Source of the DNA: a virus
IMG/VR virus record: IMGVR_UViG_3300005288_000001
Location: 62,001 to 126,000 of that record
Length of the DNA stretch: 64,000 nt
Reading direction: 5' to 3' (one strand)
Positions within the stretch are counted from its first letter, which is position 1. The number at the start of each line of letters is the position of its first letter. Below are positions 1 through 64,000 of this stretch, piece by piece. The position numbers and the translations under genes are program-made. The notes beneath the pieces were generated by a model that saw only the letters and a list, made by a program, of their open reading frames with translations, was not told the DNA's origin and did no database searches.

Positions 1-116
1 GTGGCAGTAAACTCCTCAACCGAACGACCAGTGATGATCACATCCTTCGGACCTGGATAAACACCAATCAATCCTTCTTCAAGAACGATGACGCCGTCGA
101 TGTCAAAACTATTCAT
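1..116 (-). CDS. HAD-superfamily phosphatase, N-terminal fragment
   Basis: The window edge cuts this leftward gene, so only the first 38 residues are visible. They begin MNSFDIDGVI and include IITGRS about 20 residues later. FDIDGV fits HAD motif I (the DxD nucleophile) and ITGRS fits motif II (conserved Thr/Ser), so a HAD-type phosphohydrolase is likely. The substrate cannot be told from this part. The ATG overlaps the stop of the upstream gene (ATGAATAG), so the two are translationally coupled. A sugar- or inositol-phosphate substrate is tempting given the inositol phosphate synthase upstream in the same direction, but that is inference. Confidence 0.6.
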   Translation of the reverse strand, partial: MNSFDIDGVIVLEEGLIGVYPGPKDVIITGRSVEEFTA

Positions 117-402
117 TCTCAAACTCCTTCTTCAGTTGTTCGTATTGTTTGCGGCGGTATGCCTTCTGTTCGCTTTCCAGACCATACAGGCGATCGACTT
201 CAGACTTGGTCATTGGTCGCTCCCATTGCAGGCGAATGGCGGGATAACCCTTGCCATCTTCTTCGAGCCACATATGCAGACTCGCTTCGTATTCTTCGGG
301 AACCTTGGCTCCGATCATTTCACCGATGTACTTCAGGAAGTTATCGGGACGCATGGCGCCGGGGATACGAATCCAATCACCTTGTTGGATAGTGTTTGTC
401 AT
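109..402 (-). CDS. hypothetical protein, 97 aa
   Basis: Unrecognised soluble protein starting MTNTIQQGDWIRIPG, with a charged C-terminus (RRKQYEQLKKEFENE). The frame is open further upstream, but I chose the ATG at 402 because it overlaps the stop of the lipoprotein gene as ATGA, the usual coupling in this genome. Its own stop overlaps the start of the HAD gene. No domain is apparent, and its role is unknown. Confidence 0.6.
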   Translation of the reverse strand: MTNTIQQGDWIRIPGAMRPDNFLKYIGEMIGAKVPEEYEASLHMWLEEDGKGYPAIRLQWERPMTKSEVDRLYGLESEQKAYRRKQYEQLKKEFENE

Positions 403-644
403 TGTGCTCTGCACTCCATAGGAATATTCTTGGTTAAACGGATTGATTGTCGATAGGAAACTGTCGCGCAAGAGTCAACTACCTCGTCCCAATCGTTGTA
501 TTTGGTGGCCTGAGGACCCACTGGGAGACCCTTCATGCAAGCATTGAACAGTTCTGCTCTAATGCATTGATTCGGAGAATTGTCTGGCGGACCCTCGCAA
601 CCAACGAGAAAAGCAGCGGTAAGAATAATCAAAAGTTTCTTCAT
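399..644 (-). CDS. small phage lipoprotein, 81 aa
   Basis: The N-terminus MKKLLIILTAAFLVGC is a classic lipoprotein signal: positive residues, a hydrophobic stretch and a lipobox (LVGC) with the lipidated cysteine at residue 16. The mature part is about 65 residues with three further cysteines (in QCIR, NACM and ECRAQ) and one near DSCATVS. It should be exported and anchored in a Gram-negative membrane. Phage lipoproteins of this size are often expressed to block receptors or exclude superinfecting phage, but nothing here proves that role. The start lies directly after the terminator hairpin of the upstream gene. Confidence 0.7.
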   Translation of the reverse strand: MKKLLIILTAAFLVGCEGPPDNSPNQCIRAELFNACMKGLPVGPQATKYNDWDEVVDSCATVSYRQSIRLTKNIPMECRAQ

Positions 645-647
645 AGT

Positions 648-668
648 AAAAAGCCACCCGAAGGTGGC
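648..668 (-). terminator. intrinsic terminator with UUCG loop
   Basis: Read leftward, GCCACC-TTCG-GGTGGC forms a perfect 6-bp stem with a stable UUCG tetraloop, followed by TTTTT. It lies 8 bases after the inositol phosphate synthase stop and just before the lipoprotein start, so it should end or attenuate transcription between the two genes. Confidence 0.85.
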
Positions 669-675
669 GTAGAGT

Positions 676-1971
676 TTATTCGTAGTCGTTCTTAACGTCT
701 TGGAAGGTGTACTTCAGATCAGCGGCCTTCGGAGCGTTTTCCTTCAGCTGTGCCTTGGTCAGATCAGTCAGGACTCGGCGGGACAGAGCATCGCATTCCC
801 ACTTGGCGTCTTCGGTTTTCATCTGAAGAGGCGGGGTCTTTTGGGTCCAGGCTGAAGCTCCGCGGATAAAGCCCACGATACCCATCTCCGAGGCAACTTT
901 GCAGAAACGAATCGCGCTGACCACGACCGAGCCGCTGTTAGGCGAATCTTGGACTGACAGACGGGCCGACATTTCGTAACGTGCACCACCGAACCCATAG
1001 GCAACAATATCAAAATTGGCGATCTTGTTATCCGACCCGACATACTGACCACCCGGTTTTTGTTGGACCGTGAGAGACGGTCCAGCGTAAAGGGTAGTGC
1101 CCGCGACGCTTTCGCCTCGGACCGTGCTTTGGCCTTTGAGAACATTTTCTTTGCTGATGTGCTTCGAGTGGAGACGTTCCTGCTTGGCCATATTCAGGAA
1201 GTCAGTATTGGCAGTACGACCGGTTCGGATATGTTCCTGACCTTGGGTCGAACCAGCGGCCATGTTCATTTGAATATGCTGGGTAACGTACAGGCCACTG
1301 TCCATCATCGCTCCTTGCAGAACTTCGGACATACGGCTGGCACCCCAACCCGAACGCATATCGGAACCGATGATTGTCAGACCCTTATCGATGAACTTCT
1401 GTTCAACTTCGCGGGCCTTCTCGATACCAATCATGGTGGGGATGCAATTCACGAAGTGGCAACCAGCGTTCAGGGCAGCTTGAACGTAGAACTCGGTAGC
1501 TTCTTCGGAACCGACTGGCAGGTAGTTGATGACGACGTCGACGCGAGCTTGCTTCAGCAGATGCGTTGCAGCTTCCAGATCGATGTGTTGCGGCAAGGTA
1601 TCCGGACGAACACGGAAAGAAACTTCACCAGGATAGTCCAGCATGTGGGGAGCCACGCCGTCAAGAACAGGGCCTGGCCATACCTTAGCACCAGGTTCGA
1701 TACAGAGTTCGTTAACGTATCCCACATGATCCATAGCACAGTTCGGAGCAGCTCGAATAGCTTCACGAAGTGGCTTGTTAATCTTGCGGGAATCAACGTC
1801 AAACCCAATCACGAACTCGATGTCGTTGACGGTGTATCCGCCGATGTCTTCATACATCAGACCGACTTTGTCTTGGGGATTTTCGATGTAGTATTGGATG
1901 CCTTCTACGAGAGACTTCGCACAGTTACCAACACCAACGATTGCTACGCGGATGCGTTCTTTATTTGACAT
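676..1971 (-). CDS. ino1: inositol-3-phosphate synthase (myo-inositol-1-phosphate synthase)
   Basis: This enzyme makes 1L-myo-inositol 1-phosphate from glucose 6-phosphate in an NAD-dependent reaction. The N-terminal Rossmann signature GVGNCAKSLVEG (about residues 13-24) is that of the bacterial/archaeal type. Further conserved stretches are GSDMRSGWGASRMSEVL, MNMAAGSTQGQEH and VQDSPNSGSVVVSAIRF. The 431-residue length is on the long side for the bacterial class but shows no break. I chose MSNKER (ATG at 1971) because AAGGA lies at the right distance; an in-frame ATG 15 bases upstream has a weaker context. The gene sits alone between two hairpins, next to the base-modification cassette. It is an unusual enzyme for a phage and may feed a sugar-like group to DNA or alter host metabolism. 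Confidence 0.93.
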   Translation of the reverse strand: MSNKERIRVAIVGVGNCAKSLVEGIQYYIENPQDKVGLMYEDIGGYTVNDIEFVIGFDVDSRKINKPLREAIRAAPNCAMDHVGYVNELCIEPGAKVWPGPVLDGVAPHMLDYPGEVSFRVRPDTLPQHIDLEAATHLLKQARVDVVINYLPVGSEEATEFYVQAALNAGCHFVNCIPTMIGIEKAREVEQKFIDKGLTIIGSDMRSGWGASRMSEVLQGAMMDSGLYVTQHIQMNMAAGSTQGQEHIRTGRTANTDFLNMAKQERLHSKHISKENVLKGQSTVRGESVAGTTLYAGPSLTVQQKPGGQYVGSDNKIANFDIVAYGFGGARYEMSARLSVQDSPNSGSVVVSAIRFCKVASEMGIVGFIRGASAWTQKTPPLQMKTEDAKWECDALSRRVLTDLTKAQLKENAPKAADLKYTFQDVKNDYE

Positions 1972-2068
1972 GATTTCCTTTTTCATATGTCAGTTGTTTC
2001 CCAGTTTTGGTGAGACTGGAGGCAGAAGTTCTTGACGGAGGGGACCGTGTAGCTGCCTTACTAACTCA

Positions 2069-2097
2069 ATTATACGCCGGAGTTACCCGGCGCACAA
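2069..2097 (-). promoter_or_regulatory. candidate promoter overlapping a GC-rich hairpin
   Basis: Leftward, TATAAT (2069-2074) sits 17 bases from TTGTGC (2092-2097). The spacer is itself a perfect hairpin (CGCCGG/CCGGCG, 2075-2092). The hairpin could end the upstream operon, and the TATAAT could start the inositol phosphate synthase transcript. The -35 match is poor (3 of 6), so this is tentative. Confidence 0.4.
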
Positions 2098-2114
2098 GTT
2101 TATTTAGGGAAATT

Positions 2115-2396
2115 TTACTTTGGTCTAGCTAACCAATCAACTAAAACAGTCAAACCACCAGGGCGCCAAGTAAGAGAAATTTCTTTGAGACCCTTCTCTA
2201 CCAGTCGGCAGGTCAGCATATAATCGAAAACGTGTTTGGCTTCGTTATATGCAGCCTCGGTGTAATATCCACTGACGTCTTCAAAACTGCCAAGCAAGAC
2301 ACCATCTCTGGTGACGTACTTGACTGTATTAGAAGAAGTCTTCGAGGCTACCGCCTTTGCCGTACTTTTCGATTTTGTCTTTGATGATCGACTCAT
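2115..2396 (-). CDS. hypothetical protein, 93 aa
   Basis: Small protein with a Lys/Ser-rich start (MSRSSKTKSKSTAKAV) followed by a compact region ending LTVLVDWLARPK. I chose the ATG at 2396 because AAGGA precedes it by five bases (GAAGGAAAATATG); an earlier in-frame start lacks such a site. It overlaps the end of the 377-residue gene upstream by 68 bases in another frame. It is the last gene of the cassette before the hairpin at 2075-2092. Function unknown. Confidence 0.6.
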   Translation of the reverse strand: MSRSSKTKSKSTAKAVASKTSSNTVKYVTRDGVLLGSFEDVSGYYTEAAYNEAKHVFDYMLTCRLVEKGLKEISLTWRPGGLTVLVDWLARPK

Positions 2397-3462
2397 ATTT
2401 TCCTTCAGGATCAAATAACCACTCCGGGTTAATCCCCAGCACTTCATACATGTTTGGCATGTCTTTGTACTGCTCATGCATATTGATTGGACTACCCGTT
2501 GCTTCGAACAATTTCATCAGGGCTTTTGACTCTCGCTTCCACTGAATAGTTGGATATATTTTATCATTGACCGTGTCCCGAAAGCCGTCGAAATTGATTT
2601 CAGGCCACTTTGCTTTGAATTCCAAGTAGCGGTTAACGGCATCGCCCGTATTCTGACCAGGATAATCTCGCCCGACGAAGAGCTTTTTACACTGACAGAG
2701 GTGGGTTTCGAGAGTGAAGTATGATAGATAATGATCGCTAATTCTATCGCGTGCCTTGGCCATGAGCTCTTTCTCCCACTTTGCAGCGCGCTCGCGGTCT
2801 TGCGGAGTTGGTTTGTGATTCGCGTAATGCTCGCCGACGGTGTACTGTTCTGCATTGTTGAGGAAGTGAAGACCGTTCCACACCGAAGTGTTGGCGGGAT
2901 CGTTGATGAACATTGTGTCGGGACGAATTGGCAGATCGCAAGTTTCCGCAAGAGCTTGGCTAAACAACCAACCAGTCATACGCCCAAACTTATGGAGCTT
3001 CTGAATCTCTTCGTTTACGTTGTGGTAAGATTGAGTTTCGGAATCGACCAAGCACGACTCAAACGCATCTTTAATTGACCCTTTACCTCTACGATCCACA
3101 AATTCCTGTAAGGATTGGACCATCTTGACGATATGTCCTTTGTTATATCGAGTGTCCGTAGCGAACTTTTGTCTGGGCATGGTTTCACGATTCCATTCAT
3201 CCAGAAGCTTGAAGTCCAGTTTGTCATAATCGGGGAAGGTTTGGTAGAAAATCCAAGCCATAGAACTCTGATACGTCATACCGAACAGGTAAGCGAACCA
3301 AAACTTCTGGTCTTCAGTCATAGGAGCGCCAGTAACACTGTGCGCTGTATCACGGTAGCCATTATTCCACAAATAATGATCAATGCCACCTCCCTTCAAC
3401 CGCCAGTCCAGCCAGCGGAAGAAGAGTTCATCACGGTTTTCGTTTAATCGCCAGTCTTTCAA
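2329..3462 (-). CDS. unidentified 377-aa protein with clamp-binding-type tail; candidate DNA base-modification enzyme
   Basis: Mostly helical-looking, rich in Trp and other aromatics, with conserved-looking blocks ELFFRWLDWRL, KFWFAYLFGMTYQSS and a Cys pair in HLCQCKKLFVGRDYPG. I cannot name the family from the sequence. It starts within the stop of the glycosyltransferase gene (ATGA overlap) and ends GGSLEDFF, the tail also found on the glycosyltransferase, the dioxygenase and DNA polymerase. The context points to a third activity in base modification. The predicted amino acid:DNA transferase (AADT/ADDT) families reported near phage TET enzymes are one candidate, based on a loose resemblance only. 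Confidence 0.75.
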   Translation of the reverse strand: MKDWRLNENRDELFFRWLDWRLKGGGIDHYLWNNGYRDTAHSVTGAPMTEDQKFWFAYLFGMTYQSSMAWIFYQTFPDYDKLDFKLLDEWNRETMPRQKFATDTRYNKGHIVKMVQSLQEFVDRRGKGSIKDAFESCLVDSETQSYHNVNEEIQKLHKFGRMTGWLFSQALAETCDLPIRPDTMFINDPANTSVWNGLHFLNNAEQYTVGEHYANHKPTPQDRERAAKWEKELMAKARDRISDHYLSYFTLETHLCQCKKLFVGRDYPGQNTGDAVNRYLEFKAKWPEINFDGFRDTVNDKIYPTIQWKRESKALMKLFEATGSPINMHEQYKDMPNMYEVLGINPEWLFDPEGKYESIIKDKIEKYGKGGSLEDFF

Positions 3463-4340
3463 AAGAAGTCCTCAAGAGTATTCGCACTGTCATCCGGTTT
3501 ATCCTGCATAAACCCAGACCAGCGGAGCTCTTTACTTAGGGGAAATTGCTTACGGAGCTCACGGATGTTTTTCAGGCGCAAGCTGTAGAAGTTCATTGAT
3601 TCGATAAAGACGGGATCTTGTTGGTAATAATCGCGAACGTAGGGCTCCTGCAAAGCTCGATAACAAGCATCCTTAGTTGCAGTTGCTCGTTCGTCGGTTC
3701 CTCGATCTCCTGAAGATTGCATACCTCCTCGGTTAGTGCCAACAGCTGTTGTGGCAACAAGCCAGTTGATAGAACCAACTCCGCCGTGGTTATGAAGAGC
3801 TCGAGCAGTTCTGATGTTATCGTCTTCATGGGACTGTTCTGTTCTAAGGGCTGACTTGTCATTGACGGCTCCCCACCAGGCGCCACCGATTTTGCGGAGC
3901 TTGAATTCAGCAAAGGGTTTCCCTTGCTTGAACATGAGATTTGGGGTGAAATCAAATCCAAAAGGCGTGGATCCAAAACATCCAAACGCGTATCCAAAAA
4001 GTCTTCCCAGAGCGACTTCATTGTCACGGCTGTCCTTATCCATAATGTCTTTGTACATCTTCACGGCAGAAATGTCATCGTCCATGAAGATAATCTTTTC
4101 CCCATCTGGGAAGTAATCGATCAGACCGTTGGTGGCGTTGTGGCCACCCTTCGGTACGATGATCATATCCAGCATAGGAACAGCTGGCAACTCAGCCTTG
4201 TATAGAGGATACTCGTCCTTCGTAACAGCCAGCACAAGCTGACGACCAAGGTCCAAGTCTGTCTGAGCGCTCAGGGTGCTGAGTGTTTTCTTCCAGATGT
4301 CTTTATGACGGCCATATGACCGTACAGCGATCTTAATCAT
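3459..4340 (-). CDS. GT-A glycosyltransferase, probable TET-associated DNA glycosyltransferase
   Basis: The 293-residue protein has the GT-A layout: an N-terminal nucleotide-binding half with KIIFMDDDIS, where D87-D89 serve as the metal-binding DxD motif, and a downstream HEDDNIR (E172-D174) like the catalytic Glu/Asp of family-2 enzymes. TET/JBP-associated glycosyltransferases transfer sugars to hydroxymethylated bases in phage DNA. Five genes separate this one from the dioxygenase in the same operon. The protein ends ANTLEDFF, a probable sliding-clamp-binding tail. The sugar donor is unknown. Confidence 0.8.
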   Translation of the reverse strand: MIKIAVRSYGRHKDIWKKTLSTLSAQTDLDLGRQLVLAVTKDEYPLYKAELPAVPMLDMIIVPKGGHNATNGLIDYFPDGEKIIFMDDDISAVKMYKDIMDKDSRDNEVALGRLFGYAFGCFGSTPFGFDFTPNLMFKQGKPFAEFKLRKIGGAWWGAVNDKSALRTEQSHEDDNIRTARALHNHGGVGSINWLVATTAVGTNRGGMQSSGDRGTDERATATKDACYRALQEPYVRDYYQQDPVFIESMNFYSLRLKNIRELRKQFPLSKELRWSGFMQDKPDDSANTLEDFF

Positions 4341-4486
4341 TCGTGGTACACCCGCATTCCGGTAGACAAGGTTTGCTCAAGAGCCATACCTTCTGTCATC
4401 TTCTTCAGTGTCTCTTTGTCCTTAGCCATCAGGGCTTCTAAATCACCATTCTTTCTGCGGACCATGAAGAATATTTTCTTAATCAT
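4337..4486 (-). CDS. hypothetical protein, 49 aa
   Basis: Short basic protein beginning MIKKIFFMVRRKNGDLEA. Both ends overlap neighbours: the ATG lies inside the end of the previous gene, and its TGA overlaps the glycosyltransferase ATG (ATGA). This chain of coupled starts is good evidence that it is translated even though it is small. Function unknown. Confidence 0.6.
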   Translation of the reverse strand: MIKKIFFMVRRKNGDLEALMAKDKETLKKMTEGMALEQTLSTGMRVYHE

Positions 4487-4688
4487 AGATTGTCCAATCT
4501 TTCACTTTTAGCTTCCTATCGCCAATCTGTTTATAGGTTCCGGCTTCGATACGATCCAGAGTTTCAACGATCTCTTTGGCCACCTTCGGGTTCCAACCAA
4601 TGCCAGGGATATGGCAGCTGCAAAAGGATCCATCGTGGCGGGGATCAAGTCTCTGGCAAATTCGGCAAGGCCCATCAAACATGCTCAT
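4479..4688 (-). CDS. small Cys-rich protein, 69 aa
   Basis: The N-terminal part carries CRIC and, 12 residues later, CSCH, a C-x2-C...C-x-C-H set that could hold a metal ion. The rest is a short helical tail (VAKEIVETLDRIEAG). GGAG lies 7 bases before the ATG at 4688. It overlaps the upstream DUF551-like gene by 14 bases. Unrecognised; part of the dioxygenase-glycosyltransferase operon. Confidence 0.65.
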   Translation of the reverse strand: MSMFDGPCRICQRLDPRHDGSFCSCHIPGIGWNPKVAKEIVETLDRIEAGTYKQIGDRKLKVKDWTIYD

Positions 4689-4884
4689 CTGGTATCTCCA
4701 TTAGTGGCATCCAATGCGTTGGATTTCGTTCAGGGTGGTCTGTGACATGGATTGTCACACCTGAAGATGTGACCCAGTTGGTGATAAAATATCCCGCCAT
4801 CCATGGACGCTTATCACCAGGCCACACCACGATACATTGTTGGCCCTGCTGTGGCTTTTCGTCCTCAAACTTGTACCACTTCAT
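4675..4884 (-). CDS. DUF551-like protein, 69 aa
   Basis: The order MKWYKFEDEKPQQGQ, then CIVVWPGDKRPW, then THWMPLMEIP matches the layout of DUF551 proteins, small phage and prophage proteins of unknown role with a terminal HWMPL motif. I chose the ATG at 4884 because it overlaps the previous stop as ATGA; an in-frame ATG at 4908 lies inside that gene. Member of the modification operon. Confidence 0.7.
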   Translation of the reverse strand: MKWYKFEDEKPQQGQQCIVVWPGDKRPWMAGYFITNWVTSSGVTIHVTDHPERNPTHWMPLMEIPDEHV

Positions 4885-5078
4885 TGCTTCGTGTAGGAAT
4901 ATGTCCAAGTTCCCATTTTTGTTTGAGGATTGAACGTTGCTCGATAGACCATCGAGATGATGGGATTACCCACAGTCATGGAGACACCTTGTGTACCACA
5001 GAATTCCTCAGTGGGTTCTGGCAAGGCGCCAACATAGTCAGGTGTAAATCCCTTTCGGGAGATTGGAGTATGTATCAA
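4881..5078 (-). CDS. hypothetical protein, 65 aa
   Basis: Small protein beginning MIHTPISRKGFTPDYVG and ending in an aromatic stretch (MGTWTYSYTKQ). Its ATG overlaps the stop of the dioxygenase gene (ATGA), and its stop overlaps the next start in the same way. No known domain. It lies directly downstream of the dioxygenase and so is probably made with it. Confidence 0.6.
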   Translation of the reverse strand: MIHTPISRKGFTPDYVGALPEPTEEFCGTQGVSMTVGNPIISMVYRATFNPQTKMGTWTYSYTKQ

Positions 5079-6409
5079 AAGAAATCCTCAAGTGATGCAC
5101 CCTTCTCGGCGTTCGGGTGGTGTTTCAGTAGTTCTTCCCGGCCCACGCGTTTCTCGCAATACTCAAACCACTCCTCCGAGTCCCACATACCTGGAGCGAT
5201 TCCGTTCCACTTGTAGCGTTGAAGCGGATGGCTAGGATCAAGGCGTCGACCCTCGACGAAATCTTCACGCGCTTTCTCATATTCGTAGCTGCCCAGCTCC
5301 AGCATGCCCTCTCGTAAGTAAACAACAAGACTTACTCTCTCGGAGTCTGGACTACCGAGAACAATTGGCGTGTTCCCATGAATAATGTCGTGGTTATTGA
5401 CGAGTAGTAGGTCCCCAGGCCGTACATTGACGGCCACTCGATACTCTGGGAATACGAGGTAGCCTCCGGTGTAATTTCCATCATTGGAGAGGACGAGGAG
5501 GTTAGACATACCTTCTGTATAATCGCCCGCGTCCCGATGGGCAGCCGTCCGAAACGTTGAGTTGACCGTAATCGTCGTGAATGGAGTACCCGGGATAACG
5601 AACGCTGGATCAATACTATCGGAAGCAGCTTTTTGGTTTGCGTATCGAGCCGGTAGCAAATCTCGGAACCCTTCGGCGAGACGCTGTAGAAATGGATATG
5701 CTTTGATGAAGTCTTCATAATGATCTCGTGTGTATCCAGTTGCACGGCCGAACGGGATGCGGGGATAGCGATCAAACCATCCAGCGATACCCGAACGAAC
5801 CTTGTTGCCATAGGTCGAAGTGGAGATGTAACCTGCTACTTCCTGAACTTTCTTATGGCGCTCAGGCTTCGCAAGAGGAATAAGGGAATCAACCCAACGC
5901 TCAAAATCGAAAGAAGGATCAAAACGAGCATAAACCCAAACAGTGTGCTTACCATTCCCGGTGACGACTTCTCGGCTTTCTTTCGTTGGGTAGCGCGCGC
6001 GAATTTTGTCAATTATTTCTTCCTCGACCAAAGCGGACGTAACCGAGTCTTCATCAATGGCTTCCAACATATCGTGTTGGTAATTTGTGACAAAGGCCCG
6101 AGCAACACGACCTTCTTCTGTTGTATGGCCTTCAAGGATCCCAGATGCCAGACCGCGATTTTCTGTTTCACGCGCCGCAGCACGTAAGCCTTCATATGCG
6201 GCTTGTTGGTCTTCCGTACGGAAATAATTTTTACGAAACTTGAACGCAATGCGTTTTTCGTCAAGGGGCGAACCCCCGACCGATTGGTCCGGTATGTAAC
6301 AGTCAGTGTCTTCATTGACTAGAATGTCGTAATGTGAATCGTCGATGAATCGGCCGATGGTGTTTTCGGCTTCTTCGTATCGTTGGGGAGCTACTAGAAT
6401 TTTTGTCAT
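5075..6409 (-). CDS. TET/JBP-family 2-oxoglutarate/Fe(II) dioxygenase
   Basis: The C-terminal half contains the double-stranded beta-helix signature of TET/JBP nucleic-acid oxygenases: HRD (H291, D293) in TAAHRDAGDY, distal H344 in DIIHGNTPI, and R358 in ERVSLVVYLR for 2-oxoglutarate. GGYLVFPEY and RPGDLLLVNNHD are typical of the family. Such enzymes hydroxylate the methyl group of 5-methylcytosine or thymine in DNA. The first 200 residues are charged and not recognised. The protein is 444 residues and ends GASLEDFF, the tail shared with DNA polymerase. No clear ribosome site precedes the ATG. It heads an operon that includes a glycosyltransferase, which would cap the hydroxyl group. Confidence 0.88.
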   Translation of the reverse strand: MTKILVAPQRYEEAENTIGRFIDDSHYDILVNEDTDCYIPDQSVGGSPLDEKRIAFKFRKNYFRTEDQQAAYEGLRAAARETENRGLASGILEGHTTEEGRVARAFVTNYQHDMLEAIDEDSVTSALVEEEIIDKIRARYPTKESREVVTGNGKHTVWVYARFDPSFDFERWVDSLIPLAKPERHKKVQEVAGYISTSTYGNKVRSGIAGWFDRYPRIPFGRATGYTRDHYEDFIKAYPFLQRLAEGFRDLLPARYANQKAASDSIDPAFVIPGTPFTTITVNSTFRTAAHRDAGDYTEGMSNLLVLSNDGNYTGGYLVFPEYRVAVNVRPGDLLLVNNHDIIHGNTPIVLGSPDSERVSLVVYLREGMLELGSYEYEKAREDFVEGRRLDPSHPLQRYKWNGIAPGMWDSEEWFEYCEKRVGREELLKHHPNAEKGASLEDFF

Positions 6410-6427
6410 CAGTTATATAGATTGCTT

Positions 6428-7834
6428 TTAAAAGTTGAAGTCAAAGCCACCGCGCTTCTCAGCCGACTGTCCCTTTCCGAAACTAGTCTTATCAAAGGCT
6501 GGACCGGTGTCCTTGCCGCCAGAGTCAGCCAAGTCATCTTGGGCATCGTCTTCGACATTATACAACTTCATTCGAGCTTTGTCAACACCAACAACGAATC
6601 GCTTATAATAGCTTGGATCGCCATATCGATTCTTCAATTGCTTAATCATTAGCTGGTTCAACTCATCTAGCTCTTCAGTACGTATTATAGCTAGATAAAG
6701 ATCAAGCGCGTGGACGAGGCCCATAGACTCCGACGTATCGGTCATGGAAATATCCGACGAACCAATACCACCACGATTAACCTGGGTCGCCGTCAGGATA
6801 GGAACATTGTATTCCACAGCCAGACCACGGACTTCTTCGGCAATCGCCTTAACCGTCGTGTAGCTATTCGCGTTGGCGTTCGCACGGATACGCTGCGAGG
6901 CACAGATGTTCAGGTAATCGATAACGATCAAGTCTGGAACGAAACCACGCTTCTGCTTCAGATCCTCGATAAGAGCACGGAAGTGTCCAGCATGAGCACC
7001 GGAGGTTGGATACTCCTTGACGATTAGCTTACCAGTCGTACGGGAGGTAATCTTTCCCATACGCGAGTTGAACGTTCCCTGATCGATGTTTCTAAGTTGC
7101 TTGATCGGAGTATTGAACAGGTTCGCATCAATACGTTCCGCATAGCTGAACTCGGACATTTCCATCGAGATGATCAGGACGTTCTTACCCTGCATCAAAG
7201 TCGCTGCGGCGATGTGAGACATAACCAAAGACTTACCACCACCGGTTTCGGCGGCCAAACAGGTCAGGGTCTTGTTTCGTAAGCCGATACCATCCGTGAT
7301 CTTGTTGAGCAGATCAATGTCGAACTTGATACCAGTTTCTTGGGAGTGATAGTGTGCAAAACGATCGTCTGCATTCTCGAAGTAATCGTGACCAATGTTC
7401 GTGTCAAACGAAACGGCCAGGGCTTCTTGAAGCAGGGTTGGAATAGATTCTTGGGTACGCTTCTTGTCAACACCTTCCACAATCGCAATGGAATTGTAGA
7501 TAGCATTGTATACCGCCTTGGCCTTACAGAACTTCTCAGTTTCGTCTAGGAGCCATTGCTCGTTAACAGTTTCTGCCGCGAGCCCGTCAATAATTTCCGT
7601 CGTTGTTTTAATGTCCGCTTCCGTCAAATCCTTACGATTTGCAATAGCGATATTCAGCACCTCATGTGTACATGCCTTGGAGTACTTCTCAAAGAACTCC
7701 ACTGCGGATTCAATAAGCACTCGCTCATGACGATTCTCAAAGTATTCTGGCTTTAAGAAAGGTACAACCTTTCGGGTGTACTTTTCGTCATAGAGCAAGT
7801 GGGAAAGGATAGACTGCTCAATGCGTGCTGTCAA
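6428..7834 (-). CDS. 41: replicative DNA helicase, T4 gp41-like
   Basis: DnaB-type helicase that unwinds DNA 5'-3' ahead of the leading-strand polymerase. The Walker A motif is ETGGGKS, and nearby blocks (NVLIISMEMSE, KRGFVPDLIVIDYLNIC, NSYTTVKAIAEEVRGLAVE) closely match T4 gp41. At 468 residues it is close to the T4 length. The start appears to be TTG at 7834, since the first usable ATG is far inside the domain and the N-terminus IEQSILSHLLYDE aligns with T4. It follows the upstream gene by two bases. The C-terminus is GGFDFNF. Confidence 0.95.
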   Translation of the reverse strand: MTARIEQSILSHLLYDEKYTRKVVPFLKPEYFENRHERVLIESAVEFFEKYSKACTHEVLNIAIANRKDLTEADIKTTTEIIDGLAAETVNEQWLLDETEKFCKAKAVYNAIYNSIAIVEGVDKKRTQESIPTLLQEALAVSFDTNIGHDYFENADDRFAHYHSQETGIKFDIDLLNKITDGIGLRNKTLTCLAAETGGGKSLVMSHIAAATLMQGKNVLIISMEMSEFSYAERIDANLFNTPIKQLRNIDQGTFNSRMGKITSRTTGKLIVKEYPTSGAHAGHFRALIEDLKQKRGFVPDLIVIDYLNICASQRIRANANANSYTTVKAIAEEVRGLAVEYNVPILTATQVNRGGIGSSDISMTDTSESMGLVHALDLYLAIIRTEELDELNQLMIKQLKNRYGDPSYYKRFVVGVDKARMKLYNVEDDAQDDLADSGGKDTGPAFDKTSFGKGQSAEKRGGFDFNF

Positions 7835-7836
7835 GA

Positions 7837-8112
7837 TTAGGTTCCACCTGTGTAAATAATAGAGTTTTTCTGCACTCCTTCTCGAAGCAGGTCCGTCAGG
7901 TGATCACCTAATTCCTGCTCAAAGGCTTCAACATCGAATTCCTCGAGGGGATTTTCGATGATATCATAATCAAATTTAAGTGCCAGCTGATCGTTCTTTT
8001 TGTCTTCAAGCAGCTGAACCTTGGAGTAACTAAAAATTATACCCGCAAACGGTCCCTCTGTAAAGGCCAAGGCCTCGATTGGTCCGTTGATGTGGCTCTC
8101 AGTGTTTCTCAT
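7837..8112 (-). CDS. conserved hypothetical protein, 91 aa
   Basis: Acidic small protein (MRNTESHINGPIEALAFTEG at the start, IENPLEEFDVEAFEQELGDH in the middle). It sits between uvsX and helicase 41, a position where T4-like phages of marine hosts often carry small conserved genes. It overlaps the next upstream gene by 14 bases. No function can be assigned. Confidence 0.65.
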   Translation of the reverse strand: MRNTESHINGPIEALAFTEGPFAGIIFSYSKVQLLEDKKNDQLALKFDYDIIENPLEEFDVEAFEQELGDHLTDLLREGVQKNSIIYTGGT

Positions 8113-8320
8113 TTACACCCTTCGTAATGTAGTCGGCTGGATAATGTGCTCCGTTAGGGAGTCGAATGTAGAACTTGTCCCATGGAACAGTCATGTAATA
8201 GGTCGTCAGGATAACATCGAATGGACCGGTGATAACATCGATCCATCGCTCACCCTGGAAACCCACCAAGACACATCCCTTCTTGTACTCGAAAAGCTGC
8301 TCGATGATTTCCTTCTTCAT
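8099..8320 (-). CDS. hypothetical protein, 73 aa
   Basis: Small protein beginning MKKEIIEQLFEYKKGCVLVG and containing PWDKFYIRLPNGAHYPADY. It starts immediately after the uvsX stop codon and overlaps the next gene, so it is part of the uvsX-41 operon. Not recognised. Confidence 0.65.
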   Translation of the reverse strand: MKKEIIEQLFEYKKGCVLVGFQGERWIDVITGPFDVILTTYYMTVPWDKFYIRLPNGAHYPADYITKGVNEKH

Positions 8321-9439
8321 TTATTCCACCTTTAGGTTAATTCCAATTGGTTCGTCTAGGTCGGAGTAGTCGTCATCCAGAAGTGAATCTGCAATGTCGT
8401 CATCCATATCGCTAGACATGATGTTACCGTTCGCTACTTGGTACTTCTGACGAATCCATTCCTTGAACGTTTCATCTGCCAGAATCTGATTCCAGAACAC
8501 CGAGTGATTCGTCTGCGCTTCACGCCAGTTCTTTTCCTCGATCTCACCAGTACCAGTGTTCACACGAGCGTACCAGCCGTTCTTTGGCTTGATAACGTGG
8601 CCGGATTCAAGTGCCATATCCAACAGACCGGACCACTTGTTAATCCCCTTCTCGTACATAACGTTGATAATGATCTTCGACTTTTCGCGAACGTAACGTG
8701 ACTTCTCAACATTAATCACGAAGTTCCAACCAACGATCTCAGTACCGTCCTTCTCTTGCTGACGACCGATAATGTAGATGTTATCTGCCGAGTAGTAAAT
8801 ACCCGTACCACCAGAAACGACTGCCTTCGAGTACATTTCCTGGGTTTGGTATGTATGGTTAACAACGTCCATCTTGATGTCCTTCAACTTCAAGTGAGGA
8901 GTGACCATACGGAAGACCGACTTCAGCTGTTTAGCACGAGTCATGTCGCCAACCGACTTACTATCAAGAGCGTCGTCAACTTCCTTCTTGGATGCCAGGT
9001 TACCAATCGAGTCAACAGCGATGAATACCTTATCACCACGTTCGATACCGTCCAGCTGGTTCATGACGTCAAATTTGAATTCTTCGATGTTGGTAATCGG
9101 AACGTGTAGCACACGAGACATGTCGATGTTGTATGCCTGGAAGTATGCTTGGGGAGTACCAAACTCACTATCATAGAAGATACAGATTGAGTCCTTATAC
9201 TTGTCCAGATACGACTTGATCATCAGGAGAAGATAGGAGGTCTTGAAGTGCTTGGAAGGACCGGCCCAGATGGTCAGGCCAGGTTCAAATCCACCATCAA
9301 GGTCACCCGAAAGGGCAACGTTAATTGCGGGGACTTGGGTTGTGATCATGTCCTTCTTATGGAAGAACTTAGAAACAGCTAGAACAGCCGTATCCTTGAT
9401 CGTTGAGTTTTTCTGTAGTTTATCGAGTAGTTTGGACAT
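8321..9439 (-). CDS. uvsX: RecA-like recombinase UvsX
   Basis: Strand-exchange protein that pairs single-stranded DNA with a homologous duplex, driving recombination-dependent replication. Walker A is GPSKHFKTS, the T4 UvsX form, with the core CIFYDSEFGTPQAYFQAY and FIAVDSIGNLASKKEVDDA. The 372-residue length fits. The acidic C-terminus (MDDDIADSLLDDDYSDLDEP) is typical of UvsX/RecA. UvsY, UvsW, gp46 and gp47 are elsewhere in the window. No obvious ribosome site precedes the ATG. Confidence 0.97.
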   Translation of the reverse strand: MSKLLDKLQKNSTIKDTAVLAVSKFFHKKDMITTQVPAINVALSGDLDGGFEPGLTIWAGPSKHFKTSYLLLMIKSYLDKYKDSICIFYDSEFGTPQAYFQAYNIDMSRVLHVPITNIEEFKFDVMNQLDGIERGDKVFIAVDSIGNLASKKEVDDALDSKSVGDMTRAKQLKSVFRMVTPHLKLKDIKMDVVNHTYQTQEMYSKAVVSGGTGIYYSADNIYIIGRQQEKDGTEIVGWNFVINVEKSRYVREKSKIIINVMYEKGINKWSGLLDMALESGHVIKPKNGWYARVNTGTGEIEEKNWREAQTNHSVFWNQILADETFKEWIRQKYQVANGNIMSSDMDDDIADSLLDDDYSDLDEPIGINLKVE

Positions 9440-9462
9440 ATGTGTTAGAAGTATAGTAAAAT

Positions 9463-9478
9463 AGTAAGAAGCCTTACT
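9463..9478 (-). other. small hairpin after gene 43
   Basis: AGTAAG-GCTT-CTTACT (leftward) forms a 6-bp stem right after the polymerase stop, followed by ATTTTAC. It may be a weak terminator or an RNA-end protector between gene 43 and uvsX. The stem is AT-rich, so the support is modest. Confidence 0.35.
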
Positions 9479-12018
9479 TAGCCGAAGAAATCTTCAAGCG
9501 ATGCAGTCTCCTCAGCCGCCCACCCAAGAGGACCAATAACGGCGTTCAACGGTGCCAGGAAGGCTTTATCAAACATCGTGTCGTAGTCAATGTGCTGGTC
9601 AATCTTGAACTCTGCAGGGATCTTACTGATGTACGAAATAACGTTTTCGTGAAACGCGTTGGGCATACGGAGGTACGTATATTTGACCTTGTCTCCTTCC
9701 TGGATCATCGGATATTTGGTGTCGATCTTAAGTCGCTTCGCATGATGGTTGAAGAGCAGGGCGCCACGAACTTGGATAGGTGTGCCGGAACGATAGACCG
9801 GACTACCGGACCACTTGGCCAATCCATTACAACCACGAGGGAATGCAATCTCATTCACGTCCAACTTCATAAATTCCTGACGCGTATTCGCCACCAGCTT
9901 CTGTACGGACTTTTCGTCACCATACAGAACTGTCTCAACGGCGGAACGCAACTGTGTACGAACCACTGCTGGAGTAGACGACTTAACCAGGGCCAGACCA
10001 CGCACCTTCAACTTCGGCTTCTCATAACGAACACCTTCAGAGTCCCACACGCTGAGCGCGTAGTTCTTCTTGGCAACGAAGACCGAAACGTCAGCAAGAA
10101 CTTCTCGCTTCATGGACATCGCTTGTTTATACGAGTTCATGTATTTCGCCAGGTCTTCATACGATTGCTTAATCAGCGGCTGGATGACCTGCTCACAGAC
10201 CTTATCCATGAAGTCAATCTGGGACTTCACATCCTTGCCCGGCATCGTCTTATCTACAAGAGCCTCAAGAGTCAGGTAGAACGCGTCCGTGTCAATCGTG
10301 ATAACGTAATCCTTATCCTTCGTACCAAGAATCTTGTTCATCTTCTCGTTCATACGGTTAGCCATCCAGCGAATTGCCAGCTGACCAGATAGGGTAATGC
10401 CTTCGGCGATACGGAGATCGTAATAGCGGAAGTAGTTGGAACCGATCGCACCATAAGCCGAGTTCAGCTGAATCTTACGAGCCAGCTGCAGATTGTTCAG
10501 GCGAGCAATTTCATTGAGCAGGCTTGAGTCCTTCGTCTTCTCATACTTATCCTCAAGCGCAAGCATTTCCTTCTTAAACTTCTTACGTTCAGCATACATC
10601 TTCTCCATCAGGAACGGCAAGAAGCCTTGCTTAGACCTGGTATAGCAGACGCCGTTGGCCGTCATCGTCGCGTTGTTATCGTAGAGCCATTGAAGGTCCG
10701 TATCCTGTTCCAGGAGCCCATCCACTGTCACGTTGAAACGCTTATCCTGGATCATTGTCTCAGGACTGATGTTTGCCCACATCATAATGTGTGGATACAG
10801 ACTGTCCAAGTCGAACGAGGCGACGTTACGGTGCTTACCGACAATCGGAGGCTTAACGTAAGCTCCTTCGAACTGGCCACCCTTGCTGGTATGGGTCTTG
10901 TTCGGGATAACGATCTTCAGGTCACGGAAGTGATTGTAAATCAGGACGTCCCAGACTCGAATCTGACCAGACACGTCTTCATAGTTAACCTTCGCGTCAT
11001 AGGCCACCGTCAGCGTCAGGTCTAGCAGCTTATGCTTCGCGTCAATACCACGGACAATTTCATTGTCGATAATATTGTATGCTACGAACTTGTCCCAGTT
11101 CCCTTCATAGAATGCTCGGAAGGTATCGAACTCATCGTGGTTCAGTTTCTTTCGCTTCAGTTCTACGTCACCGATGTGGTCCAGACGATAGTTCTCTTGC
11201 TTCGGAATCGATGTCGACTTCTTATAGATTTCGATGTAATCGATGGCAGAAATACCGGCGATGAAGTAATAGATGGTCGTGTCTTCCTCAACGACTACTC
11301 GCTTCTCACGGATGACACCCCATGGCGAAATTTGCTTTGCGAAGTCTTCTCCCATCACCTTAATCATCCGACGAATCATGTAGGGGACGTCGAAGGTATC
11401 GATGTTCCAACCAGTGATAACGTCTGGATAATTATTGGCCCAGAACTTCATGAACTCTTTGAAGAGCGAAATCTCATCGGCACAGATCGTCTTCTCAATG
11501 ACAGGAATATTCTCCGGGTCATGCTCAAAGTATTCCTTCTTGATGGTAAAGTCTTTGGCCGAGAAGACATGATAGCGTTTGTGGAGGCTATCATAGAAGG
11601 AGATAAGCAGCACTTCCTGGTCGGTGGTTTCCATGTTCGGGAAGCCGTTTTCAGCACGGGTCTCGATGTCCAGGAAGTAGGTCCGAATCATATTCATATC
11701 CGGAGAACGAATGCCAGGATATGTGTCGGCGATGTACTGATACTCATAGCTGGTCATTCCATAGACGTTGAATCCATGGACATCCTTGTACTGCTCAATG
11801 AAGTTTCTACAGTCTTTGATGCTACCAGGCTTTACTGGATAGACTGGTTTACCCTCAAGAGTCGTCCACTCTGAGGTCACGCCTGTTTTCTTGGCGTCCG
11901 TGAAAAGCGTTGGTTCGAACTTGACCTTGCGCATGAATCTTTCGCCATTCCGAAAGTATCCACGTTCTAAAATCTGATTCCCGTATTGGAAAACGTTAAG
12001 GTAATTGTCTTGGCTCAT
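9478..12018 (-). CDS. 43: family B DNA polymerase, T4 gp43-like
   Basis: Replicative polymerase with 3'-5' exonuclease. Exonuclease motif I is FLDIET (D117, E119). The polymerase motifs are FDLDSLYPHI (A), RKIQLNSAYGAIGSNYF (B) and ITIDTDAFYL (C). Motif C keeps the two aspartates but has Ala and Thr-Ile where T4 has Ser and Tyr-Gly. At 846 residues it is a little shorter than T4 gp43 (about 900). The C-terminus SLEDFFG corresponds to the T4 gp43 tail that binds the gp45 clamp. GGAG precedes the ATG, and a large hairpin lies just upstream. Confidence 0.97.
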   Translation of the reverse strand: MSQDNYLNVFQYGNQILERGYFRNGERFMRKVKFEPTLFTDAKKTGVTSEWTTLEGKPVYPVKPGSIKDCRNFIEQYKDVHGFNVYGMTSYEYQYIADTYPGIRSPDMNMIRTYFLDIETRAENGFPNMETTDQEVLLISFYDSLHKRYHVFSAKDFTIKKEYFEHDPENIPVIEKTICADEISLFKEFMKFWANNYPDVITGWNIDTFDVPYMIRRMIKVMGEDFAKQISPWGVIREKRVVVEEDTTIYYFIAGISAIDYIEIYKKSTSIPKQENYRLDHIGDVELKRKKLNHDEFDTFRAFYEGNWDKFVAYNIIDNEIVRGIDAKHKLLDLTLTVAYDAKVNYEDVSGQIRVWDVLIYNHFRDLKIVIPNKTHTSKGGQFEGAYVKPPIVGKHRNVASFDLDSLYPHIMMWANISPETMIQDKRFNVTVDGLLEQDTDLQWLYDNNATMTANGVCYTRSKQGFLPFLMEKMYAERKKFKKEMLALEDKYEKTKDSSLLNEIARLNNLQLARKIQLNSAYGAIGSNYFRYYDLRIAEGITLSGQLAIRWMANRMNEKMNKILGTKDKDYVITIDTDAFYLTLEALVDKTMPGKDVKSQIDFMDKVCEQVIQPLIKQSYEDLAKYMNSYKQAMSMKREVLADVSVFVAKKNYALSVWDSEGVRYEKPKLKVRGLALVKSSTPAVVRTQLRSAVETVLYGDEKSVQKLVANTRQEFMKLDVNEIAFPRGCNGLAKWSGSPVYRSGTPIQVRGALLFNHHAKRLKIDTKYPMIQEGDKVKYTYLRMPNAFHENVISYISKIPAEFKIDQHIDYDTMFDKAFLAPLNAVIGPLGWAAEETASLEDFFG

Positions 12019-12035
12019 TAATCTCCAAAGGTAAA

Positions 12036-12067
12036 AAGACCGGTTACCACCTATTGTAACCGGTCTT
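12036..12067 (-). promoter_or_regulatory. hairpin upstream of gene 43: candidate autoregulatory operator and/or terminator
   Basis: Leftward, AAGACCGGTTAC-AATAGGTG-GTAACCGGTCTT forms a perfect 12-bp stem with an 8-base loop, followed by TTTACC and then the gene 43 ribosome site (TTTGGAG) and ATG at 12018. T4 gp43 represses its own translation by binding an RNA hairpin with an 8-base loop (AAUAACUC) next to its ribosome site. The loop here has the same length and starts with the same four bases. The T run also suits an intrinsic terminator for the genes upstream. Confidence 0.7.
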
Positions 12068-12085
12068 GGAGGGTTTGGCTAGTTT

Positions 12086-12241
12086 TCAGCTTTTACTGTT
12101 CGCTGCCATAAAGATTTTCTTGTACGAAGCGATGCTGCCCATGAAGTTGATGTGGCAAGCGTCTTTGTCTTTCATCGGCTGCACCTTATTCAAGTGCTCG
12201 ATAAAATGCTTCCAGGCTTCTTCAAGTTCCGTAGAAGTCAT
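12086..12241 (-). CDS. hypothetical protein, 51 aa
   Basis: Short protein MTSTELEEAWKHFIEHL... ending MAANSKS. Its ATG at 12241 overlaps the end of the preceding gene by 20 bases. It is the last gene before the large hairpin in front of gene 43. No known domain. Confidence 0.5.
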   Translation of the reverse strand: MTSTELEEAWKHFIEHLNKVQPMKDKDACHINFMGSIASYKKIFMAANSKS

Positions 12242-12449
12242 TGACTAGTTTCGTTAGTGATGCCATATCTTGGGCTACTGTCAACGGCGAACGCGACTTG
12301 AACACGTCGACTTGGTTGACTGTATCGATTACAAGGCTGGCTCGTGCCATCAAGTCTTGAGGAACTGACTTAAAGGTCCCCTCGACCAGGAAGTTCTGGA
12401 CTTGTGATCCGCTCCTTGCACTGAACGCGGAGAACTGTAAGAAAATCAC
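12222..12449 (-). CDS. hypothetical protein, 75 aa
   Basis: Starts with GTG, which overlaps the dexA stop (GTGA). The sequence runs MIFLQFSAFSARSGSQVQNF through to LTKLVNDFYGT, with no recognisable motif. The overlap with dexA is the main evidence that it is a gene. Confidence 0.55.
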   Translation of the reverse strand: MIFLQFSAFSARSGSQVQNFLVEGTFKSVPQDLMARASLVIDTVNQVDVFKSRSPLTVAQDMASLTKLVNDFYGT

Positions 12450-13006
12450 TTGCCGTACCTCATCATCATAATGTCGTATGCGCAGTCATGGACTGGGTCG
12501 TGCTTCTTGACTTCGGTCTTATCGAAGCCAGGAACATCGCAGTATCCATTCTTGGCCGTTTCACATAGCAAATCAATTGCCGTACGAACGTCTCGATACA
12601 CCCAGAATTTGGCTAGATCAGGGACCCCGGCCGAACGTGTGAGCGAATCGATGGCGAGTTGGTCGAGCGAACCTCGAACCCAAATCGTATCTCCCTTGAC
12701 AGGAGCATTCTTGTAGTAGTCGCGAAGCGCATCCATACCTTCGTCCACATCATGATCGAGAGCATGAGGGACGAGACTCAGGTTGCGAGCGTGATCAGAT
12801 TGTTGTGCCCACCAGTCGAGGGTGGACTTATCCGTCGAACGCTTGTACTTCTTGATCTGCTCGGAAGCATCAAACTTGATAAACTTAGCTCGCTTGATCA
12901 AGTCATTGTAGGTGAATTCTTCTTCATGCGTCCAATGAATGATCGCAGCGGAAAGAACGACGGAGGTGGATTCAATACCTGCCGTCTCAATGTCGAACAT
13001 GAACAT
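12446..13006 (-). CDS. dexA: exonuclease A, DexA-like
   Basis: DEDD-family 3'-5' exonuclease. FDIETAG carries the first Asp/Glu pair, and the last motif is HDPVHDCAYDIMMMRY, very close to T4 DexA. KSTLDWWAQQS and YRDVRTAIDLL also match. The 186-residue length is somewhat shorter than T4 DexA. It starts in the TAATG overlap with the upstream small gene. T4 DexA is not essential and is thought to degrade single-stranded DNA. Confidence 0.9.
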   Translation of the reverse strand: MFMFDIETAGIESTSVVLSAAIIHWTHEEEFTYNDLIKRAKFIKFDASEQIKKYKRSTDKSTLDWWAQQSDHARNLSLVPHALDHDVDEGMDALRDYYKNAPVKGDTIWVRGSLDQLAIDSLTRSAGVPDLAKFWVYRDVRTAIDLLCETAKNGYCDVPGFDKTEVKKHDPVHDCAYDIMMMRYGK

Positions 13007-13137
13007 TAGCTTTGTGCGGCAATTGCCGTTGTTCGCATGTGAATTGGGGGATTCAGTAGATCATTGATCATACGAGCCCAGGCATCATCTGCCAGAGCAC
13101 CCAACTTCATGTAGGTTTCGAAGAAGGGATTAAGCAT
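13006..13137 (-). CDS. hypothetical protein, 43 aa
   Basis: Very small ORF (MLNPFFETYMKLGALADDAW...). The frame is open further upstream, but the ATG at 13137 overlaps the stop of the previous gene (ATGCTTAA), and its TAA overlaps the dexA ATG. The double overlap supports translation. Function unknown. Confidence 0.5.
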   Translation of the reverse strand: MLNPFFETYMKLGALADDAWARMINDLLNPPIHMRTTAIAAQS

Positions 13138-13399
13138 TGCCGCCACCACGCAGAACGATACGAGCCATGGTGGAGACTGCTGCGCCGTCGCCAGCGTCAG
13201 CAAAGTCCTTTGCCATGAAGTAGAGAGGCGAGATCACCTTCTCTTGCTTGCCGGTCGTTTCGTTGATTTGGAACGAGGTCATCTGTTCCTTAATGAAACG
13301 GAGCGGGCGCACGATAATGGCTGGACCAAGGGCTTGCCATGCAGCCAGCTTTGCCTTCTTGGCGGCAATACGGTTTTCGGTGTCGAATTGTAGAGTCAT
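13130..13399 (-). CDS. hypothetical protein, 89 aa
   Basis: Small basic-to-neutral protein (MTLQFDTENRIAAKKAKLAAW... to VLRGGGNA) in the dexA operon. A purine-rich AAGAAAC stretch precedes the ATG at 13399. No domain recognised. Confidence 0.6.
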   Translation of the reverse strand: MTLQFDTENRIAAKKAKLAAWQALGPAIIVRPLRFIKEQMTSFQINETTGKQEKVISPLYFMAKDFADAGDGAAVSTMARIVLRGGGNA

Positions 13400-13413
13400 T
13401 TGTTTCTTTCTGA

Positions 13414-13869
13414 TTAGTCGTGCGAGTATTCGTCGACGCTGATGCCTTCTTTGGTGGCGGTCACACGAACATGGTTACCGAAGAGCGCTTCGAACAAGTC
13501 ATCCATCACGCTGAAACCCCAGAGGCCGGTCAGCTCATCCATGGCTGCTTCTTCAGCTGCTGTTGGTGTACCTGAATATTCGCCATAAGCGTCTTCACCA
13601 TACAGCCAAGAATCTTCAAGTTCGCTCTCGAGTTCATCGTACTCGATTTCACCATCTGCATCGTTCGTGAACGTAGGATAGTTCACACTGAAGACACATT
13701 CATCGCCGTCATTGAAGTATGGTGAATACTGAGTCCAGGTGAACTTGGCAATGCCGGGATTTACTTCGAAGAACTTCTTAAATTCTTCAGTCAGGAGGGT
13801 CTTACCATTCTCAATAAATGCTGCTTGGGCGGCAGCAATTTCTTTGACCATATCAATCAATGTACTCAT
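13414..13869 (-). CDS. acidic hypothetical protein, 151 aa
   Basis: Strongly acidic (for example EIEYDELESELEDSWLYGED), with a helical N-terminus (MSTLIDMVKEIAAAQAAF). It overlaps the upstream gene by 17 bases. The charge could suit a DNA-mimic or a protein partner, but no family is recognised and no function is claimed. Confidence 0.65.
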   Translation of the reverse strand: MSTLIDMVKEIAAAQAAFIENGKTLLTEEFKKFFEVNPGIAKFTWTQYSPYFNDGDECVFSVNYPTFTNDADGEIEYDELESELEDSWLYGEDAYGEYSGTPTAAEEAAMDELTGLWGFSVMDDLFEALFGNHVRVTATKEGISVDEYSHD

Positions 13870-14236
13870 TGTCGTCTTTCTTAAAAGGAATAAATGTGGC
13901 CTTAGCCGTGTTACGTTTCTCGGTACCAGACATCCAAGGCTGGATTGTCATGTTCAGAAGATACTGCTCCATCGTTGGGATGAAACCGAGGTCTTGTAGA
14001 ATATGATCTTCAGCAACATCACGGGGCGAATATTCTTTGCCATCGGAGTTGAGTCGAGTTCTACCGAATACTTGCTCTACGATAAAGCAGCCAAAGGCAG
14101 AATGTAGAATTGCCCTATGGCGAATGTCAGGCATCGCTGCTTTGGAGCTATCGATGAAGTCGTCGATGTCGGCATAGTCTTCAGCCTTGCCGCCATACTT
14201 CTTCACATGGATTCGACTATGCAGAAACGGCTTCAT
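13853..14236 (-). CDS. conserved hypothetical protein with His-rich core, 127 aa
   Basis: The core DIRHRAILHSAFGCFIVEQVFG followed by AEDHILQDLGFIPTMEQYL has several conserved-looking His, Asp and Glu residues, as in a family of small proteins seen in phages and bacteria (possibly DUF6915; not verified). The His/Asp pattern hints at metal binding. The start overlaps the previous stop by four bases. Confidence 0.65.
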   Translation of the reverse strand: MKPFLHSRIHVKKYGGKAEDYADIDDFIDSSKAAMPDIRHRAILHSAFGCFIVEQVFGRTRLNSDGKEYSPRDVAEDHILQDLGFIPTMEQYLLNMTIQPWMSGTEKRNTAKATFIPFKKDDNEYID

Positions 14237-14373
14237 TTCATGCTAGCCGTGGCATCAACGAGAAGAAGGATACCAAGCAAAAGCCAGAATGAAATGGTGA
14301 AAGCATTTATACCATTCTGTCCGAGGATGTATCCAAACAACCCGTACAAAAGCAAGCTTAGAATAAGTTTCAT
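14233..14373 (-). CDS. small membrane protein, 46 aa
   Basis: MKLILSLLLYGLFGYILG, then FTISFWLLLGILLLVDA, gives two hydrophobic stretches that could span a membrane. AGAGG precedes the ATG by five bases, and the stop overlaps the next gene's start. Short, but well supported by the ribosome site and overlap. It may act in the inner membrane; role unknown. Confidence 0.6.
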   Translation of the reverse strand: MKLILSLLLYGLFGYILGQNGINAFTISFWLLLGILLLVDATASMK

Positions 14374-14382
14374 ATTACCTCT

Positions 14383-14388
14383 ATTATA
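14383..14388 (-). promoter_or_regulatory. TATAAT box, possible promoter -10
   Basis: GGTTATAATAGAGG just upstream of the small membrane protein gene matches similar boxes at 21127, 25131 and 31327. I see no good -35. A start at the usual distance would leave almost no leader, so this is weak. Confidence 0.3.
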
Positions 14389-14402
14389 ACCGCTGGACTG
14401 GA

Positions 14403-14834
14403 TCAGTCCGGCAGCTGTTCCAGCAGGCTGGAAATGTCGTATTGGAATCGTTCCTTCATCGCATCCAGAACGTCGTCAGGAACACCGTGTACGTTGCCCC
14501 AGTTGGTTTGGCAGACGAAGACCGTAGGTTGCTTCCCATAGGTATGGATCATGTCAACATACGGCTTCATTTCCTTGAGGGTCGTGAAGGTATTCGAGAC
14601 GATAACATGCCCGCCACGTCCCAGTGCTTCGGCCGTAGACTGCTGACACCAAGCATGGGCCTGGCGCAGCTTCTGGCGGTCAAACTTGTATTCCCGGCCA
14701 TCCATGAAATACTGGTCAGCCTCGAAATGATAGCCCACAAGACCCAGAGAAATCCACGAATTAACCAAATTCTTTGCCAAGGTAGACTTACCTGATCCAG
14801 GGATGCCACGAATAAGAGTGAGAGAAGGATTCAT
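14403..14834 (-). CDS. P-loop kinase, polynucleotide-kinase-like
   Basis: The Walker A motif GIPGSGKST (residues 10-18) and the following FEADQYFMDG match the AAA_33/PNKP-type kinases, which phosphorylate small molecules or nucleic-acid 5' ends. Later HVIVSNTFTTLKEMKPYV fits the same family. At 143 residues it is a kinase domain alone, without the phosphatase half of T4 Pnk. It starts in the overlap with the metallophosphoesterase gene, with an RNA ligase close by, so 5'-end healing of RNA is a reasonable guess. Confidence 0.8.
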   Translation of the reverse strand: MNPSLTLIRGIPGSGKSTLAKNLVNSWISLGLVGYHFEADQYFMDGREYKFDRQKLRQAHAWCQQSTAEALGRGGHVIVSNTFTTLKEMKPYVDMIHTYGKQPTVFVCQTNWGNVHGVPDDVLDAMKERFQYDISSLLEQLPD

Positions 14835-15430
14835 CAGTCAGTTCCCGATCCATGAGTTTTGATATCGCCGGTGAGGCAGTATCCTACAACGTCATCCATT
14901 CGACGAACCACAGCACCGTCAGAATAGACAGCAGAATCAACACCAACGTCCATTGCACGATAACGCTCCAGACCACTAACCGAACCGTGAAGGTGTCCAT
15001 ATAGGTGTACCGCACCATGATGGCAGCGATTCCATTCGGCAATCGGGAAATGGAACATAACGACCTTGACAGGCTTCTTAGGTTCATTCTCACGTGGTTC
15101 TTCCAAGGTGTATTCGATTTCGAGATAGTCGTGGATACTCACGAATTGCTTCCGGAACCGATCGTTTTGCAACATCTTCTTGTCGTGGTTACCCACAACC
15201 AGAATCTTCTTGCCGAACAGACGATAGGCAATATCAGTTGCCTTGTCCGCAGCCAGGAAGGCGAAGTCTCCAAGAATGAAAACCGTGTCGGTCGGATGAA
15301 CCTTGGTGTTCCACTCTTGGATGAACTTCTCATTCATTTCATCGATATCCGCAAACTTCCGGGTTGCCGGATTGAATTTGAGGATGTTAGCGTGACCGAA
15401 ATGCAGATCACTCGTTACCCATGTTGTCAT
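14834..15430 (-). CDS. calcineurin-like metallophosphoesterase, 198 aa
   Basis: All five metal-binding motifs are visible: SDLHFGH, GDFAF, GNHD, MFHFP and YGHLHG. The length of about 200 residues fits small phage and bacterial phosphodiesterases. I chose MTTWVTSDLHF at 15430, which puts the first motif near the N-terminus as in the family; a longer open frame upstream overlaps the previous gene. Lying between a kinase and an RNA ligase, it may remove terminal or cyclic phosphates from RNA, but the substrate is unproven. Confidence 0.88.
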   Translation of the reverse strand: MTTWVTSDLHFGHANILKFNPATRKFADIDEMNEKFIQEWNTKVHPTDTVFILGDFAFLAADKATDIAYRLFGKKILVVGNHDKKMLQNDRFRKQFVSIHDYLEIEYTLEEPRENEPKKPVKVVMFHFPIAEWNRCHHGAVHLYGHLHGSVSGLERYRAMDVGVDSAVYSDGAVVRRMDDVVGYCLTGDIKTHGSGTD

Positions 15431-15434
15431 TCTT

Positions 15435-15881
15435 TTACCAATCAAACGTGAAGCTGTGGTATCCTTCGGCCAGGATAGCTTCCTTAAAGTCATCGAGATT
15501 CGCCGGAGTGAATGGCTTCATGCGTTCCAGATTTTCCGGATCCACTTCGGTTTCGCCGTCTTCGAGTTCAAAGTAGCTGGCGATTTGTTCATCTACCAAA
15601 TCAAGCAGTTCTACGCTGTCGTACTTAGAATCCACGAAAGTGTCGTACCATTCGATGTCGCCATGCTTCTTCTCAAATTCAGGGAAGTGCATGATCCATT
15701 GATGGTTGTCGCGCAGTTCATTAGGAACTCCACGGAAGAAGTACCACCGTTCATCCAAGGAAAGTTCCTTATCAGTGTAGATGCTACGCAGTTCCTTCTT
15801 CATCGCCTTGATCGAATCGACCAAAACGCCGCAAACTTCCAGACATGCGTCCGGGCCAGTGGTATCAAGTTGTTGTTCCAT
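15435..15881 (-). CDS. hypothetical acidic protein, 148 aa
   Basis: Acidic protein (for example ELEDGETEVDPENLERMK) with no recognised domain. The ATG at 15881 is preceded by AAGGA at good spacing (CTAAGGAAGATTATG), so I reject the longer open frame. It overlaps the RNA ligase gene by 17 bases and is followed by the metallophosphoesterase, so it belongs to the putative RNA-repair operon. Confidence 0.65.
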   Translation of the reverse strand: MEQQLDTTGPDACLEVCGVLVDSIKAMKKELRSIYTDKELSLDERWYFFRGVPNELRDNHQWIMHFPEFEKKHGDIEWYDTFVDSKYDSVELLDLVDEQIASYFELEDGETEVDPENLERMKPFTPANLDDFKEAILAEGYHSFTFDW

Positions 15882-16761
15882 AATCTTCCTTAGAGAGGTA
15901 TTGTTCAATAAAAGCACGACGTTCTTGTTCTTCCATCACGTCGAACGTCTCACGGTTCGCGGAGAGGTAATCGAGGAGAGGATAGTACTCCTCATCGATC
16001 TTCTGCTTCGCGTTTCGTGCAATCAACGTTTCCATATCCCGGCCACGCATAAACAGCTTCTTCACCAGGTAATGGGGTGACTTAATTTTAGCTGAAACGC
16101 CGTCCTCGGTATAGAACACGTAGCCCTCGTGCTGGCAGGTCTTGATCTGTTCCTTGAGGGCACCGATAGTTGTATACCAAGCCATCGGACGACCATACTG
16201 GGTCCACATATGTTCCATGCCACGAGTGATGTCGTTGTAACGGACGCCGATTTCGTACATTCCCGGTGCTTCATAGATGATATGTGGGTCTTCGGGATGG
16301 CAGCACTCGAACAACATGGTGGCGTTCTTTCCGCGCAGGTATGCGTTGAGCGAATCCATATAATCCGTTCCCATCTTTTCCAGCATTTCAGTTGCCATTA
16401 GGGCAAACGACGAATCAATTGATCCGGTCGTCGAAACGAACAGCTTACCCTTGTACGAGCTGACAGCGGCCATGAAGCCATTGTACTTTCGCATCGCCAC
16501 AATTTTGGTATCGTCGGCCAGCTTCGGAGCTTCCTTCTCGATGCCATAGTTATAGACCTTCCGGAAGGGAAGGCTGACGATGTTCCAGTCCTTGTCAACC
16601 ACGGTCCCTCGACAGTCTTCCAGGAAGCGATTCCACAGACCATCGTAGAAGACCTTACGCTTGTACTTCAGCACAAACAGGTCGGGATTGCTGGTTGGTT
16701 TCTTGTCTACCAGCTTCGGGTTTGCCTCAACCCAACGAATAAAATCAAGAGGAAGTTTCAT
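15865..16761 (-). CDS. rnlA: RNA ligase, T4 Rnl1-like
   Basis: ATP-dependent RNA ligase of 298 residues. Nucleotidyl-transfer motif I is KYNG (K92), with the upstream block DCRGTVVDKDWNIVSLPFRKVYN typical of the Rnl1 group. Motif IV is EGYVFYTEDG and motif V is KIKS. T4 Rnl1 has 374 residues, so the C-terminal part is shorter here. It should seal RNA breaks, for example tRNA cut by host nucleases. I chose MKLPLDFIRW at 16761, directly after the upstream stop; the in-frame extension to 16824 is non-homologous. Confidence 0.85.
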   Translation of the reverse strand: MKLPLDFIRWVEANPKLVDKKPTSNPDLFVLKYKRKVFYDGLWNRFLEDCRGTVVDKDWNIVSLPFRKVYNYGIEKEAPKLADDTKIVAMRKYNGFMAAVSSYKGKLFVSTTGSIDSSFALMATEMLEKMGTDYMDSLNAYLRGKNATMLFECCHPEDPHIIYEAPGMYEIGVRYNDITRGMEHMWTQYGRPMAWYTTIGALKEQIKTCQHEGYVFYTEDGVSAKIKSPHYLVKKLFMRGRDMETLIARNAKQKIDEEYYPLLDYLSANRETFDVMEEQERRAFIEQYLSKEDYGTTT

Positions 16762-16763
16762 AA

Positions 16764-17708
16764 TTAAGCCATTGCAGGTTGACCGACGTAAGGAGTGACC
16801 ACGCCAGATTTCACATCTTCCCAAAACTGATTGACATAATTGGGGTCATAAAGTTCCACGACAGCATCGTAGTGGTCCCAGGCAAACTCGCGGAACCATC
16901 CGGAAGTAATGCTGGTGCAAACCTTTTCGAGCGCCATCAGGAAACTCTCCAACGGAGTCTTCATCCCAGGGAATGGTATTTGTGAACGTTCAAGAGCCAG
17001 CACCATTGACTCCTCAAGAACGCCATGCAGGCGAATCTGTTGGGGAGCTGCATAGAACAGTTCCCTCGAACAGAAGACGTCTGCCTCATCTTCCTTGTAG
17101 ACTTCATACGCAGGTTGGTATCCTCGCATCACACTCCGATGAATCGAGTCGTGGTCATACTTGTAGTCCACGCCATCACCGTTGAAGAACCGCGACTTAC
17201 TAACATTGAGCTTTGGGTGCCCATAGTTGTAAGTCGCAATTTCTCGCCGGCGATAGAAATCCATATGGATTGGATCAATCTCAGCGCCAAGATTTCTCAT
17301 CATCTTGATGTCCGCCATTGTCTTGTGAAAGTGCGGCGAGTTCTTCAGATACCGATGACTCATCTTCAGCATGTACAGGAAGTTGAAGCTCGGCACAAAC
17401 ATCTGGGAAGACCTGATGTCATAGCCTTGTGTATCATCATCTGCCATTGCCGTCTCGTACAGGTCTTCTGCAGAACTGTCAGGCCAAACGATCTCAGCCT
17501 CGAAGATTTGGCTATTTTGGTACTTCGCTACCAGCTTCTTCCCTTGGCTGATTGGAATCAAACTACGAAGACCATGCTTCGATTTGAAATACTCAACCAG
17601 ATCATCGTAATATCCTACCAGGTCATAGTCCTGGCCATAGCTACGATGATCAATTGGGTGGTGAAAACGTGCAGCATGGCTACCAACCAAAAGCAAGGGA
17701 TGTTTCAT
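16764..17708 (-). CDS. nucleotidyltransferase-fold protein, 314 aa
   Basis: The N-terminus LLLVGSHAARFHH followed by GQDYDLVG (D27, D29) has the GS...DxD arrangement of the polymerase-beta nucleotidyltransferase superfamily. A proteobacterial and phage family with this layout is known but not characterised. The rest is mixed and unrecognised. It lies two bases upstream of the RNA ligase gene, so a role in RNA end processing or tRNA repair is plausible. The match is to the motif only. Confidence 0.65.
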   Translation of the reverse strand: MKHPLLLVGSHAARFHHPIDHRSYGQDYDLVGYYDDLVEYFKSKHGLRSLIPISQGKKLVAKYQNSQIFEAEIVWPDSSAEDLYETAMADDDTQGYDIRSSQMFVPSFNFLYMLKMSHRYLKNSPHFHKTMADIKMMRNLGAEIDPIHMDFYRRREIATYNYGHPKLNVSKSRFFNGDGVDYKYDHDSIHRSVMRGYQPAYEVYKEDEADVFCSRELFYAAPQQIRLHGVLEESMVLALERSQIPFPGMKTPLESFLMALEKVCTSITSGWFREFAWDHYDAVVELYDPNYVNQFWEDVKSGVVTPYVGQPAMA

Positions 17709-17709
17709 A

Positions 17710-17904
17710 TTAGCAGTTGCTGGAGTTCCAGCCAGAAGCTTCGGCAGAGTCGGTGACCAGGTCGTTGATCACCGAATTGTCGCTCAGGTCGAGACCAAGA
17801 CTGAAGTCGCGGTTGAGGGCGTTGAATTCACCGATCGCGTCCGCGATGATTTGGGTGATAACGCTTGCCTTTTCGAGGGCTTCTTCACGAGTCATTTGTG
17901 TCAT
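17710..17904 (-). CDS. small protein with C-terminal GWxSSxC motif (paralog 1)
   Basis: A 64-residue protein, MTQMTREEALEKASVITQII..., ending EASGWNSSNC. It shares the pattern of its two upstream neighbours: a start with LT/MT and charged helix, and an end of the form GW..SS.C. AGGA precedes the ATG. The three look like tandem duplicates. Function unknown. Confidence 0.65.
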   Translation of the reverse strand: MTQMTREEALEKASVITQIIADAIGEFNALNRDFSLGLDLSDNSVINDLVTDSAEASGWNSSNC

Positions 17905-17913
17905 GTTTAGTCC

Positions 17914-18144
17914 TTAGCAGCTTTGGCTGGATGGATACCAACCGTTTTGGGATTCACCGTAACCACCACCTTCTTGGTCGGCATCGGCTCCTTTGAAGTA
18001 ACCACCCATTCCATAGGCGACTTCAAAGTTGAAGGTGAGATCGTATTCGATGGCAAGAGCCTCAGCAGCGTTGATAGAAGCATAAGCCGCAGCCAGGTGC
18101 TCAGAGATTTTAGCATTTGCTTCTTGTTTGGTGAGTGTTGTCAT
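17914..18144 (-). CDS. small protein with C-terminal GWxxSSxxC motif (paralog 2)
   Basis: A 76-residue protein, MTTLTKQEANAKISEHLAAAY..., with LTFNFEVAYGMGGYF in the middle and ending GWYPSSQSC. The N-terminal helix and the LTFxFE block match paralog 3. AAGGA precedes the ATG. Middle member of a tandem set of three. Confidence 0.7.
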   Translation of the reverse strand: MTTLTKQEANAKISEHLAAAYASINAAEALAIEYDLTFNFEVAYGMGGYFKGADADQEGGGYGESQNGWYPSSQSC

Positions 18145-18152
18145 ATTTCCTT

Positions 18153-18404
18153 TTAGCAGTAAGAGCTGCTATTTCGCCAGCCCGGTTGTTCAAGTTGTTC
18201 GCGTTGCCAGTCTTCATACCACTCGGCATCTTCAGGTTGGATACCTGGCTTGCCTTCGTAATATCCTTCGATGGATTCGTCGTGTTCGAAACGGAAGGTC
18301 AGACCGAACTGCTTGGCGAGTTCTTCACACTCGTTTAGCAACGCGGTCACTTCTTCCATCTTGACAGCGATTAGGGCATTCGCTTGTTGTTCCGTCAATG
18401 ACAT
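18153..18404 (-). CDS. small protein with C-terminal GWxxSSxxC motif (paralog 3)
   Basis: An 83-residue protein, MSLTEQQANALIAVKMEEV..., with LTFRFEHDESIEGYYEG and the end GWRNSSSYC. The ATG at 18404 has AAGGA four bases upstream. It is first of the tandem set and follows a terminator and a likely promoter, so the three are probably one transcript. Confidence 0.7.
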   Translation of the reverse strand: MSLTEQQANALIAVKMEEVTALLNECEELAKQFGLTFRFEHDESIEGYYEGKPGIQPEDAEWYEDWQREQLEQPGWRNSSSYC

Positions 18405-18426
18405 AGAGTCCTTGGTTAAGTTAATC

Positions 18427-18456
18427 AGCCTAAGCACTAATTTTACCTTTTGTCAA
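18427..18456 (-). promoter_or_regulatory. probable sigma-70 promoter for the GW-SS-C gene set
   Basis: Leftward, a perfect TTGACA (18451-18456) is followed after 18 bases by TAGGCT (18427-18432). It lies right after the terminator at 18469-18490 and about 25 bases before the first gene of the tandem set. The -35 is ideal and the -10 is weak. Confidence 0.5.
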
Positions 18457-18468
18457 GGAGCAAATTGA

Positions 18469-18490
18469 AAAAGCGGCCGAAGCCGCTTTT
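18469..18490 (-). terminator. intrinsic terminator with UUCG loop
   Basis: AAAAGCGGC-TTCG-GCCGCTTTT plus one more T (leftward) is a perfect stem with a UUCG tetraloop and U-run. It begins just past the stop of the Sm-like gene and should end that transcript. Confidence 0.88.
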
Positions 18491-18491
18491 G

Positions 18492-18782
18492 TTAAGGAAT
18501 TAGAATACCGGAAGTCTGTTTAGTGTATTCTTTGATGAGAGCTCCTACAGGCTCTCCAATGGCCACAATACCATTGGGTGGAAACACTGCAACGTTCTTT
18601 TCAACGTATGGGAGGAACGGGATAAGACCCATCTGCAGCTCACCTTGTGGCGACCATTGAGTCTTTACCTCGAATGGATCGTTCAGTTGGAAACAACCAT
18701 CGGTCTCATGGGCGTTCCAGGCATTGGAAACCTTGCCGATAATTTCTTGACCAGTGGTCAGCTTAAGAATAATGTAGCTCAT
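18492..18782 (-). CDS. Sm/Hfq-like small protein (paralog A), 96 aa
   Basis: MSYIILKLTTGQEIIGKVSNAW, then LNDPFEVKTQW, then LIPFLPYV, gives the order of short strands seen in Sm-like phage proteins, where the N-terminal motif is usually KL.TGE.I. The protein encoded at 31464-31814 has the same layout. Such proteins may bind RNA, but this is inference from a weak pattern. The leader contains a long imperfect palindrome (18792-18862). Confidence 0.6.
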   Translation of the reverse strand: MSYIILKLTTGQEIIGKVSNAWNAHETDGCFQLNDPFEVKTQWSPQGELQMGLIPFLPYVEKNVAVFPPNGIVAIGEPVGALIKEYTKQTSGILIP

Positions 18783-18791
18783 AGAATGTAA

Positions 18792-18862
18792 TTAGGGTCC
18801 GGTTACCAGTTCCGGAAGGTTGTCTAGGCCACCTGGAGTAAGCACCTCATAACCGGTCCTAA
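18792..18862 (-). repeat. long imperfect inverted repeat in the leader of the Sm-like gene
   Basis: The ends TTAGGACCGGTTA and TAACCGGACCCTAA (leftward) pair over 12 bases with a small bulge, enclosing about 44 bases with further GC-rich pairing options. It covers most of the space between two genes. It might fold as a regulatory RNA leader. It does not fit a tRNA cloverleaf, since no standard T-arm sequence is present. Confidence 0.4.
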
Positions 18863-18873
18863 GGCTATGTTCT

Positions 18874-19065
18874 TTATCCGTTAAGCTGTTCAGGCTTCGC
18901 GGTTGTTTCGTTCGATTCAGTAACAGGTGGCGCGACTTGCTTGTCGCCCTGAGTCTTGATCGAATGGATGATGCTGGCCACTTCACCATAAGGAAGTGAC
19001 GATAGTGCCTTCAGGACGGTGTTCGTCTCGTCGACATTAAGGTTGAGGTTTAGCATTTGTGTCAT
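18874..19065 (-). CDS. conserved small protein, 63 aa
   Basis: MTQMLNLNLNVDETNTVLKAL, then LPYGEVASIIHSIKTQ, resembles small conserved proteins next to regA/62 in T4-like phages of marine bacteria (recalled pattern). I chose the ATG at 19065 over an upstream in-frame ATG (19086) that is buried deeper in regA. It overlaps the regA end by 29 bases. Function unknown. Confidence 0.65.
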   Translation of the reverse strand: MTQMLNLNLNVDETNTVLKALSSLPYGEVASIIHSIKTQGDKQVAPPVTESNETTAKPEQLNG

Positions 19066-19483
19066 GTTCTTTCTTGGTATTTCCAATAGAGTATTTAGGA
19101 ACGAGAGTCCAGTTCACCTTTTCCTTGAATGAAACGATCTTAATCTGGTTCATAGGAGCCTGGGGAACAGCCTTGGTAGCGTCAACGATATATAGCAGAC
19201 CCCAATCTTGCAGAAGAACTGCGATCGAGTTTCGGCGCTCTACATCGTTGACGGAGATATCGGAAGCCTTAGAATCAAGATTGAATAGCTCCTTGAAGTG
19301 GACAATGTAATAGCGTCCTTGCTTATGGAGAATGTGACACGATTGAAACAGAGTTTGGTCCTTCTTGGACGCCACTCCGATTCGCGTCAGCGTTTCTCGA
19401 ATCTTCAAAAAGTTATCCGGAGTCGATAATGTAACCTCCAACATGGACGCAGGGGTCCATTCATAACGAACTGCTTCAGTCAT
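19037..19483 (-). CDS. regA: translational repressor RegA
   Basis: RegA binds the start regions of many phage early mRNAs and blocks ribosomes. The region from MLEVTLSTPDNFLKIRETL onward, with DQTLFQSCHILHKQGRYYIVHFKE and SFKEKVNWTLVPKYSIGN, is very close to T4 RegA. The protein has about 13 extra residues before the usual N-terminus (MTEAVRYEWTPASM) and about 12 after the usual end. The internal Met at residue 14 matches the T4 start. The position after gene 62 is as in T4. Confidence 0.95.
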   Translation of the reverse strand: MTEAVRYEWTPASMLEVTLSTPDNFLKIRETLTRIGVASKKDQTLFQSCHILHKQGRYYIVHFKELFNLDSKASDISVNDVERRNSIAVLLQDWGLLYIVDATKAVPQAPMNQIKIVSFKEKVNWTLVPKYSIGNTKKEHDTNAKPQP

Positions 19484-19863
19484 CTTCCACCTTTATCGTG
19501 CATCTGAGCGATACACTTTAATTGATCAGGCGTGAGGAGCTTCAAAATCTCCAAGGCTTTCGGCTCGGAAACAGTGTAGTGCTTCTTCACTAGCGCAACT
19601 TCGGCTGAGCTTTCCTTTTTCGCCCACTTAGAAAACCGTTTACGCTTTGAAACACTACTTAGTAGAAACTCGTACTGGAGCTTCTTGTCAAGGAAGGAGT
19701 ACCGATTCATTTCGTTGGCGTGCATGACCGTGTCCGGAAAGTAGGACAGGCCACGATTGACCATGAAAGGCAGATAGCCTTTCTCGCTATCCGGGTCTTC
19801 CTTGATTAAGTTCGTCTTCGAATCATTGATGGTGTTGAGCCAGTCGAATGGATTACTTGACAT
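19480..19863 (-). CDS. 62: clamp loader small subunit, gp62-like
   Basis: Partner of gp44 in loading the gp45 clamp. MSSNPFDWLNTINDSKTNL and NRYSFLDKKLQYEFLLSSV match gp62, although the 127-residue protein is shorter than T4 gp62 (187). The order 45-44-(small ORF)-62-regA is T4-like apart from the insertion. I chose the ATG at 19863 on homology; an upstream in-frame start lies inside the previous gene. Confidence 0.88.
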   Translation of the reverse strand: MSSNPFDWLNTINDSKTNLIKEDPDSEKGYLPFMVNRGLSYFPDTVMHANEMNRYSFLDKKLQYEFLLSSVSKRKRFSKWAKKESSAEVALVKKHYTVSEPKALEILKLLTPDQLKCIAQMHDKGGR

Positions 19864-20161
19864 CAAACCCCACTTTCTGCATTTCCGACAGCGAGGCATA
19901 GATATTCTTGCCAGGAAGGTTCAGCTTCACATGGGCAACCAATTCTTCCTTGGTCTTACCCTGACCCGCAAACTTTCCGTTCTGATCGTACGCATAGACA
20001 ATCCCGTTCTCTTCACGAGTCAGGGTGAGATGCGCCGTGTGGTACACCATTGACTCGAGAATCTCGTCCAGTTCTTCCTTTTGGGCAAGCCGAAACGATT
20101 TGTACGAATGGTATCCCCAAACAATTAGTCCGAAGCCGACGATGCAATAGAAGGTATTCAC
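19853..20161 (-). CDS. membrane-anchored small protein between genes 44 and 62
   Basis: The first 20 residues (MNTFYCIVGFGLIVWGYHSY) could span a membrane, followed by a charged soluble domain with VYAYDQNGKFAGQGKTKEELVAH, which looks like a small alpha-beta fold. Its ATG overlaps the gene 44 stop and its end overlaps gene 62. T4 has no gene here. Function unknown. Confidence 0.65.
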   Translation of the reverse strand: MNTFYCIVGFGLIVWGYHSYKSFRLAQKEELDEILESMVYHTAHLTLTREENGIVYAYDQNGKFAGQGKTKEELVAHVKLNLPGKNIYASLSEMQKVGFDVK

Positions 20162-21105
20162 TTGAACTCCACAGATGACATAATCTCAGTCATAGCTGCC
20201 ATGACATTGATTTCGGGGTCGGCCACGAACGCAGCCTTGTACTGGTAATCGGCAAGGATCAGGATCAGTTGAGGGATAGATGCCGGTACAAGAAGATCAA
20301 CAGACTTGTCGTAGAACATACGAAATAGAGCAGAAGTGTCCACATCGCTGTTCTTACCCACCCATTGTCGGACTTTGTTAAAAGCCTTCGCTCGAACGTT
20401 ATCAACCAGTTCTTTATACGATTCATCGCCAAGGTTCACCAGAATGCCAGCATCAATCTTTCCTGATACGGCATAGCTTTGCAGTTCGTTGAGGGTGCGA
20501 CGGAAGTCCGGAAAGTACTTCGTCACCAGTTCCGCCACTACTTTGGCGTCAAACTCAACACCCTCGGCCTTCAGAATTTCAGTGACGCGCTTGTGGAATT
20601 GCATTGCAATCTTGGGCTTGTCAGCGGCCGCAACCTTGAACGAAATAGTTGTGCAACGGCTGTGGATCGGTTCAATGATCTTTGCCTTTTGGTTACACGT
20701 CAGAATGAACGAGCAGTTGGAGCTAACCGCTTCCATCACCGCTCGGAGCGCTGGTTGGAACGAGTTCGGGTTAAGGCCGTCAGCCTCGTCAATAATAATG
20801 ACCTTCTTTGCATCAGTCAGGGAGACGGTCGTTGCGAAGCCCATGAGTTTCGTGCGAAGCGTATCAATGCCAGACTCTTCCGAGCCATTAATAAGCATGT
20901 AGTCTGCACCGAGTTCGTTACATAAGGCCAATGCAATTGTGGTCTTACCAACTCCCGCAGTTCCGGGTAGAAGGAGGGACGGGATGTTTCCTTTTGCTGC
21001 ATATTCCTTGAAGATGTTCTTGATGTTGGCGGGGAGAATGCAATCGTCAATTTTGCTGGGACGGTACTTTTGATACCAGACGAATTCTTTAGCGTTGTGA
21101 TCCAT
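20158..21105 (-). CDS. 44: clamp loader ATPase subunit, gp44-like
   Basis: AAA+ ATPase that opens and loads the sliding clamp. Walker A is GTAGVGKTT, Walker B is VIIIDEADG, sensor 1 is FILTCN and the SRC motif HSRCTTISF follows. The 315-residue length agrees with T4 gp44 (319). It starts after the clamp gene region with a TATAAT box upstream, and it overlaps the next gene by four bases. Confidence 0.97.
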   Translation of the reverse strand: MDHNAKEFVWYQKYRPSKIDDCILPANIKNIFKEYAAKGNIPSLLLPGTAGVGKTTIALALCNELGADYMLINGSEESGIDTLRTKLMGFATTVSLTDAKKVIIIDEADGLNPNSFQPALRAVMEAVSSNCSFILTCNQKAKIIEPIHSRCTTISFKVAAADKPKIAMQFHKRVTEILKAEGVEFDAKVVAELVTKYFPDFRRTLNELQSYAVSGKIDAGILVNLGDESYKELVDNVRAKAFNKVRQWVGKNSDVDTSALFRMFYDKSVDLLVPASIPQLILILADYQYKAAFVADPEINVMAAMTEIMSSVEFK

Positions 21106-21126
21106 AATGTAATAGAGTGAAAGTCA

Positions 21127-21132
21127 ATTATA
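21127..21132 (-). promoter_or_regulatory. TATAAT box upstream of gene 44
   Basis: GCGGTATAATTGAC lies 22 bases before the gene 44 ATG. The distance suits a transcription start, but no clear -35 is visible at 16-18 bases, so it might instead depend on a phage activator (middle promoter). Tentative. Confidence 0.35.
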
Positions 21133-21142
21133 CCGCAAACGA

Positions 21143-21430
21143 TTAGTCTTCGCCGCGTTCTTCCGGAGGCAGGTCTACAAAGAACTCGTCCGCGTAATCA
21201 TCGTCCAGAACACTGATTTGCAGCGACTCGGCCGTGCATTCAACCGGAACCTGGATGACGTCGTAGTGGAAACCATCACCGTCAACACCGATACCATTAT
21301 CGTAACACATCAGGTCCAGGTCATAAGCCTTCTGGAGCTTATCGATCAATTCTGAATTGAGTGAGTAGCGGGGATAGCTCGAGCCATCACCACCGTCGCT
21401 GGTCAGGACGTAAAGAGGTTTGGTTTTCAT
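21143..21430 (-). CDS. hypothetical protein, 95 aa
   Basis: Begins MKTKPLYVLTSDGGDGSSYP and has an acidic C-terminus (VLDDDYADEFFVDLPPEE). I chose the ATG at 21430; a TTG five codons upstream is also possible. It lies between the clamp and clamp-loader genes. Not recognised. Confidence 0.65.
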   Translation of the reverse strand: MKTKPLYVLTSDGGDGSSYPRYSLNSELIDKLQKAYDLDLMCYDNGIGVDGDGFHYDVIQVPVECTAESLQISVLDDDYADEFFVDLPPEERGED

Positions 21431-21437
21431 AATGTAT

Positions 21438-21527
21438 TCAATCAAAAAGAAGAACGAGGAAAAAGACTAAAAAGAGAAATAGGGCACCTGCCGCTATTCC
21501 TCCTAATAGCAACGCAAGCGCTGCCAC
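21438..21527 (-). CDS. possible tiny membrane protein, 29 aa
   Basis: A GTG-started frame encodes MAALALLLGGIAAGALFLFL plus VFFLVLLFD, a single strongly hydrophobic stretch. It fills exactly the space between the clamp gene stop and the next start, with GAGTAAGAAT upstream as a weak ribosome site. Too short for certainty. Confidence 0.35.
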   Translation of the reverse strand: MAALALLLGGIAAGALFLFLVFFLVLLFD

Positions 21528-21532
21528 AATTC

Positions 21533-22192
21533 TTACTCGAAAGTCGAGTCAGCTTCAATCGCGATGAAGTATTCCAGTTCGCCGTTGACAGCCTTGAAAC
21601 GGCTAATCTTCTTCGAGCTAATGGAAACGTCATACGAGCCAGCGACCAGCTTCAGGTTTTCCACCTTCAGGTTTACGCGGAACGTTCCGGTAGCAGCGCC
21701 AATCTCGATGACCGACTGGTTCGAGGTTGCGTTCTTCTTATCGGATACGACCACCGACAGCTTCGAGCCGTCACCGACAATAGCCAAGTCACCACCACGG
21801 AGAACCGCACTGGTACGTTGAATCATGGCCAGGTCTTCTTGCGAGAGCGTGAAGTTGACTTCTGCCGTCGGGAAGGTAATCTTCTTGGTTGGAGTAACCA
21901 GAACCGAGCTATCGGCAGCGAAGTACTTGATCGAGTTCGAGCCTTCTTGGATCAGAACAAACTTCTCGGTGAAGGACAGTTCCGGTTCGTTGAAGAGGCT
22001 CAGGGCGCCCAGGAATTCGCTCAGGTCATAGATACCGAACTCAGCGTCGAAGGTCTCGGTCACGACTGCGGAAGCCATGATGTTCTTCTGTGCGCTGATA
22101 GTTGCGATTTCGTTACCCGGCTTCAGCAAGAGATTGCTGTTGATGCTAGCGAAGTTCTTGAAGCGGGCGAGGGTGTCTTTGGATAGTTTCAT
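21533..22192 (-). CDS. 45: sliding clamp, gp45-like
   Basis: Ring-shaped processivity factor for the polymerase and, in T4, the mobile enhancer of late transcription with gp55 and gp33. The N-terminus MKLSKDTLARFKNFASINS and the end IAIEADSTFE match T4 gp45 (MKLSKDT..., ALEADSTHDF). The 219-residue length is close to T4 (228). It is the presumed docking site for the (S/T)LEDFF tails noted elsewhere in the window. Confidence 0.95.
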   Translation of the reverse strand: MKLSKDTLARFKNFASINSNLLLKPGNEIATISAQKNIMASAVVTETFDAEFGIYDLSEFLGALSLFNEPELSFTEKFVLIQEGSNSIKYFAADSSVLVTPTKKITFPTAEVNFTLSQEDLAMIQRTSAVLRGGDLAIVGDGSKLSVVVSDKKNATSNQSVIEIGAATGTFRVNLKVENLKLVAGSYDVSISSKKISRFKAVNGELEYFIAIEADSTFE

Positions 22193-22194
22193 AA

Positions 22195-22380
22195 TTAATT
22201 GGTTTCTTCAATGATAATGCGGCGGCTGGAGTGGATGAACTGCTCGGAGAGTTGGGTGGGATTGTTGAGCGAGGTAATCACGTCGTCAACCCATTCGCCA
22301 GCAGCGTTCTTCACTTGGACAATCAACTTCACCTTGTGAGTCGAGAGGTCCGCGTTTTCAATTCGTACTAGTTTTGTCAT
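22195..22380 (-). CDS. hypothetical protein, 61 aa
   Basis: MTKLVRIENADLSTHKVKLIVQV followed by GEWVDDVITSLNNP looks like a small beta-rich protein. It ends two bases before the clamp gene starts and overlaps the upstream gene by 23 bases. Unrecognised. Confidence 0.6.
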   Translation of the reverse strand: MTKLVRIENADLSTHKVKLIVQVKNAAGEWVDDVITSLNNPTQLSEQFIHSSRRIIIEETN

Positions 22381-22702
22381 TTCGTTTCTTTGGCTTATAC
22401 TCCAACGGAGCATCAATTTTCGGTTTGGATTTAACGGGAAGTTTCGCGTCAGCCCTGTCGATCCAGTTCAGATTAATGGTCCAACCAGACCATTCAAAGA
22501 GTGCATCGACATAGGCGTCAGCACGGTCCTGTCCGCGACCGTATGAAAACTCATCTACTCTACGTATTTTACCGTTGACTTCAACGGTTACGTAGCGATA
22601 AGACTGCTGAAACTTCTTGTCCGTTTCCAGATAATGTGTGACGACATCAACCCGGACCGGCCCCGACTTTAGGACCAGGGATTCGGTCGAAATTTGCGGC
22701 AT
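22358..22702 (-). CDS. hypothetical protein, 114 aa
   Basis: I use the ATG at 22702 (MPQISTESLVLKSGPV) because the longer open frame upstream runs inside the dNTP-hydrolase-like gene and is Ser/Thr/Pro-rich shadow. Visible parts include QSYRYVTVEVNGKIRRVDEF and a basic C-terminus (KPKKRNDKTSTN). The start is uncertain. Function unknown. Confidence 0.5.
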   Translation of the reverse strand: MPQISTESLVLKSGPVRVDVVTHYLETDKKFQQSYRYVTVEVNGKIRRVDEFSYGRGQDRADAYVDALFEWSGWTINLNWIDRADAKLPVKSKPKIDAPLEYKPKKRNDKTSTN

Positions 22703-23069
22703 CTCGGTTTCGCTTGGCGTCAGCGAGCTGGAGGTCGGCAATGAACTGGAGACAACAGATGGCGTGGGCCATGTGGTGGAGTCCAGTTTCTTGGTCGTAC
22801 GTTTGACCTTGCTTCCAGGCCCAGAGGTGGCGTTGGGCGGCGTCAAAGTATCGGTCGATACCGTTGGGGACTCGACGCCAGTTGTCGGGTTCGTATTTTT
22901 GCGCGCCAAAAGTCAGTACCTTAACGTTCTCTTCAAGAGCAAGTGGTGGCAGCAAGCCGTAAAGAAGTTTACCGGCATCGAACTTTCGTCCGCCGGTTGT
23001 TGCTGTTTGGGAGGCAGCAATCCGAGCGTTTGCTTGGCTCGGACTTTCCCCAGGGCGAAGCTCGATCAC
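22647..23069 (-). CDS. DUF5664-type dATP/dGTP diphosphohydrolase-like protein
   Basis: GRKFDAGKLLYGLLPPLALEE, then LTFGAQKYEPDNWRRV, then RYFDAAQRHLWAW and LHHMAHAICCLQFI, is the signature of the small phage proteins annotated as DUF5664 or dATP/dGTP diphosphohydrolase. These are thought to adjust nucleotide pools, which would fit a phage with altered bases. The 140-residue length is typical. It overlaps both neighbours by a few bases. Confidence 0.75.
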   Translation of the reverse strand: MIELRPGESPSQANARIAASQTATTGGRKFDAGKLLYGLLPPLALEENVKVLTFGAQKYEPDNWRRVPNGIDRYFDAAQRHLWAWKQGQTYDQETGLHHMAHAICCLQFIADLQLADAKRNRDAANFDRIPGPKVGAGPG

Positions 23070-23314
23070 TTCGCCTGGAGACCCTTCTTGATTCGTTCAG
23101 CGCGGCAAAGACCGGTAGAAGCGAATCGCTTGTTGCGGCGAACCACAGTGGCGTTCCATGCCTTGATGTCTTCAGCAGCCTGAAGACGGGCCGGTGCCGT
23201 CAGTTCAGCCTTGGCATGCATACGCTCCTGGGCTGGCGAGAGGTGGTTGTTGTAAGGTGATGCGCCCAGACGGGCGACCAGCTTCTGAATCAGACTTGGT
23301 TTGATTTCGATCAT
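23066..23314 (-). CDS. hypothetical basic protein, 82 aa
   Basis: Basic, Ala-rich small protein (MIEIKPSLIQKLVARLGASP... ending RAERIKKGLQAK). The ATG overlaps the stop of the upstream winged-helix gene. No domain recognised. Confidence 0.6.
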   Translation of the reverse strand: MIEIKPSLIQKLVARLGASPYNNHLSPAQERMHAKAELTAPARLQAAEDIKAWNATVVRRNKRFASTGLCRAERIKKGLQAK

Positions 23315-23526
23315 GGCTTCACGGGTTGGATGGAGTACTCGACGATCGCGTGGCGACGCTTATTGATCGTTCGGGTGAGAGGCTTGGACACGATATTGAT
23401 ACCCATGTTTCGCAGGTAGTGAATGTGTCGGCCAGGGTTCTGGATGCCGTAGACCTTGGTAATGGTCGAGGCGGTGATCTTACGACCCTTTTGCAGGTCC
23501 TTAAGAAGGGAAGCGGTCATCGTCAT
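23311..23526 (-). CDS. winged-helix-type small DNA-binding protein, 71 aa
   Basis: LLKDLQKGRKITASTITKVY reads as two helices leading to a turn, then NPGRHIHYLRNMGINIVS as a recognition helix, then KRRHAIVEYSI as a wing strand. This layout is common in phage winged-helix proteins of about 70 residues. A regulatory role is plausible; the target is unknown. The start may be ATG 23526 or 23520. Confidence 0.55.
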   Translation of the reverse strand: MTMTASLLKDLQKGRKITASTITKVYGIQNPGRHIHYLRNMGINIVSKPLTRTINKRRHAIVEYSIQPVKP

Positions 23527-23538
23527 AATAAACTCCGG

Positions 23539-23928
23539 TTAAAAGGAAATACCAGCGGCCAGCAGCTCAGCTTCAAACTCAGCGTCGGATAAGGTACGTT
23601 CAGGTTTCAATTGTACTACGTCTTCGTCCGTAGCACAACCCTTCTTCGGCAACTGTTCCACCTTGGTGAAGTTGTCGATATCTTCCTGGGAAGCGAAAGG
23701 CACAAGGCCTTCCGACTCACCAGTCTTATTTTCAACAAAGACCCATCGTGGCCAGCCGATCTTTTCGCCGCCATTCTCACGAGCGGCCAGCAATTCGTGA
23801 TGAAGGGTCCTCACGAAGCTGGAAGAAACTACACCGGAAGGATCGCGGTTGGGGCGATACTTCGCAAGGATGATGCAATAACGTTGTTGCGCTTTGGACA
23901 GTTGTGCAAAGTTAGTACGAAGCATCAT
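23539..23928 (-). CDS. hypothetical protein, 129 aa
   Basis: MMLRTNFAQLSKAQQRYCIIL... with IGWPRWVFVENKTGESEGLVP and an acidic tail ending LSDAEFEAELLAAGISF. It follows the CobS-like ATPase gene by nine bases and has GGAG before the ATG. Not recognised; the start could be either of two adjacent ATGs. Confidence 0.6.
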   Translation of the reverse strand: MMLRTNFAQLSKAQQRYCIILAKYRPNRDPSGVVSSSFVRTLHHELLAARENGGEKIGWPRWVFVENKTGESEGLVPFASQEDIDNFTKVEQLPKKGCATDEDVVQLKPERTLSDAEFEAELLAAGISF

Positions 23929-23937
23929 GATCTCCTA

Positions 23938-25098
23938 TTAGAACGGGCTAGACTTGCTGTAGTTTGCGGCGGTTGGGCGATTCGTTTGAGTCGCAGCCTT
24001 AACTGGCACCGGCGTCAGCTTATCGAACAATTCGATGAAAGCGTTCTTGGTGGACTTGTCGAAACGGTTGCAGCACAGTTCGATGGCCTTCTTCTTGTTA
24101 CGGAAGACAGCGTAAGCGCGAATCACGTGACCGATACGACGAGTCGTGATGGTTTCATCGACCGCACCGTCGTCAAACGACTTACGAACCGACTCTGCCC
24201 ACTTGGTCAGGGTAGTTGCGAACTCCTGATCATCGATACCGAAGGACTCGAGCAGGCGAACGATAATCTTGTTCTCGATCAGCGCTGCCGGATATTCCTG
24301 GTTGAAGGTAACTGCGAAACGTTCCAGGAATGCCTCATTCAGCACATTCGTACCGATGTAGCGGCCGTCATCCGAACCCTTACCCTTTGTATTGGCGGAA
24401 GCGATGATGTTGAAGCCTTCTGCCGGAATGATCACTTCATTCTTCAACTTGAAGTAATACGGCTTGCCTTCCAGAATAGGTTGTAAGCAAAGCAGAGTGT
24501 TAGCCGCGCCAGCGTCAACTTCGTCCAGGAGCAGGGTCGCGCCAGTACGCATCGCGATAAGCACCGGACCTTCCACGATTTCGACGTCACCGTTCTTCAG
24601 GGTCTTCGAACCAATCAGAACTTCCTCGTCAACCATCACGTTCAGGTTAATTCGGATAAGCGGCTTCTTGTGCTTCGAGCAGATTTGTTCCACCATCGTG
24701 GACTTGCCGTTACCGGTCGGGCCGGACACGTATGCCGGATAGAACAGATTCGACGCGATGATCGTTTCGAGGTCTTTGAAGTTGCCGAAGGGAACAAAGT
24801 TCGGGTCCTTCTTCGGAATCAGAGACTTCAGATCGAAGCCGGAAGCCTTGCTCATCGCCTCGATATCGTAGGCAACCTTTGAGTCGGTGGCCTTCGCGAA
24901 CGGATCGAGATCCTCGGGATTCGCCTGTGGTTCGGTCAGAGCACGAATTCGATCTTCGCTTTCGTAGTTCGTTACACGGGCCAGCGTCTTTTCGGCACCT
25001 TCCTTGGTCTTGGAACGGTGCACGACCGAGCCTTGGAAGTAAACGAAGTAACGTTGAGTTCCGGTGTCGTACTCAATACCAGTCTTATTTGGGTCCAT
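23938..25098 (-). CDS. CobS/MoxR-like AAA+ ATPase
   Basis: Walker A is GPTGNGKS (126-133) and Walker B is TLLLDEVD, followed by IIASANTKGKGSDDG (sensor region), all in the form found in CobS, the AAA+ subunit of cobaltochelatase, and MoxR proteins. CobS-like ATPases work with vWA partners as remodelling machines, and the upstream gene encodes such a partner. The N-terminal 70 residues are unrecognised. GGAG precedes the ATG. A strong promoter lies immediately upstream. Confidence 0.88.
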   Translation of the reverse strand: MDPNKTGIEYDTGTQRYFVYFQGSVVHRSKTKEGAEKTLARVTNYESEDRIRALTEPQANPEDLDPFAKATDSKVAYDIEAMSKASGFDLKSLIPKKDPNFVPFGNFKDLETIIASNLFYPAYVSGPTGNGKSTMVEQICSKHKKPLIRINLNVMVDEEVLIGSKTLKNGDVEIVEGPVLIAMRTGATLLLDEVDAGAANTLLCLQPILEGKPYYFKLKNEVIIPAEGFNIIASANTKGKGSDDGRYIGTNVLNEAFLERFAVTFNQEYPAALIENKIIVRLLESFGIDDQEFATTLTKWAESVRKSFDDGAVDETITTRRIGHVIRAYAVFRNKKKAIELCCNRFDKSTKNAFIELFDKLTPVPVKAATQTNRPTAANYSKSSPF

Positions 25099-25130
25099 AT
25101 TTCTCCATGATAAAAATTCACACTCAGTCT

Positions 25131-25158
25131 ATTATAACCTAAGACTGATTATTGACAA
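25131..25158 (-). promoter_or_regulatory. sigma-70 promoter for the CobS-like gene
   Basis: Leftward, TTGTCA (25153-25158), a 16-base spacer and a perfect TATAAT (25131-25136) sit about 33 bases upstream of the CobS-like ATG. This is the best host-type promoter I see in the window and would give early, host-polymerase transcription. Confidence 0.7.
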
Positions 25159-25159
25159 G

Positions 25160-27313
25160 TTACGCGATGCTTTTAATAAACCTATCCAGCAACACGCGGT
25201 TTCGCTTACGATTGTTCATTTGCGCCGTAAGAGCATTGGCTGCTTGTTCAGCAGTGGCCTTCCCAGTAACAGCATTCAGATTTGCGGTTTGGGTTGCAAG
25301 ACTCTGATTTGAGATGATGAACATCTCATCCCGGGATTTCGATTTCAGCATGTAGACGTTATCCTTCAGGATGTCCGCTCGACACTGCGTAGCCATTCTG
25401 GTAATTTCCACCGAATTGACCGAGCGTCCGATCATCGATTGAATGGCATGCCCATAACTCGTGCTGGACTCGATGTGGAAACCAATACTGGTCACCGTTG
25501 CCGTGTCCTTCAGATATGTGAGAATAGCATGTGTCTGTCCTGATTCTCCTTCGTTTACTTCATAGTCCACCTTCGTCTTTTCGTTACGAATCCAGTGGCG
25601 AGCCTTAACCGACTTACCACCCAGGTATGCTGTTGATGGGAAGGCATGGACGCTGTGTCCTTCACCATCCGTCATCGTAATGAAACTCAGCTTTTCCAGA
25701 TTGTGCTTTGCACGAAACTCCGGCAGATACCGAGTCATAAAGATCAGAGCTTCGTTAAGTGGTGTTCCACCAAGCCCGTATCCAGGAAGAGCCGTAAGTG
25801 CCTGTGAGAGTAAACGATCCGTCATACTCGAATATTCCTTATTCGTCATCTGGCTAGACAGCAGATTCAGCAAATGGAAGCGACCGTCACCAACCTGCAT
25901 CGCGTTCTTACTCTTTGCTTGACGAAGTTTCTCACCTTCACGAATCTTTGCATTGGCTGTTCCGGCACGTTGCTCTGGCGAATAAGCCAAATAGCCAGTC
26001 GTGAAAGCGAACACCTCAAAGGGAATTTGGCAGCGTCGGCAGAAAGTGGCAAGGTCAATCGTTTGACGCAGAACCTGGTCGATCGTATACATCATCGATC
26101 CACTCCAGTCAACCAAGAAGACCATACCATGGTTCTTACCCTTGGGGATAACTGAATTGCGTCTGAAGATGTCGTCCTTGAGCGAGTAGGCGAAGAGCTT
26201 CCTCGAATCAAGCATACCCGTCTTGGATACCGTTACACGCTTCTGTGCTTCGGCTGACTTGCGCATCTCGAATTCCTTAATCAGGAACCCGATGTCATTC
26301 TTGGAACGTTCCTTGAAGTCGCGGATGGAAGCAAGCTTGGCCTGAGTGATCGATTGGTCGATCGTAGCTGTTTCCTTGAGGACTCGTGCGAACGGGACCA
26401 CAGGATGGTTGCCATACAGCGGCACGATGGTGTGATAGTTGTACTTCACGTCCATCACAGCTGAGTTGGAAATCGCCTTATCGAATGCAGCGGTAGTCTT
26501 CGACTCCAGATAATTGGAAACACCCGGCTTGGATTTCAACCCACCGCCACCCATGCTTCCCTTCAGGCCAGGAGTGGTCTTTTGGCCATTCTTGCCATCG
26601 CCGTCTCCATCCTCAGAGTCACCATCACCTCCGCCACCTTCACCGTCCTCATCGCCGGAACACGAGTCACCGTCTTCTTCCTCACCATCTTTGTCGCCAG
26701 AAGAAGGTTGACCCTTGCCTTTGGATTGTTGCGGAGGCTTTGGGGGAATTGGTGGGACTTTGCCTTGACTACGTTGGTACTCGAAGATATCGGCAGCAAG
26801 GTCAAGAGCGTCTTGTTCGGACTCGGTTTGGCCGGCACGAACCACAAAATCGTATTCTTCGTCAGTGAAGTCAACGCCGCAATCGTGTCCAACCTTGTAA
26901 AAAAGATTGATACGGTCGATCAGGTTGTACTCGTCAAGGTTCTTTCCCTTGGCACCGAAGAAGTCCAGGTCATTGAGTTCCTTGTACATACCGGACAGCG
27001 ACTTGCGCAGACCAGGGAACTCACGCTTCATGTGCTTTTCGATGCGGACGTCTTCGACGACGTTGAAATAGCTAGGGAGGCGTTCGTCGATGTTGTTGGC
27101 TTTTTCGATAAGCTTCCACGACGTATGTTTGGCGTGTCCAACCTCATGGCCGACCATACCTTCTTCGATGGTGTCAGTCATTCCCTTGAAGATTGGCATG
27201 GTCAGGACACGTTCCACGACGTCAAAGGACGCAGTGCGAACGTTATCCCGAATCACAGATAGGTTTTCTGTCGCTAGGAGGCGGGCGACAATGTCAATGA
27301 CTTTTTCACTCAT
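25160..27313 (-). CDS. CobT-like metallopeptidase/vWA protein
   Basis: The 717-residue protein has an N-terminal zinc-peptidase motif HEVGH (56-60) with a likely third ligand in VVEDVRIEK (E87), a low-complexity acidic Gly/Asp/Glu linker (about 205-245) and a C-terminal vWA domain with MIDAS motif DWSGS (402-406). This is the CobT-type partner of the downstream CobS-like ATPase. In phages the pair is of unknown role; metal-dependent remodelling or proteolysis is likely from the domains. The stem of a small hairpin covers its start region. Confidence 0.85.
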   Translation of the reverse strand: MSEKVIDIVARLLATENLSVIRDNVRTASFDVVERVLTMPIFKGMTDTIEEGMVGHEVGHAKHTSWKLIEKANNIDERLPSYFNVVEDVRIEKHMKREFPGLRKSLSGMYKELNDLDFFGAKGKNLDEYNLIDRINLFYKVGHDCGVDFTDEEYDFVVRAGQTESEQDALDLAADIFEYQRSQGKVPPIPPKPPQQSKGKGQPSSGDKDGEEEDGDSCSGDEDGEGGGGDGDSEDGDGDGKNGQKTTPGLKGSMGGGGLKSKPGVSNYLESKTTAAFDKAISNSAVMDVKYNYHTIVPLYGNHPVVPFARVLKETATIDQSITQAKLASIRDFKERSKNDIGFLIKEFEMRKSAEAQKRVTVSKTGMLDSRKLFAYSLKDDIFRRNSVIPKGKNHGMVFLVDWSGSMMYTIDQVLRQTIDLATFCRRCQIPFEVFAFTTGYLAYSPEQRAGTANAKIREGEKLRQAKSKNAMQVGDGRFHLLNLLSSQMTNKEYSSMTDRLLSQALTALPGYGLGGTPLNEALIFMTRYLPEFRAKHNLEKLSFITMTDGEGHSVHAFPSTAYLGGKSVKARHWIRNEKTKVDYEVNEGESGQTHAILTYLKDTATVTSIGFHIESSTSYGHAIQSMIGRSVNSVEITRMATQCRADILKDNVYMLKSKSRDEMFIISNQSLATQTANLNAVTGKATAEQAANALTAQMNNRKRNRVLLDRFIKSIA

Positions 27314-27333
27314 ACCTCAAGTATACCTGAGGT
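27314..27333 (-). promoter_or_regulatory. hairpin covering the ribosome site of the CobT-like gene
   Basis: ACCTCA-GGTATACT-TGAGGT (leftward) is a 6-bp stem ending directly at the ATG. Its right arm contains the only Shine-Dalgarno-like bases (GAGG), so folding would hide them. It could regulate translation or simply mark the end of the gene 46 operon. Confidence 0.4.
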
Positions 27334-27352
27334 TTTAGAGCAGTTTGGCCTG

Positions 27353-29074
27353 TTATTTCAGTTCAGCCATTGCCGAGTAATTACCCTTCTTCTCGAACTT
27401 CAGAACACGAGCGAATTTGTCAATATGCTTATCCACCGAGTGTGATACGACGAACACATGGGTGCCATCGGCAGCGAGCGCATTGATCAGGTCTTGAGCA
27501 GAGTCATTACCTTCATCATCCAGGGAACCGTCCATCACCTCATCAAGGATTAGCAAATTGGTATTTGCCGAGTTCTTCATGCGAGCAATCTGGCGCCATG
27601 TGAATAGAATAGATAAATCAATACGCTGACGTTCACCTTCAGAGAAAGATGCGTAAGAGAATTCATCCCGATAACGAGATTTAATAGTTTCTTCGAATTG
27701 TTCATCTAGTTCAAATTGAATAAAGCTATCCTGGACCTGGAGATACTTGTTAATGAGCTTGTTCATTAGCGGCAGATACTCGCGGACCACGTTGGTCTTA
27801 ATGCCGGAATCCTTTAGCAGCGTCGAGGCAACTTCTTGCAGATTACGCTTCTCGGTTAGCTCGATCTTCTCTTCCAACATAGCAGTAATAGCTGCTGCAA
27901 GGGTTTTCAGCTTGACCTTTTCCTTATCTATGTCACCAGTGTTCGCGCTCAATTCCTTAATTTGATTTTCATAATCAACTGTCTGGCGGCGAATAGTTCG
28001 AACTTCAGATTGGATACCTGAATGATCAATCTGCAATTGCTGGAGGTCTGCATAGCATTGGTCGAATTGATTGCTCTTATCGATCAGTTCTTGTTGCTTT
28101 ATCTTTAGTTCGTTACGACTAATATGGATATCTTGGCGTTCGGACTCAAGTTTTTCATTGATTTCATGCTTGTGTTCGGTGTCAATACCCTGTCGGCAAA
28201 CCGAACACTCATCATGGTTTTCAAAGAAACTGAGTTCACTCATCACTTCCTGAAGGCGGCTGATCTTTTGACGGATATCAGAATTGACTTTTTCCAGGTC
28301 TTCCTTGAAAGAAAAGGACTCAAGTTCAAGTTTCTTAGCCTGCATCTGGTCTTCCAGAATTGTCAGGTCTTTCTCAAGAGCTTCGATGCGGCGATTGTTA
28401 TTATCAATCTTATGCTCAAGATCAGCTGTATTGTCTTCTTTGGACTTCTTCATTAAGTCAATGAAGGATCGCTGCGATTCGATTTGATTCTTGAGAGACG
28501 CGATATTCAAATTGATATCGGCCAATGCGGTCTTGGCTTCCGCTACCTTTTCCTTAAGGACGACTCCCATTGTCGAGAAAATCTTGATGTCAAGAATGTC
28601 CTCAATAACTTCGCGACGGTGACCAGCGGGCAGCTTCATAAAAGGAGTGAAGCTTGACGCGCCCAGGATGACTACTTGGGTAAAGGTCTTGTGGTTGAAT
28701 TTAAGGATTTGCGTTTCAAGAACCTTTTGATAGTCCTTTGTGGCCGCGTCTTGTTGAAGGAGCTTTCCGTCAATCTTAATCTCGAACAGATTCGGCTTAA
28801 TTCCACGTGTGACTTCGTAGTGTTTTCCTTCAGTCTTGAAGTTAACGCAAACCTTACACGCCTTTCCATTAACCGAATTGACAAGCTGGTTCTTAGTGAT
28901 ATTACGGAACGGTTTGCCAAAAAGAGCAAAGCATAAAGCGTCAAGGAGGGTGCTTTTGCCGTGGCCGTTCTTCCCGATGACGAGTGTGGTCGGCGCGCCG
29001 TTAAGCGAGATCTTAGTCCCGGCATTACCCGTCGAAAGGAAGTTTTGCCAGAAGACATCTTCAAAGTTAATCAT
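27353..29074 (-). CDS. 46: recombination nuclease subunit gp46 (Rad50/SbcC-like)
   Basis: ATPase partner of gp47 that processes DNA ends for recombination-dependent replication. Walker A is GKNGHGKST, a long coiled coil follows with a zinc-hook CSVC at its tip, and the C-terminal signature and Walker B LLILDEVMDG come near the end. The 573-residue length is near T4 gp46 (560). Its start overlaps the small ORF between it and gene 47. Confidence 0.96.
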   Translation of the reverse strand: MINFEDVFWQNFLSTGNAGTKISLNGAPTTLVIGKNGHGKSTLLDALCFALFGKPFRNITKNQLVNSVNGKACKVCVNFKTEGKHYEVTRGIKPNLFEIKIDGKLLQQDAATKDYQKVLETQILKFNHKTFTQVVILGASSFTPFMKLPAGHRREVIEDILDIKIFSTMGVVLKEKVAEAKTALADINLNIASLKNQIESQRSFIDLMKKSKEDNTADLEHKIDNNNRRIEALEKDLTILEDQMQAKKLELESFSFKEDLEKVNSDIRQKISRLQEVMSELSFFENHDECSVCRQGIDTEHKHEINEKLESERQDIHISRNELKIKQQELIDKSNQFDQCYADLQQLQIDHSGIQSEVRTIRRQTVDYENQIKELSANTGDIDKEKVKLKTLAAAITAMLEEKIELTEKRNLQEVASTLLKDSGIKTNVVREYLPLMNKLINKYLQVQDSFIQFELDEQFEETIKSRYRDEFSYASFSEGERQRIDLSILFTWRQIARMKNSANTNLLILDEVMDGSLDDEGNDSAQDLINALAADGTHVFVVSHSVDKHIDKFARVLKFEKKGNYSAMAELK

Positions 29075-29234
29075 GTTTGTTGAGAATTTTCTTCGCTGTT
29101 TGTTCCAGCGTCAATTTGTTTTGCGAATGTTTCCAACGTGTATATCTTCGAGACATTTCGCCATACATCTCATCGTACGCCCAAACTGTACGACACATTA
29201 TGGCCAACGCATATTCAACGAAATTATGTTTCAA
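29067..29234 (-). CDS. small protein between genes 47 and 46, about 55 aa
   Basis: Tyr-, Trp- and Lys-rich sequence (KHNFVEYALAIMCRTVWAYDEMYG...). No ATG is available; TTG at 29234 has GAGG about ten bases upstream, and another TTG at 29249 is possible. It overlaps both gene 47 and gene 46, which suggests translational coupling. Not recognised. T4 also has small ORFs in this position. Confidence 0.5.
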   Translation of the reverse strand: MKHNFVEYALAIMCRTVWAYDEMYGEMSRRYTRWKHSQNKLTLEQTAKKILNKHD

Positions 29235-30270
29235 TGTTAATTGCCTCAATGTACAGAGATTTCATATATGATTTGATCTTCTCTTTATCGGCCGTTGTTT
29301 CTACCGAGTCAACATAGCTGCTCATGAGGGAAAGGGTATCTTCCAGATCAACCGTTTCGTCCACTGTGCCTTGCTTAAACTCGGTCATGTCCTCGATGAT
29401 CTTTACCTCGTATGCATTGGCTGTTTGGATGCCAGTCATAAAGGCGTCGAACTTCTTAATGTCTTTCTTATTGGTCACGACAATACGAACGAACTTTTCA
29501 AAGCACTCAGCAGGGTCAAGAGTAATTGGCTTATCCTCGTCGTATTCATAGCGGATATGAATCGTATGTGGATTCTCAATGAACTCTAGTTTTCGCGTTT
29601 CGGTGTCGAAGACATGAAAGCCACGAGGATCACCTGCATCTTGCCAGGTAAGTTCGTAAGGAGTTCCAACATAAGTGATGTTTCCATTTTCAGATCTTGT
29701 ATGGAAGTGACCGGAGAGTACTCTCTCATATTTCGCGAATACAGATGGAGAAAGACCACCGTGAGCGGCCATACCACGATACATTGCAAAACCGTCAATC
29801 TCAAAATGTCCAACGCAAAGATCAGACTTCGAGTCCTGAATGTATTCATTGATTGCATCGTAATTCTCTTTGCATATCCAGGGGATAACGTCGATACTCG
29901 TTCCGTCGCAATCCAATGTGGTTGGGCTATCGTAACACCAAACGTTCCCGAATTCACCGAGGACCTGTTGGGTAGAATTAACCTTCAGACTTTCACGATA
30001 ATAGATGTCGTGATTGCCTAGGAGGGTGTGGATTTCGTATTGGCCACCCGATGCTGGCGCGAAGAATTGAGCCTTGCAGTCAGCCAGCGACTGCATATTG
30101 ATATACTTCCGAACGTCAAAAAGATCGCCAAGTTGTATAATATATTTGATCCCGTTCGCCCGAAGGTATGGGAAGAAGATATCTTGGTAGAAATATCCCA
30201 TATACTTCGAGAAAGCCGGCGAAGCATTTCGCGCGCCAAAGTGTGTATCGCCTAAGATTGCAATCTTCAT
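29224..30270 (-). CDS. 47: recombination nuclease subunit gp47 (Mre11/SbcD-like)
   Basis: Metallophosphoesterase nuclease with motifs GDTHFG, GDLFD, GNHD and GHFHT in order. Together with gp46 it resects DNA ends. The 348-residue length is close to T4 gp47 (339). The ATG overlaps the stop of the upstream gene. Confidence 0.96.
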   Translation of the reverse strand: MKIAILGDTHFGARNASPAFSKYMGYFYQDIFFPYLRANGIKYIIQLGDLFDVRKYINMQSLADCKAQFFAPASGGQYEIHTLLGNHDIYYRESLKVNSTQQVLGEFGNVWCYDSPTTLDCDGTSIDVIPWICKENYDAINEYIQDSKSDLCVGHFEIDGFAMYRGMAAHGGLSPSVFAKYERVLSGHFHTRSENGNITYVGTPYELTWQDAGDPRGFHVFDTETRKLEFIENPHTIHIRYEYDEDKPITLDPAECFEKFVRIVVTNKKDIKKFDAFMTGIQTANAYEVKIIEDMTEFKQGTVDETVDLEDTLSLMSSYVDSVETTADKEKIKSYMKSLYIEAINIET

Positions 30271-30677
30271 GGATTAGCTGACGGTTTTAGAATGTCCTCA
30301 ACCAGTTTCACAGGGAGAACAAACATATGGCCCATTATCATTTCGGAGTCTTTTTCGGGCATATCAGTTTTCGTGAATGTGATATCGTCTATGAGCATTT
30401 GAGCCAGAGCCAGAGCCATTTGGCGCTTGACCGAGATCTTCCATTCTTGCTCAGAATTGTACAATTCACGATTACCACTGGCAACCTCCATACGAACTTC
30501 GTACAGATGCTTGTCCATCTTAACAGCCAAGAGACCCATCTTAGTCCATTTGGCGTAAGGAGTTCCTTCTGGCTCCTTCACGACCGCAACTACTCGATGT
30601 TGCTGGCTAAGAGTTCCACCAAGTTTGGGATCGTAAGCGTCAGGAAGGGGAAGCAAGGTTTTAGGAGTCGTCATCAT
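30267..30677 (-). CDS. conserved hypothetical protein, 136 aa
   Basis: MMTTPKTLLPLPDAYDPKLGG... with a beta-rich middle (HLYEVRMEVASGN) and a helix-rich end. It overlaps the gene 55 stop by 17 bases and the gene 47 start by four. The start could be either of two adjacent ATGs. Small genes sit here in several T4-like phages; function unknown. Confidence 0.6.
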   Translation of the reverse strand: MMTTPKTLLPLPDAYDPKLGGTLSQQHRVVAVVKEPEGTPYAKWTKMGLLAVKMDKHLYEVRMEVASGNRELYNSEQEWKISVKRQMALALAQMLIDDITFTKTDMPEKDSEMIMGHMFVLPVKLVEDILKPSANP

Positions 30678-31320
30678 TAAGTAAGTCTTCAGGAATTGGA
30701 AGACCCTCAAAGTCTGGGTCAGCCAACTCTTCTATCACAGGGTCCTCGACAAATTCGGCGAGGGACGGTTCGCTACTCTTCTTGGATTTCTTAGGCTTCT
30801 TTTTATCGAATACCGAAGTATCTACGTCGGAATGTTGTTGCATGAATTCAACCATAGAATTCGTGAACAAGCCGTCTTCATCATGCACTTGGAGGTCAAA
30901 CTGATTCTCCCATAGCATGCTGGTAACCATCTTTCCCTTAATCGCAGCTTGCTTCTTTTCGCGCGTAATGCGGCGAACGAAAGCATAGTAATTGATCTGG
31001 GTAAAATAGGCAAACGGCTTTGCGTAGTTGTAGGGATCGTAATTATCCAAATATCGAAGACAGTTTTCGATCCCGTCACTAATCATTTCGTCGCGGTATG
31101 AGTAACCTATAAAGTTTGACTTATAAGCTAGATGGCGCGCTATCTGGTAGATGCATGTTCCAATATACTCGGAAACTTGTGGCTTTTCTAAGCCTGCTTC
31201 TTTGGCAGCGTCGACTGCGGCACGGCGTTCCAGCATCGCAGCTTGGAACATCTCGTTATCCACGTAGTGGTGGGCGGTCGATTCAGGGGGATTTTCGGGG
31301 GTCAGTTCTGGCTCACTCAT
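30661..31320 (-). CDS. 55: late-transcription sigma factor gp55
   Basis: Directs host RNA polymerase to T4-type late promoters (TATAAATA). The core FIGYSYRDEMISDGIENCLRY and KPFAYFTQINYYAFVRRIT is very close to T4 gp55. SLAEFVED near residue 190 may play the part of the T4 clamp-binding tail (SLDFLYE), although here it is internal. I chose MSEPELTPEN at 31320; the longer frame upstream is non-homologous. No ribosome site precedes the ATG, and a TATAAT box lies six bases upstream, so the message may lack a leader. Confidence 0.93.
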   Translation of the reverse strand: MSEPELTPENPPESTAHHYVDNEMFQAAMLERRAAVDAAKEAGLEKPQVSEYIGTCIYQIARHLAYKSNFIGYSYRDEMISDGIENCLRYLDNYDPYNYAKPFAYFTQINYYAFVRRITREKKQAAIKGKMVTSMLWENQFDLQVHDEDGLFTNSMVEFMQQHSDVDTSVFDKKKPKKSKKSSEPSLAEFVEDPVIEELADPDFEGLPIPEDLLNDDDS

Positions 31321-31326
31321 AGATAA

Positions 31327-31332
31327 ATTATA
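31327..31332 (-). promoter_or_regulatory. TATAAT box directly upstream of gene 55
   Basis: GGGTATAATTTATCT precedes the gene 55 ATG. A start seven bases downstream would coincide with the ATG itself, giving a leaderless message. No good -35 is seen. The remaining gap (31333-31463) holds a small hairpin (CCAACT/AGTTGG, 31364-31382) and an inverted repeat (CACCGC/GCGGTG), with no gene. Confidence 0.4.
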
Positions 31333-31463
31333 CCCTAAGATGGACAGAATGGCTAGTTTCACTCCAACTGGGTAATAGTTGGTAAAATAGTGGAACACCG
31401 CTTTACTTCTACTTTACAGGGTGTCATAATAGCGGTGTGGTGTCTGAAGTATGCCGTTGAAGT

Positions 31464-31814
31464 CTATTGCAAAGTATCTACGGGTTCTACGTAAAATGTT
31501 TCTAAGTTATCTACGCGAGCAGGTTCGTCGGGAGCCGCTTCGTAGGCATCAACCATGTCCTTGTACGCCTGCATTAGCTCTTCCTTGAGAGGGGCAATGT
31601 AGATAAAGTGCTCGGGGTTCATCATCAGAACCTTGTCATCTGTGTAAGGACAGAAGGGTCGTAACATAGTTTTCACAACCATATAATCTCCATCCTGTAC
31701 AGTTTCCTTGGTCACCTCGAATGGGCATACGAGCTGAAGAATGTCTTTGTGAGGTTCACCGGCCAGAGCCACGATAGTTTCACCGGTGATAAGTTTGCCA
31801 ACGAGATAGTCCAT
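31464..31814 (-). CDS. Sm/Hfq-like small protein (paralog B), 116 aa
   Basis: MDYLVGKLITGETIVALAGEP, then LVCPFEVTKE, then MLRPFCPYTDD, follows the same order of blocks as the protein at 18492-18782, with an extra 30-residue C-terminal tail. The KL.TGE start is typical of Sm-like phage proteins. RNA binding is possible but not shown. It lies downstream of uvsW. Confidence 0.6.
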   Translation of the reverse strand: MDYLVGKLITGETIVALAGEPHKDILQLVCPFEVTKETVQDGDYMVVKTMLRPFCPYTDDKVLMMNPEHFIYIAPLKEELMQAYKDMVDAYEAAPDEPARVDNLETFYVEPVDTLQ

Positions 31815-31821
31815 ATCCTAC

Positions 31822-33315
31822 TTAGCTGCTGATTGGTACGTTGATAATTTCGTACTCAAACTGCTCTGCATTATAAATTTTCACCCGTTCCATACAATGA
31901 ACCAAAGTCATGTTGGGCTTCTTTTTATAGCTCAAATCGTCGGCCAAATCAAAGAGACGGCAGAACTTCTTTCCGTCCTGGAGGCGGATACCGCGACCGA
32001 TGGATTGGAGGTTTCTGATCTTGCCTTTGCTCGGGCTGCTGAATATAATGTTGGCAATTTTCGGAAGGTTCTGGCCGGTCGCGAAGCTCTGCGAGCTAGC
32101 AAAGAGCACCGCATTCTCTTCACGAGAAAGAGCGTCCTTAATTCTGTCACGCTCCGCCGTACTGATTCCTCCATGGATGAGGTACGCTGGCGTGTCCGGG
32201 AACTGCGCCCTGAATGCTTCGTAGAGTGGCTTCCCGTGTTTTTCCACGAACTGGAAGAGCACGAGCGTGACGCCCTTCTGAGCTGCTGCGAGCTTGCAGA
32301 TCATTTTGTTACGCTTACCATTTCGCACTATCCAATCGAGTTCGCCCTGGTATTCGAGGTCCTTAACAAACGCCTTATCCTCCGCCGAGTAACCAAGCAT
32401 GAGAATCTTGATCTTGAGATCAGAAACTCGTCCGGCGTCCATAAGCTCCCGAGTCGTTGATACCTGGTGAACGGGTCCGAAGTGTCCTTCTAGAGTTAGC
32501 TTGTTCACCTTGCCGTCTTTGATTGTGCCCGTCGTGCCGATACGATAGGACACATCAGTCATCTTGGCCATGCAAGTCGAAAGGCTTGCTGCCGCAAACA
32601 GGTGCGCTTCGTCACCGATCACACAATCGAATTGGTTAAACCAGCTTGCAGGCTGTTTGTAAACACTCTGCCAGGTGGAAACCACCACCTTCGTGTTCAC
32701 CGTCTTGGTGAAGCCAGAGAAGATTGGTTGAGTGTGTTCTTCCACATCCCAGCCATTGGCCGTTGAGTAGTCAGCAAAGTCGGCGCGTAGCTGTGTCACC
32801 AGCGTCGTGGTTGGTACGAGGATTAGAATGGTGAAACCATGCTTGACCAAGAGCCAACGCATGATAAGGTAGATGATAAGCGATTTACCACTTGCCGTTG
32901 GGCTCAGTAGGAGTCGACGCTTATCATTAAGTCCGATAAGGCATGCCAGAGATTGGTAGTCGTAAACTTCGATGGATTTTCCTCGGGCGTGGATGTCCAG
33001 GTCGGAGATAAACTCAGCAAGGTCATCAGCTGACACTGTTGCAACTGGCTCAGGACTCGGACCCACGGTTTGAAGTTCGATGTCGCGCTCTGCGCAGAAG
33101 TGTTTGAGGTATCCATAGAGTCCTGCTGGAAGTGTTTTACGGACGATTGAATACATCCGTGCTTTGCCGTCCCACAGCTTCGCGCGGAACTTTGGCATGA
33201 ATTTGTAGCCGTCAACGAAGAACGAGAAATAATCCTCGAGCGCGTATTCGACGTCAGCGTCGCCCCAAACTAGCAGGTTACTTTCGTCCCGCTTTTCGAC
33301 TTTCAGAATTGACAT
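31822..33315 (-). CDS. uvsW: DNA/RNA helicase UvsW
   Basis: Superfamily-2 helicase that unwinds R-loops and branched DNA, helping the switch from origin- to recombination-dependent replication. Motif I is SPTASGKS, motif II is GDEAH, and the later motifs GTTGTIKDG, FASSQSFATGQNLP and SIGRGIRL are in order. The 497-residue length matches T4 UvsW. The stop is followed after seven bases by the Sm-like gene. Confidence 0.97.
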   Translation of the reverse strand: MSILKVEKRDESNLLVWGDADVEYALEDYFSFFVDGYKFMPKFRAKLWDGKARMYSIVRKTLPAGLYGYLKHFCAERDIELQTVGPSPEPVATVSADDLAEFISDLDIHARGKSIEVYDYQSLACLIGLNDKRRLLLSPTASGKSLIIYLIMRWLLVKHGFTILILVPTTTLVTQLRADFADYSTANGWDVEEHTQPIFSGFTKTVNTKVVVSTWQSVYKQPASWFNQFDCVIGDEAHLFAAASLSTCMAKMTDVSYRIGTTGTIKDGKVNKLTLEGHFGPVHQVSTTRELMDAGRVSDLKIKILMLGYSAEDKAFVKDLEYQGELDWIVRNGKRNKMICKLAAAQKGVTLVLFQFVEKHGKPLYEAFRAQFPDTPAYLIHGGISTAERDRIKDALSREENAVLFASSQSFATGQNLPKIANIIFSSPSKGKIRNLQSIGRGIRLQDGKKFCRLFDLADDLSYKKKPNMTLVHCMERVKIYNAEQFEYEIINVPISS

Positions 33316-33505
33316 AATTTATCTTTGGAATGGTTCGCAAGTTCTTCATCAGATCAAGCTGGAATTGTGTAGTAGTGTGTGACGGAGTGTAAGTGTTATC
33401 TTGGCCAGGTATGTATGGCGCAAAGAAATAGCCAGTGTCTATTGTTGTCTGGCCCTTGTATCCAATGTCAACCGCTGGATACTTATCAACGTAGATATTC
33501 ATCAT
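33278..33505 (-). CDS. small protein with capsid-like peptide, 75 aa
   Basis: MMNIYVDKYPAVDIGYKG... contains TGYFFAPYIPG, which resembles the GMFYCPYVP stretch near the C-terminus of the major capsid protein in this genome. It overlaps uvsW by 38 bases and starts within the uvsY stop (ATGA). It may be a conserved gene of the uvsY-uvsW region or a capsid-derived fragment; I cannot tell which. Confidence 0.6.
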   Translation of the reverse strand: MMNIYVDKYPAVDIGYKGQTTIDTGYFFAPYIPGQDNTYTPSHTTTQFQLDLMKNLRTIPKINYVNSESRKAGRK

Positions 33506-33939
33506 GCGCCTGCCAGGAATTTCTTATATTCAATTGCGTTCTTGATATCCCAGCCTCGCGACTTGATACCGTTCATAATCGACTCAAGGAAGTAAACCAT
33601 GGTTTCCATGTATTCAATCTTGATGGCGATCTTCGTCAGGTTGCCGTCGCCTTCCAGCAATTCATCCATAACGTTCTTGATTGGTTTGACGCCTTGATAC
33701 TGTTCCCATTTCTGGGCATCAAGTTCTTCACGGGTGAGTTCGCCTCGATAGTAACGGAAGCGAAGCTGACGCATGTTGTTGTATTCCATATTCAACGCCG
33801 ACTTTTTCATGCGCGCGTCGATAAGCAACCGAACATATTTTGCGTGAAGTTTTACGGTCTTCAGGGATTCATCATCTAGGTGGAGAGGATTGATTTCACA
33901 ATCGCGTTCCCACTCGTCCTTCAAGTCATCTAATTTCAT
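33502..33939 (-). CDS. uvsY: recombination mediator UvsY
   Basis: Loads UvsX onto single-stranded DNA covered by the SSB protein. MKLDDLKDEWERDCEI at the start, RYYRGELTREELD in the middle and IMNGIKSRGWDIKNAIEYKKF near the end match T4 UvsY (MRLEDLQEEL..., ALDAIKSRGFAIKHI). The 145-residue length agrees (T4: 137). A small hairpin lies immediately before the ATG. Confidence 0.93.
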   Translation of the reverse strand: MKLDDLKDEWERDCEINPLHLDDESLKTVKLHAKYVRLLIDARMKKSALNMEYNNMRQLRFRYYRGELTREELDAQKWEQYQGVKPIKNVMDELLEGDGNLTKIAIKIEYMETMVYFLESIMNGIKSRGWDIKNAIEYKKFLAGA

Positions 33940-33940
33940 A

Positions 33941-33956
33941 ACTGTAGTTATACAGT
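33941..33956 (-). other. hairpin directly upstream of uvsY
   Basis: ACTGTA-TAAC-TACAGT (leftward) is a perfect 6-bp stem occupying nearly the whole gap between the tail-tube-fold gene and uvsY, one base before the uvsY ATG. With no ribosome site visible, it may affect uvsY translation. AT-rich, so modest. Confidence 0.4.
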
Positions 33957-33957
33957 C

Positions 33958-34533
33958 TTAAACTAGCGTGAAATAGTCGTATGTAAAGGTCGCCTGGCAG
34001 ATAACGTATTTCACATCTGTGAGTTTGGTCGAGAAAGTGATGGTGTTGATCGAGGTAGGAATCAGGTCAGCAAAATCAACACGTCGAATTTCGTGGTTGT
34101 TTTGATCCAGGACAATCAAAGTGCCTGCCGAGAAGTCCGACCCACCGCCAGGAAGACCTGATTGCGCAGAACGGAAGTCTGTGTATTGCTGATATGTTAG
34201 CGGAAAGCCGAGACCTTCCATCCACCCAAGCATAGCTGCGTAGTTGTCCATCTTGGCATCTACCATGAACGAAACAACCAGAGGGCCATACTGGAGTTGA
34301 TTGGACGGCTGGTTCATCTTGACCAACGGTGTATTCGTTCCGAGAGCTTGTAGGCCAACTGATGGAATATTTGCTTCTTGGCAGAAGAAGGATACTCCGG
34401 GCAGTTTAGCGATTGTCAGTTGAAAGCCATTCGCTGTGAGCGGATCAAGCGTTGCTGGAACAGGGCATGAAAGTGTATTTGGCATCTGGTATTTATGTGC
34501 TCCTCTTTGACGCGATAGCTGAAAATCAGCCAA
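33958..34533 (-). CDS. gp19-fold tail protein, possible baseplate/tail-tube initiator
   Basis: ANGFQLTIAKLPGVSFFCQEA, then NQLQYGPLVVSFMVDAKMDNY, then MLGWMEGLGFPLTYQQYTDF, is a layout seen in tail-tube-like proteins of T4-like phages. The true tail tube is at 42179-42706, so this is a second member, perhaps baseplate-associated as gp54 is in T4. The start is probably TTG at 34533 with AGGGA upstream (MADFQLSRQRGAHKY...); an ATG at 34485 (MPNTLSCPVP) is the alternative. Confidence 0.75.
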   Translation of the reverse strand: MADFQLSRQRGAHKYQMPNTLSCPVPATLDPLTANGFQLTIAKLPGVSFFCQEANIPSVGLQALGTNTPLVKMNQPSNQLQYGPLVVSFMVDAKMDNYAAMLGWMEGLGFPLTYQQYTDFRSAQSGLPGGGSDFSAGTLIVLDQNNHEIRRVDFADLIPTSINTITFSTKLTDVKYVICQATFTYDYFTLV

Positions 34534-34613
34534 ATATCCCTAGGCGTGACAGTGACTTACAAGCGTCGAAAAACGCGATTGGTGCCTCAGCGTAGGGTAG
34601 CCGCCTCGCGCAT

Positions 34614-34637
34614 AAAACGCTAACTGGCTGGCGTTTT
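34614..34637. terminator. hairpin between divergent operons
   Basis: AAAACGC-TAACTGGCTG-GCGTTTT is a 7-bp inverted repeat followed by TTG on the plus strand. It lies in the 140-base region between the leftward tail gene and the rightward RNA ligase gene. Neither gene needs a terminator here, so it may insulate the two operons from antisense read-through. The rest of the gap (34534-34613 and 34638-34673) shows no gene. Confidence 0.4.
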
Positions 34638-34673
34638 TGTGTTTGGTCTATGCTCTCAGGTAAACTAGAGGCT

Positions 34674-35711
34674 ATGTCAAAGTTTATCTCATACGGCTCC
34701 ATTGGCCAATTCCGGGACACGGTTCGTTCCTGTCAACAATGGTTCGAGCATCACCAGTTGCCCAAGGGTAAGATGTCGTTTCACGGAACCGTCAAGCTGC
34801 ATGGCACAAATGCTGGCATCGGCTACGATCCAAAGACTGGTGAACTCTGGGCTCAATCTCGTTCCAACATCATCACGGTGGAAAAGGATAACGCTGGCTT
34901 CGCGGCATACGTTGAGAAGAACAAGGACTTGATTACCAAATTCATGCACAATGAAGTGCAGGGATATCTTGGTGGCGATCAAATCAAGGTGGCCTATGGT
35001 GAGTGGTGTGGCGGAAACATCCAGAAGGGTGTGGCTCTGAATGGTATCGAAAAGTTCTTCGTCTTGTTCGACATCAAGACTGTCAATGAGACGGATGCAG
35101 AAGCCGAGAATGGGAATGATTCGTCGAACGTCTACATGAACTCTAAGGACCTCGACAATCTGTGCTATCCTACGATGCCAGAAATGGTGGCGATTCGCTT
35201 CTACTGCTCCGAACACTTCCCAACGTTCGATATGGAAATCGACTTCAGCTTTCCTGAAGCCAGCGTCCAGAAACTAATCGACATTACGGAAGAAGTTGAA
35301 CGCTGCTGTCCCGTCGGGAAGCACTTTGGCGTTGAGGGAGTCGGTGAAGGAGTAGTCTGGAAGGCTGCAATGCATCCGCACATTCGCTTCAAGTCCAAGG
35401 GTGAAAAGCATAGCGACACGAAAGTGAAAACCATTGTAGCTGTGGACGTTGAGAAGGTCAACTCGATTCGCGAGTTTGTTGCTAACGTACTGACCGACCA
35501 CCGAATGGAGAAGATGATCGACCTGATGAAACAGGAGGGTCTGCCGATCGAGCCAAAGCATACAGGTAATTTCCTTAAACTCGTTATGAACGATGTACTT
35601 AAGGAAGAAACTGACACGTTCATTCAGAGTGGCTTCGTATGGAAGGACCTGACTGGACCCCTGAGCAAAACCGCTCGCGACTGGTATCTTACACAAACTC
35701 AAGCTCTATGA
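34674..35711 (+). CDS. rnlB: RNA ligase, T4 Rnl2-like
   Basis: First rightward gene of the island. Motif I is KLHG (K41) within FHGTVKLHGTNAGIG, the form found in Rnl2 and RNA-editing ligases, followed by WAQSRSNII. Other motifs are FFVLFDIK (IIIa), GVGEGVVWKA (IV) and RFKSKG (V). The 345-residue length agrees with T4 Rnl2 (334). GAGG precedes the ATG at 34674; the earlier in-frame start lacks one. Seals nicks in RNA, perhaps repairing host-cleaved RNA. Its stop overlaps the next ATG. Confidence 0.9.
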   Translation: MSKFISYGSIGQFRDTVRSCQQWFEHHQLPKGKMSFHGTVKLHGTNAGIGYDPKTGELWAQSRSNIITVEKDNAGFAAYVEKNKDLITKFMHNEVQGYLGGDQIKVAYGEWCGGNIQKGVALNGIEKFFVLFDIKTVNETDAEAENGNDSSNVYMNSKDLDNLCYPTMPEMVAIRFYCSEHFPTFDMEIDFSFPEASVQKLIDITEEVERCCPVGKHFGVEGVGEGVVWKAAMHPHIRFKSKGEKHSDTKVKTIVAVDVEKVNSIREFVANVLTDHRMEKMIDLMKQEGLPIEPKHTGNFLKLVMNDVLKEETDTFIQSGFVWKDLTGPLSKTARDWYLTQTQAL

Positions 35712-35899
35712 TTATCGCAACAATTGTTATCCTGCTGTTCGCCTGGGTGGGCATCAGCCTTTGGTGGGTCTACCAAGAACTCCACGGCAACCATAGCACT
35801 CCTGATTCCTGGTGGACATGGTTTAAGTCTGCTCCTGTCCTGGGTATTCTCTGGGTGGTTGAACAGGCACAAAAGGCCAAGAAGCACGGGATCAAGTAA
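35708..35899 (+). CDS. small membrane protein, 63 aa
   Basis: MIIATIVILLFAWVGISLWWVY is a membrane-spanning start, followed by a second possible segment (VLGILWVVEQ) and a basic end (KAKKHGIK). The ATG overlaps the RNA ligase stop (ATGA). Function unknown. Confidence 0.65.
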   Translation: MIIATIVILLFAWVGISLWWVYQELHGNHSTPDSWWTWFKSAPVLGILWVVEQAQKAKKHGIK

Positions 35900-36252
35900 T
35901 GGACAAATACGTATTTGTTAAAACATCCCATAATTGGGCTGATGAATTCGACATGGGTGGTTGTTTCGTGGCTATCGATTCCGAGTTCGGAGCAATTATG
36001 GATAAGATTCAAGTTGCCTTCGAGAAAGGTTTCATCACCGAGGATGACGAATTTCACTTTGGTACCAACGAGGGTTTGTCCTTCTATGACTGGGAAGACT
36101 TCCGATCAGGTGTTCGAGTTCAAGAATGTAGCAAACCTTTCTACGATGAATTTCGAATCATGTGTCCTTACGGAGTTGGTTATGACGTGATCGACAATAT
36201 ACTGGACGCCATCGCTAATTCGGAGACTGACCTTGACGAAAGCCAACGATAA
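35899..36252 (+). CDS. hypothetical acidic protein, 117 aa
   Basis: MDKYVFVKTSHNWADEFDMGG..., acidic, with no domain that I recognise. The ATG overlaps the previous stop (TAATG). It belongs to the rightward island. Confidence 0.65.
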   Translation: MDKYVFVKTSHNWADEFDMGGCFVAIDSEFGAIMDKIQVAFEKGFITEDDEFHFGTNEGLSFYDWEDFRSGVRVQECSKPFYDEFRIMCPYGVGYDVIDNILDAIANSETDLDESQR

Positions 36253-36326
36253 TCAACACTCCTTCAGTCGGAGAATTCTGAACTGGAGGTATTGCTGCTA
36301 CTGTGGCCTTATCAATCTAAGCAACG

Positions 36327-36539
36327 ATGCAACAAGACGAGAAATGCGCCGCGCCTGCGAACGCTGATTTGGTTTATCGTTTGCGGAAACGTGCTGAGAT
36401 TCGCAGACAAATCCCTTCCCGGAAATCAGTTCAGGAAGGTTCCCCTGACCGTTTGGCGGACTTGCTTGAAGAAGCTGCCAATGAAATTGAAAGATTACAA
36501 AATGAAGAAATTGCTTGCCGCCTTCGGCATTGCCCTTAG
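36327..36539 (+). CDS. hypothetical protein with C-terminal helix, 70 aa
   Basis: MQQDEKCAAPANADLVYRLRK... then RLADLLEEAANEIERLQNEE, a predicted coiled-coil helix of a kind common in short phage proteins. No good ribosome site is visible at the ATG. It overlaps the next gene by 38 bases. The 74 bases upstream (36253-36326) hold only a small possible hairpin. Confidence 0.55.
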   Translation: MQQDEKCAAPANADLVYRLRKRAEIRRQIPSRKSVQEGSPDRLADLLEEAANEIERLQNEEIACRLRHCP

Positions 36540-36675
36540 CGGCTTCTTGCTGTTTATTCTGCTAATAACTCTGTTGTCACTCTTCCCCGTTGCATTCTTC
36601 ATGGTGGTACTTATTGGATTCGGGACATGGTTTGCCTACGGTTGGATCGATGAATGCACGGAGTGGTTCAAATGA
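36502..36675 (+). CDS. small membrane protein, 57 aa
   Basis: MKKLLAAFGIALSGFLLFIL and then LFPVAFFMVVLIGFGTWFAYG form two likely membrane segments, with a short acidic tail (DECTEWFK). I chose the ATG at 36502; an in-frame ATG at 36481 is possible. It overlaps the previous gene. Confidence 0.6.
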   Translation: MKKLLAAFGIALSGFLLFILLITLLSLFPVAFFMVVLIGFGTWFAYGWIDECTEWFK

Positions 36676-36737
36676 GCGATTACATTTGCCTCAAGTGTCT
36701 ATCTTGGTGTTGCCGTTGCTATAGACGACGAACATAA
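36672..36737 (+). CDS. possible 21-aa Cys-rich peptide
   Basis: The ATG overlaps the previous stop (ATGA) and opens a 22-codon frame encoding MSDYICLKCLSWCCRCYRRR and one more residue. It has five cysteines, including C-x2-C, and a basic end. The overlap is suggestive, but the length makes this uncertain. Confidence 0.4.
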   Translation: MSDYICLKCLSWCCRCYRRRT

Positions 36738-36740
36738 AAA

Positions 36741-36760
36741 AGGGTTCCCGAAGGAACCCT
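36741..36760 (-). terminator. terminator of the capsid gene, UUCG loop
   Basis: Leftward, AGGGTTCC-TTCG-GGAACCCT is a perfect 8-bp stem with a UUCG loop followed by TTTTTT. It lies 62 bases after the gene 23 stop and ends leftward transcription before the rightward island. Confidence 0.92.
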
Positions 36761-36767
36761 ATTAAAC

Positions 36768-36791
36768 GCCGGTCTTAGAGCCGGCTTTATT
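36768..36791 (+). terminator. terminator of the rightward island
   Basis: GCCGG-TCTTAGAG-CCGGC followed by TTTATT (plus strand) ends rightward transcription coming from the RNA ligase operon. With the leftward terminator at 36741-36760 it insulates the two converging operons. Confidence 0.75.
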
Positions 36792-36821
36792 TTGCTGGAC
36801 CCGCAAGCCCAGCACACAACA

Positions 36822-38156
36822 TTACATGATGTTGTTAACGATAACACGACGGTAGTACATGTTACCGGTCGTTTGCGACGTACCAGCAGCCATGTTAGTT
36901 CCACCGTTGTCCAGCGTTACGAACGGGTTCGAAACCATGCCGTAGCGGGTCTTGAACGCGATCTTTGGTTGGAACGTGTTAGGATCAACAGCGCGAACCA
37001 ATTGCAGCGGAACGTATGGGCAGTAGAACATACCAGCGTCGAAAGGCGAAGTACCCTTGTAACCAGCGATGAAATACTGTGGGTTTGCACCACCGTTAGC
37101 CGAGAATGGATCGATATAGACCTTGTACTTACCGTTCAGGATACCGGCGAAAGTCGAAGTAGCTTCGTCAATCTTCAGGCCTGCGTTAGCAGCAGCAAGA
37201 GCTGGCTGAACGTCAAGAATACCAGCCATAGCCAGAGCGGATGCAACATCTGACGAGCAGATGATGAAGTTACCGCGACCACGACGGGTTTGTTGAGCAA
37301 TAACGTTTGCTTCACGTTCGATCTGGAACATCAGACCCTTGAACTTTTCTACCGACCAACGACCGTTAGCGTCAACGTCCAAGTCGAAAGTACCAGCCGT
37401 AGCAGTAGTACCAGCAACAGCACCAGGGCGAGCCGTGATGTAAACGTTACGAACAACTTCGCGGTTAATTTCGCCCAGCATTTCGCTCGACAGAATGTTG
37501 CTCAGTTCGGCTTCAGCGTCAAGACCGTGAATTGACTTCATGTCTTGTGCCAGTTCGATCGAGTACTCAGCCTTCAGCGCGCGGGTAACGGCTGTAACGC
37601 TGGTCTTCTCGATTGAGAACGCCATTTGGTTCAGAGTGGTAGCTCCACCGAAGTCTTCACCCGTAGCTGTCGAAACGCCAGTTGCACGAGTGTAAGAACC
37701 ACCAGGAAGAACCGCTGGGTTAGTACCAGCTTGTCCAGCACCTAGGGCTTGACCAGTAGAGAAACCAGTGTCAGCTTCGTTGAAAAGAGCTTCAGTACCA
37801 CCTTGGGTAGAATACTTGCTCTTCATCGCGAAGATCAGACCAGTTGGTTGGGTCATTGGCTGAACACCGCAAATGTCATAAGCGATCATTTGTGGCATAG
37901 CACGGCGGACCAGGCTGATCATGACTGGGTCGAACTTAGCGACACCACCAGTATCAGGGTACGAACCCACGCTGTTAGCTGGAGCTGCTTCATTCAGCAT
38001 GCCCATAGCTTGGTTGGAACTGTTAAGTTCACGTTCCTGGTTTTCCAGGAGAACCGCAGTAACTTCCTTACGGTAGTTATCGCGAATTTCAGGTTGCGAA
38101 GTGTGCTCAAGGATGGCAGACCACTTCTTAACCAGAGCGTTACGATCAATCGTCAT
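36822..38156 (-). CDS. 23: major capsid protein gp23
   Basis: The 444-residue protein includes RRAMPQMIAYDICGVQPMTQ and GLIFAMKSKYSTQ, nearly identical to the T4 capsid core, and TRYGMVSNPF near the end. A likely prohead-protease cut lies after E56 in MLNE/AAPAN, fitting the T4 (I/L)-x-E rule, so about 56 residues would be removed during maturation. It is shorter than T4 gp23 (521), as in many non-enteric T4-like phages. GAGG precedes the ATG. Confidence 0.97.
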   Translation of the reverse strand: MTIDRNALVKKWSAILEHTSQPEIRDNYRKEVTAVLLENQERELNSSNQAMGMLNEAAPANSVGSYPDTGGVAKFDPVMISLVRRAMPQMIAYDICGVQPMTQPTGLIFAMKSKYSTQGGTEALFNEADTGFSTGQALGAGQAGTNPAVLPGGSYTRATGVSTATGEDFGGATTLNQMAFSIEKTSVTAVTRALKAEYSIELAQDMKSIHGLDAEAELSNILSSEMLGEINREVVRNVYITARPGAVAGTTATAGTFDLDVDANGRWSVEKFKGLMFQIEREANVIAQQTRRGRGNFIICSSDVASALAMAGILDVQPALAAANAGLKIDEATSTFAGILNGKYKVYIDPFSANGGANPQYFIAGYKGTSPFDAGMFYCPYVPLQLVRAVDPNTFQPKIAFKTRYGMVSNPFVTLDNGGTNMAAGTSQTTGNMYYRRVIVNNIM

Positions 38157-38180
38157 AATTTCCTCTATTGTTAAAAATTC

Positions 38181-39191
38181 TTACTTGTTGAAACGATCAA
38201 GTGCTTGGGAGTACTGAGCCATACGACCAGTCAGGACTGGCTTAACGTCTTCAGATAGTTCCACTGGAGCATCAGTAACAACCGATTCGGTCAGTACCTT
38301 TGAACCAGACTTCTTAGCGAAGTAGCTTTCACGGATTGTCTGTAGCTTTGAAGCGAAGGCTTCAGCACTTTCGAACACCAGCTCTTCAGCCAGGCTTGAG
38401 AACTTTTCGATTTCTACGTCGGTCAGTCCAGCAGCAGCTTCAGCAACCATATCCGCCTTCTTCATTTCTGATAGAGCTTTAGATAGGTTAACTGTTTCTG
38501 CAACCGATTCGTCCAACTTGGTCGTCAGTTCAGCAACTTGTTCTTCCAGCGATGCCAATACATCGAACTTTTCTTCAGGGACTTCGATGTAGCTCTCAAC
38601 GAACAACGCCTTCAATCCACTGACGAACCCTTCCATGATTTCGGTCTTCAAACTAGACTCAAGGGCAAGTGCATTATCTTTCAACCACTTCTCAGCAACT
38701 AGTGCGAGATATCCATCAACTTGTTCAACAAGTCCCTCGGCAGCTTCTTCAAACTGTTCTTGCAGACGCTGTTCAAACTCTTCTTCAAGGCGAACAACTT
38801 CTGTCTTTACACGGCTAACCACGGCAGCTTCGAAAATTGTCGTTGCCTTGGTCTTAAATTCTTCCGAAAGGTCTTCACCATTCATCAGCGCTTCTACGTC
38901 AGCAGAAACGTCAACTTCCAGTTCTTCACGGGTTTGGCCCGGAGCCGAGAAGTGTGATGGGAACTTACCTTCAGGTGCTGTAGCGTTACCCTTAACCGAA
39001 CCTTGCTTCAGATTGCTCTTAGCAATAACCGATTGGTTAGTGTTGTTACGCTTAACGTTAGGCTCATCTACGCCGTCGTTGTTTCCAGGTGCGGTCTTAG
39101 GTCCGTCTCCGACCTTGTCAGCGCCAACCTTTTCTACGATTTCTTCCTTTGATTCGTTAACCAAATCGCGGATTGTCTTTTCAATCGACAT
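38181..39191 (-). CDS. 22: prohead core scaffold protein gp22
   Basis: Acidic, helix-rich protein (MSIEKTIRDLVNESKEEIVEK...) with long coiled-coil stretches (about residues 115-270). It lies between the protease and capsid genes as T4 gene 22 does. Sequence identity to T4 is low, so the call rests on position, size (336 residues versus 269 in T4) and composition. A T4-type late promoter lies about 40 bases upstream. Confidence 0.82.
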   Translation of the reverse strand: MSIEKTIRDLVNESKEEIVEKVGADKVGDGPKTAPGNNDGVDEPNVKRNNTNQSVIAKSNLKQGSVKGNATAPEGKFPSHFSAPGQTREELEVDVSADVEALMNGEDLSEEFKTKATTIFEAAVVSRVKTEVVRLEEEFEQRLQEQFEEAAEGLVEQVDGYLALVAEKWLKDNALALESSLKTEIMEGFVSGLKALFVESYIEVPEEKFDVLASLEEQVAELTTKLDESVAETVNLSKALSEMKKADMVAEAAAGLTDVEIEKFSSLAEELVFESAEAFASKLQTIRESYFAKKSGSKVLTESVVTDAPVELSEDVKPVLTGRMAQYSQALDRFNK

Positions 39192-39230
39192 TCATTACTC
39201 CTAATGTGTTATTAGATGTCCTACAGATTT

Positions 39231-39238
39231 TATTTATA
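39231..39238 (-). promoter_or_regulatory. T4-type late promoter TATAAATA
   Basis: An exact TATAAATA, the gp55-dependent late promoter sequence, stands in the gap between gene 21 and gene 22, about 40 bases before the gene 22 ATG. It would drive genes 22 and 23 late in infection. Confidence 0.75.
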
Positions 39239-39260
39239 CTCTATAGAATTTCTGATTCGC

Positions 39261-39908
39261 TTACTTGACGCTCTTTAGGAGACGTTCAAAATAAGCGGCT
39301 TGATTTTCAGCAACAACCTTTGCAGGCAGGCGCTTAATTTCTTGTTGGATCGCTTCCGCTACCATCCAAGTACCTGTACTCGCGTTGAATGCCCATTCCT
39401 TGTTTTCCATAATGCCTTGGACCCAAGCCTTTTGGCTAGAAGGGTCAGACACGATGTCAGCAGCGGTTGAGAGCATAAAGTCGTTTTGTACAATCTTGAT
39501 ACCGTTTTGTTCTACCAGCGAACCCATACCACGGGAACTGACACCAAGGCAAGCACCTTCGTCAAGAAGGCTCTTGACGATTTTGCCCATTGGGGTATCC
39601 AGAATTTTGGCCTTACCCAGGAAGTAGTTTCCTTCTTGAGTCAGGGATTTGATCATGTGCGAAGCGCGGTCGAGATTAACCGTTGGCCCTTCTGGATGTC
39701 CTAGTTCGCCAAAAGCACGATTCTTTTCAATGAATTCGGTGCGGTAGCGTGCAACTTCACGTTCCATAATATCTAGTGGATACGAACGCTTGTTGCGATT
39801 TGGGTCAACGGCTTGCAGGAAATAACCTTCAATGAAGTACTGCTTCTTGCCTTCTTTTTCTTCGACGATCCATTGGATGTCTTCGTTGAGTTCTGTGAAC
39901 AGTTTCAT
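39261..39908 (-). CDS. 21: prohead protease gp21
   Basis: Serine protease that cleaves scaffold and capsid proteins during head maturation. The catalytic-type His is in FGELGHPEGP (H71) and the Ser in LGVSSRGMG (residues 122-127), the order of the herpes-assemblin-like fold. The 215-residue length equals T4 gp21 (212). Typical start MKLFTELNEDIQWIVEEK. Confidence 0.96.
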   Translation of the reverse strand: MKLFTELNEDIQWIVEEKEGKKQYFIEGYFLQAVDPNRNKRSYPLDIMEREVARYRTEFIEKNRAFGELGHPEGPTVNLDRASHMIKSLTQEGNYFLGKAKILDTPMGKIVKSLLDEGACLGVSSRGMGSLVEQNGIKIVQNDFMLSTAADIVSDPSSQKAWVQGIMENKEWAFNASTGTWMVAEAIQQEIKRLPAKVVAENQAAYFERLLKSVK

Positions 39909-39916
39909 GTTATTCC

Positions 39917-40330
39917 TTAGGCGGTTGCTGACGTAGGATCGTCGTATGAACCGTATTGTTCAGGTTGAATCTTGGTCTTGTAACCACCAACCTTGTGGAC
40001 CTTAATCCAAATTTGTACTTCGGCAGCAGCAGTTGTAATAACGATGTCGTTAGTATTACCACCATTGTCCATGTGGAAGCCAGCATTAGGCGTCAGGGAA
40101 CCAGTAGGGCCTGCGCAGGTAGCGATGGTTACACCGTTACGAACGATAGTAGCTGTGCCGGTGGTAGTCGTCCAAGTGATACCGACGATATTAACCGTCT
40201 GCGTAGCACCATCGAGAACTTCCCAGGCACCAAGCAGGTCAACGTCCAAGTCAATGGTGTTGGCTCCAGCGGCACCTTCGATCTTAATTAGAGCTTCGTT
40301 GTTACGAAGTGAGATAATACGCTTGGCCAT
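39917..40330 (-). CDS. hypothetical virion-region protein, 137 aa
   Basis: Beta-rich, Thr/Gly-rich sequence (TWTTTTGTATIVRNGVTIAT) with a start MAKRIISLRNNEALIKI and end YGSYDDPTSATA. Lies between the core protein and protease genes, where T4 has only small core genes. Possibly a capsid-decorating or internal protein, but no family is recognised. Confidence 0.65.
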   Translation of the reverse strand: MAKRIISLRNNEALIKIEGAAGANTIDLDVDLLGAWEVLDGATQTVNIVGITWTTTTGTATIVRNGVTIATCAGPTGSLTPNAGFHMDNGGNTNDIVITTAAAEVQIWIKVHKVGGYKTKIQPEQYGSYDDPTSATA

Positions 40331-40497
40331 TATTCGTCCTGTGTATCTTCAGGCGTATTGAACAGGCTCTTGGCTAGCTGCTCGCGCTTGGCTTGGATGA
40401 TTTCTGAAATACGATTCTTCATAAGATCGTTAAACAGTTGATCTGTAGCTTGAGAGTCTTCACTCGCAGCTGCGTAAATTAGGTCTAGTGCTGACAT
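40330..40497 (-). CDS. prohead core protein, gp67/gp68-like, 55 aa
   Basis: MSALDLIYAAASEDSQATDQ, then FNDLMKNRISEIIQAKREQ and LAKSLFN, follow the pattern of the short helical core proteins of T4-like phages, encoded between portal and protease genes. The TAA overlaps the next ATG. AAGGA precedes the start. Identity as gp67 or gp68 is not decided. Confidence 0.7.
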   Translation of the reverse strand: MSALDLIYAAASEDSQATDQLFNDLMKNRISEIIQAKREQLAKSLFNTPEDTQDE

Positions 40498-40511
40498 ATT
40501 ATTCCTTCAGG

Positions 40512-42155
40512 TTATTTAGTAGATTTAGGCTTTGGCTTAGAAGCGTTATTGGCCTTAATCTCGTCCTTCTTTAGATCGGAACCATGCTCGGCATTCTCTT
40601 GATCGATGCCTTGTTGATGTTGAGCCATTTCCTGGTCCATACCCATCTGCATAGACATTTGAGCTTGCTCAAGCGGCGACGGTGTAAGTGCTGGATCTTC
40701 CTTCTTACTATCGTTTTCCATACCCTTAGCCATGAGTTCGATTTCCTCGTCGGTTTGCATCAGGACGTTCTTCTTAACAAAAGTAACGTCGTAGAAGCGA
40801 CCAATGTATGGTTCGATCAGTTGCAGGGTGGCCAAACGAGATTGCAGAATTTCTGATTCTTTAAGCTCAGCAAAATGGTTGTCGCGAATAAAGTCGAACT
40901 GGAAGAACTGCTTATTGTCATCCCAATCGTCCGGGGACATAATGCCCTTGGAGATCAGTTGAACGCGCAGGGCTTCAATGAATAGTTTCGAGAACTTCTT
41001 ACGCAGACGGCTAACGAATTTGCTGAACTTGATTTCGTCACGCGAGATTTCGCTTGACTTGCCCATCGAGAAACCAGTGGAAGGCACAAGGCGACCCAAT
41101 GGAACGTTCAGGCTGCTATACAACTTATTCTGAAAGTGTTCAACGTCTTCAAGATTCTGGAGGTTTTGTCCACCAGCCAATGTGGTAATTTCCGTACCCT
41201 TGCCGCCTTCGCGACGTGGCATCCAGAAGTCTTCCATCATAGACATATGCTTACGGTCATCACGAACTTCACCAGTTGTGGCGTCGTAAACAATCTTGTT
41301 ACGATATTTGTTCATGATGTCAGTGACGTATTGTTCCGCCTTCAGCTTTGGAAGGTTACCAACGTCAATGTAGAAAATGCGGCGCTCAGGTGCACGGCTG
41401 AGACGATAGATAACGAGGCTATCCTCAATCATCTTAAGTTGGTTAACAGTCTTTACAGCCTTGTGTAGATAACTGATAACGGTGCCAGTAGCTCCATCGA
41501 TGATACCGGATGGAACGTAGATAACCGAATCCTTGGATAGCTTAACGCCTTGCGTTGTCTTTTCCGAAAGACCCTTGTCGTTGTAAAGATAGTACTCTTC
41601 AACCGAGACAACCATGTCTACACCGGTCGGCGACTTCTTCTTTTTAACGTCCTTGACATAACGAATCTTGCGAGGGTCGATCTTGATGATATCAATGATC
41701 CCGTCCTTCGGCTTCGATGGATCAAGAAGAATGTGGTAGTAGAGGCGTCCGTCGATATACCAGTTACGGAAGATCTCGTGACCATTCTCTTCAAATTTGA
41801 ACAAGCGAACCATTTCCTCAAACTCATCACGAATCTTCTTCTTGATGGCGTCTGACATCTTTAGATCGTCTAGGTCGATATCTACCGACTTCTGACCATC
41901 CTCAGCTGAAATTGCTTCGTTGATAATGTCTTCGATTGCTGAATCGCAATCAGGGTAAGCTGCGGCTTCACGGTAACGACGGATAAGGTCGTTTTCATTC
42001 TTGATAGTGGCTTCTAAGTCGAGGACCTGTGAATAATATGCGGCCCCATCGGAGCCGAACATCGTTGCGCCATCGTCAGCAGGAGGGCTTACTACAGCCT
42101 GTACTGCTGACGATAGGGGTTTCTTCTTGCCAATTGTAAAACCAAATAATTCCAT
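40512..42155 (-). CDS. 20: portal protein gp20
   Basis: Forms the 12-fold ring at the special head vertex through which DNA enters. Blocks include NDLIRRYREAAAYPDCDSAI, FRNWYIDGRLYYHILLD and LSRAPERRIFYIDVGNLPK, the regions used in T4-like phage surveys. The 547-residue length is near T4 (524). A Gln/Glu-rich tail ends the protein. Confidence 0.97.
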   Translation of the reverse strand: MELFGFTIGKKKPLSSAVQAVVSPPADDGATMFGSDGAAYYSQVLDLEATIKNENDLIRRYREAAAYPDCDSAIEDIINEAISAEDGQKSVDIDLDDLKMSDAIKKKIRDEFEEMVRLFKFEENGHEIFRNWYIDGRLYYHILLDPSKPKDGIIDIIKIDPRKIRYVKDVKKKKSPTGVDMVVSVEEYYLYNDKGLSEKTTQGVKLSKDSVIYVPSGIIDGATGTVISYLHKAVKTVNQLKMIEDSLVIYRLSRAPERRIFYIDVGNLPKLKAEQYVTDIMNKYRNKIVYDATTGEVRDDRKHMSMMEDFWMPRREGGKGTEITTLAGGQNLQNLEDVEHFQNKLYSSLNVPLGRLVPSTGFSMGKSSEISRDEIKFSKFVSRLRKKFSKLFIEALRVQLISKGIMSPDDWDDNKQFFQFDFIRDNHFAELKESEILQSRLATLQLIEPYIGRFYDVTFVKKNVLMQTDEEIELMAKGMENDSKKEDPALTPSPLEQAQMSMQMGMDQEMAQHQQGIDQENAEHGSDLKKDEIKANNASKPKPKSTK

Positions 42156-42178
42156 AACAACTAGTTATTCAACTAGAA

Positions 42179-42706
42179 TTAGCCGGTGGTCAGGTTGGTC
42201 TCGTACCAGTTGTAAACGAACTGAACACTGAATTGTTGAATGTTTGGATTATCGTACGACAGTTCCATTTCACCGATGTCGGTTGGATACGCGTCGAAGA
42301 AGGTATACGTCTTCAGCACGTTGTTGTTACGATCCAGTTGGTCAACGATCAGGGTTGCTTGGTAGTCAGCTGGGTTTGTGAGACCGGTCGTGTCTTGCAG
42401 ATTTGCAATCCCGTTAGACCAACGCTCAAAAGCCTTGCGGACGAAAAAGTCGCCGTCGTTAAGAACAGTGATATTCCATGGAGCGTAAGCACGTTCACCA
42501 GCGAAGTGCACTGGACGGCCGCGATACGCAACAGGGATATCTTCGATTGTCATTGCTGGAACCGAAGCAGCCTTACATAGGAACGAAGCAGCCTGGGCTG
42601 CTTGTCCACCAGCCACGAAGGCTGGGAAAGCGAGCGTCACTTGGAATTGGTTGGAGCGAGCTCCACCCTGACGCATTTGGTTCTTGAATTCTGTGATTGT
42701 AGGCAT
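42179..42706 (-). CDS. 19: tail tube protein gp19
   Basis: Protomer of the inner tail tube. Typical stretches are FLCKAASVPAMTIEDIPV, YRGRPVHFAGERAY and WNITVLNDGDFFVRKAFERW. The 175-residue length is close to T4 gp19 (163). It follows the sheath gene as in T4. Confidence 0.95.
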   Translation of the reverse strand: MPTITEFKNQMRQGGARSNQFQVTLAFPAFVAGGQAAQAASFLCKAASVPAMTIEDIPVAYRGRPVHFAGERAYAPWNITVLNDGDFFVRKAFERWSNGIANLQDTTGLTNPADYQATLIVDQLDRNNNVLKTYTFFDAYPTDIGEMELSYDNPNIQQFSVQFVYNWYETNLTTG

Positions 42707-42722
42707 TTCTATCCTTTAAAAA

Positions 42723-44813
42723 TTAACCGCCGTTTTCGCTGAAGGAAACGTCACCGGTACGAGTCGCGATAAAGTTCAAGTTAATGAAGTTGATCGAACG
42801 AGTAGGAGCAACGTAGATGTCACCAACGAAGTTATTCGTGTCAACAACTTGTTGTGTGTTGTTGGTCTTATCGCAAACAACCTTGAAGCCAGTAATACCA
42901 CGGCGTCCTTGGACGTCACGTAGGAACGGCTCAACCATGTTACGGAAGTTAGCTTGCGTAAATTGGTCGTTGAATTCGAACAGTTGGTACTTAGCAGCAG
43001 TAGCGATAGCCTTTTCCAGAACGATGAACAGACGACGAACGTTGATACGGTCGAATGCCGATGGCTTTGCCTGCATAGTCTTGTCACCATACAGAATGGT
43101 TCCGTTAGCAGGGAAAGTAACAACTGGGTTCACACCGCTCTTGTACATCAGGTCGCGGTCGGTTTGGTTCGGGTTGAATGCAAGCTTGACAACTCCCTTG
43201 ATCTGACCACGAGTGAAACCACCTGGAGACCACCATGCGTCGTTCGTGAATTCGGTACGAGCAACCAGACCAGCGATGTCGCCGTTCAGTGGAATCCAAC
43301 GGTACACGTCGTTGTAACGGTCGTATTGGTACTTGTAACCCGAGTCCATGAAAGCGTAAGACGAGCTTACACCAACAGCATTGCGGAATGCAACAGTGTC
43401 TTCTGCAGCAGTTAGCGATGAACCGAAGATAATCGAACCATCATCCTTAGCAGCCGAGAGGAATACAACAGCATCCTTACGTGTCTCAGCGATGTTAATC
43501 AGGTTGATAGCAACTGCAGCAGAAGCGTCACCCGAAACAATCAGCGAAACGTCGTAGGTTTGGTCATCAATGAATGGAGCGTAAGCTTCAATCTTGTCAC
43601 CGTCAGTGATCGCAAAGTCGTCAGCACCACCCGAAAGAGTAGCAACTGCGGAACCTTGAGAGAACGTAACTGGAGCACCCGATGCAACACCCGCAGCCGT
43701 AACTGGGATTGACAGGGAAATAACACCAGCAGCGTTAGCAAGAACCTTCGTACCAGCAGCGATACCAACACCAGTTACCAGCTGTCCAGCTACGACGGTA
43801 GCAAAAGTGTTAGCGATAGTGATAGTAGTCGCGCCCGCAACCGACAGACCAGTGGTAACAGTAGTTGCCACAGCCAGAGATTGGAATTGCGAGAAGTTCA
43901 GTTGAGTTGCGCTTGCAGTAGTCGCTGTAGCAGCTTGGCTCAGAACCAAGGACGTGCCAGAGATCGAGTAAACAAACGTTCCAGCTGGGATGCCTGGGCC
44001 GGTAACAAACATACCTGGGAGAATTGCAGCGTTAGCAGCACCCAGTGTTTGAGCGGCGGACAGGGCAATACCCGAAGCAGCAGTCATTGCGATCAACGGA
44101 GTGATGTTAATGGTTGCGCCCCAGTTCAATTCAGTACCAGCAGCGTTAGTTGGTTGAGCAACAGCCCAAACATACTGTGACGAGTTGTTCAGAACATACG
44201 CCCAGTAAGCATTGGTCAGGTCAGACTTCTTAGCATCGGCCGCCTTGTTCAGGAAGGCATACTTTTCTAGAACGCTACCAGCAACGCCAGTCCAACGGCC
44301 GTCAGCATCGATAACTGCAATGTGCAGTTCGTCAGCGCCTGGAGCACCGTCGAATTGCGAAGCATATTGCCATTCAGCCCATGTTGAAGCGTCGCACATC
44401 GAAACGCGAAGCGAGTTACCGAACGAACCTGGATACTTAGCAGCGAATGTACCGTGCAGAGTAGCAGTGTAAGCGGTTCCAACGCCAGTTTCGTATGCGT
44501 CTTGGTTGTTAATCTTAACGCCAAGACCCTTTGAGGTTGCGTTCAGTTGACCAGCTGTATCAGCGCGGTTAACAAGAAGATTGTTTGCGTATGCTAGAAA
44601 GTTAGCAGCAGAGAAGAAAGACTTCGCGTTAGCGGTGATTGGCTTACCGTAAACTGCTACGAGTTCGTTTTCGGAATCGATAACGATCGGAGACAATACT
44701 GGGCCCCACTGGAACGCGCCTGCGAATGCACCATTGGTTGTTGCAACACCAGGGACAACGGAAGTGTAATCCTTTTCCTGGATTTGTACGCCTGGAGAAA
44801 CGAGAAATGCCAT
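42723..44813 (-). CDS. 18: tail sheath protein gp18
   Basis: Contractile sheath protein of 696 residues. The N-terminus MAFLVSPGVQIQEKDYTSVV and the C-terminal part (INVRRLFIVLEKAIATAAKY, FVGDIYVAPTRSINFINLNF) are characteristic. The middle has a Thr/Ala/Val-rich stretch (about residues 240-400) that looks like inserted surface domains. AAGGA precedes the ATG. Confidence 0.97.
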   Translation of the reverse strand: MAFLVSPGVQIQEKDYTSVVPGVATTNGAFAGAFQWGPVLSPIVIDSENELVAVYGKPITANAKSFFSAANFLAYANNLLVNRADTAGQLNATSKGLGVKINNQDAYETGVGTAYTATLHGTFAAKYPGSFGNSLRVSMCDASTWAEWQYASQFDGAPGADELHIAVIDADGRWTGVAGSVLEKYAFLNKAADAKKSDLTNAYWAYVLNNSSQYVWAVAQPTNAAGTELNWGATINITPLIAMTAASGIALSAAQTLGAANAAILPGMFVTGPGIPAGTFVYSISGTSLVLSQAATATTASATQLNFSQFQSLAVATTVTTGLSVAGATTITIANTFATVVAGQLVTGVGIAAGTKVLANAAGVISLSIPVTAAGVASGAPVTFSQGSAVATLSGGADDFAITDGDKIEAYAPFIDDQTYDVSLIVSGDASAAVAINLINIAETRKDAVVFLSAAKDDGSIIFGSSLTAAEDTVAFRNAVGVSSSYAFMDSGYKYQYDRYNDVYRWIPLNGDIAGLVARTEFTNDAWWSPGGFTRGQIKGVVKLAFNPNQTDRDLMYKSGVNPVVTFPANGTILYGDKTMQAKPSAFDRINVRRLFIVLEKAIATAAKYQLFEFNDQFTQANFRNMVEPFLRDVQGRRGITGFKVVCDKTNNTQQVVDTNNFVGDIYVAPTRSINFINLNFIATRTGDVSFSENGG

Positions 44814-44860
44814 GGTTTTTATCCTTTATAATTCTGGGCCGCTACAAAAGAGCGACACTT

Positions 44861-44868
44861 TATTTAGT
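44861..44868 (-). promoter_or_regulatory. possible late promoter of gene 18
   Basis: ACTAAATA (6 of 8 bases of TATAAATA) lies 48 bases before the gene 18 ATG, just after the gene 17 stop. The place fits a late promoter, but the match is imperfect. Confidence 0.35.
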
Positions 44869-44885
44869 TTTCTTAGCTCTTCTGG

Positions 44886-46493
44886 TTAGAAGTTAAGTGG
44901 CATATCCTCTTCGCGTCCGTCCATAATGAATCCGAAAGGAGTCATATTGGCTTCAAGAGCTGCCATTTGTTGCTCATAAAGAGCTCTACGAATGTCCACG
45001 TTATTTAGGTCCTTGAAATAATCCTGTGTCGTCAACCAGGCAAATAGAACCATCGTCATAACGACGTCGTCGGTGTAACCATCGTCAGCAGCAAAACTTT
45101 CCTTCTTCTCAATGAAGGTAGAAATCTCACTAATAGCAACAGCATCCCAGAAAAGCAATTTACCTTCTTCAACAAGAGACTTGAAGTTGAAGCAACCGAT
45201 ACGCTTAACCTTCTTATCGGTATTCACACCCATAGCAAGAGCTCCGCCGGCAAAGCCTTGAGAGATTTCCTGACCACGCTGGGTGCGCTTAACAGTCATC
45301 ATATTTTCGTATTCAAGCTCATAGTGAAGAATGTGAGCTACCTGTTCGGACGAGTTCACTTCACACAGGACGTATGCCTTGTTGTATTCAGTGGCCACTC
45401 GGTGGATCATGGTTGGAAGCATCATTGGCGGCATACTGTTCGAACGGAAGCGGGCAACCATTCGATAAGGAACCTTGGTAATGTCCATCACACAGAACGC
45501 CGAATAGTCAGCGCCAAGACCCTTTGACACGTCAACGACCATACAGTAAACCGCATCGGCAACTCCATCACCATCATTCTTAATTGGGTTCTCGAAGATA
45601 TCGAGGCCGTCCTTTGAGAAGATAGGAGTCTTTGCTGACAGCTTACCAATCGTGTTTGAGTCGATAAGCGTCGCGCTAGAACCTAGCCAGTGGCACAGAA
45701 CTTCCTGGTTGAACTTGAGTTGACCCAGCTGCATCAGCTGTTCCTTCGCCCACTCTTCTGTACGATCTGGATGTTCCTTGTAGTGAGCTTCTACGCGAAC
45801 GTATTTGTTGCGACCTTCTTCGGAGTCATTCCAGAACTTCCAGAAGTGGTTAAAACCAAGTGGAGTTGAAGTTTGAATAATCTTCGAGTTCTTACCAGAT
45901 GAAATCGTTGGATACGTAGCAGCAAAGAACGAGTCAGCAACACCATTTTCAATAATAGCTGCTTCGTCGATGTACAGCATCGAAATAGACTTACCACGTG
46001 GTCCGGAAGCAGTAGTAGCACCGGTGTAAATCTTGGAGCCGTTTTCTAGTTCGATGTTACCCTTGTTCCAGGTCTTGATACCTTGCTGGAGCCAAGTTGG
46101 TAGATACTCGTAGGCAAACTGCACACGAGACAATACTTCACGAGCAGCCGCAGCCTTGTTGGCCAAAATACAAATTTCTTTCGAATCATTGAAGATGGCA
46201 TAGTGAATCAGGTAACAGGCAACGGTAATGGTCTTACCCATCTGACGGCCAATCTTACCGAGCACAAAACGGTTGTTGTGAATGGCTTCGACCAGACGTT
46301 CCTGATACGGATGCATGTCGAAAGGAACCGCACCACGGTCAAGCGAAACGATTGTGCAGTACGTCTTCATGAAGTAGATTGGATCTTGCTTACACTTGAT
46401 GTACTCCGACATTTGCTCGGCAGTGAATTGAATAGGAATACCAACTGGTTTAAGGTTGGCGTTCCCGTTATAGAACAGCTTAATTTTTGCCAT
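44886..46493 (-). CDS. 17: terminase large subunit gp17
   Basis: ATPase and nuclease that packages DNA. Walker A is GRQMGKT (82-88), Walker B is SMLYIDEA (D176, E177), coupling motif TSTPLG follows, and the nuclease domain has VVDVSKGLGADYSAF. The 535-residue length is shorter than T4 gp17 (610) but matches related phages. It directly abuts gene 15; no gene 16 lies between. Confidence 0.97.
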   Translation of the reverse strand: MAKIKLFYNGNANLKPVGIPIQFTAEQMSEYIKCKQDPIYFMKTYCTIVSLDRGAVPFDMHPYQERLVEAIHNNRFVLGKIGRQMGKTITVACYLIHYAIFNDSKEICILANKAAAAREVLSRVQFAYEYLPTWLQQGIKTWNKGNIELENGSKIYTGATTASGPRGKSISMLYIDEAAIIENGVADSFFAATYPTISSGKNSKIIQTSTPLGFNHFWKFWNDSEEGRNKYVRVEAHYKEHPDRTEEWAKEQLMQLGQLKFNQEVLCHWLGSSATLIDSNTIGKLSAKTPIFSKDGLDIFENPIKNDGDGVADAVYCMVVDVSKGLGADYSAFCVMDITKVPYRMVARFRSNSMPPMMLPTMIHRVATEYNKAYVLCEVNSSEQVAHILHYELEYENMMTVKRTQRGQEISQGFAGGALAMGVNTDKKVKRIGCFNFKSLVEEGKLLFWDAVAISEISTFIEKKESFAADDGYTDDVVMTMVLFAWLTTQDYFKDLNNVDIRRALYEQQMAALEANMTPFGFIMDGREEDMPLNF

Positions 46494-47224
46494 TAGAAGT
46501 CATAGAGCCATTGCTCTGTAATTGGTTCGGTCGGAATCGTACCATCAGCCTTATAAGTGCCGAAGCCATCATGAACATTGACCGTAACATGTTTGATGAT
46601 CTTTCCGTTGGTAACTGGCCCGTAGAAGTTCGTCTTCATCGTGAAATTCAGAGTATGAATGACGACGCGTTGGTTCTTTTCATAGGACCCGTCGTAATTG
46701 TCTTCTGCCGGAACGGCACTGTTGAGAACAACTGGAACGGATTGAACGATATTCAGCTCGGGTACAATAGATAGGCTGAGGGAATAGGCAGGACCGAAGT
46801 ATGGTAGAATCTGCTCCAAAATCTGAAGCGCGTCCTCTTGGCCCTTGGTAACGATGTAAAGACTGATACCGATGTTCCATGGCACAGGTGCGAAGACTTG
46901 CTTGCGGCCAGGATCAGTTGGTGTTGGACTGTTACAGATGATTGTATTGGTTGAATTCATCTTACGACTTTCGTCATAAGTGTATCCTGTAATCTCGAAG
47001 GCCATACGCGGCAACGAAACCTTAACGTGTTTGTCCAGACTTGGGTCCGAATCAACACGACGCAGCAACTTATCCTTGTTTGAATATGCGATAGGAACTG
47101 CGATGGTTTGTTCGACCGAGCCATCAAGGGCTTGTCGTTGCACAACTACATCACTGAATAGTCGCGCGAAGGCGATAATAGTGTTCTTGGTTGTGCTGTG
47201 GTAGAAAGGGTTTCCAGCAAACAT
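46493..47224 (-). CDS. 15: proximal tail sheath stabilizer gp15
   Basis: Caps the sheath at the neck. FYHSTTKNTIIAFARLFSDV, VPIAYSNKDKLLRR and VSLPRMAFEITGYTYDESRK match T4-like gp15. The 243-residue length is near T4 (272). The last base is shared with the gene 17 start. Confidence 0.92.
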   Translation of the reverse strand: MFAGNPFYHSTTKNTIIAFARLFSDVVVQRQALDGSVEQTIAVPIAYSNKDKLLRRVDSDPSLDKHVKVSLPRMAFEITGYTYDESRKMNSTNTIICNSPTPTDPGRKQVFAPVPWNIGISLYIVTKGQEDALQILEQILPYFGPAYSLSLSIVPELNIVQSVPVVLNSAVPAEDNYDGSYEKNQRVVIHTLNFTMKTNFYGPVTNGKIIKHVTVNVHDGFGTYKADGTIPTEPITEQWLYDF

Positions 47225-47877
47225 TAAGGAAGATCTCCGAATGGATTGTCAGTCGGGAAGCCAACGTTGGGCCACTCGTCACGAGCTTTTTCATTATCGC
47301 CGTATGAATCAGGGACGTCGATATTAGGTTGTTTCGTAGTGTCAAAGGTTCGCATAGATTCGAACACGTCGATTTCAGGCTTACCTGTTTCGATACGTTC
47401 CGACGAGTACGTGTATGTTTCGACCGTAAGAGTGTACGTGTATAGCTTTGCCAATTGGTAAAACTGTTCTTGGTGCTTGACGAATGTGACAACGAATAGG
47501 CCACCAGTCAGTGGGAAGTAAATCAGATCACCTTCGGCCGGACGGTTGGGAAGTTGATTGCCGGGAAAACGACCAATCAGTTGGTCCCAACGGCGACGGG
47601 CAACGGTCAGGTATGCGCTCTGGTCCATCGTGTGGCCGAACGTCTTGACGAATGCACCCTGGCCATCGAAGCCCATTGGAGTCTCAAGATACATTTCAAT
47701 TGAATATGCATCCTTGAACTTTGAGAGACGGTCTTCTCCTAGAAACTCATCCTTGGCAACTAGCACGCGAGGGATGTAATAGAAGTTTTGTCCCTTTGCC
47801 TGGATGGCTTCAATGATAAGGTCTTCCAGAAGACCCTGCTCATTCGTAGAACCAACATTGAAATAAGGATTGATCAT
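47224..47877 (-). CDS. 14: neck protein gp14
   Basis: Head-completion/neck protein. NFYYIPRVLVAKDEFLGEDRLSKF and TPMGFDGQGAFVKTFG are typical of T4-like gp14. The 217-residue length is somewhat shorter than T4 gp14 (256). It starts one base after the gene 13 stop region. Confidence 0.92.
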   Translation of the reverse strand: MINPYFNVGSTNEQGLLEDLIIEAIQAKGQNFYYIPRVLVAKDEFLGEDRLSKFKDAYSIEMYLETPMGFDGQGAFVKTFGHTMDQSAYLTVARRRWDQLIGRFPGNQLPNRPAEGDLIYFPLTGGLFVVTFVKHQEQFYQLAKLYTYTLTVETYTYSSERIETGKPEIDVFESMRTFDTTKQPNIDVPDSYGDNEKARDEWPNVGFPTDNPFGDLP

Positions 47878-47878
47878 G

Positions 47879-48829
47879 TTATCCCATGAAGAACGATAGT
47901 GGCGCCGACTTGGTTAGCAGGTCAGTTTCGAGAGCCTTGATATCCAACATAGCTTCTTGGAAGATGGTGTTGCCGTCAACCTTGATACCACCTGGAAGAG
48001 TCATACCACTATACTTCTTCAGGTTAATTCCCCACTGGCGCTTGATTAGGGCAGTTGTATATTGGCGAACCCAAGGTTCAGTCCAAACCTTGCTGAAGGC
48101 TTGAGGATCGATAGCACGGTATCCTTCAACGACAATAACCTGTCCGGTTGAGAGCTTCCCGCGCCAGTTCACATCAAGACGCAGCTGTCCCATCATACGG
48201 TTGAACTCGAAATCTGGAGCTGCATTCAACGTGAAGTTGAGCAAGTCCAGATGGCTCATGGCCATTGTGTAGTATGTAAGGTCCGTAGACGTCAGATTGC
48301 GGATATCATTCAGCATCAATTGGTATTGGACGTCAAAGATATATGCACTAGAACTTGTAGGTTGGGTGAAAGGAATAACACGAGTCACACCGAAAACCGC
48401 GTCTGGAATACGAATCCAGTGGTTTTCTGTATCGCCGGCAGTATAGAAAATTCCAGAGCTGAGAGTTGCTACGTTGCCAGCAGCATCAGTAATGTTTTCG
48501 CCTGCCAGGAATTCACCTACAACGTTACGGATATTGAGAACTGTTGGATCAATAGATGGTTGTGTCTTAGCCTTGGCGCCCGATGTGGTTCCAACAATAT
48601 CAATCTCGTTAGGGAAGGCAGTTGCATTATTCGTCGTAATGTTCAGCTGCGAGCAGGTAATCTTGTGCTGCAGATAAATCTTCTCGGCACCTTCATAGTG
48701 GTAGAGGTTGAAATACGACAGGGCTTCGTCGATACGATCCTGCAGTTGTTCTTCGGCAACGTTGATTTCAACCACGGGTGCGCCAAGAGCGCGAAGGCAA
48801 TACTGCTTTAGATGTTCTCTTGTCGACAT
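47879..48829 (-). CDS. 13: neck protein gp13
   Basis: Head-completion/neck protein of 316 residues (T4: 309). EQLQDRIDEALSYFNLYHYEG near the start, YQLMLNDIRNLTSTDLTYYT in the middle and QWGINLKKYSGMTLPGGI near the end are characteristic. The ATG overlaps the repeat-protein stop. Confidence 0.93.
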   Translation of the reverse strand: MSTREHLKQYCLRALGAPVVEINVAEEQLQDRIDEALSYFNLYHYEGAEKIYLQHKITCSQLNITTNNATAFPNEIDIVGTTSGAKAKTQPSIDPTVLNIRNVVGEFLAGENITDAAGNVATLSSGIFYTAGDTENHWIRIPDAVFGVTRVIPFTQPTSSSAYIFDVQYQLMLNDIRNLTSTDLTYYTMAMSHLDLLNFTLNAAPDFEFNRMMGQLRLDVNWRGKLSTGQVIVVEGYRAIDPQAFSKVWTEPWVRQYTTALIKRQWGINLKKYSGMTLPGGIKVDGNTIFQEAMLDIKALETDLLTKSAPLSFFMG

Positions 48830-50400
48830 TACTTCACCACAATTCTTTTAATTTTATCCTTCAAGGTCACAAACGATTTCGAGACCTTGTCCATAACAAC
48901 GTTCTTAGATTCAGGGATAGCACCCGGAATATTAGCAACAGATTTGTTCATTTGTTCCGATACAGTATTGGTATTCTTACGCAAGACGACACGAACATTG
49001 TAACGCTTAGTGATCCGTTGAACGAACGAGAGGACGTTGGTTATCACGTTCGCATCTAGCGCCACATAGAAGAGGCGGCTGAGTCTACTATTTAGGGTCT
49101 TCGTCGCCTTAAAGACTTTTGATACGAGTCTACTCTTGGTTGCAGTAGCATGGATCGAAGTCATGAATACTTTCGCGCGCAACGAATTACGCACGGCGGT
49201 AATCAGTGTAGACTTAGAAATCAGCACCCCAACCATACGAATCATCTTCGGTGACAGACCAAGGTTTGCCTTGAGTGACTTGAAGAATCCCTTTGTAACT
49301 AAAGTATTAGCTAGGAGGCTTTTTGAAATGGTTTTGCCAACACGACGAATCAAGATAACGTTGGTGGCCACGGCCTTAGTAATCTTCTTACCAATCAGAC
49401 GTGACATCAGATTAGAAACCTGAAGGGTCTTGCTGATTCGTTTGAAGACTAGACGTTGACGAAGCGCAAAGGCGTTCACAGTTGTAGTGTGGAACGATAG
49501 CAGCTTACGCGAAAGAGCGGACGTTTCGTTGACAACGAGGCTTCCGGACAAGACAAGAAGCATACGACGAAGTGGCGTTGCAGTTCCCGTAGCGACCAGG
49601 CTCTTGTTGATGATATGGAATACTCTACGGATACGCGTCGTCACAGCCGTGAGACTAACAGATCGAATCTTGTAGATTCGACGAAGCATACTCGATGACG
49701 ATGAGACATTCGCCATAAGCATCATCGCCTTCAGGCTTGCGTACGAGTATGAGGCAAAGGTTGTAAGACCAGCACTTAGAGACTTGGTCAGTGTACGAAA
49801 CGCGGTGCCCACCAACGAATTAGATGTGGTATGATTGCTTCCGACACGACGGATACGAGTGGCCGAAACCAATTTGACCACGTTGATGATCTGAGTCGTT
49901 GAGCGAATACGGGTTGCGTTGATTAGCTTGGCTACGCTTAGATTCTTAGTGAGATTGCGAATTTGAGTTGCGCTAATAACTTTCGCGACGCTACGAATCT
50001 TATACACTGCGCGAGCGCGTGTAGCAGTTGCCAGCTTGGATGTGCTGAAATTCTTACCAATCACCGGAGTACGAGTGGCCGATATTACCTTGCTCAGACT
50101 GATAATCTGTGTCGTAGAACGAATTCGTGAAGGTGTTATCACCTTCGATAGATTGAAAATCTGGGTGACCGAACGATTACGTGTTGCGGTGATTGCCTTC
50201 GTTGCTGTTTCAATCTTCGATACACTATTGAGACGAGACTTGAGTGTTGTAAGAGATGCCAGGAAACTCTTCAAGATGGAACGTGAACGGCTAGCAGCCA
50301 CAGAACTGCTAGCGGTCAGAGTCATCGTGGTTGAGTTTGATCCTGCCGCGCGCAACTCCGCGGATATAGGCTGCGCACCGAGAATCAATCTTCCGTACAT
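48829..50400 (-). CDS. very basic 18-residue-repeat protein, 523 aa
   Basis: After a short start (MYGRLILGAQPISAELRA), almost the whole chain is a run of degenerate 18-residue repeats, clearest at about residues 65-195 (units such as VAKLINATRIRSTTQIIN and VVKLVSATRIRRVGSNHT) and still visible to about residue 470. It is very rich in Arg, Lys, Ser, Thr and Val and almost free of acidic residues until the end. The period of three hexads, with Val/Ile at hexad starts, would suit a beta-solenoid. It sits between gene 13 and a tailspike gene, so a fibre or DNA/surface-binding role is possible. Function unknown. Confidence 0.8.
   Translation of the reverse strand: MYGRLILGAQPISAELRAAGSNSTTMTLTASSSVAASRSRSILKSFLASLTTLKSRLNSVSKIETATKAITATRNRSVTQIFNLSKVITPSRIRSTTQIISLSKVISATRTPVIGKNFSTSKLATATRARAVYKIRSVAKVISATQIRNLTKNLSVAKLINATRIRSTTQIINVVKLVSATRIRRVGSNHTTSNSLVGTAFRTLTKSLSAGLTTFASYSYASLKAMMLMANVSSSSSMLRRIYKIRSVSLTAVTTRIRRVFHIINKSLVATGTATPLRRMLLVLSGSLVVNETSALSRKLLSFHTTTVNAFALRQRLVFKRISKTLQVSNLMSRLIGKKITKAVATNVILIRRVGKTISKSLLANTLVTKGFFKSLKANLGLSPKMIRMVGVLISKSTLITAVRNSLRAKVFMTSIHATATKSRLVSKVFKATKTLNSRLSRLFYVALDANVITNVLSFVQRITKRYNVRVVLRKNTNTVSEQMNKSVANIPGAIPESKNVVMDKVSKSFVTLKDKIKRIVVK
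49800..50310 (-). repeat. 54-bp-period coding repeats
   Basis: The clearest block of 18-residue units in the basic repeat protein, seven or more copies in register (LSKVITPSRIRSTTQIIS, LSKVISATRTPVIGKNFS, TSKLATATRARAVYKIRS and so on). The DNA of the copies has diverged, which suggests old duplication with selection on the protein pattern. Confidence 0.75.
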
Positions 50401-50401
50401 A

Positions 50402-53400
50402 TTACGTCAGTCGTTCGACTGTGAAGAATATTTGGTAGCGAGCGGTTCCAATAGTTCCCGTTACAGTTGTTGTGTACTGAGCAGTACCAATTGCCATACG
50501 AGCAATAATAGAACCTTGCGTGTAGTTCGCTGCCGCCATAGAGATAGAAGGAATGACCACGCTTCGTAGTTGACCAGCGGCATCATTGAAGAAGATAGTC
50601 GACGCCACCGTTGCCGTGCCGCTGGATACTTCCGTTGCCAGATAGTAGGTGATACGATAATCGCCTTCAGCCCATGCCGTGAACAAGTTCGTAGCACCGA
50701 TAGAAGTAGATTGGGTCTTCAGAGCCTTCTTAGCCTTGATTGCTGGAATGCACGAAATCAGGTTATCAATAGTCGTTGGCCATACAGCGTTGTTCGTTTC
50801 AACCACACCATGGACCAGATTAGGACGCGCGCCTGAACCCGGAGTCGAGATATTTGCCCAGCTGGTGAACAAAGCTCCAGTATCAACACCGTAGAATGCA
50901 TTACTTGCTGGCCATACGTTGTTGATCGTATAGTCAAGAGCCACACATGTCGCGCTGCCGTTACCGCCAAAGAAGTGAACGTTATGGAACTGGTTACTAT
51001 CACAAGATGCTAGATAGATACCATAGACCACGTTTGAGCCAGTCGCAAAGGTAACAACCACGTTCGTGAAGTGGCAGTAGTCCGTGTTGCTGTTGAGCAA
51101 TCCTGTGCAGTGGATACCGATAGCACCAGTAACGTTTGGCACTTCGATGCTGATATTGTCGAAACGATTATGCAGACTGTCTACGTTATCCACACCAGAC
51201 ACAGTGTTAGCAACTGTGGTTGACAGGATAGAATACTTGCATCCCTTGAAGGACAGGTCTTGGCAAGAACCGAAAGCAGCTGACACCACATGCAAACCAG
51301 CAGAGGCAACACCACTTCCTTCAAATTCGATACGGTCAACACCCCATCCAACGAGTGGACCGGCAAGCTTGATCATAACCAAGACAGAAGCGCTCGCCCA
51401 TACCAGCTTCGTAGTGGCAGTTGTAGCCATACCAGCCAGTGCGTATTGCGGACGTGGAACACCTTCACCAACCAAACGAACGCCACGAATGGTAGACGCG
51501 GCCGAGCTGGTTCCATCACCGATCGTAATGCTGGTCGATAGACGATACGTTCCCTTAGGAAGATAAACTTCACCACCAGATGTACCAAGATAGTTGATGG
51601 CAGCCTGGATAGCGCAACCGTCAATTTCTTCAGTCAGGGCAGCAGCGAATGGATATACCACTTGAGCCGCAGCCAGGGTAGCATATTGCGCTGATAGTGG
51701 GTGAGTCGTCCCATCACCGTAGGCACCAAAGTCCTTAACGTTGATACGATTATTCAGGTCGTTAATGTAACGTGAACTGTTAGACTTCTGTACCTTGACC
51801 CCAGTGTGACCTGACGAATCAATCTGATAGAACGTGTTCGATGATGGGCGACCACCTGAATCTTGCTCGTTTACAGCGTGACGCATCTTTCCGTTACCGG
51901 CCCAAGACTGTAGATTCGACACCTTGTTGTTAACGGTTCCCGAACCATAGAACAGAACCGCAGCGCCTTCTGTTTCGTCTAGCGAGTTTGGATTGGTGAT
52001 CGAAAGACCATCTACAGTGTTGAACTGGCAGTTGTCGGCAATAGCAAATCCAGACTTAGCGGGCGAATTGATCTGCCCACCAATTATCTTGTTGAAGTTA
52101 GAAAATGTACCAAGGCTCAGACCTGATACATTATTGTCGCCCCAGATAGACATACCAAAGTCTGTAGATGCCCAAGTGGCATTACCTGTCCAGAAGATAG
52201 ATGGATTGACAATATCGCAGTTGTTGCAATTCAGCAGATTGATACCTTCCAGCTTGGTGTCCCAAGTGCGGTGGTTAATAATCTTACCACGACCCACATT
52301 GTACATCTGTGCACCCATCTGTGTACAGTTAAATGTCGTACAATCGATGATAGCATGGTCGCTTCCGCTAACGTTTTGGATACCGTGCGAAGTGTATACA
52401 TTAGACACGACACAGTTACGTGTGTGGATATTGCTGCCACCCGAATGATAGATGCCGATCTGTTGAGCTTCGTTTACTGTGATTCGTTCGAAATCGCATT
52501 GGCTAGAAGCTGATGTGTTGATACCGAAGGCTGCAGATGCTGAGATCAGAATATCCGATGCCTTAATCTGAGCACTTGAATCTACGAAGATACAACTCGC
52601 AGCTGTGAAAGTAGCACGTTCAGCGTACAGCTGGAAGTTGCTCAAATTCACATTGGTCTTGCTGCTAATCAAGAACCACTTGTTGCCTGTAATCGTTGAT
52701 CCAAACGGAATGAAAACGGTATTCATTCCCGACCCACGGAAGTTCATATTCGAACCAAATGTAATCTGGTCCGTATAGTAAAGTCCGCCTGGTACAAAGA
52801 TGCCACCACGCCCATAAGTCGCCATCGCATTGATAGCGTCTTGAATGTTGGTCTGTAGATTCGATGTTTCAGTCTGAGCTGAAATTGTAGAATGCTTAGC
52901 AGGTGGAATAAAACGGAACAAGGAAACTTCATCACCGTTCGCCATATCAGACAGCGTCTTAACATACGCTGGTGCGACTGGGTCCGCGTGGGGAACCATT
53001 GTCGACGTGATACCAGCAACCGTTCCGGTGAATGTTGGTGAAGCTAGAGTAGCATAACCTTGCGCCTTGACGTAAGCGGTCGTGGCAATTTGAGTCGTGT
53101 TGGTACCAGTGGATGCTGTTGGAGCTGTTGGAGTACCAGTCAGGGCAGGGGATGCTAGAGTAGCATAAGCCTGTGCCTTGACATATGCAGTGGTCGCAAT
53201 CTGAGTCGTGTTGGTACCAGTGGATGCTGTTGGAGCTAGTGGCGTACCAGTTAGAGATGGAGATGCAAGTGGCGCATAAGCCTGTCCAATAACAAACGCA
53301 GTTGTGGCGATTTGTGTGGTGTTGGTGTTGGCAGCTGCGGTTGTTGAAGTTGGTGTGCCAGTAAGAGCGGGCGATGCAAGAGTTGCATACGCTTGAGCCT

Positions 53401-53824
53401 TAACATAGGCAGTTGTAGCGATCTGGGTTGTGTTGGTAGCAGTAGCAGCTGTAGGAGCGGCAGGCGTACCAGTGAAGGTTGGTGAAGCTAGGTTGGCCTT
53501 ACCGACGATCGTAGATGCATCCAACGTGATTGCGATGCGTCGTGTTCCAGCGGCCCACGAAACAGCGGCGTTTGCATTTGAACTACGGATGATTGCGGTA
53601 CGAGCCAGGATACCACCTGTGCCCCAGGTACCAGTTCCAATTTCCCAGCTACCACTAGGGATTCCGGAAACGTTGACATCTTCTGCATAGTAGATGCAGG
53701 TGTCGCCGTTCGCGCACTGAGACGCGAACGTGGTGAATCCAGAAATAGTGCCAGCTAGAGTATATGAACCAGTTCCCGTAGTAGTGCTGGTTTCCAGCAC
53801 TCGATCTGCGGTAATAAAGGCCAT
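50402..53824 (-). CDS. tailspike/tail fibre with beta-helix domains, 1140 aa
   Basis: The N-terminus (MAFITADRVLETSTTTGTGS) is a virion-attachment type. Residues about 120-275 hold tandem repeats of TNTTQIATTAYVKAQ with ASPxLTGTPxAPTA. A first right-handed beta-helix region follows (GGIFVPGGLYYTDQI onward), and a second pectate-lyase-like domain begins INVKDFGAYGDGTTHPLS. Such proteins bind and often digest capsular or O-antigen sugars. Catalytic residues cannot be assigned by eye. Four more fibre-type genes follow upstream, so this is one of several receptor-binding candidates. Confidence 0.85.
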   Translation of the reverse strand: MAFITADRVLETSTTTGTGSYTLAGTISGFTTFASQCANGDTCIYYAEDVNVSGIPSGSWEIGTGTWGTGGILARTAIIRSSNANAAVSWAAGTRRIAITLDASTIVGKANLASPTFTGTPAAPTAATATNTTQIATTAYVKAQAYATLASPALTGTPTSTTAAANTNTTQIATTAFVIGQAYAPLASPSLTGTPLAPTASTGTNTTQIATTAYVKAQAYATLASPALTGTPTAPTASTGTNTTQIATTAYVKAQGYATLASPTFTGTVAGITSTMVPHADPVAPAYVKTLSDMANGDEVSLFRFIPPAKHSTISAQTETSNLQTNIQDAINAMATYGRGGIFVPGGLYYTDQITFGSNMNFRGSGMNTVFIPFGSTITGNKWFLISSKTNVNLSNFQLYAERATFTAASCIFVDSSAQIKASDILISASAAFGINTSASSQCDFERITVNEAQQIGIYHSGGSNIHTRNCVVSNVYTSHGIQNVSGSDHAIIDCTTFNCTQMGAQMYNVGRGKIINHRTWDTKLEGINLLNCNNCDIVNPSIFWTGNATWASTDFGMSIWGDNNVSGLSLGTFSNFNKIIGGQINSPAKSGFAIADNCQFNTVDGLSITNPNSLDETEGAAVLFYGSGTVNNKVSNLQSWAGNGKMRHAVNEQDSGGRPSSNTFYQIDSSGHTGVKVQKSNSSRYINDLNNRINVKDFGAYGDGTTHPLSAQYATLAAAQVVYPFAAALTEEIDGCAIQAAINYLGTSGGEVYLPKGTYRLSTSITIGDGTSSAASTIRGVRLVGEGVPRPQYALAGMATTATTKLVWASASVLVMIKLAGPLVGWGVDRIEFEGSGVASAGLHVVSAAFGSCQDLSFKGCKYSILSTTVANTVSGVDNVDSLHNRFDNISIEVPNVTGAIGIHCTGLLNSNTDYCHFTNVVVTFATGSNVVYGIYLASCDSNQFHNVHFFGGNGSATCVALDYTINNVWPASNAFYGVDTGALFTSWANISTPGSGARPNLVHGVVETNNAVWPTTIDNLISCIPAIKAKKALKTQSTSIGATNLFTAWAEGDYRITYYLATEVSSGTATVASTIFFNDAAGQLRSVVIPSISMAAANYTQGSIIARMAIGTAQYTTTVTGTIGTARYQIFFTVERLT
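53010..53480 (-). repeat. tandem coding repeats in the tailspike gene
   Basis: About five copies of a roughly 30-residue unit (ATTAYVKAQAYATLASPALT then GTPTAPTA and TGTNTTQI). The DNA copies are similar, so recombination among them could change fibre length. Similar units appear once in the S74 fibre gene at 56661-57716. Confidence 0.8.
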
Positions 53825-53828
53825 ATTC

Positions 53829-54206
53829 TTATGTCAGTTGGGTCTTCAACGTGAATTGAATTGATTCACCGATGTCAAGAGCGATACCAGTAAAGTCAGC
53901 CCACAGGAACAGATTACCAGAAGTAGAAGCATCAAACAGACCAACTTCGGAGATGGTCTTACCAGCTCCAGCGACGGTCAGAGTTCCTACGACTTGATAT
54001 GTGTCGTTAGTGGTCGTGGTTGTTACGAGCGAGCTCGTACCTGCAACACGTGCTTCTGCAGCAGCGGTTGATAGTGCAGTTCCGGTAATAACAGCGCCAG
54101 TACCAGTTCCCCAAGCAACGTAATTTGGCTCAGTAGCACCAGTTGCACCATTCTTTAGACGATTGTTGTAAACACCCTTGCCGATGTTCGTGATGACGGT
54201 TGCCAT
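53829..54206 (-). CDS. tail fibre-associated protein, 125 aa
   Basis: MATVITNIGKGVYNNRLKNG, then EPNYVAWGTGTGA, then AGKTISEVGLFDA, resembles small tail-associated phage proteins that share the EPNYVAWGTG and SEVGLFD blocks. It lies between tailspike and other fibre genes, and is probably a virion structural or fibre-assembly protein. Confidence 0.7.
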   Translation of the reverse strand: MATVITNIGKGVYNNRLKNGATGATEPNYVAWGTGTGAVITGTALSTAAAEARVAGTSSLVTTTTTNDTYQVVGTLTVAGAGKTISEVGLFDASTSGNLFLWADFTGIALDIGESIQFTLKTQLT

Positions 54207-54370
54207 TATTTTCTCCAGTTTTTAAGTTTTTGTTTAAGAAAATGTAATCCGCGCATAAGAGGATTCTTATGGTAGTAGGCCACAACACCGAGAGGAACTT
54301 TTGTACCATCGGCGCGAATAATTGTCGCCTCGATGGTCACTTCCTTAAATTTCTGTTCGCCGAGAAACAT
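54206..54370 (-). CDS. hypothetical basic protein, 54 aa
   Basis: MFLGEQKFKEVTIEATIIRA and a basic end (LHFLKQKLKNWRK). The TAA overlaps the next ATG (TAATG). It fills the gap between two fibre genes. ACTAAATA, a weak late-promoter-like sequence, lies just upstream. Function unknown. Confidence 0.55.
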   Translation of the reverse strand: MFLGEQKFKEVTIEATIIRADGTKVPLGVVAYYHKNPLMRGLHFLKQKLKNWRK

Positions 54371-54384
54371 ACATTCACTTTCTA

Positions 54385-55059
54385 TTATTTAGTAATGTTA
54401 GGACTTAGAAGAACAGTCCCACTGAGAATTCGCGTAACAGTTGTGTCCGGCGCTGTAATTTCCAGATCATAGACAGCCGAGTCAAAAGATAGCACTGATG
54501 TTTCCAGAGCCGTCAGTTGGATAGTGACAGTCCCGAAAGCACCACCCATGGCCAGACGACCATTGGTATTTGTTAGTTCGAGGATCAAAACTGGAGAACT
54601 GGCCACTGGACGAATCTGCATCTTGGCAGTGTACCCAGTCAGGTCCTTAAGGGAACCGTCCACATCGCGCAGTTCAACCACGTGGTTATATGTGGCTCCC
54701 TGGATAATTTCAAGGAGTTCACTATCAACATCGCTCGTTGAGTTTGTTGGATTAACACCTGTAAGACCAGGGGATACAATTGCTTGTCCTTGTTCAAGTC
54801 GAATTCGGTCATTCGCCGACGTCGCCAAGACGTCATAGACGCAACGGCCAACTGTTAGGAACGCAGTATTCTCAGCCTTCATCGAAATAGCAATCTGACC
54901 TGTAACCAAATTCAGGACAGTAACGTCGAAGAATTCGTACTCAGCAGCGTCATACCATTTACGGATTTGTGCTGCCAAAGTATAGTTGGTCAGATTGACT
55001 CCCGTATCAATGACGTGATAGAAAGTCGCTCCCTGATCAATATAGATGTAGTTATCCAT
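54385..55059 (-). CDS. two-domain tail protein with internal duplication, 224 aa
   Basis: Two similar halves: YIDQGATFYHVIDTGVNLTN YTLAAQIRK in the first and IIQGATYNHVVELRD with DLTGYTAKMQIRP in the second, each about 110 residues and each continuing into a beta-rich region. The pattern recalls baseplate/fibre domains of phages with QGATF...LTGYTA..QIR. Likely a virion protein that forms part of the fibre attachment. Confidence 0.7.
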   Translation of the reverse strand: MDNYIYIDQGATFYHVIDTGVNLTNYTLAAQIRKWYDAAEYEFFDVTVLNLVTGQIAISMKAENTAFLTVGRCVYDVLATSANDRIRLEQGQAIVSPGLTGVNPTNSTSDVDSELLEIIQGATYNHVVELRDVDGSLKDLTGYTAKMQIRPVASSPVLILELTNTNGRLAMGGAFGTVTIQLTALETSVLSFDSAVYDLEITAPDTTVTRILSGTVLLSPNITK

Positions 55060-55460
55060 TAGGTGCTCTTCTTAGTGCGCTTTGGTCGAGCTTCAAGTGC
55101 TTCAAGTCGCTTCAGGATATCAGCAAGTGGATCAGGTGGGAGTGAATCACCAATCAGAGATTCAAGCTCTTGGGTCTTGTGCTTATTCTGCGCGCGGAAG
55201 AAGCTGAAGCGTTCAGCTTCACGTTCTGCTCCAACGGCGTTATTCAGCCATTCAAGTTCTTCCTTACCAGCGCCAGCGTGTGCTTCGATGATTTCTTTGG
55301 GAATTGAATAGGCGCGAACAATCTTGTCGACGTCTTGTAGATTCTTGGGATACGGTTGCATCATCGTGATAGCAGTCCAACCGCCATCGGCAAATTCGAC
55401 TGTTAGAACCTGACGGGAAGCATCCCATTGTGTAATTTTGTATTTGAAAGTATCGCTCAT
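55059..55460 (-). CDS. hypothetical protein, 133 aa
   Basis: MSDTFKYKITQWDASRQVLTVEF (beta-rich start), then EELEWLNNAVGAEREAERFS (helical) and a basic end (EALEARPKRTKKST). Its ATG is one base from the next stop. In the fibre cluster; perhaps a fibre assembly factor, but no family is recognised. Confidence 0.6.
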   Translation of the reverse strand: MSDTFKYKITQWDASRQVLTVEFADGGWTAITMMQPYPKNLQDVDKIVRAYSIPKEIIEAHAGAGKEELEWLNNAVGAEREAERFSFFRAQNKHKTQELESLIGDSLPPDPLADILKRLEALEARPKRTKKST

Positions 55461-55461
55461 G

Positions 55462-56661
55462 TTATGCTCTTAATCCTTGGACATTGCCTTCATTAACCAG
55501 TGCTCCATATGGGCCAGAATATAGATAGTAGCCTGGCGCACCACCGTAATATCCACTACCGCCTGGCGAACCGCCTGAGCCACCACCATTGTTTCCGTTA
55601 CCGCCTGTTGCACCTGTGTCGCCTGTTGCACCTTGTTGTCCATAGGCACCCCAACCACCACCTGATCCACCGACACCACCAGTACCACCTGTGCCTCCGG
55701 TCCCAGCATTAATACCACCGCCGGCTCCACCGCCACCGCCGGTTCGACCAGCATTTGTTGCACCAGTTTGTGCATGGTCCCAACCTTGGCCAAAACCACC
55801 ATCGCCGCCAGTACCACCACCACCACCTCCACCACCACTGGTGTAGACGTTGCTATCCCATTGACGATAGATTTCGTATAGGTTATAGAATCCGAATAGT
55901 GGGTCCGACCCAACGTAGCCAGTCAATCCACCACGGTAGTAGCGGAAGATACCATCGTTTACTTGGTTAACACCGTCGCCTGCAGTTGAGAACGCATTTT
56001 GATATGGCCATCCAGCTTGGTGCCATTTCCACCAGGTCGCACCAGTTCCCGAATAGCGATAAACACCGTGTGTTGATGCTTCCGAAGACGGACCTTCTTG
56101 GTTGGTGACAACGTAGTATCCTGGACCACCTTGTCCACCGCTGCCTCCGAAACCACCCTTACCACCTCCGCCGCCACCAGAGAAAATCTGCCCGCTAGAC
56201 TTATTGTAAACTACAGTCCAGCAGCTTGAGTTCCAGCAATGGATACACCAACCACCTTGAACACCGTTTCCACCCGTTGAACCTTGACCGATTGGTCCGT
56301 ATGATCCTAGGATGTTTCCGTAGTTGATAATGATCATGGTGGAACCTTGAGGGAAAGTTCCTACAGTAATAGCTGAGTTTCCCAGAGTTCCACCAATTTG
56401 TCCTTCGTTGATAACCTTGTAGGTCGTGACAGTCGTAGGATTGAATGTTGGTTGGAGATATAGATTCTGCAGGTTGCCGACGTTATACAATACTCCGCGC
56501 GCAGCACTCATTCGAGCAGGCTGCGACAGATAGTTCGTACCGTTATAGTCCACAGCCATAGCACGACGAACGCGTGAATTGCTGAAGCTGACTGGACCAG
56601 AAAGACCCAGTTCAGCGGCAATCTGACTTAAGGAGATAGGGCCAGTGTGAGGTGTAGGCAT
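55462..56661 (-). CDS. glycine-rich tail adhesin candidate, 399 aa
   Basis: The start MPTPHTGPISLSQIAAELGL with VSFSNSRVRRAMA is a common fibre-protein N-terminus. The second half contains long Gly-rich runs (GGGGGGKGGFGGSGGQGG, GGGGGGGGTGGDGG, and several more) separated by short aromatic segments. This is reminiscent of T4-superfamily gp38-type adhesins, where glycine-rich strands pack as a polyglycine sandwich and short loops bind the receptor. A CIHCWNSSC motif lies at about residue 135-145. Likely receptor-binding tip. Confidence 0.7.
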   Translation of the reverse strand: MPTPHTGPISLSQIAAELGLSGPVSFSNSRVRRAMAVDYNGTNYLSQPARMSAARGVLYNVGNLQNLYLQPTFNPTTVTTYKVINEGQIGGTLGNSAITVGTFPQGSTMIIINYGNILGSYGPIGQGSTGGNGVQGGWCIHCWNSSCWTVVYNKSSGQIFSGGGGGGKGGFGGSGGQGGPGYYVVTNQEGPSSEASTHGVYRYSGTGATWWKWHQAGWPYQNAFSTAGDGVNQVNDGIFRYYRGGLTGYVGSDPLFGFYNLYEIYRQWDSNVYTSGGGGGGGGTGGDGGFGQGWDHAQTGATNAGRTGGGGGAGGGINAGTGGTGGTGGVGGSGGGWGAYGQQGATGDTGATGGNGNNGGGSGGSPGGSGYYGGAPGYYLYSGPYGALVNEGNVQGLRA

Positions 56662-57716
56662 TAAGCACCCTTTTCTAGCTTCTCAATACGAGCGTTCAGT
56701 GTACGAATTGACTCGATGAGGTCAGCTGTCATTCCGATGTAATTGACCGAGTACAAACCAGTATCGTTCAGTTGGACCAGATCAGGGGCAGTTTTCAGGA
56801 CTTGCTGAGCCAGAACACCGCGCGACTTACGGCCTGTAGAAATCATCGTGTATGAATAACCATTCCATGAAAGAACACGTTCCAAGGAACCAACCAGTGG
56901 TTCAATATCGGTCTTCGCGCGTTCATCTGACAAGCCAGTGATGTCACCGCTCGTTGTAATGTTCATACTGTTGAAGTTCGCGGTAATACCAACGAAGCTC
57001 AGATTTCCTTGACCGACCGAAGAATTACCACCGTAACCAATGATACGAGCGTCGAAGTCTGAAGTGGTTCCGCTTGAATGGAAATCGATGTAATTGGCGC
57101 CAGCGGAAGTGGTAGAACCAAGTTCCACAGCTCCAGAAGGAATAACTACTGAACCATTTACCACGACGCCTGAGAATGTCGATGTACCGCTGAACGATGG
57201 CGAAGCGAGGTTTGCCTTCAGATTCAACGCATTTTGTGTGGCGGTGGAAATCACCTTATCAATGTCAGCTGTATTGTCTACGTTTGGTAGACCAATCATA
57301 ACCTTGTTGATACCAGTTACTGTTCCAGTAAAGGCTGGCGAATTGATAGGAGCATAGCCAGAGATGAACGCACCAGTTGGAATCGTTACAGTACCAGTGA
57401 AAGTTGGTGAGTTGAGCGGTGCACGCGAAGTATCAATTGGGTGAACGTGGTCCGCACGAGCATGTCGAGTAGATACACCAATTGCAACCGCACCATTCAT
57501 TACTGGATTGGTAGTTGAGGCGTTTGCAAGTACGAAAGCAGTAGTGGCAATCTGAACTGTATTGGTACCAACTGCAGCTGTAGGAGCGTTAGGTGTGCCA
57601 GTCAGAGTTGGCGAGTTAATCTCAGCCTTATCTGTATTCAAATTGTTAAAGTTTGCATCCACTTCGGCAGTGGTTAGTGGTGAGCCCTTGCCAAGACGGG
57701 TTACAATCGTCGTCAT
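56661..57716 (-). CDS. tail fibre with S74-type intramolecular chaperone domain, 351 aa
   Basis: The N-terminal part has SPTLTGTPNAPTAA repeats like those of the tailspike. The C-terminal 110 residues (from DITGLSDERAKTDIEPL) form a peptidase S74 domain, which trimerises the fibre and usually then cuts itself off at the Ser in the LSDER region. The end ESIRTLNARIEKLEKGA is the usual helix. A fibre protein folded by its own chaperone. Confidence 0.87.
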   Translation of the reverse strand: MTTIVTRLGKGSPLTTAEVDANFNNLNTDKAEINSPTLTGTPNAPTAAVGTNTVQIATTAFVLANASTTNPVMNGAVAIGVSTRHARADHVHPIDTSRAPLNSPTFTGTVTIPTGAFISGYAPINSPAFTGTVTGINKVMIGLPNVDNTADIDKVISTATQNALNLKANLASPSFSGTSTFSGVVVNGSVVIPSGAVELGSTTSAGANYIDFHSSGTTSDFDARIIGYGGNSSVGQGNLSFVGITANFNSMNITTSGDITGLSDERAKTDIEPLVGSLERVLSWNGYSYTMISTGRKSRGVLAQQVLKTAPDLVQLNDTGLYSVNYIGMTADLIESIRTLNARIEKLEKGA

Positions 57717-57958
57717 TATTTATCCTTGTTAATCAGTTGTAGCAGGAGCGATTTGATCTCCGTCATTTCATTCTTCAACGTATTTATTTCATCTGCGTGA
57801 GATTGAATCTGCTGTTCTTTCTCGCGAGCTAGACGAACAGATTCCATATATGCCTGGAACCCGTTCGGGTCGCGATTAACAATGGCTCCGGTAGAGGCGT
57901 CACGATAGAGACCATCATGACCCTCAACTTTTAGAAACTTAGGCGCAGGCGATGACAC
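57716..57958 (-). CDS. small structural-region protein, 80 aa
   Basis: MSSPAPKFLKVEGHDGLYRD, then GAIVNRDPNGFQAYMESVRL, then a helical end (ADEINTLKNEMTEIKSLLL). The VNRDP block with a C-terminal coiled coil resembles a small protein near tail genes in T4-like phages of marine hosts (recalled pattern). It overlaps the giant gene by 20 bases. Role unknown. Confidence 0.65.
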   Translation of the reverse strand: MSSPAPKFLKVEGHDGLYRDASTGAIVNRDPNGFQAYMESVRLAREKEQQIQSHADEINTLKNEMTEIKSLLLQLINKDK

Positions 57959-60900
57959 GTAGATCCTTGATACGAGGTACCATAGACGAGTTAGTGCTCT
58001 TCATAACAATCTTCAGAGAAATACCGTCGAATGGAACCAGGTTTGTCAGCGTGAAGTTCACGTCCGTAAACGCGGTGAACGAATAAGGAATAACCGCATC
58101 TGGATTGACCAGAGTGTAAGGAACCTTAGACAGATCAGTCGTAGAACCCGAAGAGCTCAGACGATAGTAAACTTCAACGGCTGCTTCAGTTGGAAGCATA
58201 ACGGCCATACGGATACGCAGATACGTAGACGAGTTCTCAAGATTGATACGTTGGGTAACGTATTTGCTCAGCGAAGAACTTCCGATAGCGGCAATTTCGC
58301 TAACCATCGTGATACGTTGTGTAACAGTGATAACTGAAACACCGGAACCTTGGGCAACCGTAGTTGTAGAGTTCGTTGACGCATTACGAAGATACACACC
58401 GTTGGTTGGCGAAGTACCAATTACCAGGTATGTAGCATTGTTTCCTGCGCTAGATGCACCAGCGATAGTCAGGTAACGACCAATCGGAATGCTGGCAAGC
58501 AGAAGACCGGTTGCAGAATCAGCACTGAACAGACGTCCCGCAGTATCCAATTGGATCAGGTTGTTAGACGCAACCAATTGGTTATCCAGACCAGCAACGT
58601 TCATGTTGGTTTCAGTTGGGTTATTGATTCGGTTAGAAACCATAACGAAACTGATACGTTGAGTGTCGATAATTGGAGACAACGCGTCGTTGCTACTCTT
58701 CATGCTAACGTCGAACCACAGCGAATAGTCACCGGAGAAGTATGCAATTTCCGTTTCACGGTTCAGAATCAACTTTGGAGAACCCAGAACGTTGTTGTCG
58801 TTTACGGCAACAGGAGTACTATATGGTTCACCAATGATAGGAACCTGTGTAGTCGAATTGATCGACTTACCAGACGTTCCCCAGATGTTGTACGCAGTAG
58901 CGGTCTCTGGGAAGTTCAAAGCCTGGATACATGGTTGGAACACGTCGTATTGGATACAACGTGAAGCGCGATTACCCGCACCACCAAAGTAACCTGTCAC
59001 AGTTGGAGTTCCGCTAGTCGTGATAATGAACGAATCTGCTTGCAGACCAGCTGGCACGATAAGATGCTGACGGTAGATATCCGAAGCAACGATACCAGCA
59101 ATTGGCGAATTCACGAACGCGAACGGTTGGTTGATCAGAGTGAGCGCCGCACCAGCGTACAGCGTGATACTTGTTCCTGCAACTGCAGAAACGACGCCAA
59201 TGAATTGGCGAGTAGACGTGTACAGCGTAGAGTTAACCAGAACACCTTGCGTAGCAAACGAAGTTGTAGAAGTAACTGCAGTAGATCCTGAAGTCGTAGT
59301 GATACCAGTTCCGATTGCGTACGATGCTGGAGTGATAGTCACCAGAGCATTGTCCACCAGACCGTGATCTGGAAGATGGATACGGATACTTTGTGAACCT
59401 GCACGAACTTCAAACGGATTGTTATCCAGAGTTACCAATGGAATTTGATCGTTGACGAAACGGATCAGACCTTGCGTAGGAGCTTCAGCAGTACCAACAT
59501 CAAACTTCGCGCGCCATACCTTGAACATCAAGTCTTGCGACTGGTCAGGCGTCCAGGTAGAAGCGTTTTGCGACTTGAACAGCGAACCGAGGTTAGGTTG
59601 TTCAGACACAGTACGTTCAGTTCCAGGAACGGTTTCACCCATTTGGCTAATCCAAACGATGTAGTTCTGGGTTTCGGCCATCAGAACGATAGCATATTGC
59701 GCACCGTCTTGGACGTAAACTGGCGATGGGAACTCAAAGGTCGTTGGAGTATCGGCCGCAGGAGTCAGAACACCATTCAACATAACGTTCGTGCTAGAAA
59801 CATTAACTTGTTCTGGCTTCAGAGTTACACGCGAGAATGGCAGAACCTTGATACCTGGGTATCCGTTAACAACTTCACGCAGTTCCATAGTCACTGGAAT
59901 GTTTGCATCCTTCTTAGCGAAGAAGATATCAATCTTGCTAAGGAACGCACCACCCGTGTTTTGGATGTAGAAGGTTTGAGCCAGCGGGTCTTGCGCACCA
60001 GTAGAGGTTACGCTCGTAGTGATGTTTCCGTCAGCGTCACGAACAGCCAAGGCCAGAGCACCGTTGCCAGCAAGGCCAGCTGCGGTAATTACTCGGTCGG
60101 ATGTTTCGATAATCGTACGGGAATCACCAACAGTAGACGTAGAAACTTCACCGTTACGAACCGACAGGATCGTAGCTTGCTTAGTTTCCATGATACCTTC
60201 AGCGAAGTACGAACCACGGGCGCGTGAAGTTACGTTCACGTCGTTTTGTGGCTGGTCAAGAAGCAGAAGTTCACGAGTACCAGTACGGAAAGCAACCGAA
60301 TCAGTGTTAGGGATGTTGAACAGGAAGTTCAGATCACCGTTGTTGTTCGAGATCATACCGAACGATGTGACCGACAGGATAGTTCCAGTAGCAACGTTCA
60401 GGGAAGCGTCTTGGATCGAACCAGAGAAGGTGTTACCGACAGTCAGAGTTCCGATAACGTTCAGGACGCTCAAAGAACGAACACCGTTATCAATCGAAGA
60501 ACCAACAACAACCGCAGTTGCGCCGTTAGACGTGGTGATCACGTCACCCTTGTTCAGACAAACTTGGCTATCGCCGTTGATCATACGAGCTGCTTGCAGT
60601 TGGTTGGAACCAACGTTAGAGTCAACATCGAAAGTCTTTGACGAAGTCAGAGTGTAAGTGATAGTTGTCGCTGCAGCAACATAGTTGTCAATCTTCACAC
60701 CGTCGAAGAACGGATAGAATTGAGTGTATGGCTTCAGACGCTTAACTTGCACCAGAATATTGCGCGAACGAATGTACGGAATAACTTGTGACGAAACAAC
60801 GCGGTCACCGATAGTGGTGTTCGTGTAAGTCGGAATAACCGAAGTGGTTGTGCCGCTACGAGTTTGACCAACGGTCGTTGCGTAGGTGTCAGTACGAGTT

Positions 60901-63900
60901 GCAATAGCTGCGGTCCAACGACCAACAACAGCAAGTGCTACCGAAGTTAGTTGGCTGTTCGTCAGAACTGGCTGACCAGTCCATTGAGTTTGCCAGCCGT
61001 TCCAAACGGTTCCTAGTACACCTTGCGTCGCAAGAGTAGAAGTCAGTTGGCTGTAGTTACCTTCAACGCTCTGTACGATGTCTGGAAGACGATTAACTTC
61101 AAACCAGTCGTCGGACGCTGGATTGATGGATACGTCACCGAGGAACGTAAAGACCGCGAATGGGTTAACGTTTTCGGTACGAGTTCCGTAAGGTTGATCA
61201 ACCAATACGACGTGAGGTGTAGCTGGGTCCAGTGGAAGCGTGATAACGTCGCCGTAGAGCTTGTAGTTCGATGCCAGACGTTCTGGTTCAGAAACGGCTT
61301 GTTCCAGCATGTTCACGTTATGCATCACGAAGTATGGACGAAGCTCACCTGCCAGTGGGTCGGTCGAAGCAACGTAATCTGGTGAGTTAGAATCACCGAT
61401 GCCGTTACCCTTGAACGAGTCAACAATGAAACCGTTCTTGTAGCGTTCCAGACCAGCAGAGTCGCGGATCGACAGGCTAGCTGTTTCTTGTTCCAACAGG
61501 CTCAGGCTGGTGTAGTATTCCAGGTTGCTGATACGTTGTTCCAGCTTTCCGATATCGCGCATTGTGTAACGCTTGTTATCGGTCTTAGAAATCAGAACGT
61601 TTTCGCTACCTGAACCAAAGGTGTATGGCTGGTAAGTCAAACCATACAGAAGCATGCTGTTAGCATCCAGCGGAGGCTGCTTAGGCGAGATCGAAGATTC
61701 ACCTTCAGTAATGTAGAAACGACCAGCCGAATCCATCGCCAGCAAGTCCTTGCGCGACAGATAGTATTGGACGTCAGCAGTAATGTTAACACCACGCTTA
61801 ACTGGCAGAGTACCAGCGATGGTCACACCGTCATCCGAACGTGGACGGAAGTCCAGAGCGTCGCGCAGTTCGATGTCGTTGAACTTAGGAATCAACTTGT
61901 AGTCGATAGCCGCGTACGAATTCTTTGAGAAGAAGTGGCCGGTGCCATGCGTGAAGTATTGGAACGTTACGCGGATTGGGTTGGTTGGCGGAGCGTAAGA
62001 ACCCTTCAGCTTCAGGTATGCTGGACCATAGTATGATTCAGTTTGGCCTGTGAAGAACTCATAACGATCTGTAATGTCAGTGGTAGATGCCCATGTTGGA
62101 GCGCCACCGAAGGCGACAGACGTATCCATTTCAACGCGCGAGAGCTTGTATCCGTCAGCCTTGTCCAGAGTCAAGATCGAAGCAGCGGCAGCAGCAGTTG
62201 AGAAGATCGTGCTTTGACCAGTCAGGGTCTTAACCTTTTCGGTAACACCCAGAGTTCCCGTGTATTGGACGTCAGCCAAACATTGGATCGTGGTGCTTGC
62301 TGGAGCGCCAGTAATAATGACTTGATTCCCAACGATATTCGTCGAAGTTGGAATGAAGGTAGTGTTGTTCGCGGTGAACGTGTAGTTCGTTAGACCAGCG
62401 CCTGAACCCAGAGTTCCACCACCGGTGTACGTGAACGTAGCACCACCGCCACCTGTTGAGACGACGTTGGTAAGCGGTTCGTAGACCGAGTAGTTAACGT
62501 CAGCAAGTGACGAAACTGCGTAGTATGGCAGAGGATAAATGGCGTCAACGGCCAGAGGTTCGACGATACGAGTTGTGATCAGACCGTATGCTTGACCAGT
62601 TTGAGTTGCTGGAGCAGCTGTCAGAGTAGCAGAAGTCTGCGATGCAATGGACGCAATTTGCAGATTGACAGTTGTGCCAGGCAGATAAACGATGTCGCCA
62701 GGAATCAGATCGGTCAGGAAGCTGGTACCAACACCAGTCATAGCTGTACCAGAAGTGCTGATCGAACCAACCAATGCCTTAACGTTTCCAGAAATATTTG
62801 CGGTGAAGTTGTTGGTTGAAGTTCCGATAGACTTAACTTGACGATCGAAGTTATAACCAGTGTTCATCTTCACGTCGAAGAGGAACAGTTTTTGGAAACC
62901 AGTCGAATTATATTCGATACCACGAACGCGAGCAGTACCAACAATGTTTGCCGTTGGTTGCGTGCCTGGAGTTACGACGAAAGCATCGTACAGATTTACC
63001 AGACCAAAGGTGGTTGGAATGCTCGAAGCATAGGTAATGTAAACGAAGTTACCAACGTTGGTTGTAACTACAGCATTGTTAACTGCTGGATCGTTGATGT
63101 CGCGCGACTTAGGAGTCGATACGTATTCGGTAGCAATCTTCTCGATTTCATAACCTTGGACGTATGCCTTACCAGGTTCCAGACCGATAGCCAGCTTGGC
63201 TTCGTTGGCTTGGTGGGCTGCCAGAGTGGTTTCACTAACCTTTGGTGTGAAGATACCACGGTTGTAAACTGGGTTCGGAGTGTATTCCCAAACCATCAAG
63301 CTGTCAGTTACCAGTGTACCAACCAGGGTTGCGTCAGGAGCAACGTTGGAAACACCTTGTGTAATACAAGTGAACAGCTTTCCATTGGAAGTAACAATGT
63401 CACCTGCCAGGTATGGAGTAGCAGTGGCCCATGCGCCACGGTCGTTGTTGCGGTATTCGCGAACGTCGATCTCAAAGTCACGTACAGTGTAGCTTCCCGA
63501 TTCGTCGAAAGTGCGACGAGCCAGAGTCTTTTCTAGATCAGAGTATTCAGTTGTACGTGTGTCACGAAGAACAATACCAGTGTCAACAACCGACAGAGTA
63601 ACAAAGTTGCTGTCCTCTACGCTGTCCAGGGCACGCTTTTCCAGAACCAATTCGATGAAGTGGCGGTGCGCACCAGGTGCTGCGTAGTTGTACGAGCCTT
63701 GCGCGTTGTCCAGGAGTTTTTCGTCTTGTTCAGGAGTGACGATAGATTCGTTAACCGAAAGACCAATACGATACGAAGGTGTTACACCGAACTTATCAAG
63801 AATGATGGTTTGCTTTTCGACCAGAACGAATTGACCATTGATGAAGTAGACACCTTGTTCAACTCCAGCAAACGAACCAGCACCAGTTGCATCAACAGCA

Positions 63901-64000
63901 GCCAGAGTTGCTTGGTAGCCGTTTCCAGCTGTGATAACTTCCGATTCTACAAATGCCTTGGTTGTAGCAGTGTTACCTGAGTTCGTGTACTTAACATACA
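57939..64000 (-). CDS. giant virion protein, 3' part (DUF4815-type), at least 2019 aa
   Basis: The frame is open from its stop at 57939 to the right window edge, so the start lies outside. Residues near the edge (LLDNAQGSYNYAAPGAHRHF) followed by IEMVLEKRALDS match the DUF4815 region seen in very large structural proteins of T4-like phages. The body is Thr/Val/Ser-rich, beta-type, with blocks such as YVQGYEIEKIATEYV, RDALDFRPRSDDG and MRDIGKLEQRISNLEYY. The coil-like LEQRISNLEYYTSLSLLEQE may be an oligomerisation helix. It probably forms part of the baseplate or fibre base. Confidence 0.85.
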   Translation of the reverse strand, partial: YVKYTNSGNTATTKAFVESEVITAGNGYQATLAAVDATGAGSFAGVEQGVYFINGQFVLVEKQTIILDKFGVTPSYRIGLSVNESIVTPEQDEKLLDNAQGSYNYAAPGAHRHFIELVLEKRALDSVEDSNFVTLSVVDTGIVLRDTRTTEYSDLEKTLARRTFDESGSYTVRDFEIDVREYRNNDRGAWATATPYLAGDIVTSNGKLFTCITQGVSNVAPDATLVGTLVTDSLMVWEYTPNPVYNRGIFTPKVSETTLAAHQANEAKLAIGLEPGKAYVQGYEIEKIATEYVSTPKSRDINDPAVNNAVVTTNVGNFVYITYASSIPTTFGLVNLYDAFVVTPGTQPTANIVGTARVRGIEYNSTGFQKLFLFDVKMNTGYNFDRQVKSIGTSTNNFTANISGNVKALVGSISTSGTAMTGVGTSFLTDLIPGDIVYLPGTTVNLQIASIASQTSATLTAAPATQTGQAYGLITTRIVEPLAVDAIYPLPYYAVSSLADVNYSVYEPLTNVVSTGGGGATFTYTGGGTLGSGAGLTNYTFTANNTTFIPTSTNIVGNQVIITGAPASTTIQCLADVQYTGTLGVTEKVKTLTGQSTIFSTAAAAASILTLDKADGYKLSRVEMDTSVAFGGAPTWASTTDITDRYEFFTGQTESYYGPAYLKLKGSYAPPTNPIRVTFQYFTHGTGHFFSKNSYAAIDYKLIPKFNDIELRDALDFRPRSDDGVTIAGTLPVKRGVNITADVQYYLSRKDLLAMDSAGRFYITEGESSISPKQPPLDANSMLLYGLTYQPYTFGSGSENVLISKTDNKRYTMRDIGKLEQRISNLEYYTSLSLLEQETASLSIRDSAGLERYKNGFIVDSFKGNGIGDSNSPDYVASTDPLAGELRPYFVMHNVNMLEQAVSEPERLASNYKLYGDVITLPLDPATPHVVLVDQPYGTRTENVNPFAVFTFLGDVSINPASDDWFEVNRLPDIVQSVEGNYSQLTSTLATQGVLGTVWNGWQTQWTGQPVLTNSQLTSVALAVVGRWTAAIATRTDTYATTVGQTRSGTTTSVIPTYTNTTIGDRVVSSQVIPYIRSRNILVQVKRLKPYTQFYPFFDGVKIDNYVAAATTITYTLTSSKTFDVDSNVGSNQLQAARMINGDSQVCLNKGDVITTSNGATAVVVGSSIDNGVRSLSVLNVIGTLTVGNTFSGSIQDASLNVATGTILSVTSFGMISNNNGDLNFLFNIPNTDSVAFRTGTRELLLLDQPQNDVNVTSRARGSYFAEGIMETKQATILSVRNGEVSTSTVGDSRTIIETSDRVITAAGLAGNGALALAVRDADGNITTSVTSTGAQDPLAQTFYIQNTGGAFLSKIDIFFAKKDANIPVTMELREVVNGYPGIKVLPFSRVTLKPEQVNVSSTNVMLNGVLTPAADTPTTFEFPSPVYVQDGAQYAIVLMAETQNYIVWISQMGETVPGTERTVSEQPNLGSLFKSQNASTWTPDQSQDLMFKVWRAKFDVGTAEAPTQGLIRFVNDQIPLVTLDNNPFEVRAGSQSIRIHLPDHGLVDNALVTITPASYAIGTGITTTSGSTAVTSTTSFATQGVLVNSTLYTSTRQFIGVVSAVAGTSITLYAGAALTLINQPFAFVNSPIAGIVASDIYRQHLIVPAGLQADSFIITTSGTPTVTGYFGGAGNRASRCIQYDVFQPCIQALNFPETATAYNIWGTSGKSINSTTQVPIIGEPYSTPVAVNDNNVLGSPKLILNRETEIAYFSGDYSLWFDVSMKSSNDALSPIIDTQRISFVMVSNRINNPTETNMNVAGLDNQLVASNNLIQLDTAGRLFSADSATGLLLASIPIGRYLTIAGASSAGNNATYLVIGTSPTNGVYLRNASTNSTTTVAQGSGVSVITVTQRITMVSEIAAIGSSSLSKYVTQRINLENSSTYLRIRMAVMLPTEAAVEVYYRLSSSGSTTDLSKVPYTLVNPDAVIPYSFTAFTDVNFTLTNLVPFDGISLKIVMKSTNSSMVPRIKDLRVIACA

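What the first reader, a model, noticed from the sequence alone, without database searches (positions are those of the whole stretch)
2329..12018. The same clamp-binding-type tail on DNA polymerase and three putative base-modification proteins
Four proteins end in almost the same peptide: DNA polymerase (SLEDFFG), the TET-like dioxygenase (SLEDFF), the glycosyltransferase (TLEDFF) and the 377-aa unknown (SLEDFF). The three accessory proteins are unrelated in sequence, so the shared tail is unlikely to be inherited. In T4 the gp43 tail docks on the gp45 clamp, gp55 uses a similar short hydrophobic-acidic tail, and T4 alpha-glucosyltransferase is reported to contact gp45. The simplest reading is that this phage tethers its DNA-modifying enzymes to the moving clamp so that DNA is modified as it is made. 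The tethering itself is inference.
Basis: partly seen in the sequence, partly recalled or inferred. Interest (0 to 1): 0.92.

Follow-up and report, generated by a model that had tools for sequence, protein, structure and literature searches.

The report
Clamp-type tails on phage DNA-modifying enzymes
In this T4-like phage the DNA polymerase and three unrelated DNA-modifying enzymes end in the same short peptide, and relatives show that this tail goes with having a phage sliding clamp and follows the polymerase's own tail, which suggests that many phages tow their base-modifying enzymes along with the replication machinery.

Summary
The 172.5-kb phage record holds exactly four LEDFF stretches, and all four end a protein: DNA polymerase, a TET/JBP dioxygenase, a TAGT-type glycosyltransferase and the '377-aa unknown', which is an amino acid:DNA transferase (Pfam ADDT). 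About 0.0005 such tails per genome are expected by chance.

In 91 TET-bearing loci, polymerase-like tails occur on polymerase (36/36), TET (80/91), TAGT (6/6), a GT-B glycosyltransferase (16/19), a D12 adenine methyltransferase (2/2) and, more loosely, two acetyltransferase families and ADDT. All other proteins show 8/1202, the background rate. In a second TET set, those without T4-type replication genes nearby lack the tail (0/78) and those with them have it (3/3).

In most Ackermannviridae examined, whose polymerase ends differently (VNLLSMM, SVMDFF, KLW), both 5-hmdU kinases and ADDT carry the altered tail. Three loci break this rule.

The known partner of the polymerase tail is the gp45 clamp, encoded at 21533-22192. 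Best reading: post-replicative modification enzymes are gp45 clients. Binding itself is untested. T-even enzymes checked lack the tail. No earlier report was found in open-access papers.

The parts
2329..3462 (-).
   Evidence: PF18724 E=1.6e-22; relatives L020, L022, Cr30
2332..2349 (-). C-terminal tail SLEDFF of ADDT
3459..4340 (-). TAGT-type glycosyltransferase, 293 aa
   Evidence: PF20691 E=0.002, 18.5 bits, below the 27.5-bit cut-off; clusters by BLAST with L103, a clear TAGT at 5.4e-11; Cr30 homologue 31% identical
3462..3479 (-). C-terminal tail TLEDFF of the glycosyltransferase
5075..6409 (-). TET/JBP dioxygenase, 444 aa
   Evidence: PF12851 E=1.1e-23; model nearest CcTet, NgTET1 and TET2
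5078..5095 (-). C-terminal tail SLEDFF of TET
9478..12018 (-). family B DNA polymerase, gp43 type, 846 aa
   Evidence: phrog_262 E=6e-303
9481..9501 (-). C-terminal tail SLEDFFG of the polymerase
   Evidence: T4 gp43 ends SLDFLFG
21533..22192 (-). gp45 sliding clamp, the presumed docking partner
   Evidence: PF09116 and phrog_223; PDB 1czd, 6drt, 1b77/1b8h E about 1e-26
20158..21105 (-). gp44 clamp-loader ATPase; no tail
   Evidence: PF21328, phrog_168; ends SSVEFK
676..1986 (-). inositol-1-phosphate-synthase-like enzyme beside the module; no tail
   Evidence: PF01658 4e-9; ends FQDVKNDYE; same neighbourhood in Cr30

Best explanation
The shared tails are sliding-clamp-binding motifs. The polymerase tail docks on the phage gp45 ring; the TET dioxygenase, the TAGT-type glycosyltransferase and the ADDT transferase carry the same motif at their very end, in TET on a short variable linker. 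They are therefore most likely recruited to gp45 on newly made DNA, where TET oxidises a base methyl group and the other two decorate the product. Shown here: the tails, their specificity for DNA-acting modification enzymes, their link to the presence of a gp45-type replisome, and their covariation with the polymerase tail in most phages compared. Inferred: physical binding to gp45, timing at the fork, the order of reactions and the identity of the modified base.
For: Four identical-type tails, 0.0005 expected. Polymerase-type tail on TET 80/91, TAGT 6/6, GT-B 16/19, D12 methyltransferase 2/2, GNAT 7/15 and 7/25, against 8/1202 other proteins. Motif-free: TET is the best match to the polymerase's own tail in 33 of 36 loci, a modification enzyme in 35 of 36. 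0/78 TETs without and 3/3 with T4-type replication genes in the locus. Whole-record gp45 searches: absent from HTVC112P, P12024L, ctUhy936 and Ab18, whose enzymes lack the tail. Ackermannviridae 5-hmdU kinases and ADDT follow their polymerase's different tail, as does Cr30 (DLSSLFD with DLSKLF); within-lineage permutation p=0.0003. LxxFF core conserved, linker variable. The equivalent tails of gp43, gp55 and gp33 bind gp45 in T4 and are interchangeable (PMC2988020; PMC7892883).
Against: No binding was computed or measured. T-even alpha-GT, beta-GT, Dam and TAGT lack the tail although gp45 is present. Some TETs in clamp-bearing phages have lost or degraded it (L056/L060, L058, Cr30). In phiA8-29 and L133/L134 the enzymes share a KLW end that the polymerase does not have. 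The 17 phages of the permutation test were hand-picked and are not phylogenetically independent. In T4 the alpha-GT-gp45 contact has little effect on the product ratio.
Confidence: 0.8

Rival explanations
1. The tail binds gp45, but as a general tool-belt on idle clamps behind or away from the fork, to raise local concentration on phage DNA rather than to couple modification to synthesis.
For: gp45 tracking along DNA also serves late transcription in T4 (PMC2988020); in T4 the alpha-GT-gp45 contact hardly sets the linkage ratio (PMC13216743).
Against: No data here separate this from fork coupling; it agrees with all the sequence evidence.
Confidence: 0.3
2. The tail binds another hub shared by polymerase and the modification enzymes (another replisome protein), not gp45.
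For: In phiA8-29 and L133/L134 the enzymes' shared KLW end differs from the polymerase tail, so a second partner may exist in some phages.
Against: The polymerase tail's known partner in T4/RB69 is gp45 (PMC2988020); tail presence follows gp45-bearing records.
Confidence: 0.1
3. The tail binds the host beta clamp, whose consensus (QLxLF, from general knowledge) is similar.
For: Hydrophobic-acidic pentapeptides such as TLEDLF look alike.
Against: TETs of phages without gp45 lack the tail; the tails follow the phage polymerase's own tail across lineages; the phage has its own clamp and loader.
Confidence: 0.04
4. The tails are chance, shared ancestry of one gene end, or recently copied DNA.
For: Three of the genes lie close together.
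Against: Expected 0.0005 against 4 observed; different codons; non-homologous families; retained across relatives about 55% identical.
Confidence: 0.01

Closest known systems
T4 sliding-clamp-binding motifs (SCBM) of gp43, gp55 and gp33 on gp45; the clamp also takes a DNA ligase motif
   Same: Short hydrophobic-acidic C-terminal peptide, interchangeable between unrelated proteins, joined by a linker; T4 gp43 ends SLDFLFG and gp55 SLDFLYEAND
   Different: Here the motif is on DNA-modification enzymes, which was not found in the papers searched; motif is LEDFF type
T4 alpha-glucosyltransferase-gp45 interaction (Sommer 2004; confirmed by pull-down in PMC13216743)
   Same: A DNA-modifying glycosyltransferase that contacts gp45
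   Different: T4 alpha-GT has no such tail (ends EQFDIITK), and the contact is not the main determinant of the product ratio
TET-TAGT phage cytosine hypermodification modules
   Same: TET/JBP dioxygenase with a TET-associated glycosyltransferase
   Different: No C5-methyltransferase in this record; ADDT added; clamp tails
Ackermannviridae (ViI-type) 5-hmdU hypermodification pathway: HMUDK/HMUD2 kinases and ADDT
   Same: DNA-level enzymes carry the polymerase's own tail type
   Different: Other motif forms (VNLLSMM, SVMDFF, KLW); 5-hmdU kinases absent from this record
Eukaryotic DNMT1 bound to PCNA through a PIP box (general knowledge)
   Same: Clamp-recruited DNA base modification after replication
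   Different: PIP box, maintenance methylation; no homology

Membership tests
gp45 sliding-clamp clients (SCBM proteins) | Extreme C-terminal hydrophobic-acidic peptide like that of the same phage's polymerase | tested here: met
gp45 sliding-clamp clients (SCBM proteins) | gp45-type clamp in the same genome | tested here: met
gp45 sliding-clamp clients (SCBM proteins) | Flexible linker between enzyme body and motif | tested here: inconclusive
   TET only: linker variable in length and sequence, last residues low confidence
gp45 sliding-clamp clients (SCBM proteins) | Physical binding to gp45 through the tail | not testable with these tools
   only single-chain folding was available; no co-fold or binding assay
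TET/JBP dioxygenases (PF12851) | Profile match and fold | tested here: met
ADDT (PF18724) | Profile match above the curated cut-off | tested here: met
   80.8 bits against 26.2; activity not tested
TAGT (PF20691) | Profile match above the curated cut-off | tested here: inconclusive
   18.5 bits against 27.5; BLAST-linked to L103, 43.3 bits
TET-TAGT 5mC hypermodification module | Phage C5-cytosine methyltransferase supplying 5mC | tested here: not met
   PF00145: no match in 172.5 kb; the record may be incomplete

The most novel reading that the evidence does not exclude
A general phage strategy: in at least two lineages of clamp-encoding phages, many post-replicative DNA hypermodification enzymes (TET, two glycosyltransferase folds, amino-acid transferase, two 5-hmdU kinases, acetyltransferases, adenine methyltransferase) have separately gained a version of their own polymerase's clamp-binding tail and co-evolve with it, forming a replisome-borne modification assembly line.
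Probability: 0.7. Interest if true: 0.9.

Novelty: new variant of a known kind. Interest (0 to 1): 0.87.

Why it matters
Hypermodified phages must modify their DNA before restriction enzymes or the packaging motor reach it, and how phages that modify after synthesis achieve this is not settled. A shared, polymerase-matched clamp tail gives a directly testable mechanism, extends the clamp tool-belt to DNA modification in bacteriophages, and offers a sequence rule for finding unknown DNA-modifying enzymes in phage genomes: look for proteins that end like the polymerase. It also makes a testable prediction for ViI-type phages, where the modified base has been described.

Tried and rejected
AlphaFold of the GT from four sequences gave mean pLDDT 45 and was not used. 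Single-protein viral scans with GT and ADDT found only one close relative. T4 enzymes were tried as positive controls for tails and are negative except gp43 and gp55. The GT-B family had no match in the phages collection. Gene copying was rejected because the codons and the protein families differ. Co-folding of peptide and clamp was not possible with single-chain jobs. A first longest-ORF read-out picked wrong strands and was redone with homology. The TET tree needs four tail changes but has very long branches (Melnitz, S-CBWM1), so no exact number of gains is claimed; L216/L217 TETs fall inside the tailed clade and are not an independent gain.

Full report
Observation. The window lies at 62001-126000 of a 172.5-kb viral record. 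A degenerate DNA pattern for LEDFF finds four places in the whole record, all of them these protein ends. Shuffling the last 40 residues of 270 CDS-like ORFs gives 0.0005 such tails per genome, and LEDFF occurs nowhere inside the ORFs. Codons differ between the four tails (CTC GAA GAC TTC TTC; CTT GAG GAC TTC TTT; CTT GAG GAT TTC TTT; CTT GAA GAT TTC TTC), so they are not a recent DNA copy.

Identities. The dioxygenase is TET/JBP (PF12851, 1e-23), and its AlphaFold model is nearest to CcTet, NgTET1 and human TET2. The '377-aa unknown' is ADDT, amino acid:DNA transferase (PF18724, 1.6e-22). The glycosyltransferase is a weak TAGT match by itself but clusters with L103, a clear TAGT. The polymerase is of gp43 type and the clamp at 21533-22192 is a full-length gp45 homologue. 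No C5-methyltransferase, thymidylate synthase/hydroxymethylase or 5-hmdU kinase was found in the record (the kinase profile does find its target in 12 of 12 other phages), so the modified base is not settled.

Who carries the tail. TET relatives were fetched from viral contigs and named phages, giving 91 loci including the window, with 1437 proteins. A fixed C-terminal motif is found on polymerase 36/36, TET 80/91, a GT-B glycosyltransferase 16/19 (three more end TLDAMFG), TAGT 6/6, a D12 adenine methyltransferase 2/2, two GNAT families 7/15 and 7/25, and ADDT 6/41 (many others end in related GLENF or GLEALW). All remaining proteins give 8/1202, equal to the shuffled rate, and none of 72 other families has it in a majority. 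The motif was written after seeing the window's tails, so a motif-free test was added: among proteins on the polymerase's strand, TET is the one most like the polymerase's own tail in 33 of 36 loci, and a modification enzyme is in 35 of 36. Helicase gp41, UvsX, gp44, gp45, an adjacent glutamine-amidotransferase family (47 members) and the window's MIPS protein lack it. In TET the LxxFF core is conserved while the preceding linker varies in length and sequence, and model confidence falls below 50 over the last three residues.

Dependence on the clamp. A second TET set was collected around phages HTVC112P and P12024L. TETs with a complete C-terminus in loci without T4-type replication genes have no tail in 78 of 78; the three loci with gp46 and with gp45/gp44 or UvsW genes end NLESFFG. 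Many of these loci are fragments and many are near-copies, so this is a locus-level statement. For the named phages HTVC112P, P12024L, ctUhy936 and Ab18 the whole record has no gp45 match, and their TET, TAGT or kinase-like protein has no tail. S-CBWM1 also has no gp45 match; its TET has no tail, but its TAGT ends ELEDLLP.

A second lineage. Ackermannviridae make 5-hmdU-based hypermodified DNA (PMC6449724 reports 5-NeOmdU for ViI). Their polymerases end differently, and so do their modification enzymes. Kuttervirus PST-D24: polymerase VNLLSMMGKKG, HMUDK VNLLDRLKKPE, ADDT VNLMTLLKR, HMUD2 VSLLGLLSKG; Vi01 polymerase and HMUDK end the same way. phiMAM1: VNLLSMMGKR with VNLLSMLGGKK, SNLLAMLLRNKK, ANLLNMMRK. 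Cygsa01: SVMDFFS with SVLDLF, NVFDLF, DLMGFFQ. Vibrio 1.244: KARKLW with KTRKLW, KTKRLW, VTKRLW. The PLP enzyme, nucleotidase, thymidylate synthase, clamp and loader of these phages do not carry it. In Cr30, a T4-like phage, polymerase DLSSLFD goes with TAGT DLSKLF. Permuting polymerase tails within lineages over 17 hand-picked phages gives p=0.0003; shared ancestry is not fully removed by this. Exceptions are phiA8-29 and L133/L134, where the three enzymes share a K..KLW end but the polymerase does not.

Mechanism. In T4 the same kind of tail on gp43, gp55 and gp33 binds gp45 and is interchangeable (PMC2988020; PMC7892883). T4 alpha-GT, beta-GT and Dam and T2 TAGT have no tail; alpha-GT does bind gp45 in pull-downs, but expression rather than that contact sets the linkage ratio (PMC13216743). 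The best account is that these phages tether post-replicative modification enzymes to gp45. Binding, stoichiometry and fork coupling are inferred. The most serious alternative within this frame is a general tool-belt role on idle clamps.

Novelty. Open-access full-text searches found no report of a clamp tail shared by hypermodification enzymes; subscription papers were not searchable. Clamp clients are a known kind; this is a new class of client, found in two lineages.

Noticed in passing
L135 (phiA8-29), L133, L134, L110: HMUDK, HMUD2 and ADDT share a K(T/S)(K/R)(K/R)LW end; in Vibrio 1.244 (L110) the polymerase has it too, in phiA8-29 and L133/L134 it does not. Possibly a second clamp-binding form or another partner.
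   Followed up: partly
L110 6587-7126: 179-aa ORF of unknown function ending KTATRRLF, similar to the KLW tails of polymerase and modification enzymes in Vibrio phage 1.244.
   Followed up: no
window 676-1986: Inositol-1-phosphate-synthase-like gene next to ADDT; TET, ADDT, TAGT and this gene also lie together in Cr30 (L017 20001-26474). It may supply a modification precursor; it has no tail.
   Followed up: partly
G000:C1:43071-43286 (own genome, outside the window): 71-aa ORF ending GDLEDFM beside a phrog_107 exonuclease; a candidate gp33 late-transcription coactivator with a clamp motif. No PHROG match.
   Followed up: partly
window 30661-31398: gp55-type late sigma factor whose C-terminus (IPEDLLNDDDS) does not show the T4-type clamp motif.
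   Followed up: partly
KU682439.2, KF301602.1, MG450654.1: TET homologues are annotated 'SNF2 DNA repair protein' in GenBank phage records, a likely misannotation.
   Followed up: no
L056 3240-4544 and L060 5761-7065: TET has lost the tail (ends NRLVES) while the L060 polymerase keeps NLEEFFG; the TAGT next to TET in L056 carries STLEEFF.
   Followed up: partly
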